This document shows positions 1-35,816 of a DNA stretch of 35,816 bases, piece after piece. The position numbers and the translations under genes were made by a program. The DNA lies in the NCBI GenBank assembly GCA_030247525.1, contig JAOTSC010000011.1:1-35816 (forward strand), in the 5' to 3' direction. Within the stretch, counting starts at the first letter, position 1. The number at the start of each line of letters is the position of its first letter. Source of the DNA: a bacterium. GTDB lineage: Bacteria; Electryoneota; JAOADG01. A model generated the notes under the pieces. It saw only the letters and a list, made by a program, of their open reading frames with translations, was not told the DNA's origin and did not search any database.

Positions 1-762
1 TTTTAGTTGCTTGCCCGGAATGCGATACTGTTTTGCTGTCGCATGAATGGATTTGTTTGGATCTGCAATAAGCAGGTATTTTTCCGAAACGCGCAGTAAG
101 ATTTCTGAAAACGGGAGCAAACTCGCAGGTTGCCATTGGGTTCCACGAAACGGCATATACTCGATGAACCGTAATTCGACTGGTGTATCACAAAAATATT
201 CGATAAAATCGCACAACTCATCATCATTAACATCCGCAGTAACAACCATGTTAATTTTCACGGTTAGATTTTCATACCGAAGTGCAGCGTTAATTCCGGC
301 CAAAGTATCCGATAATTTATCAAAGCGGGTTATTTTCTCGAACCGCTCCGATTGAAGCGTGTCAAGACTGATGTTAACAGCACTTAGTCCCGCTTCCACC
401 AATTGTTGAAGATGATCCTGCAAGAGTATACCGTTCGTTGTCATTGCTACTTTTTCGATGTTTGGAAATTGCGATACTTTTGCAATCAACCAGGCTAAAT
501 CCTTGCGAACGAGCGGTTCACCTCCGGTAAAGCGCACTTTTGTAATTCCTGCAGTTGCCATACATGCAATGACTCGAGACAATTCTTCCAATGTGAGAAT
601 TTCATCACGCTCACGCCATTTTACGCCGGTTTGTGGCATACAATAAGTACATCTCAGATTACAACGGTCGGTAACCGACACTCGCAAGTAGGTATGACGA
701 CGGAGGTGACCGTCGTACAGAGCGCTCGTCGAAGCAAGCGAGTTATTCACGAATTCTTGCAT
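1..762 (-). CDS. moaA: GTP 3',8-cyclase MoaA (partial, C-terminus beyond left edge)
   Basis: Radical-SAM enzyme of the first molybdenum-cofactor step, converting GTP to the cyclic precursor of cPMP with MoaC. The reading frame is open for 254 codons to the window edge; the family is about 330 residues, so roughly the last quarter is missing. The radical-SAM cluster is clear as DRCNLRCTYCMP (Cys34, Cys38, Cys41), followed by a glycine-rich FTGGEPL SAM-binding motif and MTTNG. The chosen ATG at 762 overlaps the end of mobA by 20 bp, so the two are translationally coupled and share the riboswitch-like leader upstream of mobA. The C-terminal cluster Cys residues cannot be checked here. Assignment is by family motifs and is secure. 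Confidence 0.95.
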   Translation of the reverse strand, partial: MQEFVNNSLASTSALYDGHLRRHTYLRVSVTDRCNLRCTYCMPQTGVKWRERDEILTLEELSRVIACMATAGITKVRFTGGEPLVRKDLAWLIAKVSQFPNIEKVAMTTNGILLQDHLQQLVEAGLSAVNISLDTLQSERFEKITRFDKLSDTLAGINAALRYENLTVKINMVVTADVNDDELCDFIEYFCDTPVELRFIEYMPFRGTQWQPASLLPFSEILLRVSEKYLLIADPNKSIHATAKQYRIPGKQLK

Positions 763-1339
763 ATTCATTAGGGGTATTGACACCCCGCAACAAATGCGAT
801 TGTACTGAAGAAATCGTAACCCATTCGACATGGAGTTGTTCGATAAATCGATGTACGGAGCGGTTTTCCGATTGTGCAATTGCGAACGCTACATCAGCAG
901 ATCGCGCCGGATAGTATCCGGGTAATGGCGCTAATCTTTCTTTGTTGTTATTGCGATACAATCGTATACACTGAGCGTCATCTGACATCAATGGAGTAAC
1001 GATAGAAGGGGTAAGAAATGGCTGGTCACAACCGACAATAATATAACCATCTGCAATACCACTTTGCAGAATCGTAGCTATGCCCCCCATCGGACCTGCA
1101 TTTGGCAACATGTCAGGGATGAATCGATAAGGAAACAAGTCTGGAAGGAACTCTGGACAGATTCCAACACAATAAACAAGAAGGCCAGCCCCTATCAATG
1201 CTTCCGCAACATGCGAGAGAATTGGTTTACCATCGGGCATCGGGAGCATGGCTTTTGGCGAACCCATCCGCAAACTCATACCGCCGGTTAGGATAACCCC
1301 AGCGATGTGATTTGGTTCTCCGTTGTCTTGTCGAGTCAT
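743..1339 (-). CDS. mobA: Molybdenum cofactor guanylyltransferase MobA
   Basis: Transfers GMP from GTP to Mo-molybdopterin, giving the guanine dinucleotide cofactor used by DMSO-reductase-family enzymes such as the oxidoreductase encoded just upstream on this strand. The 198-residue length fits the family. The nucleotide-binding motif at residues 16-30 is ILTGGMSLRMGSPKA, the LxGG form associated with GTP-using MobA rather than the LAAG form of CTP-using MocA. NAGPMGGI and GCDQPFL are the usual substrate and metal-binding segments. The ATG at 1339 lies just after a leader with a predicted riboswitch and terminator. The 3' end overlaps moaA. No anomalies seen. Confidence 0.93.
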   Translation of the reverse strand: MTRQDNGEPNHIAGVILTGGMSLRMGSPKAMLPMPDGKPILSHVAEALIGAGLLVYCVGICPEFLPDLFPYRFIPDMLPNAGPMGGIATILQSGIADGYIIVGCDQPFLTPSIVTPLMSDDAQCIRLYRNNNKERLAPLPGYYPARSADVAFAIAQSENRSVHRFIEQLHVEWVTISSVQSHLLRGVNTPNEYARIRE

Positions 1340-1353
1340 ATTGTTTGTCTATA

Positions 1354-1387
1354 ATAAAAAAATGCGCACCCTTGCCGGAAGCGCATT
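1354..1387 (-). terminator. Intrinsic terminator forming the riboswitch expression platform
   Basis: On the minus strand AATGCGC (1381-1387) pairs perfectly with GCGCATT (1361-1367) and is followed by a run of T (plus-strand A run 1356-1362). It lies between the aptamer and the mobA start. The loop contains GCAAGG (1370-1375), which can instead pair with CCTTGC (1400-1405) immediately after the aptamer's closing helix. That alternative stem encloses one terminator arm only, so the two folds exclude each other. This looks like a transcription-attenuation switch in which a formed aptamer favours termination. The terminator itself is well supported; ligand control is inferred. Confidence 0.75.
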
Positions 1388-1404
1388 GACGCTGCATAAG
1401 CAAG

Positions 1405-1495
1405 GCTCCTTTGAAAAAGCAGGCGACGCCGTTTCCCGTGTCACCCTATCGGCAGTATCACCAATTCTCCTGAAGAAGGCGGTACTGCTCGGAGC
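1405..1495 (-). promoter_or_regulatory. Candidate molybdenum/tungsten-cofactor (MOCO-type) riboswitch aptamer
   Basis: On the minus strand the 5' leader of mobA-moaA folds around a basal helix GCTCC (1491-1495) with GGAGC (1405-1409). It continues inward as AGCAG with CTGCT and a GCCG with CGGC helix, and it carries the internal segment GGGTGACACGGGAAA. An enclosed GTACC...GGT element with a TTCT/AGAA hairpin is also visible. Position in front of Moco genes, the closing AAAGGAGC and the GTGACA core match my recollection of the MOCO RNA family (Rfam RF01055), but I could not run a covariance model. The expression platform downstream supports a real cis-regulator. A different aptamer class is possible. 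Confidence 0.6.
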
Positions 1496-1583
1496 AATTT
1501 GAATATGTTTATACTCTATTCGATAGTTTTCCAGTTTGGTGTCTGAAGGTAAAACATGCTTTCGGAAAGTTCAAGAGCTTTCG

Positions 1584-2240
1584 TTAGCAGCCTTCTTTTT
1601 TCTTCTTGCCTCCACCGGTTGGAACTACCGGGAACACACCTACTGCAGGTAGTTTCGGCAACTCTTTTTGCATTGTTGTTTGCTCGGCGGCAGCACCGGT
1701 TTGCGGCGAACCGCCAAAGTGTTTACTGACCTCGATTATCTTTTTAAACTGCTGGCTTGCTTCAGCGTTGGCATTCTCTGGTAGCTTTGGAAACAGAACG
1801 CGATCCTTCCACTCCTCCAATCCTCCTCGTAGAATATACGCCCTGCGATACTGATTTGATCGAAGGAAAAACCATGCCTGGGCAGAATGAATGCCGCCCT
1901 CCGAATAGAGGATTACTTTTTCAGAGCGGGGAATTGCCGCAGTTACTAGTGAAGCTATCGGGATATTCTCCGACTGTGGAATATGATACTCAGAATACTC
2001 TTTTTCCGTCCGGAGGTCGATCAAGCGGAAATCGGCTTTTCCTTGTATCAGCCAATCGGCAAGCGACAACACATCAATATGATCGACCTCGTTATTGACG
2101 AGTAGTGAAAGCTCCTTCGTGTCGATCGTTACTTTTGCCCCGCGATAGGGCGAACCAGCGACAATCGCTAAAGCTCCTAACCCGATAGCAATTAATGCAA
2201 GCCTACGATTGCGAGACAGTTTTGACCAACCCATTTTCAT
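1584..2240 (-). CDS. Membrane-anchored rhodanese-like protein with Cys-to-Ser active site
   Basis: A 218-residue protein with a basic N-terminus, one hydrophobic segment (about residues 12-30) and a rhodanese fold, probably in the periplasm. The domain is recognisable from RLIDLRTEKEYSEYHIP and the closing ILRGGLEEW. The usual catalytic loop YCxxGxRS reads YSEGGIHS, so the sulfur-carrying Cys is Ser and classical sulfurtransfer is unlikely. The tail is Gly/Pro/Lys-rich and ends in a terminal Cys. The start at 2240 was chosen because AGGGAG precedes it at good spacing; a longer frame would overlap the YeeE gene. It is the last gene of the sulfur oxidoreductase operon, suggesting sulfane-sulfur binding or a scaffold role. 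The exact function is unknown. Confidence 0.82.
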   Translation of the reverse strand: MKMGWSKLSRNRRLALIAIGLGALAIVAGSPYRGAKVTIDTKELSLLVNNEVDHIDVLSLADWLIQGKADFRLIDLRTEKEYSEYHIPQSENIPIASLVTAAIPRSEKVILYSEGGIHSAQAWFFLRSNQYRRAYILRGGLEEWKDRVLFPKLPENANAEASQQFKKIIEVSKHFGGSPQTGAAAEQTTMQKELPKLPAVGVFPVVPTGGGKKKKEGC

Positions 2241-2257
2241 ACCACTCTCCCTATTAT

Positions 2258-2848
2258 TTATGACTTGGCAGCCATTTTCTTTTCGACCCACTCCGCGCCA
2301 GCAAAACCACCCACTGCCATCAATACAACGGCAAACACGATGAATCCATAGGGAACATGCAACAATTGAGGCAAAGTGATGTTTCCCATCGGCGTTGCAT
2401 AGAAAAAAGACTTCAACAAGGGGAACATTGCACCGAAAACGAAGATTCCGAAAATGACTCCGAGCAAATATGCAACACCGTCAAGCTTGCCAGTTGCAGC
2501 CGCGACACAGGACGTTCCGGGGCAATAGCCGCCAATTGCAAACCCGATTCCAAGCACTAATCCGCCGACGATTTGCGGCATTAGATATGTTGGATTGAGA
2601 TACACTTGTGATAGATCGACGAATCCAATCCACGATAACCAAAAGAGACCTAACATCGCAGTAACGATTGCTGTAAACATTACTTTGAAGACACTGAGAT
2701 CGGTTAAATAGAATTGCGCGACGAGTTTTTTACTGCTGCCAAAACCAGCACGTTCGAGAAAGAAACCGAAACCGATTCCGATCAGAAAAGCTACTATCAA
2801 GCTGATTTCATCGCCAAAAACCCCAAACTTGTATAACGGTGCGTTCAT
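2258..2848 (-). CDS. YeeE/YedE-family sulfur transporter, second half-protein
   Basis: A 196-residue integral membrane protein of the YeeE/YedE (DUF395) family, whose full-length members import thiosulfate or related sulfur species through a path of conserved Cys residues. The signature GGYCPGTSC lies near the middle, with about five hydrophobic segments, and the protein ends in a Lys-rich tail. The ATG at 2848 overlaps the stop of the preceding half-protein in an ATGA arrangement, so I took that start over longer frames running into its neighbour. Half-size proteins normally pair, so this and the gene at 2845-3426 probably form one channel. The sulfur substrate is inferred from the family and operon. 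Confidence 0.85.
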   Translation of the reverse strand: MNAPLYKFGVFGDEISLIVAFLIGIGFGFFLERAGFGSSKKLVAQFYLTDLSVFKVMFTAIVTAMLGLFWLSWIGFVDLSQVYLNPTYLMPQIVGGLVLGIGFAIGGYCPGTSCVAAATGKLDGVAYLLGVIFGIFVFGAMFPLLKSFFYATPMGNITLPQLLHVPYGFIVFAVVLMAVGGFAGAEWVEKKMAAKS

Positions 2849-3426
2849 TTCCACTGTCTCCGAATGAAGTATGCCACTGCATACGCTCCTCCAAACACCA
2901 TCATCATAAACGCCCAACTTCCGACATTTAGTAATGCTCCTCCGGTCAAAGCCTGTCCACTGGTACAACCACGAGCAAGTTTCGCTCCGAATCCCATAAG
3001 GGCTCCACCCAAAAATGCAAAGGCGAGCCGACCGGTTACTGATATTCTCGGACCACGTTCCGTTGTTACGTTCACTCGATGAGCAAGCATACCGGACAAG
3101 AATCCTCCAACAAACACTCCGAGTACTTCAAACACCAGCCAATCTTTTAATGGACTTTTTGAAGTGTCTGCAAGATATTCGGCATAAAACTCATTGGTCG
3201 TGGCATGAGTTGGCACAGTGCTTTGGACACCCATTGCAACCAGCGATGAGAATGCTCCGGAGGCGCCAAGACCACGTCCCATCACAACAAATGCCGCGAG
3301 CAATACCAGCCCTAATCCAATACCTGCAAGATAGGGGTTGGAATACGGTTGCGGCTTCTTCACGACCGCTTCGGCTGGATTCGAATGCGGCTGGTTTGTG
3401 AGGATAGCGGCAGAGACATCTGACAT
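2845..3426 (-). CDS. YeeE/YedE-family sulfur transporter, first half-protein
   Basis: A 193-residue membrane protein of the same family as its downstream neighbour but carrying the other half signature, GAKLARGCTSGQALTGGALL. It has a long soluble N-terminal stretch, then roughly four hydrophobic segments. A 55-residue hydrophilic loop between the first and second (about residues 70-95) is probably outside the membrane. The ATG at 3426 was preferred over one six codons earlier because AGGAGG sits 7 bases upstream. Coupling by ATGA with the next gene implies equimolar synthesis. It sits directly after the NrfD subunit, so sulfur uptake or export is tied to the oxidoreductase. Confidence 0.85.
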   Translation of the reverse strand: MSDVSAAILTNQPHSNPAEAVVKKPQPYSNPYLAGIGLGLVLLAAFVVMGRGLGASGAFSSLVAMGVQSTVPTHATTNEFYAEYLADTSKSPLKDWLVFEVLGVFVGGFLSGMLAHRVNVTTERGPRISVTGRLAFAFLGGALMGFGAKLARGCTSGQALTGGALLNVGSWAFMMMVFGGAYAVAYFIRRQWK

Positions 3427-3450
3427 CGGATTTCCTCCTAACATACTCGA

Positions 3451-4434
3451 TCAGTGTAAAACTGTTATAACCGGATTATTCTGTGGTGTGAGTAGCCAAC
3501 TACTTTGCTGTCCGGCTGCGACGATAATGAACCGCAAGACGATACCGCCGCCAATGACAAGCAGCGGAGCAATAGGGGTGTGTTTCACTTTATGTGTGAC
3601 GGCAAGGCTTTGCACAACAAGAGGAATCACAATACCAATCCCGACAACAAATACCCAGAACGGCGCGGCGTACTCGCCAATCAACAAGAGTTTGGCTGCG
3701 TTTTGATGAGCGGCGGTCGACGACAATAATCCAACCAGAAATAAAACGATAACAAACAACTCAATGATCAGAAATCCGTTATCAGCTTTTGCGAGAAGCT
3801 CCCGCTCGAATTTCTCTTGAGCGATTAGATGAACGAATGCAGCCGCCGCGGACAGACCCGAAATCACAAAGAGAAACCAGAGAATCGAACTATTCCATAA
3901 GGGACGCGCTCCCAATGCACTGAGCAGAATACCGGTGTACATCCCCAGCACTGCGCCCAAAGCCATATTAACGATACCGATGATTCGATAGGAATTCGGT
4001 AAGTCAGATATTCGACTCGACAACTTCATTAAGAACGACAATCTACTTTTCAGGAAGAATGGGATGTGTTCATGTATCTTCAAGAGGATTGTTGCGAGCA
4101 GCGCAGGATAGACAAGAAGCAAAATCCACGAACCCCACGACATGGGTGATGTTGGTTGGAAGGTAGTGTACAACCGCCAGACATAGAGCTTGTGTTCGAG
4201 ATCGAGAAACAATGCAAACATCCCAAGCGAAAGAAAAACGATACCAAGCAACGGCATCGTATAACACATGCTGCGAGATGTTTTGTGTCGTCCCGATAAC
4301 AAGAAGTACCCTCCAATCATCATCATACCGGCAACCAATCCCCCTAAAAACAGATAGACCGGGATTTGCCATTCCCAAATGTGCATTACGGGGTCGATCT
4401 GGATGTTATGACGGGTTATCGTTACTTCGTGCAT
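3451..4434 (-). CDS. NrfD/PsrC-family quinone-interacting membrane subunit
   Basis: A 327-residue, highly hydrophobic protein with about eight to nine membrane spans, of the NrfD/PsrC family (PF03916 type). It begins with the short amphipathic stretch HIWEWQIPVYLFLGGLVAG typical of the family. Such subunits anchor the catalytic and iron-sulfur subunits to the membrane and exchange electrons with the quinone pool. A GGAG sits 8 bases before the ATG at 4434. With the Tat-signal Mo subunit, the four-cluster ferredoxin and sulfur-transport genes, it completes a CISM-type complex of the polysulfide/thiosulfate reductase or sulfite dehydrogenase kind. The direction of electron flow cannot be told from sequence. 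Confidence 0.88.
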   Translation of the reverse strand: MHEVTITRHNIQIDPVMHIWEWQIPVYLFLGGLVAGMMMIGGYFLLSGRHKTSRSMCYTMPLLGIVFLSLGMFALFLDLEHKLYVWRLYTTFQPTSPMSWGSWILLLVYPALLATILLKIHEHIPFFLKSRLSFLMKLSSRISDLPNSYRIIGIVNMALGAVLGMYTGILLSALGARPLWNSSILWFLFVISGLSAAAAFVHLIAQEKFERELLAKADNGFLIIELFVIVLFLVGLLSSTAAHQNAAKLLLIGEYAAPFWVFVVGIGIVIPLVVQSLAVTHKVKHTPIAPLLVIGGGIVLRFIIVAAGQQSSWLLTPQNNPVITVLH

Positions 4435-4454
4435 TGCGCATACTCCGATACCAA

Positions 4455-5426
4455 CTACGATTTAGCTATTGGTAACATGTTTGCCGCTTGCAAAACTGCG
4501 AGCGCTTCCACTGTAACAAACACGTTGGCGTGTATTTTACTTGTTCCACCCCAATCGACTTGAGAGAAACCGCTTAAGGTTGACTTGGTCTGTTGGTACC
4601 ACTTCTCTTCACACGGGAAACCGCCATCCGGGAGCATTTTTGATTGTAGCAATTCGAGTGCTGGCTGGCTGCGAAGATCGAGTAGGAAACCACCTTCGCA
4701 CAAAACTCGCAAACCAAGTAGAATGTCATAATGCCAAAAACTCGGATAGTGAAGCTTCGTAAAATGGTGATCGATGATTTGATCATTCGTCAATCGGCGA
4801 TACAATTTTCGACTTAAAAAAAGTTCGGCGGCTCGGATAACTGCGGCTCGGGCACTTTCATCGTTTCGCCAATTTGCATAGGCGATAAGACCCCGGAGTG
4901 GAGAGATCGATTCGTGAAAGGAGGAATGAATCGCTGCGGGATGTTTATCACAATTCCAACCGCCGTCGTTCCATTGCCATTGTAGTAGATTGGCGGCTAA
5001 CTCGTCGCAGCGGCTATCGGCGATTCCGAGCGTGCAGGTTGCGAACAGTGCATTCCCCTCTTGCGATGCACACGTCCGCACCCTGCCGTCGATCACTCTC
5101 ACATAGTGTTTGTTTTTTCCTTTCGCGATCCAATGATTCAATACCGCTTCTCTTAACGGGTACAGTTCTTTGCTATCAACGGGATAACCAAGCTCCGCCA
5201 GTAAAACAAGTGACCAATGTGCCCCATGCCATTTTGCGTAAACATCGTCAAGCGTGCATCCGGCAAGTAATCGTCGGGTACGATCCGACTGCTTTATGAG
5301 AATGCGCATTCGCTTAACAGACGGAGTATTTGGCGATTCACCCAGAATTGCCGTGAGGGCTCGCCAGCGCACCGACGGTTCCGCAGATTGCAGTATACGC
5401 TCGATCATTTTGTCGCTTATTGGCAC
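4455..5426 (-). CDS. Terpenoid-cyclase/prenyltransferase-like alpha-toroid protein, function unknown
   Basis: A 323-residue soluble protein with no signal peptide. Two glycine-tryptophan/phenylalanine repeats, WNDGGWNCDKHP (middle) and LPDGGFPCEEKWY (C-terminal part), resemble the QW/DGG repeats of the squalene-cyclase and prenyltransferase alpha/alpha-toroid fold. The DxDD acid motif of squalene-hopene cyclases is not evident, so catalysis of cyclisation is doubtful. It lies inside the oxidoreductase operon between the ferredoxin and NrfD subunits with gaps of only 13 and 20 bp, an unusual place for this fold. It might be an assembly factor or act on a lipid or quinone; that is speculation. 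Fold assignment is moderate, function unassigned. Confidence 0.65.
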   Translation of the reverse strand: MPISDKMIERILQSAEPSVRWRALTAILGESPNTPSVKRMRILIKQSDRTRRLLAGCTLDDVYAKWHGAHWSLVLLAELGYPVDSKELYPLREAVLNHWIAKGKNKHYVRVIDGRVRTCASQEGNALFATCTLGIADSRCDELAANLLQWQWNDGGWNCDKHPAAIHSSFHESISPLRGLIAYANWRNDESARAAVIRAAELFLSRKLYRRLTNDQIIDHHFTKLHYPSFWHYDILLGLRVLCEGGFLLDLRSQPALELLQSKMLPDGGFPCEEKWYQQTKSTLSGFSQVDWGGTSKIHANVFVTVEALAVLQAANMLPIAKS

Positions 5427-5439
5427 AGCTCTCTCATTG

Positions 5440-5979
5440 CTAACTCAAGTAATAGACATGTGGTGCAGTGCCAGCTTCCGGCAACAGGGCGTGATACTTA
5501 CGCGATCGCAAATGCTTACTGACTTCACTCTCGGGATCTTCAATATCTCCGAAATACATACAATGGGTTGGGCAAACCGAGACACATGCTGGATTTTTTC
5601 CTTGCTCCACCCGATGGATACAAAATGTACATTTATCGGCATAACCATCAGGATGAATGAAGCGGGCATCATAGGGACAAGCTGCGAGGCAAGCTTTGCA
5701 TCCAATACACTTAACTTGTTCGACCAAGATGACCCCGCCTAAATCATGGATATGGCTGGCACCAGTCGGACAACAGTAAACACAAGGCGGATTGTCGCAG
5801 TGGTTGCAACGTTCGCTCCTCAACTCCATATGCAAGTCAGGGAATTTTCCGGTAACCTCCTGCGTCAACCAATCGCGATCAAAACCTTGCGGAACATGGT
5901 TCTCTGTTTTACATGCGATAACACAATCCATGCAACTGACGCATTTCAGCGTATCGATCACCATTGCAAAGCGCGCCAT
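5440..5979 (-). CDS. Four-[4Fe-4S] ferredoxin subunit of the molybdopterin oxidoreductase (PsrB/NrfC type)
   Basis: The electron-transfer subunit between the catalytic and membrane subunits. The 179-residue protein has sixteen Cys in four sets: 13/16/19/23, 58/61/66/70, 91/94/97/101 and 117/120/132/136, the standard arrangement for DmsB/PsrB/NrfC proteins. There is no signal peptide, as expected for a partner co-exported with a Tat-signal subunit. The start at 5979 follows the stop of the catalytic gene with one base between, preceded by GAGGTG. Nothing suggests damage in this gene, in contrast to its upstream partner. Confidence 0.93.
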   Translation of the reverse strand: MARFAMVIDTLKCVSCMDCVIACKTENHVPQGFDRDWLTQEVTGKFPDLHMELRSERCNHCDNPPCVYCCPTGASHIHDLGGVILVEQVKCIGCKACLAACPYDARFIHPDGYADKCTFCIHRVEQGKNPACVSVCPTHCMYFGDIEDPESEVSKHLRSRKYHALLPEAGTAPHVYYLS

Positions 5980-5980
5980 G

Positions 5981-8191
5981 TTACACCTCGCCCGGTACGA
6001 TAGTAACGAAGTTCACATTCATCGCCGTCCCCCCCATCAACGGATCGACTCGATACTTAGTAATAAGTTGCGAATCGCTGGCACCTTTGCGGTAGGTATG
6101 CTTTACCCGCTTCACCGTGTGCCCGAATCCATGAACCATGAACACAGAATCGGGTCGAATTCGCTCAGTCACTTTTACTTTGATTGGGTCGCTGACAATA
6201 CCATCTTGATTCTTCAACTTCACTTTATCGCCACTCTTTAACTCGAGTCGTAGAGCAACATCGGCATTCAACCAGATTTCATTTTCCGACATTACATCCG
6301 AAAGTAGACGATTGGTTTGGGTTCGGCTGAAAGAGTGCATCGGCGCTCGACCATATAGTAAACGGAAATATCCCGGTGGCGGTTCTTCCGGTGGGGTGAA
6401 TTTGGGAATTGGATCGTATCCCGCTTGCAGCAACTGTAAGGAATAGAATTCAACTTTTCCCGATGGGGTGGGAAACTCAAGCGGCACGCCTTCTTCTTGG
6501 AAGATTGGATGATGCGCTCCGACGATTACTCCATCGCGCTTCAATTGAGCATAGTCGTAACCAGCTTTCGATAACCTTGTTGTGAAGTATTCCTCGATAT
6601 CTTGCCATGGAAAGTAATGGGATAATCCTAATTTACCGGCAAGTTGCTTCGCCATCCACCAATTCGGCTTTTGATCATGCGGTGCTTTCACAACTGGCTG
6701 TCGCAATGCTATAAACGGTTCGCGGAACCATTCGACATTGAGGTCGTCGTGACGCTCGAGGTAAACCGATTCGGGGAGTATCACATCTGCCCACCCTGCA
6801 ATTTCACTCGGAACAACATCGACTACGACAAGTAAATCAAAGTTTTGAATAGCTGAGATTGTCTATTTTTAACTGGGCAATGCTTGCAATAAGTTCGTAG
6901 AGTATACGAACAAAACTTTTACGGGATAAGGCTTTCCTGTGATTGTTGCTTCACGGATACCGTTCGTAATCGTCTCGTGGGCGAATGGGTATCTGTGTTC
7001 GGGATTGTCAACTTTTTCCTTTTCTGATGGTGGATAGTGCGGATAAGGATAACCGGGAACGTCAAGCGAAGCCGGAGTGTAGAAACCGCCTTTCTTGCCC
7101 CAATTTCCCATCAAAGCATTGAGTAATGCAATTGCGCGACTGCGCTGAGCATCGTCACCGTACCAAGTTACATGACGTCCAGGGTGAATGAGTGTCGCAG
7201 GGCGATAGCGCGCCATTTCCCGTGCGGTGTTACGAATTTTCTCGGGATCAATGGTTGTGACAGGATATGCCCATTCCGGCGTGTATTGTGCGATTTCAGC
7301 AGCAAATTGCTCAAATCCAAAACCATACTTTGCTACAAACTCGATATCGTATAGCCGTTCAGTTACAAGTACATTCATCCAAGCCAAGAGTAAGGCAAGA
7401 TCGGTACCGGGCTTAACCGGTAAATACCATTTGGCTTTTCCGGCTGCAATTGAAAAGCGGGGATCGGCGACAATTAAAGCTGCGCCATTACCAATCGCTT
7501 CCGCGAATTCCTGCACTTGACTGTTGTGCATGTTTTCACCGAGATGCGATCCAATCAATACGATACATTGGGCGTTTTTTATATCCGTGCGTTCCGGTGA
7601 ACCCACATCTTCGCCAAAGGTGAGTCGAAATCCAACATCACGGGGACCGCGACATTGAGCAAACGAGGGAGCTGTGATATTCGGCGAACCGTAAGCCTTG
7701 AAGAGATGTTTGAAGAAATTTCCACCGATGCCGTGGCTAAACAACGCCATCGCTTCAGCACCATACTGCGCTTTCATCTTCGTCATTTTATCGGCAATGT
7801 AACCGAGTGCCTCATCCCAGGTAACTTCCGTCCACTCTTCCCCACCGCGCGCTTTTCTTCGCATGAGTGGCGCTCGTAACCGGTCGGGATCGTAGTGGGC
7901 TCCTACACCGCCGGTACCCCGGGGACACAGTCTCCCGCGGCATAACGGATCTAATGGATTCCCTTCGACTTTCCACATTTTACCATCGATAACGTGTGCA
8001 ATTGCGCTGCATTTCCAAAAACAGATATCGCAAAACGTAGGTATCATTTCGAGGTGGGATTTATTTTTTCCGTCGATAACGTCCGTAGCTTGTGCAACGA
8101 GTTTCGACCAATCGACAAGTGGAGCGGTTGCGGCGGCAGTGGCACCCACACCTGCAATCTTTAAAAACCTTCTTCGGGATAACGGGTCCAT
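5981..8191 (-). pseudogene. Tat-exported molybdopterin oxidoreductase catalytic subunit interrupted by two in-frame stops
   Basis: PsrA/PhsA-like subunit binding Mo-bis-guanine dinucleotide and one [4Fe-4S] cluster. The N-terminus has a Tat motif (SRRRFLK, residues 5-11) and hydrophobic stretch. The cluster motif follows (Cys54, Cys57, Cys61, Cys89), then a likely Mo-ligand Cys in PSFAQCRGPRDVG. The frame stays the same from 8191 to 5981 (736 codons, normal PsrA/PhsA size) but carries TAA at 6869-6871 and TAG at 6863-6865, separated by one AAA codon. Sequence on both sides reads as a continuous homologue (LLQALPS, then TISAIQNFDLLVVVD). No ATG with a ribosome site follows the stops, so the C-terminal part is unlikely to be made separately. 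Recent nonsense inactivation or sequence error are the likely explanations. Confidence 0.85.
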
Positions 8192-8260
8192 TTTGACCTC
8201 AACACGGGTATCGGAAATGACCGGTGGGACGTGGGAATGCTTGCGATATCGGTCATGCGC

Positions 8261-8289
8261 AATATATCACATAACTGATAATTTGTCAA
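8261..8289 (-). promoter_or_regulatory. Sigma-70-type promoter of the sulfur oxidoreductase operon
   Basis: On the minus strand TTGACA (8284-8289) and TATATT (8261-8266) are separated by exactly 17 bp, close to ideal for a housekeeping promoter. It lies about 70 bp upstream of the catalytic-subunit start and in the divergent gap with the LysR gene, where such regulators usually bind. The strong match suggests that regulation, if any, is by modulation of an already good promoter. Confidence 0.75.
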
Positions 8290-8386
8290 GTCTACTATTG
8301 ATTTTCTTTATATGATTGTATACGTTGTTACTACCACTTAATTTTATCTTTTACACGGAGTTGTACTACTCCTATGGAGCTTGGTA

Positions 8387-9301
8387 ATGATCCTCGATAA
8401 ACGAATGCAGGTGTTTTTGGCGGTCGCAAATGCAGGTAGTTTCAGTAAAGCAGCTCGTCAATTGGGTTTAAGTCAACCGGCACTAAGCTTTCATGTTAAG
8501 TCGCTTGAATCGGATCTTGGAGAAGAGCTTTTCAACCGGCAAGGGAGAAAAATATCACTGACTCCGGTTGGCTTAGAGCTGTTTCGCAGTGGCAATAAAC
8601 TCGCCGCTCAAGTTCAAAGTATAGAGATTGAACTAACCCGTTTTAGTAAGCACATTCATAGCAAGATTGGATTGGGCGGCGATTCGCTTACTTGTGCATA
8701 TACACTACCGTGGACAGTGGCTGCTTACCGAAAAGCCCATCCAGCAACAGTTTTTAGTTACCGTCACTTCAACCGAGAGTTGCTCATTGAGGGAATCGCC
8801 GAGGGGACACTCGATATTGGATTTGCGGGGAGTAAAGTAGAACACCGAAAGATCGATGTTCAACCTTGTTTCAACGATGAAGTTATTCTTGTTGCTGCCA
8901 GTAATTCTCCCGCAAAAGTGATTACCTGTGAGGGATTACGTGAATTGCCCATTATCTGGTTGACATCGGACCAAGGGCTGGAAATGGCAGTACAACAAGC
9001 GTTAAAATTACACGGAATATTGCCAAATCAATTACCTATTGCGATCGAAGTAGAAGAGTTGCCGCTTGCAAAATCATTTGTCGAGGCGGGATTCGGGGCA
9101 GCATTCATGTCACGAATAGCTGTTTTATCAGAGTTGCGAAATCATCAACTACGTGAAGTGAAAATCCATAGATTAGAGATTACTCGGACAACTTACCGGC
9201 TCACTCGAAAAGAAAAACAGCCACGTGAAAATATCAACGAGTTTATCACTTATCTACAGCAACAGCTTTGGGTGGAGAAACTCGCTTTACCCTCTTCGTG
9301 A
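8387..9301 (+). CDS. LysR-family transcriptional regulator
   Basis: A 304-residue regulator with an N-terminal winged helix-turn-helix (AARQLGLSQPALSFHVKSLE, near residues 20-40) followed by a substrate-binding-like effector domain starting near residue 95. A TTG six bases earlier is possible, but the ATG at 8387 has GGAG seven bases upstream and was preferred. It diverges from the sulfur oxidoreductase operon, the classical arrangement for a LysR protein that controls its neighbour, so a sulfur compound or cofactor-state effector is plausible. The effector cannot be identified from sequence. It converges on the hexosaminidase gene with a 20-bp gap. Confidence 0.88.
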   Translation: MILDKRMQVFLAVANAGSFSKAARQLGLSQPALSFHVKSLESDLGEELFNRQGRKISLTPVGLELFRSGNKLAAQVQSIEIELTRFSKHIHSKIGLGGDSLTCAYTLPWTVAAYRKAHPATVFSYRHFNRELLIEGIAEGTLDIGFAGSKVEHRKIDVQPCFNDEVILVAASNSPAKVITCEGLRELPIIWLTSDQGLEMAVQQALKLHGILPNQLPIAIEVEELPLAKSFVEAGFGAAFMSRIAVLSELRNHQLREVKIHRLEITRTTYRLTRKEKQPRENINEFITYLQQQLWVEKLALPSS

Positions 9302-9321
9302 AATGTTAAGAAGCAGCACTA

Positions 9322-10809
9322 TCATGGCTTCCGAAAACTGATCCTTCGCTGTTGCCAAATTGGTATCTCTTGTTCGACTCGTTTCATGAAATCTGCATAA
9401 TCCCGCCGCTCTGGCTTCGTCCAGAGCGCTTCCGCCATCGCGGTAATTCTTGGAAACAGCATGTATTCCAGATGGCTCCAGTTCGGGATTCGCTCGGTCC
9501 AGACATTCCCCTGTCCCCCAAGAATCGATTTACTTTGTTCGAGCGAAAGCTCGGGTGGAAAGGGATCGAATTCGTACACCCGCGCTAAGGGTAAATCATT
9601 GGGAAAAGCTTCTGGTTCGGTCTCACGGGGACCTTGGTAGTAATCGAAATAGCAGTGCGAGGTCGGCGACATAATCGCCTGATGACCTGCCTCAACAGCT
9701 GCGATACCGCCGGCAACGCCGCGCCACGACATGACAATCGCACTTTGCGCTAAGCCGCCCTCCAGAATCTCGTCCCAACCAATCGCTTGCTTGCCCCGCT
9801 CCTGCAAATGCTTAACGATTCTGTGAACGAAATAGCTTTGCAACTCTTCAAACGAGTCGATTCCTTCCGATTTCATCCGGGCATGGCAATGGGGGCACTG
9901 TTTCCAACGGACTTTCGGACACTCATCCCCGCCGATATGGATGTACTGCCCGGGAAAGAGCTCGATAACTTCATCGAGAATTGTTGTGAGAAACTCGAAG
10001 GTCGCTTCTTTACCCGAACAATAAACGTCTTCGAAGACACCCCATTCGGTCGGTACCGGTTGCACAACTCCCGTGCAACCTAATTCGGGATAGGCGGCAA
10101 GCGCTGCCCGTGAGTGACCTGGCAACTCAATTTCCGGTACGACTGTGATACAAAGAGTTTCGGCGTAGGCGACAACCTCTTCAATCTCCTCACGGGTGTA
10201 GAAGCCGCCATACCGGTTCCCGAGCGCGTCGGTACGCCATGCGCCAATTTCCGTCAATCGCGGATAGCGCTTCGATTCGATTCGCCACCCGTGATCGTCG
10301 GTTAGATGCCAATGAAAACGGTTAAATTTGTAACGGGCGAGATAGTTGAGAAAACGCTTCACTTCCGCCACGGTATAAAAATGGCGACTGACGTCGAGAT
10401 GCATGCCGCGCCATGGAAACCTTGGCGCATCGGCTAATTCTACAATTGGTAACGACCAACTACCTGATTCGTGAAGGTCGACTTCAAGGAGTTGTAACAA
10501 TGTCTGCGCAGCATAGAAGAAACCGTTGCGTGAATACGCCTCAATCAAACCTACTTCGTGTTGCAACTTGATAGTATACTCTTCTTCCGACTCGATCGGT
10601 TGCGCACGTTTGCGAAATTCGATACGATAGGTACGCTGATTTTCAGTTGCCAAAGGCGAGTAGAGCGTTTCCAATATTTTAAACTGCGACTGTAAGTAGG
10701 CAATGACCGAATTTGCATCCGGCTCGTTGTCAGCAACCATCCACTGGGTCGTTCCAGAGATTTTTATCGTCTCATCGCTCTCGATTATCCGATTAGGGAG
10801 TGGTATCAT
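9322..10809 (-). CDS. Beta-N-acetylhexosaminidase, glycoside hydrolase family 20
   Basis: Removes terminal beta-linked GlcNAc or GalNAc by substrate-assisted catalysis. The 495-residue protein has an N-terminal GH20b-type domain and a TIM-barrel catalytic domain from about residue 130. Strong family motifs are FHWHLTDDHGWRIESKRYP and the catalytic Asp-Glu pair in YIHIGGDECP (about residues 295-296). No signal peptide is present, so it probably acts in the cytoplasm on imported oligosaccharide. A longer frame runs into the symporter gene; the ATG at 10809 starts one base after that gene's stop and gives the usual IPLPN beginning. It is the last gene of the long minus-strand unit. Confidence 0.93.
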   Translation of the reverse strand: MIPLPNRIIESDETIKISGTTQWMVADNEPDANSVIAYLQSQFKILETLYSPLATENQRTYRIEFRKRAQPIESEEEYTIKLQHEVGLIEAYSRNGFFYAAQTLLQLLEVDLHESGSWSLPIVELADAPRFPWRGMHLDVSRHFYTVAEVKRFLNYLARYKFNRFHWHLTDDHGWRIESKRYPRLTEIGAWRTDALGNRYGGFYTREEIEEVVAYAETLCITVVPEIELPGHSRAALAAYPELGCTGVVQPVPTEWGVFEDVYCSGKEATFEFLTTILDEVIELFPGQYIHIGGDECPKVRWKQCPHCHARMKSEGIDSFEELQSYFVHRIVKHLQERGKQAIGWDEILEGGLAQSAIVMSWRGVAGGIAAVEAGHQAIMSPTSHCYFDYYQGPRETEPEAFPNDLPLARVYEFDPFPPELSLEQSKSILGGQGNVWTERIPNWSHLEYMLFPRITAMAEALWTKPERRDYADFMKRVEQEIPIWQQRRISFRKP

Positions 10810-10810
10810 A

Positions 10811-12751
10811 TTACGCTTCGTTTTTCTCATTCGATTCGCGGATGAAACCGTCATCGGTATGATCGAGTTTTCTATTCTTTAAGGTTTTGAACATTCTCCC
10901 CATATCCTTAAAACCGCCGAAGGTAAACCAGAAGACCGTTACTACTGCTAATCCGATATTGATTGCCAACTGAATTTTCCAGAAAGTCATCCAACCGGAA
11001 TCGGATACCTCATGACTCAAATTGTAGATCGTCCCGTAGATGAAAACGCCGAACCACGCGAATGTCCAAACATAGTTTACAATGTAGATGATGCGATCGC
11101 CGCGGGTAAACTCTTTTCCCATTCCCAGAACTTTCCAACCGCGCTGCGCAACCGGCTCAGCATTTTCTTCACCGGGAATTGCATATTGTCCGCGGTGGAA
11201 TAGTTTATCGAAGTTATAAGGCTTTCGTTTCCCTAACAGCGACACGATGACAAAAACCGCCGCCGAGAAAAACATCGACAGTCCCCAGAATTCCTGACCG
11301 TTGATGAAGAAATCTTCGATGTACTGATGAATGATGATACCAGCGACGGAAATTGCGGAACCAGTTAACATTGCCGCCCAAGCCGCTGCTGCAGTACCGT
11401 ATTTCCAGTAGAGACCGCCGATAATTACTGCACCGGAACCGCCGGCAAAAATTGCACCGGTAATAGCGAAGAAGAGGAAAATGTATTGGGTTTGTTTGAA
11501 CAGCAGACTAAAGAAGAAGATGAAGATTGCGACAAAAAGTATCGAGAGTCGGAGGATCAACAAGTGTTGCTTAGTCTCGAACGGACGTTTACGAATCGGT
11601 AGTATCACGTCCTGTACAAGAATGCTGCCCCATGAATGGAGATAACTATTTATCGTCGTGATAGAAGCGCACAACATCAATGCCGCAAACGCACCGATTA
11701 AGCCATTCGGCAATAAGTGCTGCAAGACTAATGGTACTTTCAATTGACTGCGAACTGCCTCAGTGCTGACGCCGCGCAATTGATCGGCGATGGTTGCAGC
11801 GAGTGCAGAAAAAGCTGGATGATTCAAAACCATAAATGCGACGATGGGAATGAAAGCAAGCATTACATTTTGCGGCATCCCCCGCCATAATCCGACGACG
11901 CCCGCCATTTTAGCTTCGTGTGCATTCTCGGCGGACGAGTTGTAACCCTGTGTCCCTTGCCACGACATGGCACTGTACAAAAATCCGACCACACCAATCA
12001 GGAAATACCACAAATTGAAGTCTTTTACATTACTGGTGTGAAAGGGGTTGATCATCGATTGGTTGGCAGGAGCCATCTTCAACGCTTCTTCTAACATTGT
12101 CCAATCAATGGTAAAGACGAAGTACAATACGATGACAACCATTGCAATATTAACGAAGACACCCTGTAAAAAGTCGGCAACAATCACCGCTACCTGCCCG
12201 CCAGAAAACACAAACCAGAGCGCAAGCGAGATGATACCAACCATTAGGAAAGCAAAAGTCGACCATTCAACTCCAAACAACTCAAACGTTTGTGGAAAAC
12301 CGCAGAAGTAGAGAAAGAATCGCGCTTCAACCGCCGGAAAAATTCCCATATTGATGATCCCGGCAACAAAGGCGACGATGCCAGTGAATATCCGAAAGCT
12401 TCGATTGTAACGGATCTCAAAGAATTGGGCAAGCGTTAAGCAGCGCGTTTGCCGGAAGCGGTAGATCACCCAACCGGCAACCGTAGCGAACAATACAACG
12501 ATTCCCATCGTCATACCCCACCAACTCATCGAAAAACCGGCAAGCAAATTCATCTCGAAATTTCCGACTACGGTAATCGCGCCAAGCCCGGCAACTCCAC
12601 TCGATACAGCGATGATATATCTGCCGGCGGATCTTCCTGCCGATAAAAAGTCGGCAACACTACGCATGTGAGTGCGACTGGCAAACAACCCGGCAAGCAT
12701 GATAACAAATACGAAGATGACAATGCTCCAATCCAAGGGCGTCAAAATCAT
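10811..12751 (-). CDS. Sodium:solute symporter (SSS family)
   Basis: A 646-residue inner-membrane transporter with about thirteen to fourteen hydrophobic spans, beginning LDWSIVIFVFVIMLAGL, with the family's early GRSAGRYIIAVSSGVAGLGA region. It is longer than typical sugar or proline symporters because of an extended C-terminal part with further membrane spans and a charged tail. Its gene lies between the secreted phosphatase-like protein and the hexosaminidase, so uptake of an amino-sugar-containing or mannosyl oligosaccharide is the simplest guess. Since no purine permease is seen in the same long operon, a nucleobase or nucleoside substrate cannot be excluded. Confidence 0.88.
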   Translation of the reverse strand: MILTPLDWSIVIFVFVIMLAGLFASRTHMRSVADFLSAGRSAGRYIIAVSSGVAGLGAITVVGNFEMNLLAGFSMSWWGMTMGIVVLFATVAGWVIYRFRQTRCLTLAQFFEIRYNRSFRIFTGIVAFVAGIINMGIFPAVEARFFLYFCGFPQTFELFGVEWSTFAFLMVGIISLALWFVFSGGQVAVIVADFLQGVFVNIAMVVIVLYFVFTIDWTMLEEALKMAPANQSMINPFHTSNVKDFNLWYFLIGVVGFLYSAMSWQGTQGYNSSAENAHEAKMAGVVGLWRGMPQNVMLAFIPIVAFMVLNHPAFSALAATIADQLRGVSTEAVRSQLKVPLVLQHLLPNGLIGAFAALMLCASITTINSYLHSWGSILVQDVILPIRKRPFETKQHLLILRLSILFVAIFIFFFSLLFKQTQYIFLFFAITGAIFAGGSGAVIIGGLYWKYGTAAAAWAAMLTGSAISVAGIIIHQYIEDFFINGQEFWGLSMFFSAAVFVIVSLLGKRKPYNFDKLFHRGQYAIPGEENAEPVAQRGWKVLGMGKEFTRGDRIIYIVNYVWTFAWFGVFIYGTIYNLSHEVSDSGWMTFWKIQLAINIGLAVVTVFWFTFGGFKDMGRMFKTLKNRKLDHTDDGFIRESNEKNEA

Positions 12752-12810
12752 GGATAGCTCCGTATAATGGTGGTTAGGTTAAACGGTAGAAGAATTCGAT
12801 AACACATGGA

Positions 12811-13764
12811 TTACTTACGAGCAACCGGAAATCGGACATCTACAACAACTGGTAAGTGATCGGAGGGGAAACTCGCCCGCGATGTATAATCGGTCAACGT
12901 CGCATACCGAAGAACATCGATTTGGTTGGAAACGAATATGTAATCGATGCGTTCGCCGTGAAAATCCGCCCGCGGATCGAATCCGTAGTAAGTGTATTCC
13001 GGGCCGATGGGCGGTTGTTGCGTAACAACTCGAGAATCGTAAAATGCTCGTTGCTCTCGGTTAGAACTCGTTGTCATCACGCGGTACCCGAAATCTGCAG
13101 GGGAAGAGTTGAAGTCGCCAGTTACAATTTGATGTATTTCTTGCGATAGTATTTTTCCGAGTGAATCACAAAGTTGCTTACTCCGTTGGACGAGCAGTTG
13201 GGCGCTTTCATTGCGAGCGTTGACTCCGATATGGTCGAAGTGGGTATTCATTACGAGGAAGGAAGTCGATGTGTTTTTCCGGTGAAACATCGCATAGGTT
13301 GCAATGCGCGGCAATACGGCATCCCATCCGACTGAAATCGTATCGGGCGTTGGCGAAAGCCAGAAGGTGCCGCCAAAAGTTTGCTTGCCGGGTTGCTTGC
13401 CGCCGGGCAGCGCCAATAATTCCAGCGCAGTTGTATCGTAGAAAATAGCGCAAAATTCGCCTTGCTCTTTACCATCGTCCCGTCCGACGCCAACTCTGCG
13501 ATAGGTAGTTAAGTTGGAATCGAGATACTGCAATTGATGTACTAATCCCTCTTGCGTACAAAAGACTTGGGGTTGATGAAACCGGACCATCGATACGATG
13601 GTTGCTTTGCGAAAATGCCAATTGTCAAGGCTATCGCCGGGATTATCGTAGCGAAGATTGTAGGTCATAATCCTAAGATCGTCCACGGCATGCGCTTGCA
13701 AAACGAGCACAAGCGAAGCGAACATGAAAAGGTATAGATAAGAACCTTTGAGATATCGTTTCAT
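12811..13764 (-). CDS. Secreted endonuclease/exonuclease/phosphatase-family protein
   Basis: A 317-residue protein with a cleavable-type signal peptide (residues 1-27, ending in AHA) and an EEP-fold catalytic domain. The metal and catalytic motifs are in order: MTYNLRYD, FCTQEGL, MNTHFDHIG, VTGDFNSSP and FPSDHLPVVV. The family includes nucleases, sphingomyelinases and sugar or inositol phosphatases, and sequence alone does not separate these. It sits among carbohydrate genes, a common setting for EEP proteins in glycan loci, although a nuclease feeding the purine pathway upstream in the same unit is also conceivable. It is 7 bp from the CBM9-like gene. Confidence 0.85.
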   Translation of the reverse strand: MKRYLKGSYLYLFMFASLVLVLQAHAVDDLRIMTYNLRYDNPGDSLDNWHFRKATIVSMVRFHQPQVFCTQEGLVHQLQYLDSNLTTYRRVGVGRDDGKEQGEFCAIFYDTTALELLALPGGKQPGKQTFGGTFWLSPTPDTISVGWDAVLPRIATYAMFHRKNTSTSFLVMNTHFDHIGVNARNESAQLLVQRSKQLCDSLGKILSQEIHQIVTGDFNSSPADFGYRVMTTSSNREQRAFYDSRVVTQQPPIGPEYTYYGFDPRADFHGERIDYIFVSNQIDVLRYATLTDYTSRASFPSDHLPVVVDVRFPVARK

Positions 13765-13771
13765 AGGACGA

Positions 13772-14887
13772 TTACTTTCGCGTTTGCCAAGTTCTACCAG
13801 TTTCGTCGATGTGCCAAATCCAAGTGGAATCGGCGGCTGGAATGGTTACTTCAAATCCGGAATTGGTGATATAAGCCTTTGCACCTGCGGCGGATGGGTG
13901 TTTCAACGTTTCGAGATTATCGGAAAACGGTCGTTGGGATTCCTGCCGGTTGCGTTGCCAATAGTACACTTGGCGAAGCTGCCACAATGTCTTTTCGTCA
14001 GGATTCTCGCGAATCGATGCCTTCGCCGTTCCAACCTGATTGGTGGAAAACTGTACGACACCCCACATCTCGGGATAATGCATATTAACGAGACCTTGTG
14101 GTGACCAGACCCAGTTATCTTCCGGGTATTGCTTGCCATTCATCGGATCGAGTGATTTTTTGTAACCGCTGCCAATCGATTCCGTTCGCCATTGCACGCG
14201 AGAGAAGTTCACTTTCCATTGATCGCCATCTTTCGGTGGAGAATTGCGATGGGCACATTCACTCAGCACTTTCCACGGAAAAGCGATCTCCAATGTCCAA
14301 GCGGAATCAATATCCGCCGGTTGATTGATCGTTCCGAACAGTTTTACGGCGGTCTTCAATCCGGCAATATCCCATGCGTTGACCGCTGGACCACCATCGC
14401 GGTAGGGTTTGATTAATAGCAAGTCCCAAACCGTATTCAACGCATTCATTTCAAATTCATAGTATTGGTGGGTGTCGCCATCGGGGTCGATGAACACTTC
14501 AAAATCGTTCTCGTGGAAAATGACCATGTCGCGTTTGTCGTAAGTCGCCCAGAGTTGAGGTTCTTGCAGCCATGCAGCGATGTAGAAATACTCCTCGTCC
14601 CACAACATTTTTACTTTTGTTTGAAAGCGTGGCGTTATCCGGCTACTCCCCTCGATATCGGTAAAGTCGCTTGTCCAAGAAGCGGCGGACCAGTCCACTT
14701 CGTCAAGTGCCCCATCGATAACGATTGGAGTTTGCGAACGGTAACAAACGTATTGTTGGGGAATGTAAGATATCAGAGGTACAGGGAATTTTTTCGGTAG
14801 GTCTTCCGCTCTGGTGAAACTCGTTGTACACAACAAAGCGCACACTGTAAGAACCATTGACAATCGGAGGTACTTACTACAATTCAT
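13772..14887 (-). CDS. Secreted carbohydrate-binding family 9 (CBM9)-like protein
   Basis: A 371-residue protein with a signal peptide (about residues 1-27) followed by a CBM9-like beta-sandwich. Family features include IVIDGALDEVDWSAASW at the domain start, YFYIAAWLQEP and DFEVFIDPDGD. The remaining C-terminal part, after about residue 260, has no clear domain. Such proteins bind sugars at the surface or in the periplasm without hydrolysing them. The ATG at 14887 lies inside the end of the GH130 gene (11-bp overlap), so it is co-translated with a glycan phosphorylase. The ligand is unknown. Confidence 0.8.
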   Translation of the reverse strand: MNCSKYLRLSMVLTVCALLCTTSFTRAEDLPKKFPVPLISYIPQQYVCYRSQTPIVIDGALDEVDWSAASWTSDFTDIEGSSRITPRFQTKVKMLWDEEYFYIAAWLQEPQLWATYDKRDMVIFHENDFEVFIDPDGDTHQYYEFEMNALNTVWDLLLIKPYRDGGPAVNAWDIAGLKTAVKLFGTINQPADIDSAWTLEIAFPWKVLSECAHRNSPPKDGDQWKVNFSRVQWRTESIGSGYKKSLDPMNGKQYPEDNWVWSPQGLVNMHYPEMWGVVQFSTNQVGTAKASIRENPDEKTLWQLRQVYYWQRNRQESQRPFSDNLETLKHPSAAGAKAYITNSGFEVTIPAADSTWIWHIDETGRTWQTRK

Positions 14888-15860
14888 CGTCTACTCCTTC
14901 ATAACAAGCATTCAGTAAATCCTGCACCGTTCCCTCCAGCAGTCCGACAACCGTATCGGCAGCACCATAGTATAATTTGAACTCGCTCGATGGAATGGCA
15001 TATCCTTCCGAATCATATTGCTCCACGATGAGACCTGATGGAAACACGACGTTGGGCACTTGTCCGATTAGTTCATATAGTTCGCGTGGCTCCAAGATAT
15101 TCAAGCGACTGCGTGCGATAACGTGTTGTGGTCTCTGCAAATCTAATAATGCAACGCCAGCTTGATAAATGTTCGCACTGGCAAAATGGGTGGCAACCCC
15201 ATGATACACCAATAACCAACCGTGTCGCGTTTTGACCGGCGCAGGTCCAGCGCCAATTCGTTCATCCCAATAATGCCAACGCCCTTGCAGCACACTGGCG
15301 GTTCGCTGCCAATTCCACATATCCGCCGATTTTGAAAGGACAATGGTATCGCCACTCACCGGTCCGTGCGACAAGGCAACAGTATTGGGTCGTTCCAGCA
15401 ATAGGAAATTATCCGCAATGCGCTCGGGAAACAGGACTCCATTGCGGCTGTCATCCGGCGAAATCAGGTCGAGGAAATCAAACGTAACAAAATCGGTCGT
15501 TACTGCAAGCCCTAATCGGCATTCGGAGTCAAAGTCGATGGCGAAAACAATATAGTACTTATCGTCGATTGGCGTAATGCGCGCATCGTATACATGATAG
15601 TACTTCGCCGGGATCCGTTCGATCCCTCGAAAAACAATCACCCGGGGTTGGATAATGAAGCGAACGCCATCTTCGCTCTCCGCCAGCATCATTCGAGTTT
15701 CACGGCCGCGGGTTTGCACCCGGAGTAGCAGTAAATACTTATTATCAAATTTTACCGCGCTGGGATTAAACACCGACGATATATCGGTCAAGGTCGGCGA
15801 AATCGCCGGTACATCATGTCTGGTAAGGATTGGGTTGCGGGGGTTGCGGTGTATTGCCAT
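14877..15860 (-). CDS. Glycoside hydrolase family 130 (beta-mannoside phosphorylase-type)
   Basis: A 327-residue cytoplasmic five-bladed beta-propeller enzyme of GH130. Members phosphorolyse beta-1,4-mannosides such as mannosyl-GlcNAc or mannosyl-glucose, releasing mannose 1-phosphate. Family features are NPILTRHDVPA at the N-terminus, FNPSAVKFDNKYLLLLRVQ and the acidic ARITPIDDKYY segment. The gene starts 8 bp after the XdhC stop without a good ribosome-binding site. Translation may therefore depend on termination of the upstream gene, and no room exists for a separate promoter in the gap. With GH20 in the same block, a mannosyl-N-acetylglucosamine substrate (N-glycan core type) is a reasonable inference; the exact linkage is unproven. 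Confidence 0.85.
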   Translation of the reverse strand: MAIHRNPRNPILTRHDVPAISPTLTDISSVFNPSAVKFDNKYLLLLRVQTRGRETRMMLAESEDGVRFIIQPRVIVFRGIERIPAKYYHVYDARITPIDDKYYIVFAIDFDSECRLGLAVTTDFVTFDFLDLISPDDSRNGVLFPERIADNFLLLERPNTVALSHGPVSGDTIVLSKSADMWNWQRTASVLQGRWHYWDERIGAGPAPVKTRHGWLLVYHGVATHFASANIYQAGVALLDLQRPQHVIARSRLNILEPRELYELIGQVPNVVFPSGLIVEQYDSEGYAIPSSEFKLYYGAADTVVGLLEGTVQDLLNACYEGVDDEL

Positions 15861-15868
15861 AGTGAAAT

Positions 15869-16711
15869 TTACGGGAGTCGAGTCGGCGATAACAACGGAT
15901 TCGGGTTGATTTCAATTTTTTTCATCCCGTTCCTTACCGCTAACAATTGTGCGAGAATGCTAATCGCGATTTCCTGAGGGGTGTGAGAACCAGTCGGTAA
16001 GCCGATAGGCGAATATACGCGTTCCAATTCGGTGCGAGCGACTCCACTCTCCATCATGCGATGAAACATGGTCTGCACCTTCGATTCGCTGCCGATTACA
16101 CCGATAAATTGCAATGGAAATGCCAGCAATTGTCGAAGCACCGTTTCATCGTGCGTATGACCGTGGGTCATTACAATCGCAAACGCATTGGCTGCGAGCT
16201 TCAGCTGCGATACTTGCGAATAATCTTTGACAATTGTTTGAGAAGCATGGGGATGACGTTCACGATTCGCCCACTCCGGACGATTGTCGATCACGGTTAC
16301 ACAAAATCCGACCGTAGGCGCAAGCGCCGACAATGCAACTGCACAATGGCCTCCACCAAAAATGTACAAATGCTCTCCGGCGCCGATTGGTTCCACCATA
16401 ACAACCAATGCTCCACCACATATCATCCCCGTCTTGGCACTGTCATCCGAAATTTTCCCTAAGTCAAAGCTCCAATTCGATACGGTGCTCGGTTGCTCTT
16501 GCAGAACGCGGTCGATCGCCATTTTCTCGATCGCACCACCGCCAATCGTTCCAAAAGTATTGCCGTCTCGATACACTAACTCCCGCATCCCGGCTTTTGC
16601 CGGAGTCGATCCATCGGAAGCAACCACAGTCAACAACCACAACGACTCGGAAGCTTTGTACGCATCGACAATTCTTTGATGAATTTCTAAGGAAACATTG
16701 CGGTTACTCAT
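15869..16711 (-). CDS. Xanthine dehydrogenase accessory protein, XdhC/CoxI family
   Basis: A 280-residue chaperone that binds molybdenum cofactor, promotes its sulfuration and inserts it into xanthine-dehydrogenase-family enzymes. The N-terminal XdhC/CoxI domain shows GTIGGGAIE and TGMICGGALVVMVEP. The C-terminal Rossmann-type part has IFGGGHCAVALSAL and ends with YSPIGLPTGSHTPQEIAISI, a family hallmark. The ATG at 16711 overlaps the stop of the MocA-like gene in an ATGA. A longer in-frame start lies inside that gene and was rejected. It is the last gene of the purine block before the carbohydrate genes. Confidence 0.92.
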   Translation of the reverse strand: MSNRNVSLEIHQRIVDAYKASESLWLLTVVASDGSTPAKAGMRELVYRDGNTFGTIGGGAIEKMAIDRVLQEQPSTVSNWSFDLGKISDDSAKTGMICGGALVVMVEPIGAGEHLYIFGGGHCAVALSALAPTVGFCVTVIDNRPEWANRERHPHASQTIVKDYSQVSQLKLAANAFAIVMTHGHTHDETVLRQLLAFPLQFIGVIGSESKVQTMFHRMMESGVARTELERVYSPIGLPTGSHTPQEIAISILAQLLAVRNGMKKIEINPNPLLSPTRLP

Positions 16712-17268
16712 AGGTCGTCCAATGTATTTACATTTTTCACGATGCCCGGATCGTCTACCTCGATTCGCCACACAGGTATCGATGAACTGAGGATTACTTC
16801 GTTTAGCGGCATTGCGAGATCGCATTCCATTAGTAACGTTTGCGCTCGATAAGGCAGCAGAATCGGATGTCCCGTTTGGTTCCGGTAAGTTGGCTTAACG
16901 ATCCCAGTTCCCGTTCGTTCGAATTCGCTCATCATCGTCGATATTGTTTTTGCTTGGACAAACGGATGATCGACCGGCGTAAAAAAAAACGCCTCGCAGG
17001 GGGGAAGCGCCTGCAATCCGCAAATCACCGATGAAACCATTCCCCGCGCCGGAGCGGGATTACAAACGATCTGACACGTGGGAACCTCGCGAATCGCCCA
17101 ATCATTTATCTCAGGCGATGCAACCACGACAATAGGTTGAATATTCGCATCACGAAACAGACTCGCAACCGTCGCCAGAAAACTTTTACCATTCAGTTGC
17201 GCTTGCGCTTTCGGGATGCCGAACCGGCTGCCACTCCCTGCCGCTAATATGATCGCTGCAAAAGTCAT
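16708..17268 (-). CDS. MocA/YgfJ-like molybdenum cofactor cytidylyltransferase
   Basis: A 186-residue NTP-transferase expected to attach CMP to Mo-molybdopterin, giving the cytosine dinucleotide cofactor used by many xanthine-dehydrogenase-type enzymes. The N-terminal motif ILAAGSGSRFGIPKAQ is the LAAG form that distinguishes CTP-using MocA from MobA. FFTPVDHPFV and TGHPILLP are further family motifs. It starts inside the stop codon of the PLP gene (ATGA) and is coupled to XdhC the same way. The E. coli purine cluster carries a homologue, ygfJ. Substrate specificity is inferred from the motif. Confidence 0.88.
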   Translation of the reverse strand: MTFAAIILAAGSGSRFGIPKAQAQLNGKSFLATVASLFRDANIQPIVVVASPEINDWAIREVPTCQIVCNPAPARGMVSSVICGLQALPPCEAFFFTPVDHPFVQAKTISTMMSEFERTGTGIVKPTYRNQTGHPILLPYRAQTLLMECDLAMPLNEVILSSSIPVWRIEVDDPGIVKNVNTLDDL

Positions 17269-18731
17269 CGTTCGTAAGTAAGTCGCGTATCGTAATTGAA
17301 TTCCTCAATCATGCGATCAAACTCAACGATTTCCTCCTCAAAAAGTTCCTTCCAGTATTCGGGATTCCATTGCGCATTCAGCTCTTCCACCGATTTACCT
17401 TGCTGCTCGACCCACGTATAATATTTCAGGTTATGAACCGCTTTCCGGTCGTAATAGTTCAATTCGCGGAAGGCGTCGATGCGCTGCCGCTGCAATGCGG
17501 CAACATAATCGGCAATCGCATTACGACTTTGATACGCACCATCGGACGCGGTTAACTCTTGCAATCGCGATTGATACATTTCTGCGGAGTCCGTAAACAC
17601 CGTCACAATGGTATCGTTCTCGTCGTACTCGAAATATTTCGCGGTTTTTATAGCAGCGAGCAAATTACAAATACTCGAGATTCCCAATAACGGCAGATTG
17701 TTGATAGTGGTTTCCGGAATTCCAACTTGCAACAACTCTTCGCGACCCGCTGGCTCGTTGAACAACCGTAGCAGCGCCATACAATCAGCATCATCGATGG
17801 CTGCAACAGCGTCGGTATTGCGAACGTTATGAACCCACGGAATGTGCTTGTCGCCGATTCCTTCGATGCGATGCGCGCCAAAACCGTTGCGATATATTGT
17901 CGGGCATTGCAACGCTTCGGTTGCGACAATTTTCGTATCGCGATAGATGGATTTCAGGTAATCGCCAGCAGCAATCGTTCCCGCTGAACCCGTCGCAGAG
18001 ATAAACGCCGCTACGCGATTCTTCGGATACCGGCTCATGAGCGCTTCTTCCAACGCCGGGCCGGTTATGTTGTAATGAAAGATCGGATTTCCGAATTCTT
18101 CAAATTGATTAAAAATGACATTGTGAGAATCAGTGCGCAGCTCGGCGCATTTATCGTAAATTTCTTTCACATTCGATTCGCATCCGGGTGTTGCAATAAC
18201 TTCCGCACCAATCTCCCGCAGCCAATCGAATCGCTCCTTCGACATCTCTTCGGGTAAAATGGCAATCGCCGTACAATCGAGTAACGCACAATCGAACGCA
18301 CCACCCCGACAGTAGTTTCCGGTCGAAGGCCACACCGCTTTTTGATTATCGGGATCGAATTCACCCGAAACCAGTCGCGGCACCAAGCAACCAAACGCGG
18401 CACCGACTTTGTGCGCTCCGGTAGGAAAGTACTTTCCGACCAGTCCGATAATTTTTGCCCGCACTCCGGTTAGCTCGGATGGTAATTCTATCGCATTGAC
18501 TGCGCCGTATCCGCCACTCACGATATCGTTTTTCCAAGAGATGCGAAAGAGATTCAACGGGTGAACGTCCCACAACCCAACTTTCTTCAGCTTCGCCACA
18601 ATGGCAGGAGAAATCGTTTCCGGGTGACGCAATTGCTGGAATGTTGGAATCAAGATATTGTGTTTTCGACAACGCTCGATAGTACGAGCGCGCACTTCCG
18701 GATCGATACGGCGAACAATTTTCGACGACAT
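17265..18731 (-). CDS. Fold-type II PLP-dependent enzyme associated with YgeW (lyase, substrate uncertain)
   Basis: A 488-residue PLP enzyme of the tryptophan-synthase-beta/cysteine-synthase superfamily. The probable Schiff-base lysine is Lys108 in PTGAHKVGAAFG, and a substrate/cofactor loop reads STGNYCRGG. The C-terminal 90 residues are charged and helical, an extension beyond most cysteine-synthase-like enzymes. Its start overlaps the YgeW stop (TAATG). In E. coli the neighbouring slot is filled by diaminopropionate ammonia-lyase (YgeX), but this protein does not resemble YgeX closely. A role in eliminating ammonia from a diamino or ureido amino acid is plausible. The start at 18731 was chosen over a frame extending into ygeW. 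Confidence 0.82.
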   Translation of the reverse strand: MSSKIVRRIDPEVRARTIERCRKHNILIPTFQQLRHPETISPAIVAKLKKVGLWDVHPLNLFRISWKNDIVSGGYGAVNAIELPSELTGVRAKIIGLVGKYFPTGAHKVGAAFGCLVPRLVSGEFDPDNQKAVWPSTGNYCRGGAFDCALLDCTAIAILPEEMSKERFDWLREIGAEVIATPGCESNVKEIYDKCAELRTDSHNVIFNQFEEFGNPIFHYNITGPALEEALMSRYPKNRVAAFISATGSAGTIAAGDYLKSIYRDTKIVATEALQCPTIYRNGFGAHRIEGIGDKHIPWVHNVRNTDAVAAIDDADCMALLRLFNEPAGREELLQVGIPETTINNLPLLGISSICNLLAAIKTAKYFEYDENDTIVTVFTDSAEMYQSRLQELTASDGAYQSRNAIADYVAALQRQRIDAFRELNYYDRKAVHNLKYYTWVEQQGKSVEELNAQWNPEYWKELFEEEIVEFDRMIEEFNYDTRLTYER

Positions 18732-19927
18732 TATAGAATTCCTTTCCGCATCGTGCCTTTTTTCAATAGCGACGATAACACCGCAACCGGTTCCGGTGAG
18801 CGGGTGAGTAAAATCATCGCTGCAATCACGAACGGTTTCCATCCCGCTTCGCGGTAGGTATCCAAGCGATAGCGGTTAAACACACTGGCAGACACTTCAC
18901 CGCGTTCGCAACTGACGCTGGAGATGTCGGCCGGCAGGCAATGCATATAAAGCGCAGCGCCGTTGTTCGTTTTCTTCATCAACGATTCGGTACATTCCCA
19001 GGTGCGGAAACGAGCGTTCTCCGCTAAACACTCTTTTTCCAATTTTTTAAGACCATCTTTGTCACCTTTTTGTAGCAAGGTCGTCCGGCGTTTCATCACT
19101 TCGTAAGGCGCCCACGATTTCGGATAGACAATATCGGCGCCTTCAAACGATGCTTTCATGCTATTGCTAACCGCGAATGTTCCACCGGATTCTGTGGCTT
19201 GTTGATGGGCTAATGCGATTACTTCCGGCAGTAAATCATATCCCGGCGGATGCGCTAAGGTTACCTGCATCCCGAAGCGCGTCATCAATCCGATAATGCC
19301 CTGCGGCACCGAGAGCGGCTTGCCGTAACTCGGAGAATGCGCCCACGACATTGTTATTTTCTTACCAGCGAGATTTTCCAAGGAACCGAAATGTTCGCGA
19401 AGATGCGCCAAATCGGCAAGGGATTGTGTGGGATGATCAATGTCGCATTGAAGGTTGATTACACTCGGGCGCTGCGGCAACACTCCCTCGTCAAACGATT
19501 CTTGAATTGCCGACGCAACTTCTCGCATGTATCGGTTTCCTTCGCCGAGATACATATCATCGCGGATACCGATGGTTTCGGTCATGAAGGAAATCATGGT
19601 TGCGGTTTCGCGCACGGTTTCGCCATGGGCAATTTGCGACTTAACCTCGTCAAGTTCCGAGAGCGACAATCCTAAAGCGCTGGCTGCCGAGGCAAAACTA
19701 AATCGAGTGCGAGTCGATTGGTCACGAAGAATCGAAATCGCGAGCCCGGTATCGAACATCCGGGTCGATTTTCCTTCGCGATGCAGCTCTCGCAGAATTT
19801 CCGCCGTCATCAGTAACGTGCGGATTTCGTCGGTGGTGTGCTCCCACGTCAAAAGAAAGTCGCGATTGTAAAACTTGGTTGGCAGCGATTTCAATACATT
19901 CAGGCGGTTCGGTTGTTTGGCTTGCAT
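18731..19927 (-). CDS. ygeW: YgeW-type knotted carbamoyltransferase
   Basis: A 398-residue member of the aspartate/ornithine carbamoyltransferase superfamily, close in length to E. coli YgeW (396). The carbamoyl-phosphate motif STRTR is at residues 71-75, HPTQSLADL lies in the middle and MHCLPAD is near the end. In purine-fermenting clusters this enzyme is thought to exchange a carbamoyl group with a 2,3-diaminopropionate-derived ureido compound, which would allow ATP recovery through carbamoyl phosphate and a carbamate kinase. No carbamate kinase is encoded in the window. The ATG at 19927 has AGGA upstream at good spacing; longer frames lie over the iron-sulfur subunit gene. Confidence 0.9.
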   Translation of the reverse strand: MQAKQPNRLNVLKSLPTKFYNRDFLLTWEHTTDEIRTLLMTAEILRELHREGKSTRMFDTGLAISILRDQSTRTRFSFASAASALGLSLSELDEVKSQIAHGETVRETATMISFMTETIGIRDDMYLGEGNRYMREVASAIQESFDEGVLPQRPSVINLQCDIDHPTQSLADLAHLREHFGSLENLAGKKITMSWAHSPSYGKPLSVPQGIIGLMTRFGMQVTLAHPPGYDLLPEVIALAHQQATESGGTFAVSNSMKASFEGADIVYPKSWAPYEVMKRRTTLLQKGDKDGLKKLEKECLAENARFRTWECTESLMKKTNNGAALYMHCLPADISSVSCERGEVSASVFNRYRLDTYREAGWKPFVIAAMILLTRSPEPVAVLSSLLKKGTMRKGIL

Positions 19928-19950
19928 GTTGCTTTCCTGTTGGAGATGAT

Positions 19951-20412
19951 TTATTGGTAAGATTCCGAAGCGGCTTCGATGGCATCGACAATCTGTTGAT
20001 AGCCGGTGCAGCGACATAAATTCGGCGAAATCGCCTTGCGAATCGCTTCGCGAGTCGGCGACGGCTCTTTTTGTAAAAAGACATGGGCAGTTAGAATCAT
20101 GCCCGGAATGCAGTATCCACATTGCACTGCGCCATGATCGATGAACGCTTGTTGCAGTGGATGCAGTGCTCCGTTGGGCTCGGACAGCCCCTCGATGGTA
20201 AGGATCGCTTTTCCAGCAACCTCACTAAGCGTTAGTTGGCAGGCTTTTTCGATGTTGCCGTCGATGATTATGGAGCAGCTACCGCAAAACCCGGCGCCAC
20301 AGCCATCTTTCGTGCCGGTCAACAATAGGTCGTTACGGAGCCAATCAAGTAGGTTGCGATTTCTGTACTGTTCATCGACGATGAATCGTTTTCCATTGAC
20401 GTTAATCTGCAT
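19951..20412 (-). CDS. 2Fe-2S subunit of the second xanthine-dehydrogenase-type enzyme
   Basis: A 153-residue small subunit with two [2Fe-2S] clusters. The plant-type ferredoxin set is Cys38, Cys43, Cys46 and Cys58, and the helical-bundle cluster uses QCGYC (98, 101) and CRC (133, 135). It carries electrons from the Mo centre of the 763-residue partner encoded immediately upstream, whose end it overlaps by 11 bp. GGGAGG precedes the ATG. The usual third partner, an FAD subunit, is not encoded beside it, so its electron acceptor is open. Confidence 0.93.
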   Translation of the reverse strand: MQINVNGKRFIVDEQYRNRNLLDWLRNDLLLTGTKDGCGAGFCGSCSIIIDGNIEKACQLTLSEVAGKAILTIEGLSEPNGALHPLQQAFIDHGAVQCGYCIPGMILTAHVFLQKEPSPTREAIRKAISPNLCRCTGYQQIVDAIEAASESYQ

Positions 20413-22693
20413 GGGCAGCCTCCCGATGCAACGCGTTAACAATGCTTTTCGCGGTAATTGGTAACTGGAAGAACCGTTGTCCGGTCGCGTTATAGATGGC
20501 ATTGGCAATCGCAGGCGCCATCAGTTCATTGGTCGGTTCGCCGATTCCTTTCGCACCGGAACGCGAAACTGGGTCGCGATTTTCCAAGATAATCGCTTGG
20601 ATCTCTGGCACGTCGGTGGCGCGTGGTATTCGATAGGTATTGAAATTCAGCGTGGTGATTTTTCCATCGGTTGCTTTTACTTGTTCGGAAAGCGCATACC
20701 CCATCCCCATCGCGACACCACCATAGAATTGTCCCAAAACCCGTTCGCGATGAATTGCGCGACCGACATCGTGGGCGGCGACCACATTCAATACTTTCAC
20801 TTTTCCGGTTGTTGCATTTACACTGACTTCCACCGCTTGACAACCGTACACCCAAGTAAAATACGCGTCGCCCTGTCCGGTCTCCTCTTCCCAACTGACT
20901 CGCGGGGCACGGTAGACGCCGAAGGCAAATGGGAACTCCTGTTGTTGGTACAACTCAGCAATCGCGTCGGCAAAAGAAATCGCATTTCCGTTGGAACGAG
21001 CGGATACGTTGCCATCAAAGAACTGAATATCCTCGGGAATTGTCGATAAACGGCTTGCTACAATCGAAGCAATCTTAGTTTTGAGAATCGTCGCAGCGTC
21101 GACCACAGCGCCGCTTCCCATCAAAGTTCCGCGCGAAGCAACAGTAGTGCCGCTATCGGGAATCGTAGCGGTGGAACTGCGGCGATAGCGTATCCGATGT
21201 TCCGGGATTCCTAACTCAGATGCAAGCAATCGAATGAATGCTGACTCTGAACCTTGACCGTTTTCATGAATTCCCACTTCGAGTAAAACCGAGCCATCGA
21301 ATTGCGCATTAATGATTGCCGCACAAAAATCTTTTCCCTCAGCGCCTAAACTCATACCGCGATAACTCATGGCAAGACCAATGCCATACCATTCAGCTTG
21401 TTCCGGGTTTCCATTACTGCAGTTGGCGAGTTTTCGTTCGTAATCGCTGGCGTCCAATACAACCTGCAACGCCTGTTCCATACTCACAGTATGAGTGTCG
21501 AGCGTTTGTCCGGTAATCGTTTCGGAGCCCTGTCGCACCATATTGATGCGACGCATCGCAATAGGCGACATACCGATTTTTTCGGCGGCCATCTCAATCA
21601 TCTGCTCGACAACGAAATTGATTTGCGGTGAACCGAATCCGCGCATCGCACCTGTATAGACATTGTTGGTATAGACGCCAAACGTATCGCAATGAACGTT
21701 GGGAACGACATAGGGGCCGCAGCATTGCACCGTCGACCGCCATGTGACCCACGGCGTTACCGAACAATAGGCGCCGCCATCGGCAACAATCCGGCATTTC
21801 ACGGCTTGAATCGTTCCGTCGCATTTCACACCCAAGCGATAATTCACCCGGTAAGGGTGGCGTTTGTAACTCTCACGAATCGACATTTCCCGGCTATAGG
21901 TCATTTTCACCGGTTTACCAGTCAATTTTGCGGCTAATGCCGTTCGAGCGCAAACAATCGCCGCTGTATCGTCTTTTCCACCAAAACCGCCTCCCATAGC
22001 TGTTCCAATCACTTCGACATCAGCAAGTTTCAAATCGAGCAAAGTTGCGACAAAGCGGCGCGTACTAAAGGGGTGCTGCATACTGCCATGCACCTCGATA
22101 ACGCCGTCGTCGCGAGGGATACAAACTGCCGATTCCGGTTCCATATAGGCGTGTTCGATGAACTGCGTTTGGAAAGTATGATCAACGATTACATCGGACT
22201 CAGCGAATCCCTGTTCGATATTGCCGCGGCGAATGCGATGCTCGTTGATGATATTGGAGGCATATTCTTCATGGATCAGCGGAGCATCCGGCGATAACGC
22301 AATTTCAGGATCAAGTACTGTCGGCAATGGCTGTGCTGTTACACGAACAAACTTCGCTGCGGCAATCGCCTGCTCGTGCGTTTCGGCGACGACTATTGCA
22401 ACGACGTCGCCATGAAACCGAATCTTGTCGTCGACCAGAATCCGGAGGTCTTTCCGAATCTGTCCAAACCGCACCGTTCCGGGGACATCGGACGCGGTGA
22501 TAATTGTTACGACACCAGCTTGCGTCAAGGCTTCTTGCATATCGATTGCGATGAGCGTTGCGTGAACATATTCGGTGTAAACGGGAACCGCGTGCAACAT
22601 GCCGGGATAATGCAAATCGTCGGCGTACTTTGCCGCGCCGGTTACTTTTGCGACAGCGTCGTTACGCCAGCCATGGTTTATTCGGTCAGGCAT
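20402..22693 (-). CDS. Xanthine-dehydrogenase-family molybdopterin-binding subunit (enzyme 1)
   Basis: A 763-residue catalytic subunit hydroxylating a purine or related heterocycle. The family elements are present: GGGFGGKDDTAA, the RESYKRHPY segment, the active-site arginine region GAMRGFGSPQ and the catalytic Glu in KGIGEPTNEL. It lacks the more canonical GGQEHFYLE wording of enzyme 2, reading FIEHAYMEPESAV instead, so its substrate may differ (for example hypoxanthine, urate-related or nicotinate-like). ATG at 22693 has GGGAGG upstream; a TTG two codons earlier was rejected. The start overlaps the hydantoinase stop. Partner: the 2Fe-2S protein at 19951-20412. Confidence 0.92.
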   Translation of the reverse strand: MPDRINHGWRNDAVAKVTGAAKYADDLHYPGMLHAVPVYTEYVHATLIAIDMQEALTQAGVVTIITASDVPGTVRFGQIRKDLRILVDDKIRFHGDVVAIVVAETHEQAIAAAKFVRVTAQPLPTVLDPEIALSPDAPLIHEEYASNIINEHRIRRGNIEQGFAESDVIVDHTFQTQFIEHAYMEPESAVCIPRDDGVIEVHGSMQHPFSTRRFVATLLDLKLADVEVIGTAMGGGFGGKDDTAAIVCARTALAAKLTGKPVKMTYSREMSIRESYKRHPYRVNYRLGVKCDGTIQAVKCRIVADGGAYCSVTPWVTWRSTVQCCGPYVVPNVHCDTFGVYTNNVYTGAMRGFGSPQINFVVEQMIEMAAEKIGMSPIAMRRINMVRQGSETITGQTLDTHTVSMEQALQVVLDASDYERKLANCSNGNPEQAEWYGIGLAMSYRGMSLGAEGKDFCAAIINAQFDGSVLLEVGIHENGQGSESAFIRLLASELGIPEHRIRYRRSSTATIPDSGTTVASRGTLMGSGAVVDAATILKTKIASIVASRLSTIPEDIQFFDGNVSARSNGNAISFADAIAELYQQQEFPFAFGVYRAPRVSWEEETGQGDAYFTWVYGCQAVEVSVNATTGKVKVLNVVAAHDVGRAIHRERVLGQFYGGVAMGMGYALSEQVKATDGKITTLNFNTYRIPRATDVPEIQAIILENRDPVSRSGAKGIGEPTNELMAPAIANAIYNATGQRFFQLPITAKSIVNALHREAAHAD

Positions 22694-24033
22694 AAACAAT
22701 TCCCTCCCGGTTGCTTGCCTGCAACAAGTTTTCCATCGATTACTATTGGCTCGCCTTGTTTCATTACCAATGCAATCGAGAGATTTGATATTTGATCGGG
22801 ATACGATTCATACACATCCGATAACGAAGATTGGATTGCGCGGGTTTCGTCCGTAAGAGTTATCATCACGATGTCGGCATCCGATCCCTTTTGTAAGATA
22901 CCTTTCCGGGGATAGATGTTCAGAATTCGGGCGGGGCTTTCCGATAATCGATTTGCGAGATCGAGCAAACTGCGCTCGGTATCTGAGTGTAGTTGTGCCA
23001 CCAGATGCGGCAATGCCCCGAGCCCGGCGATTCCGTTGGGAACCTTGTTTACATGATCGCGATACTTGACTTTATCCTTTTTTCGGAAGGGACAGTGATC
23101 GGTCGCAAAGATATCGAAGTAATCCGGTTGTGCCGCAAGTTCCCGGTGTATTCGCATCGTTGCAATATCCCGCAGCGGCGGCGAGCACAACCAACGGTAC
23201 CCATCCAGTCGACGCAATACATCGTCGCAAAGTGTGAAATAATGCGGCGCCGTCTCGCAAGTAACATCGCTCGTTCGTTTCGTCTGTTGTAGAATCGACA
23301 CACTCTCCGGCGATGATACATGCACAACGTGAAGGGGTACAACGGCATCTCGTGCGATTTCGCATACTCTCGATACGGCGACAATCTCCGCCGTTGCCGG
23401 TCGCCGCAAAGTATGACTCAACGCATTCGCATCCCCCAGTTGCACCGGAGCAATCGATTGGAGAACTGTTTCATCTTCGCAATGCACTAAGATTCGGTCA
23501 ACCCGTTTCGATAGTTTTTGGAAGATGGTTTGCAATTCCGGGTAATCGAGATACAAACCGGCTTCGCGATAGGTCGTGTAGAACTTGAAAGTGCGAAAAC
23601 CCTTTTCGATCCATTGGTCGATTTCCTGCCAAGCGGCTTCGTCAAACGTGGTGGGCGTTAAATGCCAACCATAATCGCACCAGCAATTATGTCCGGCTTT
23701 CCGTTTGGCGGTTTCGATTGCAGTGGTCAACGGTTGTTGCGGTTGTTGTGTTATAAAGCTCCAGATCGTTGTTATACCATTCTGAATGGCAACACAACTG
23801 CCGGTTTCATAGCTATCCGCCAAATCGAATTCGCCGATTGTATCGTCGAGATGAACGTGGAGATCGATAAATCCGGGTAATAGATGTTTCCCGCTCGCAT
23901 CGATCTGTAAGGTGTCCGGCTTCGCCTCGATGTTCGGTTCTACCGCGATAATCTTTCCGGCTTCGACAAGAATGTCTGCCCTCCGGGCAACGCCGTGCGA
24001 GTAAACGGTTCCACCTGAAAGCAGCGTTTTCAC
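22678..24033 (-). CDS. Dihydropyrimidinase/hydantoinase-family cyclic amidohydrolase
   Basis: A 451-residue metal-dependent amidohydrolase that opens cyclic amides. Metal ligands are visible in HVHLD (His59, His61), the probable carboxylated lysine in FKFYTTY (Lys150), LVHCEDE, LHVVHVSSPES and ATDHCPF. The E. coli cluster has an equivalent hyuA/hydA. Here it could open a hydantoin-like or xanthine-derived ring, or dihydrouracil if the adjacent DPD-like protein makes it. GTG start overlaps the stop of the threonine-synthase-like gene (GTGA), with GAGAGG upstream. Substrate is not determinable from sequence. Confidence 0.9.
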   Translation of the reverse strand: MKTLLSGGTVYSHGVARRADILVEAGKIIAVEPNIEAKPDTLQIDASGKHLLPGFIDLHVHLDDTIGEFDLADSYETGSCVAIQNGITTIWSFITQQPQQPLTTAIETAKRKAGHNCWCDYGWHLTPTTFDEAAWQEIDQWIEKGFRTFKFYTTYREAGLYLDYPELQTIFQKLSKRVDRILVHCEDETVLQSIAPVQLGDANALSHTLRRPATAEIVAVSRVCEIARDAVVPLHVVHVSSPESVSILQQTKRTSDVTCETAPHYFTLCDDVLRRLDGYRWLCSPPLRDIATMRIHRELAAQPDYFDIFATDHCPFRKKDKVKYRDHVNKVPNGIAGLGALPHLVAQLHSDTERSLLDLANRLSESPARILNIYPRKGILQKGSDADIVMITLTDETRAIQSSLSDVYESYPDQISNLSIALVMKQGEPIVIDGKLVAGKQPGGNCLCLTE

Positions 24034-25280
24034 GAGCGGTTGCCTCTCGACTCGGTATCAGTAACAATGCGTGCTACGGCCTCGTCCAGCGTCTTCACCG
24101 CCGCGGGCACCGTTATGCGAGCCAATGCCGGGGCGGGGTCTTTCAAGCCATGTCCGGTAATCAGCAAAACGATTTGTGTGCTCTTATCGAGATTGGCTTG
24201 CTTCGATAGATAGGGAATCGCGGCAACAGTCGTGGCGGCGGCGGGTTCCGCAAAGACACCGGAATGAGACGCCAGTATCGCCTGCGCCGACAGTATCTCT
24301 TCATCGGAAACAACAATCGTACAACCATTCGTTTTTTGTATGGCATCATAGGCAAGAAACGCATTGCTGGGCGTACTCACCGCAATCGAATCGGCGACGG
24401 TATGAGGATGCTCGACGCTCGTATATTTGCCGGACACGACAAAACGATGAATCGCCGCGGAACCTTCCGCTTGTATGCCAATTAATCGGGGAAGATGGTC
24501 GATGATTCCATGTAGAAGTAAATCAGCAAACGCTTTGTAGATGCCGCGGAGAATGACGCCGTCGCCTACCGGTATTACAATCGCATCCGGTATTCGACAT
24601 TGGTTCTGGAAATAGATTTCCAACCCCGCGGTCTTCTTTCCTTCGATGGTCAACGGATGATAAGCGGTATTGCGATTCAAGCCCGGATAGGAATTCGTGT
24701 ATGCCAACGATATCGCAAAAGCGTCGTCATAGGTACCTTGCACCGGAATTACCTGCGCTCCACAAAGCAACATCTGCAACAATTTTCCCCGCGGCGCTGA
24801 TTCAGGCACAAAAATAATCGCCCGTTTCCCTTCGGCGGCTGCAACTGCTGCAAGCGCGCTGGCGGCATTTCCGGTCGATGCGGCGACAATCGTATCGATT
24901 CCCAATCGGTTCGCCTCACCAACGAGCAACCATGAAGCACGATCTTTTAATGAACCACTGGGATTCAGTCCATCATTCTTTATCCAAAGATTCGCATACT
25001 CGAAATAATTTCCTAACCTCTTCGCTGGATGAAATGGAGTATTCCCAACCGGAAGCTTGGGATAATACTCTGTTTCCAACGGGGTAAAAGCAGCAATCAG
25101 TTCACGAAAATTTCTTGTATCGATCTTGTTTATACTCGCGGGAAACACGACTTCGAGAACGCCGTGGAGCGGTTCGTTCGGTTTGTTTTTATTTGCACAA
25201 ACCGGGCATAAGTAACGTACTTCTGCTCGCTCATACGGGTGGTTACACTCGCTGCATCGATACTGGAACAGCGTTTTCAC
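24030..25280 (-). CDS. Threonine-synthase-like PLP enzyme with N-terminal zinc ribbon
   Basis: A 416-residue fold-type II PLP enzyme. It opens with a zinc-ribbon (Cys9, Cys12, Cys25, Cys28), as in archaeal-type threonine synthases, and the PLP lysine is Lys112 in NPSGSLKDRAS. STGNAASAL binds the cofactor phosphate. The family performs beta/gamma elimination or replacement, and the gene sits between a hydantoinase and a YgeY-type hydrolase with GTGA and GTGA overlaps. This context argues for a catabolic lyase, perhaps acting on 2,3-diaminopropionate or a derivative, rather than threonine biosynthesis. No thrA or thrB neighbour is present. Functional assignment is inference; family assignment is firm. 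Confidence 0.85.
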   Translation of the reverse strand: MKTLFQYRCSECNHPYERAEVRYLCPVCANKNKPNEPLHGVLEVVFPASINKIDTRNFRELIAAFTPLETEYYPKLPVGNTPFHPAKRLGNYFEYANLWIKNDGLNPSGSLKDRASWLLVGEANRLGIDTIVAASTGNAASALAAVAAAEGKRAIIFVPESAPRGKLLQMLLCGAQVIPVQGTYDDAFAISLAYTNSYPGLNRNTAYHPLTIEGKKTAGLEIYFQNQCRIPDAIVIPVGDGVILRGIYKAFADLLLHGIIDHLPRLIGIQAEGSAAIHRFVVSGKYTSVEHPHTVADSIAVSTPSNAFLAYDAIQKTNGCTIVVSDEEILSAQAILASHSGVFAEPAAATTVAAIPYLSKQANLDKSTQIVLLITGHGLKDPAPALARITVPAAVKTLDEAVARIVTDTESRGNRS

Positions 25281-26494
25281 TGAGGGTTACCTGTATAGTG
25301 AAGTTGCGCGATCAATGCCGTGTAAAACGCTACCGCTGCGCTCAAATGCTCGATCGGACACGCTTCATTCGGCGCATGGGCGTACACTTCATTCCCCGGT
25401 CCGAAACCGATACAAGGAATGTGATGCATGCCGGCAATGGCAACACCATTGGTACTAAATGTCCATTTATCGACGATTGGCTCGCGCTGCAAGGTTTCCC
25501 GAAACGCTGTAGTTGCGGCTTGTAAGTACGGCGAATCCGCCGGCAAAACCCAAGTCGGATAATACTTTTCGGTGGGGTAGATTTTCCCGGTGTAGGCGGC
25601 TTCTTCGTACGTCAATACTTCGATCAAGGCGTCGCCGCAACCAGCAAGATTCGCCGCATCGCGCACCTCCGCCACTGCCGATTCTTTCGTTTCACCTACT
25701 GTTAGCCTGCGATCCAATTGAATGCTGGCGGCATCGGGGACCGCGCATTGCGAAGGGGAGTTGAAAAATACTTGTGTGACCGTTACTGAACCTTTTCCTA
25801 AAAAGGGATCGGTGCGCAGCCGTTTATGCAGCTGCTCGATTTCGAGGGCAATGCGGGCAATCTTGTAAATCGCGTTATCGCCCCGTTCTGGAGCTGAACC
25901 GTGCGCGCTCACCCCTTTCACGTGCACCATCATTTCCATCCGGCCGCGGTGACCACGATAGATATTCAAATTGGTTGGTTCGGTAATCACGACTAATTCG
26001 GGGCGAATGTTGTCTTCTTGAATCAAGTGCTGCCAGCAGAGACCGTCACAATCTTCTTCCATCACCGTACCGGTAAACAACAGAGTAAATTCTTGGGTGA
26101 GGTTTAACTCCTTGATCAATTTTGCCGCGTACACCATTGCCGCCATGCCGCCTTTTTGATCAACGGTTCCGCGTCCCCAAATCTTTCCATCTTCGATTTT
26201 TGGCGTGAAGGGATCAAACGACCAATTACTCAGCTCTCCGGCATACACCGTATCGATATGAGCATCGAACGCGATGATTCGTTTACCATTGCCAATCCGT
26301 CCGATAATACTGCCCAGCGCATCGATCCGGATTTCGTCGAATCCGACCCGACGCATTTCGGCGGCAATGACATCGATCACGTTGCGTTCTTTTCCAGAGA
26401 AGGAAGGCGTGCGAATCAAATCGGCAAGAAAGCGGGTGGTTTCCGATTCCAATTCCTTAGCCCGATTGCGAATGATGTTGAAAATATTTTCCAT
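25277..26494 (-). CDS. ygeY: YgeY-type M20 metallohydrolase
   Basis: A 405-residue hydrolase of the M20/ArgE/DapE family, similar in length to E. coli YgeY (403). Metal ligands are seen in FDAHIDTVY, GRGTVDQKGGMA and MEEDCDG, and the dimerisation domain follows. Homologues lie in purine and selenium-linked gene clusters and hydrolyse an N-carbamoyl or amide intermediate; a carbamoyl-beta-alanine-like substrate would also fit. The start is ambiguous among three ATG codons near the end of ssnA. I chose 26494 because GGAAAG lies at good spacing and the N-terminus then matches YgeY. Confidence 0.88.
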   Translation of the reverse strand: MENIFNIIRNRAKELESETTRFLADLIRTPSFSGKERNVIDVIAAEMRRVGFDEIRIDALGSIIGRIGNGKRIIAFDAHIDTVYAGELSNWSFDPFTPKIEDGKIWGRGTVDQKGGMAAMVYAAKLIKELNLTQEFTLLFTGTVMEEDCDGLCWQHLIQEDNIRPELVVITEPTNLNIYRGHRGRMEMMVHVKGVSAHGSAPERGDNAIYKIARIALEIEQLHKRLRTDPFLGKGSVTVTQVFFNSPSQCAVPDAASIQLDRRLTVGETKESAVAEVRDAANLAGCGDALIEVLTYEEAAYTGKIYPTEKYYPTWVLPADSPYLQAATTAFRETLQREPIVDKWTFSTNGVAIAGMHHIPCIGFGPGNEVYAHAPNEACPIEHLSAAVAFYTALIAQLHYTGNPQ

Positions 26495-26508
26495 CGTACT
26501 TTCCATTG

Positions 26509-27852
26509 TTATTGCATCTTCTGCCATAGTATTTGCGATAACTCGCGCGATTTCGCGACGATACCCTCAAGATCGAGATCGAGTGTTAGTTGTTTGTTTC
26601 GCATTAAAATGTTGCCGTTTACAATCGTCGTATCGACTGCCGCATTGGCGATACCGAATACTAAATGACCAAACAGTGTCTCATTATTGAAGGGGGTCGG
26701 CGGATCGTAATCGACTAAGATGATATCGGCGGCAGCGCCTTCGGTGAGTTCTCCGATTTTTTGATTCCAAAGGTTCGACGCCAGTTTCGCATTGTTTACA
26801 AAAAGCGTATTCACGGTTTCGATAAACGCGGCAGATGCATCGTCATTCCGGAGATGCTGACACCACAAGGCAACGCGCAGCTCTTCCGGCATCTTCACCG
26901 TCATCGCATCGGTGCCTAATACGACCTGCACGCCAGCTTGCGACAGCTTGAGCATATCCATGATACCGACAGCGTTGTTTAAGTTCGATTGCGGATTGTG
27001 TGCAACATAAGTACCCGTCTCCGCAAGCAATTCGATTTCCTTATCATTGACATGGACGCAATGAGCGGCAATACTCTGTTCGCCTAAAATGCTAAAATCG
27101 TGCAGCCGCTCGATGACTCGTTTGCCATACTTATTCTGCGTGATTGTTTGATCGGCAACCGCTTCCGCCGCATGAATGTGAAAGCCAGCTCCAACTTGTA
27201 TTCCGGCAGATGCCGCACGTTGCAGCGTCGCATCGGTCAGCGTGAACGAGGCATGTAGACCAAACAGCGCACGGAGAAGATTCGCCTCCGACCGATTGCA
27301 TTCCTGCAGGAAATTGATATTCTCATCGATTCCTTCTTGCGCAACTTGTTCGCCGTCGCGATCCGACACTTCGTAGCATAAACAGGCGCGAAGTCGACAA
27401 TCGGTTACCGCTTGCGCGATAGCAGACAGCGAGCCGCGCACCGCAAGCGGACTGGCGTGATGGTCGATGAATGTCGTCGTGCCGTGGCGAATCGCCTCGA
27501 TAAGCGCGATGTATGCACTGTATCGACAATCTTCCAATGTCAATGCTTTATCGAGTTTCCACCAGAGTGTGCGCAGCTTTCCGGGAAAATCGGGTACCGC
27601 TTCCAACCAATACATCCCGCGCGCGAACGTGCTATAGAAATGCATGTGAGCGTTGATGTAGCCGGGCATCACCAACTTGCCAGCAGCCGAAATCTCGATG
27701 TCGGCATGAGCGGTACATTCCGAATCGGGCATGATTGCGGAGATTATTCCTTGCTCAATCAGGACGGAATGATTTGGCAAAACCCGTGGATTATTGCCCA
27801 ACGTGATCACCGTTCCATTCCGGATTAGAAGAGTTGTTTGTGGATTTTTCAT
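26509..27852 (-). CDS. ssnA: SsnA-type aminohydrolase of purine clusters
   Basis: A 447-residue amidohydrolase in the SsnA/guanine-deaminase group (E. coli SsnA is 442). Metal-binding motifs are NAHMHFYSTFARGM, HIHAAE, AAHCVHV and LGTDAM. It likely deaminates or hydrolyses a purine-ring intermediate in the anaerobic degradation route; the precise substrate is not settled. Its ATG at 27852 overlaps the upstream stop as TGATG, and the longer in-frame start lies inside that gene. The ORF is intact. Confidence 0.9.
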   Translation of the reverse strand: MKNPQTTLLIRNGTVITLGNNPRVLPNHSVLIEQGIISAIMPDSECTAHADIEISAAGKLVMPGYINAHMHFYSTFARGMYWLEAVPDFPGKLRTLWWKLDKALTLEDCRYSAYIALIEAIRHGTTTFIDHHASPLAVRGSLSAIAQAVTDCRLRACLCYEVSDRDGEQVAQEGIDENINFLQECNRSEANLLRALFGLHASFTLTDATLQRAASAGIQVGAGFHIHAAEAVADQTITQNKYGKRVIERLHDFSILGEQSIAAHCVHVNDKEIELLAETGTYVAHNPQSNLNNAVGIMDMLKLSQAGVQVVLGTDAMTVKMPEELRVALWCQHLRNDDASAAFIETVNTLFVNNAKLASNLWNQKIGELTEGAAADIILVDYDPPTPFNNETLFGHLVFGIANAAVDTTIVNGNILMRNKQLTLDLDLEGIVAKSRELSQILWQKMQ

Positions 27853-30343
27853 CAATGCTCCCGCAATACGGATAACTCTTGTTCGGAACGGGGTCGCATA
27901 TACAATGCTCCGGAGAAGCACTTCTGCATACAGAGTGAACAACCGATGCACTTCGATGGGTCAGTGACCGGAATCTGCTCGTCGGTTAGTTCGATTGCGA
28001 GATACGGGCAGCGAGTACAATTACCGCAGTGCTTGCAAAGTAATGGATCGACCGCAGAGATTTTCTTAGTGGCAGTTATTTCATCGAATTGCAGGATCGG
28101 AAATGGCAGGGCACAACCGATGAGTTCCGATATAGAGAGGAATCCACGATCCTGCAGGAGATAACTCAAACCAGAATGCAACTCGTCGATAATGCCGTAT
28201 CCGTATTTCAAAACGATGGTACAGAATTGCACGGTGGATGCGCCTAAGGCGAGGAAATTTGCTGCCGATTTATAATCCATCGGGCCGCCATTTCCTGAAA
28301 TAGTAACCCCGCTCCCCGCCGCCTTTGCCAATGTCAGATTACTTATCGGCGTAACGCCATCCCCGGATAGCCCCACGACGTATCCATCGTCCCAGTTACG
28401 ATGCCCGGGACGAAACTCGAGCGCCGGAAAACTGTTTGCTAACGTCACGCCCGCTTTTTTGTTGGGATAGCGCGTCAATACTTCATGAATTGCCTGTAGT
28501 ATCGGTTGAATCGCGGTTACCGCGCCGGTTAACTTGAACAACTTAGGTACATTCGGATCGGAGATTTTCATCACCCAATCGATAATTTTCGCCGTTAGTT
28601 CGGCATTCTGCGAGACGATATCGCCGTGAGTGCCATCTCCGCCCTGGGGACAAGAGAGGCTATACTCAATTCCCATCGCCCCAGCTGCTTCCAGCTTACG
28701 GGTGTTCGATTGCCAAATGTTGCGATCATACTCATCGTCGCCGGAAACCGGGCCACCAGTGGAAGCAATGGTTAGTCGATCCGGAAACTCGCGTACCAAT
28801 TTCTCAATCTCGCCGCAAACCCGTTGCAAAGAGTGTCCGGAAACGTTATCGCAATTGCCATAGGTAAGTTTGTTGTGTATGAACATGTACTCGGCGGGAA
28901 TATGGATAGGTACATCATCGAATGCGGTTTTCATCACACCGCCCGGCCAACCGGCACGATAGGCTTTTGCCATCTGCTCGTAACCGTCGGTTGGTGGTGC
29001 TGCCGATAGCAAAAACGGAGACGCAATCGTACGACCGAAAAACGACGAGGTTAAGGGAACCGGCAATAGTTTTCGTCCCAGCAATGTAATCCGGCTTTTG
29101 ACGGGCTTCTCCGGGATGGGTCGCGCCTCGACCAAATGCAATTGTTCGAGAATATTTTGGGCGGCGTTTTTACCCGCAGCAACCGCTTCCACGACAGTCG
29201 TCGGACCATTCGAGCAATCGCCAGCGTAGAGAATATTCGGATGATCGACCCGAGGTTGGGTATTTCTTGCTCCGATTGCTATCACGACAAAATCGGCTTT
29301 TCGGGAAATCGAAGGTTCTTGCTCAACCGGTACAACCGCCCGGGGACTGAATTCCAGACCATCGGGCAATTCGACGCTGGATGTTTCTACTCCGGTAATT
29401 TTCTCATCGGCAACCAGTATCGCGTTTACTTTAGTACGTTCGATTAACTGGACACCGGAATGTCGAAGCTCCTTCCATTCAAATTCAGTAAGCGGTAACT
29501 CCGACAATTTCTCCAGCGCGATCATCGTAACCTGCGAACCCGCTCGAATCGCCGTTATAGCGCAATCGACCGCGATAGCGCCACCACCGATTACTACGAC
29601 TTTTTTCGAGGACAACGCTGAATGATCTTGTTGCTTGAGAAATGCTTTCCATGTTGTCGAATATTCGATGTTAGGAATTGGTAGAGTCAACGGTTCGGGT
29701 AATCCCGTCGCGACAATCACAGCGTGATACCCTTGCGATAACAGCGTTTCCGGGTGTTCGACCGATTCGTGGAAACGAAACTCGATGTTACCCAATTGAC
29801 GAATGAAATTGAGATCGGCGTCCAATATGGCGGGGTCGAGTCGATAGGAGGGAATCCAGCGGCACATTCCACCCGCTTCACTCTCCGCATCAAACAGCGT
29901 GACATCGCACCCAGCTTGCGCCAAGACTGCCGCTGCGCCTAATCCAGCAGGTCCACACCCGACGATTGCTACTCGTTTTCCGGTTGGTTTCGCGATGGTA
30001 AAGTCCGCGATTTGCGAATGTTCGCGAGCCTTCCGAATGATCGTCGATTGCACTGCCGGGATTCCACTGAGCGATCCATCGTCCGGTACACACACGCTTT
30101 CATGCAATGATAATCGGGGCAAACACTACCACAGATTCCCCCTAATGGATTGCTGCCAAGGATGATTGCGGCTGCCCGGGTGTAATCGAAACTTGCGCCA
30201 ACTTTGGCAGCCATGATAAAATCGGCGGGCGAACAATCGGCAGGACAGGCGTTGCGACACGGCTTTTCCTCGCAAAATTCGCATTTCGCTGTTTCGCGTT
30301 TGAACTGAGCATCGGTAAGAAACATCGATTCGGCAAGATTCAT
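27852..30343 (-). pseudogene. PreT-PreA (dihydropyrimidine-dehydrogenase-like) fused iron-sulfur flavoprotein, frameshifted
   Basis: About 831 codons in two frames. Residues 1-90 (from ATG 30343) are the N-terminal iron-sulfur domain (AKCEFCEEKPCRNACP, CGSVCPDYHCMKAC). After the shift comes an FAD/NAD domain (AIVGCGPAGLGAA, VVVIGGGAIAVDCA), then an FMN TIM-barrel with LSCPQG, and finally two [4Fe-4S] ferredoxin motifs (CKHCGNCTRCP, CIGCSLCMQKC). This is the order of mammalian DPD and of fused PreT+PreA; E. coli YgfK has a different order. The frame changes near 30071-30085, around GATGGATC. Restoring one GATG unit would rejoin the frames into TMDGSLSGIP. It occupies the YgfK position between ssnA and the xanthine dehydrogenase genes. 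The lesion could be a true deletion or a sequence error. Confidence 0.82.
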
Positions 30344-30363
30344 ACAATAGACTTTCTTTCGGT

Positions 30364-32700
30364 TTACTGGTTCGTCGCGTCGCGCAATTTTTCCGCAGCC
30401 AGTAGAATTGCTTCCGGTGTTGCTGGGTGTGAAAGCTTCACGGGAGTTCCCGTCTTTGCGATCGATGCAAGTGCATTCTGAATTGCAAAGAAACAAGCTT
30501 CGCCATAGATCAAGGGCGGCTCGCCGATGCCTTTACTTTGCCGGACGCTGGCATACTCCCGTTCACATTCCACCAATTCAACGGTCATTCGCTCGGGTAC
30601 ATCCTGGATGGTTGGCAACTTGTATGTTGACGGAGAGATTGCTAAGTAATGTCCCTTCTCTGGGTCGTAAGGAAGTTCTTCCATCGTACACCAGCCGACT
30701 CCTTGCGTAAATGCGCCAACGATTTGTCCGCGGTCGATTTCCGGATTAAGCGATTTGCCGCATTCATGCAATAGGTGGACATCGAGCATCCGAAAATTGC
30801 CATTCCTCAAATCGATTTCTACATGTACGAGTCCGCACCCATACACGAAATAGAAAAATGGCGAACCATGATACTTCTCGCGATCAAAGAAAATATCCGG
30901 TGTGCGATAGTATCCGTGAGCGCCTAACGGCACTCGCTCCAAATAGGCTGTATGAATTATTTCGACAAATGAGTAAACCCGCTGGGGAAAATTTGTTGCG
31001 TAAACTTGATTGTCCAGAAAAACTATCTCGTCAACCGTAACGGACTGGTGAAACTCTTTCTCATACTTTACAGCAGCGACATTCGCTAACCGATTACGAA
31101 GCTCAATCGCGGCTGTACGGGCGGCATTTCCGTTCAAGTCGCTGCCGGAGGATGCCGCGGTCGGCGAAGCGTTGCCGACCCGTTTTGTATTCGACGACTC
31201 GACCCGGATATGCGAGAGCGAGATACCCAATTCCGCTGAAACAACTTGCGCGACTTTGGTATTCAGCGCCTGACCCATCTCAATACCGCCGTGACTGAGC
31301 GATACGGTGCCATCCTGATAAATCCACACCAACGCCGATGCTTGATTTAGAAACGATGCTGTAAAGGATATTCCGAATTTTATCGGAAGGATCGATACAC
31401 CCCGTTTGACATCGGAATGCTCAGCGTTGAATTTCGCGTTGTCGGCGAGCAGCTCCTCGTACTTCGCGTCTTTGGTTAATTGAGTGAGCAATGCGCGGTT
31501 GGACGCTTCCTGCACGATTTCACCGAAGGGGGTAGTTTGCCCACTTTCATAAAGATTTCGTAGGCGAATCGTTAACGGGTCGAGATGTAGCTTCTCCGCA
31601 ATCCGTTCGATAGCCGTTTCGATCGCAAATATTCCCTGCGGTGCGCCAAAGCCGCGGAACGCAGTGTTCGGCGGCAAATTCGTGCGACAGGCTCGGCCAG
31701 TGATTTTAACATTCGGTAAGAAATATGCGTTGTCGGCGTGCAACATCGCTCGATCCAGAATTGCCAGCGACAAATCGACGCATGCTCCGCCATTCGCATT
31801 GAGTTCCACTTCGTAAGCGGTGATACGCCCATCATACTTACAACCGATGCGGAAGCGAATCTCGAAGGGGTGTCGTTTCCCGGTTGCAATCATGTCCTCT
31901 TTGCGATTGAGGACAAGTTCCACCGGCTTCCCTGTGCGATTACACCCAAGCGCGGCAAGGCATGACCAGAGCACTGGAGAACGTTCTTTTCCACCAAAAC
32001 CGCCACCGATACGGGGAACGTCGACGACGATATCCGAACACTGTAATCCCAACACTCGTGCCGCGATTTCCTGCACTTCCGATGCACTCTGGGTCGACGA
32101 ATACAAAGTGATTTCACGGTCTTCGCCCGGTACTGCGAGGCAACGTTGCGTCTCAAGATAGAAATGTTCCTGTCCGCCGGTTGTTAACGTTTCTTCGACA
32201 ATGCAATCCGCCTCGGCGAAGCCGTCCGCGAGATTGCCGCGCGCGATGATGCGGGGTTGAACAAACAAACTGTTTCGCGCAATCGCTTCGGCGATTGTGA
32301 GCACTGGTTCTAACGGTTCATATTCGATTTGAATCGCATTCACGCCTTGTTCGGCTATCCACAACGTTTCGGCGATAACAATCGCTATCGGTTGTCCGAT
32401 GTAAAGTACTTCGGAGGCTGCTAATAACGGTTCATCGGGTTGAATGTGTCCAATCTGGTTTACACCAGGAATATCGTGATGGGTTAGTACCGCCGATATG
32501 CCCACGATTTTTTTCGCTTCTGTTACGTCGACATTAACGATTCGGGCATGGGCATGCTGACTAAACAACAATTTCGCATACAGTTTCGGTGTGCCGGTTG
32601 GCATATCGTCGACAAACCGCGATGTACCACTGAGATGTAAATGTCCCGAGAGATGGTGGGGAGAACGATTTTCACGATTGGATTCGGAGTTGTCACTCAT
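30364..32700 (-). CDS. xdhB: Xanthine dehydrogenase molybdopterin-binding subunit (enzyme 2)
   Basis: A 778-residue Mo subunit of canonical bacterial xanthine dehydrogenase type. It shows GGQEHFYLETQ, GGGFGGKERSP, the Glu in LNRKEDM, KRHPFEIRF, the arginine region NTAFRGFGAPQ, ISFTASFLNQASALV, GGIEMGQALNTKV and the catalytic Glu in KGIGEPPLIYG. This full set predicts hypoxanthine/xanthine hydroxylation. The start overlaps the stop of the small subunit by 8 bp, with GGAGGA upstream. It is the second gene after the operon promoter. The C-terminus is intact. Confidence 0.95.
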   Translation of the reverse strand: MSDNSESNRENRSPHHLSGHLHLSGTSRFVDDMPTGTPKLYAKLLFSQHAHARIVNVDVTEAKKIVGISAVLTHHDIPGVNQIGHIQPDEPLLAASEVLYIGQPIAIVIAETLWIAEQGVNAIQIEYEPLEPVLTIAEAIARNSLFVQPRIIARGNLADGFAEADCIVEETLTTGGQEHFYLETQRCLAVPGEDREITLYSSTQSASEVQEIAARVLGLQCSDIVVDVPRIGGGFGGKERSPVLWSCLAALGCNRTGKPVELVLNRKEDMIATGKRHPFEIRFRIGCKYDGRITAYEVELNANGGACVDLSLAILDRAMLHADNAYFLPNVKITGRACRTNLPPNTAFRGFGAPQGIFAIETAIERIAEKLHLDPLTIRLRNLYESGQTTPFGEIVQEASNRALLTQLTKDAKYEELLADNAKFNAEHSDVKRGVSILPIKFGISFTASFLNQASALVWIYQDGTVSLSHGGIEMGQALNTKVAQVVSAELGISLSHIRVESSNTKRVGNASPTAASSGSDLNGNAARTAAIELRNRLANVAAVKYEKEFHQSVTVDEIVFLDNQVYATNFPQRVYSFVEIIHTAYLERVPLGAHGYYRTPDIFFDREKYHGSPFFYFVYGCGLVHVEIDLRNGNFRMLDVHLLHECGKSLNPEIDRGQIVGAFTQGVGWCTMEELPYDPEKGHYLAISPSTYKLPTIQDVPERMTVELVECEREYASVRQSKGIGEPPLIYGEACFFAIQNALASIAKTGTPVKLSHPATPEAILLAAEKLRDATNQ

Positions 32701-34183
32701 GATTTCCTCCGATTGATTTTACGCTCGCAGTAAGCTTCGATAGATGGTAGCGAATATGATTCTTGAGGAGGATTCGACGGTATTCTGCCGAACCACGCAC
32801 ATCCGAGATTGGATGAAACACTCGCAATACAGTGTCTTGGCATTCTCGAATCACTGTTTCGTCGGGAATTCTCCTAAGCAATAATTGCGGTAAATCGTTA
32901 CACAACATCGGTGTCTTAGCAACACCACCAAAGGCGAACCGACATGCCACGATGCGACCATCGATGATGTTTGCAGTGAATGCAGAGTTAACGGAGGCGA
33001 TATCTACGGCCACCCGTTTCGACGATTTCCAAAAAGATGCAAAATCACTTGCAACAGGAATTCGGATAGTTGTTATCACCTCATCCGGTTGCAGCGCTGT
33101 TTTCCGGTAATCGAGATAAAAGTCATCTATCGGTATTTCGCGGGTACCGCGGGGAGATAACAACTCGATAATTGCGCCATACGCCAGTAGTGCGACCGAG
33201 CCATCGGCAATGGGTGAAGCATGAGCAACATTGCCGGCTAACGTCGCGACATTGCGGATTTGATGGGAACCAAGCATCTGTAACGCGTCACAAAGCATCG
33301 GTAAATGCTGACGAATGTCCAAACTCGTCAACAACTCCTGCATTGTCACTGCGCCACCGATGAAAACGTTATCCCCAACCCGTTCCAACCGTTTCAACTC
33401 CGGGATTGTTGATAGATCGATTAAGTGTTGCGCAAATTTTCGATGAACATTTTGTTCGACAAAAACATCTGTGCCCCCATTTACAAAGCGGAACTCATTT
33501 CTTGTGAGCGAAGATAGAACGGTGGTCAACTCGGAATAAGATACAGGCTTGTGATAGGAAATCGTTTCGCGGATCTCTTTGCTGTTTTGGAAGTGTGGTT
33601 CGATTTTTTTTGCAAACGATTGTAATTGCATTGCAACTTCGGTGCAGTAATCGGGAAGAATTGCATTCGGAGAATTGCGTTGTAGCGTATGGGTAATATC
33701 GCGTGCGGCACTCAGAATCGTTATGTAACCGGTGCACCGACATAGATTTCCTTCTAACGCAGTCTTTATTTGCTGTTCGGTTGGATCCGCGATTTCAGCG
33801 AACAAACAAAACATCGACATGACAATCCCGGGCGTACAATACCCGCATTGTACCGCATGATTATCCAAGAGTTTCTGTTGGATCAAGTGGAGGGAACCGC
33901 TGTCAGCCAACCCCTCTACGGTTATCACTACTTTACCATGTAACTGAATTGCCGCAAATAGACAGGAGTTAATAGCACGATACCGGAAGTGTTGGTGGTT
34001 CCACTCTCCGATTGCAATGGTACAGGCGCCGCAATCCCCTTCGGCACAACCTTCCTTAACCCCACGCAAATGCATTCGTTCCCGCAGCAATTCCAATGCC
34101 GTTTCATCGGGACGAACGGATTCCTCCCGCAATGCTCCATTGAGGTAAAAAGCGATTCGGTAGTTTCTGTTCGCTACTTCCAT
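32693..34183 (-). CDS. xdhA: Xanthine dehydrogenase small subunit, fused 2Fe-2S and FAD domains
   Basis: A 496-residue protein combining two [2Fe-2S] clusters (Cys46, Cys51, Cys54 with a fourth near 74; then QCGYC and CRC) with a CO-dehydrogenase-type FAD domain from about residue 205 (NGGTDVFV, TLAGNVAHASPIADG). It passes electrons from the Mo subunit to NAD or another acceptor. It is the promoter-proximal gene of the purine operon. A TTG eleven codons earlier is open, but ATG at 34183 has GGAG six bases upstream and matches family length. The FAD-binding region of the predicted fold is complete. Confidence 0.94.
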   Translation of the reverse strand: MEVANRNYRIAFYLNGALREESVRPDETALELLRERMHLRGVKEGCAEGDCGACTIAIGEWNHQHFRYRAINSCLFAAIQLHGKVVITVEGLADSGSLHLIQQKLLDNHAVQCGYCTPGIVMSMFCLFAEIADPTEQQIKTALEGNLCRCTGYITILSAARDITHTLQRNSPNAILPDYCTEVAMQLQSFAKKIEPHFQNSKEIRETISYHKPVSYSELTTVLSSLTRNEFRFVNGGTDVFVEQNVHRKFAQHLIDLSTIPELKRLERVGDNVFIGGAVTMQELLTSLDIRQHLPMLCDALQMLGSHQIRNVATLAGNVAHASPIADGSVALLAYGAIIELLSPRGTREIPIDDFYLDYRKTALQPDEVITTIRIPVASDFASFWKSSKRVAVDIASVNSAFTANIIDGRIVACRFAFGGVAKTPMLCNDLPQLLLRRIPDETVIRECQDTVLRVFHPISDVRGSAEYRRILLKNHIRYHLSKLTASVKSIGGNHE

Positions 34184-34352
34184 TTCCACTCCCACACAAA
34201 ACGGTAGTGGTTTCAAAATGTTATGAGAATAACAACCAGCTTCGGCGAAAATTCATCAGCCAAGCGGGCATCGGTTTCTGTGTCGTCGAAGGAGTTTGGG
34301 TAACGTGGCGAGACCGCGATGGGGGACGTCCGTTGCTTACTGTAAAAAATAC

Positions 34353-34368
34353 GGCAAGTTTCTTGCCA
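34353..34368 (-). promoter_or_regulatory. Sigma-54-type promoter of the purine operon
   Basis: On the minus strand TGGCAAGAAACTTGCC has the -24 GG and -12 GC dinucleotides ten bases apart, with TGGCA and TTGC, matching the sigma-54 consensus closely. The predicted start would leave a leader of about 155 bp before xdhA. The E. coli purine cluster includes a sigma-54 activator (YgeV), which fits. The same bases form a perfect hairpin (GGCAAG/CTTGCC) with a T-rich stretch following, so an attenuator function is an alternative reading. No sigma-54 activator gene lies in the window. Confidence 0.6.
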
Positions 34369-34389
34369 TCACAACTATCACTTACGAAT

Positions 34390-34437
34390 AACAGTTTTCG
34401 CAACAGCAAAATCAAAGAAGAACTTAAGAAAACTGTT
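34390..34437. repeat. 10-bp inverted repeat upstream of the sigma-54 promoter
   Basis: AACAGTTTTC (34390-34399) and GAAAACTGTT (34428-34437) are perfect inverted copies with a 28-bp spacer, centred about 45 bp upstream of the sigma-54 -24 element. Position and symmetry suit an activator-binding site. A hairpin in a transcript is also possible but the spacer is long. Confidence 0.55.
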
Positions 34438-34915
34438 TTATGCCTTTATTGCATTACGTTGTTGATGAACTATATATTCACAAATAATCATATAATTATA
34501 TTGCTAACTAAAATTCGTCTCATATATCTGGTTTTCTATCAACATCTACGATCATATTGCGCAAATATTCACAATAAGAACACTATTCATTGATAATACG
34601 ATAATCATGTCTGTGGTCGTCAGAACCTCTTGAGGAGACCTGTGACTATTTCAATTTACACTAATACTATCGACATTCACATTTGTTTTTCGTAAAAGTT
34701 GTTTTTTACAATATCCCTTCAGGGGTTATCGATAATTCATTTCTCTAAACAAACAACGCAATAGCAAATTACTCTTGCATGCCATCTTTTCTAAGTGCTT
34801 AATAAAGCTTGCCTTTTTGTTGAATCATCGTATCTTTCAAGTGGCATCCTTGTTTTACCCCCTCGCTTGCCATCCCATCAGTACTCATCCCTCAGTTAAC
34901 TACCATGGAGGAGTT

Positions 34916-35816
34916 ATGTTAAATGTTCTATATAAAGTGCAAGCTCGAATAATGGGAGTTTCGCTTACACTTTTTCTTTTCGTGTTTGCAACTTACCAAT
35001 GTGCTTCTGCAGCCGCAGCAGTCAAAACTTATGGTTACTTCTCTGCAATTTATGAGGATACAGGAAAAATGCCGGACGATTCAAACGATCCGGGAGAGTT
35101 CGGTATCCCTCACTTGAACTTGATGTTTCAATCAACGATTAGCAACGACTTTCGAACCTATCTGAATCTGTTTGCCGATGGCGCAGAAGCGGTTGAAATT
35201 CGAAATGTTTGGGGGGAATATACTTACCGTGACTATCTCAAGTTTCGTGTCGGCAAACTGTATCGGCCCTTCGATCTTTTCAATGAAAAGTTAGATGCAC
35301 TGCCAACCCATAACTGCATCGAACCACCGGAACTGTTCGATAAAGATCATTTGATGATTCCCCGAGTTGGGGATTTCATGGTTCACGGAACTCACCCACT
35401 CGCTGGTCACTTGATGAAGTATTCATTCACAACCGGGAACAATGAAGTCGTCTCCTCATCAAAACCGGTATCGTGGGATTTGAACTACAACCCTGGAAAC
35501 ATTTTGATCGGCACCTCCGGATACTACGCGAATGAAAAAGCCGGTTCACCAGTTGCTTTAGGCGATGGCGCTCCTACCGGTGGGATTCTGCCTTGGATGA
35601 AGAGTGATAAGTATATGGTACTTGGCGGTTATGTACAAGCAAAGTGGGAAAATTTGTTGGTACAAGCGGCATATTGGACAGCAGATCACAAAGCAATCCG
35701 GGATACTGCTTTGGTACGAACACTCAGTACTTCTACTTATCTAAACGCCGATCAACAGAAGCGTTTCGGATTGAATTCTGCAGTGCTGAATGAAAATGGC
35801 GACCATACTATCGACA
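34916..35816 (+). CDS. Porin-like outer-membrane protein, N-terminal part (runs off right edge)
   Basis: Three hundred codons are present. The ATG at 34916 is preceded by GGAGGAG at ideal spacing. The N-terminus is a signal peptide (hydrophobic core about residues 14-31, ending CASAAAA). The mature part alternates short beta-like stretches with aromatic and charged residues, such as YGYFSAIYED, TYLNLFADG and YLKFRVGKLYRPFDLF, typical of phosphate-selective or general barrel proteins in diderm bacteria. RVGKLYRPF followed by an extended loop resembles porin O/P-type barrels. Transcription is divergent from the purine operon. Family placement is by overall character, with no diagnostic motif; the remainder lies outside the window. 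Confidence 0.7.
   Translation, partial: MLNVLYKVQARIMGVSLTLFLFVFATYQCASAAAAVKTYGYFSAIYEDTGKMPDDSNDPGEFGIPHLNLMFQSTISNDFRTYLNLFADGAEAVEIRNVWGEYTYRDYLKFRVGKLYRPFDLFNEKLDALPTHNCIEPPELFDKDHLMIPRVGDFMVHGTHPLAGHLMKYSFTTGNNEVVSSSKPVSWDLNYNPGNILIGTSGYYANEKAGSPVALGDGAPTGGILPWMKSDKYMVLGGYVQAKWENLLVQAAYWTADHKAIRDTALVRTLSTSTYLNADQQKRFGLNSAVLNENGDHTID

Follow-up and report, generated by a model that had tools for sequence, protein, structure and literature searches.

Two in-frame stop codons interrupt a reductase gene

The window, by which we mean the whole 35,816-nt stretch of DNA analysed here, contains a gene for a molybdopterin catalytic subunit whose reading frame carries two stop codons, which raises the question of whether the enzyme has been lost, the stops are read through, or the sequence is wrong. 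On the minus strand, TAA (6871-6869), AAA (6868-6866) and TAG (6865-6863) follow one another in frame at codons 441-443 (6863-6871), with 6886-6848 reading ...CAA GCA TTG CCC AGT TAA AAA TAG ACA ATC TCA GCT ATT.... As reported in a preliminary description of the locus, the frame is open for 440 codons upstream of the TAA, from an ATG at 8191 (5′ part, 6869-8191, minus strand), and for 293 codons downstream of the TAG, to a TAA at 5981 (3′ part, 5981-6862, minus strand). The same description held that length is unchanged at the stops, and this too is what we find: the match of the NCBIfam PhsA profile (NF012032) to the first piece reaches profile position 444 at residue 438, and that to the second piece restarts at profile position 451 with residue 2. 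This spacing is exactly that of an uninterrupted protein, indicating zero length change, and closer relatives align across the site without a gap.

Judged by sequence, the interrupted gene is a predicted PsrA/PhsA-type polysulfide/thiosulfate reductase catalytic subunit gene of the DMSO reductase superfamily. Molybdopterin, Fe4S4 and molydopterin-dinucleotide-binding domains are detected above curated cut-offs (PF04879, PF00384 in both halves, PF01568), the last of these domains in the 3′ part. The 5′ part retains the [4Fe-4S] cysteines (CDICFWKC...CPRG) and the SFAQCRGPRD stretch as in relatives, the conserved Cys of SFAQC being presumably the Mo ligand, and carries a Tat signal (TIGR01409 above cut-off, PF10518 just under its own). 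NF012032 is the top NCBIfam match for both halves; scored apart they reach 319 and 166.5 bits against an equivalog cut-off of 694 for the whole protein, so we file the gene as PsrA/PhsA-type and not as PhsA proper. Among PDB structures, the 3′ half matches Thermus 2vpw best (E 1.5e-90), an entry that bears the name thiosulfate reductase.

The operon follows the plan of these PsrA/PhsA systems (Thermus 2vpw, NF012032), with B (4Fe-4S) and C (NrfD) subunits, and departs from it in the two in-frame stops with their block of atypical residues (codons 426-451) and in an extra ORF between the B and C genes. All on the minus strand, a PhsB/PsrB-type 4Fe-4S electron-transfer subunit (5440-5979), an NrfD/PsrC-type membrane subunit (3451-4434), two Sulf_transp (YeeE/TsuA-type) half-transporters (2258-3444) and a rhodanese-domain protein (1584-2291) are intact, in an order (A, B, C, two Sulf_transp halves, rhodanese) that is widely conserved among relatives. 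The neighbouring ferredoxin and NrfD subunits had been described as intact; both are, although they are separated by the extra ORF (4455-5426, minus strand, 323 aa). This ORF has no Pfam or NCBIfam match, is absent from relatives' operons, and, when 60 related genomes were searched, yielded nothing beyond weak, distant matches.

This run of genes ends with a MobA-like gene (743-1339), directly upstream of which lies a Moco (molybdenum/tungsten) riboswitch (RF01055, 1390-1506, minus strand, 53.8 bits). A divergent LysR-type regulator gene (8381-9301, plus strand) adjoins the operon; its nearest NCBIfam model is the selenium-metabolism-associated LysR, at 193.9 bits and so below the cut-off of 250.

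Relatives read through the site with sense codons

We compared the gene with a homologue set of 80 loci from one scan of genome contigs, plus 7 from 61 related genomes. The alignment to close homologues that had been proposed as a check gives a uniform answer: all relatives covering the site read through, and no aligned relative has a stop or split at codons 441-443. The closest (70-74% identity) mostly have LPN-Glu-x-Glu-Thr-Ile, coded GAR NNN GAR ACN AT, where the window has TAA AAA TAG. Six homologues in 38 other genomes of the phylum likewise have no stop at the site; a TAA counted in the homologue of genome G027 is probably its terminal stop.

Within the genome itself, a PF00384 profile search returned one TAG and one TAA inside its match to the interrupted gene and two other family members, both without stops. 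No second copy of the catalytic subunit gene was found in the genome, and with only those two other PF00384 proteins present we rejected a replacing paralogue.

The homologue set also held PsrA/PhsA-like genes of two Chloroflexi that share one in-frame TGA (L069:4794-4796 and L080:4794-4796). Their proteins are 77% identical, and the TGA sits exactly where the related proteins L066 and L077 have Cys (SGAGG-U/C-..PGEE). About 25 nt past it, a conserved GGCAGGUCUGCC stem-loop resembles a bacterial SECIS. A full-length selB scores over the cut-off in the L069 genome, and none does in the L080 genome. From these sequence features, the pair looks like a candidate selenocysteine-containing PsrA-like enzyme.

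Stop codon usage argues against readthrough

That the organism reads through the stops had been offered as one explanation. The frame is open and conserved on both sides of them, which counts in favour of functional readthrough, stop reassignment or an enzyme made naturally in two pieces, yet several lines of evidence make this group of explanations highly improbable. First, RF1 (prfA, 365 aa) is present in the genome, and all 39 tRNAs found in the 98% complete assembly have sense anticodons, with no CUA or UUA among them; the genome thus shows neither a suppressor tRNA nor the loss of the matching release factor expected for a recoded gene. Second, both codons are ordinary terminators: of 219 long ORFs sampled over 314 kb, 101 end in TAA and 57 in TAG. 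RF1, the tRNA set and this stop usage led us to reject code reassignment or suppression. Third, no relative has a stop or split here, and even leaky termination would almost never let a ribosome pass two stops spaced two codons apart. Finally, a two-piece enzyme is disfavoured by the lack of a start codon within 20 codons after the TAG; a separate second half would need to start at a GTG (6784), 26 codons into the conserved part. The suggestion of readthrough is therefore unsupported.

In the same genome, prfB was apparently missing from a PF00472 search, which found only an N-terminal piece on contig C139; most simply, this is a gene broken by the assembly.

The stops lie within a short block of mostly G>T changes

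We scored each residue of the gene against 34 close homologues, and the most unusual 20-codon stretch was at residue 431 (z 4.5). Taking as strongly atypical those sites at which at least 75% of homologues agree and the window's residue is nearly unseen, the gene has 16, and 6 of the 16 fall within 26 codons (426-451), which make up 3.5% of the gene. These are G426V (GTT), W427L (TTG), A431S (TCT), N440S (AGT), E443* (TAG) and L451F (TTT). Codon 441 (TAA) is Glu in most homologues and is too variable to enter the list. Together, the affected codons (V426, L427, S431, S440, stop441, K442, stop443, S446 and F451) form a block of clustered atypical changes of ~78 nt at 6839-6916 (minus strand). 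The lesion had been placed at 6863-6871; the stops are there as described, but the abnormality is broader, extending over about 6839-6916.

Only a G>T change on the coding strand can produce four of the six block sites (G426V, W427L, A431S and E443*). F451 and TAA441 could also have arisen that way, whereas N440S (A>G), K442 and S446 call for something other than G>T alone. Elsewhere in the gene and in five partner genes, none of 23 listed sites is G>T-compatible. When the same procedure was applied to each of the 34 intact homologues, 10 of 266 sites were G>T-only, and an equally dense cluster appeared in one other gene, without any G>T. At the rate of 10/266, four of six would have a binomial probability of ~3e-5, a guide and no strict test because the block was located via the stops; with the stop codon left out, three of five block sites are still G>T-only. 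Base composition shows the same skew: codon positions 1 and 2 of the block contain 5 G and 21 T, fewer G and more T than any relative has at these positions (mean 10.2 G, minimum 7; mean 11.6 T, maximum 15). The two stops are part of one short, mostly G>T block, not separate lesions.

The rest of the gene and its partners remain constrained

If selection on the enzyme had been lost and independent nonsense mutations had followed, damage should not be confined to this block. Gene-wide, 4 of 224 invariant columns deviate, which is within the range of intact relatives; this ranks third of 35, yet the deviations are few and conservative, and one of them, C682S, gives the Ser that many distant relatives carry. 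In phsB, phsC, the two transporter halves and the rhodanese gene, every invariant column is kept. Relaxed constraint along the gene, as a decaying pseudogene would show, was thus not found, and we rejected whole-gene decay, the deviations being within the intact-relative range and the damage limited to one block.

An ordinary pseudogene would account for the two stops, the respiratory pathway being dispensable, and the one family-mate examined (genome G001) does not have the gene. Against this stand the absence of any frameshift, the few and mostly conservative or tolerated conserved-site changes outside the block, the full constraint on the five partner genes tested, and the clustering of atypical sites in so small a fraction of the gene; we consider such decay improbable. 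The earlier proposal of a recent loss can take two forms: separate nonsense mutations, which are a poor fit given that damaging changes are not in excess outside the block, and a single local event, which fits.

We also scanned 1.82 Mb of the assembly, in stretches amounting to about half of it, for coding potential continuing across stops. Among 47 same-frame stop junctions, the catalytic subunit lesion is the sole one without a start codon within 20 codons after the stop; most others have one a few codons on, and those inspected look like gene-gene junctions. A second such lesion was not found in this half of the genome at the scan's moderate sensitivity; the catalytic subunit lesion itself is barely over threshold (0.37 vs 0.35), so the scan may miss others.

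A probable consensus error or a possible single mutation burst

Contiguous, mostly one-type changes in an otherwise constrained gene point to one event, and an error confined to this stretch of sequence, or else a single rare burst of mutation, is more likely than ordinary decay or a new reading of the stops. The suspicion that two stops one codon apart reflect a single multi-base event or an assembly artefact is thereby supported and extended, as the stops lie within a mostly G>T block of ~78 nt.

We infer a technical cause, and on balance favour a consensus base error in a draft, MAG-like assembly as the origin of the stops and their block, since errors of the one-sided G>T kind are known and the assembly is also a fragmented draft (305 contigs), presumably short-read judging by that fragmentation. 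In four-colour Illumina chemistry, A/C and G/T share lasers, and near read ends 40-45% of the errors at G were miscalls to T (PMC4381044). Oxidation of guanine ex vivo is reported to produce strand-asymmetric G>T artefacts (PMC12390751). The one-sided G>T of the present block resembles these Illumina and guanine-oxidation error profiles. A consensus error would create the whole block in one step in a metagenome-type draft, possibly where the consensus was called from just one or a few reads that were poor or oxidised; the organism's real gene would then be open and would encode a normal periplasmic reductase subunit. Sequence-error 'pseudogenes' in draft and metagenome-assembled genomes likewise show stops in an otherwise constrained gene, but the present block would be several errors in one short stretch, beyond a single miscall.

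Some observations weigh against an error. At least five consensus errors in 78 nt would need very thin coverage, yet the contig is the 11th in a numbering that starts with the longest one (67 kb) and descends. No second such lesion turned up in about half of the genome, and the changes at N440S (A>G), K442 and S446 fall outside pure G>T. In addition, the outermost changed codons lie within a 9-nt inverted repeat, which could indicate a real hairpin-linked event. The repeat (AAAGTTTTG/CAAAACTTT, 6839-6847/6911-6919) is perfect, has arms 63 nt apart, is the only such repeat in the gene, and is partly created by the changes themselves.

The alternative is biological: a real, clustered mutation event that destroyed the enzyme very recently, a possibility we take seriously while judging it less probable than an error. 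Such an event could proceed by strand-coordinated G>T at oxidised guanines in single-stranded DNA left exposed, by error-prone repair synthesis, or by hairpin-templated replication at the inverted repeat flanking the block, with the rest of the operon as yet undecayed. The changes are grouped and of one kind, the repeat spans the outermost changed codons, and no second gene copy could substitute for the first. The block's DNA folding signal (z = -2.4 vs shuffles) also goes in this direction, weakly, the region having been chosen after the fact; the RNA fold reaches just z = -1.7. On the other side, bacteria rarely acquire five or more changes within 78 nt in one burst, and template switching cannot yield all the changes in one contiguous copy. 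The present block is like clustered or multinucleotide mutation (mutation showers, quasi-palindrome correction) in its nearby, seemingly simultaneous changes with an inverted repeat at the ends, and differs in that the repeat leaves some changes unexplained and no donor was found.

No donor for a 106-nt stretch was found in the genome, and the core has no good local template, so gene conversion or template copying was rejected. Inversion between the repeat arms was rejected because the family aligns to the segment in the orientation that it now has. As a specific history, a genuine strand-coordinated G>T burst in ~80 nt of chromosome, perhaps started by a hairpin of the 9-nt inverted repeat and recorded soon after it had inactivated the respiratory molybdoenzyme, seems to us rather unlikely.

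If the favoured consensus error is the cause, sulfur respiration would be wrongly annotated as lost in this genome, and conserved codons hit by a one-sided G>T block could help to spot unreliable consensus stretches in draft genomes. A real block would instead document, as nature rarely does, a bacterial G>T mutation cluster that arose in a single event.
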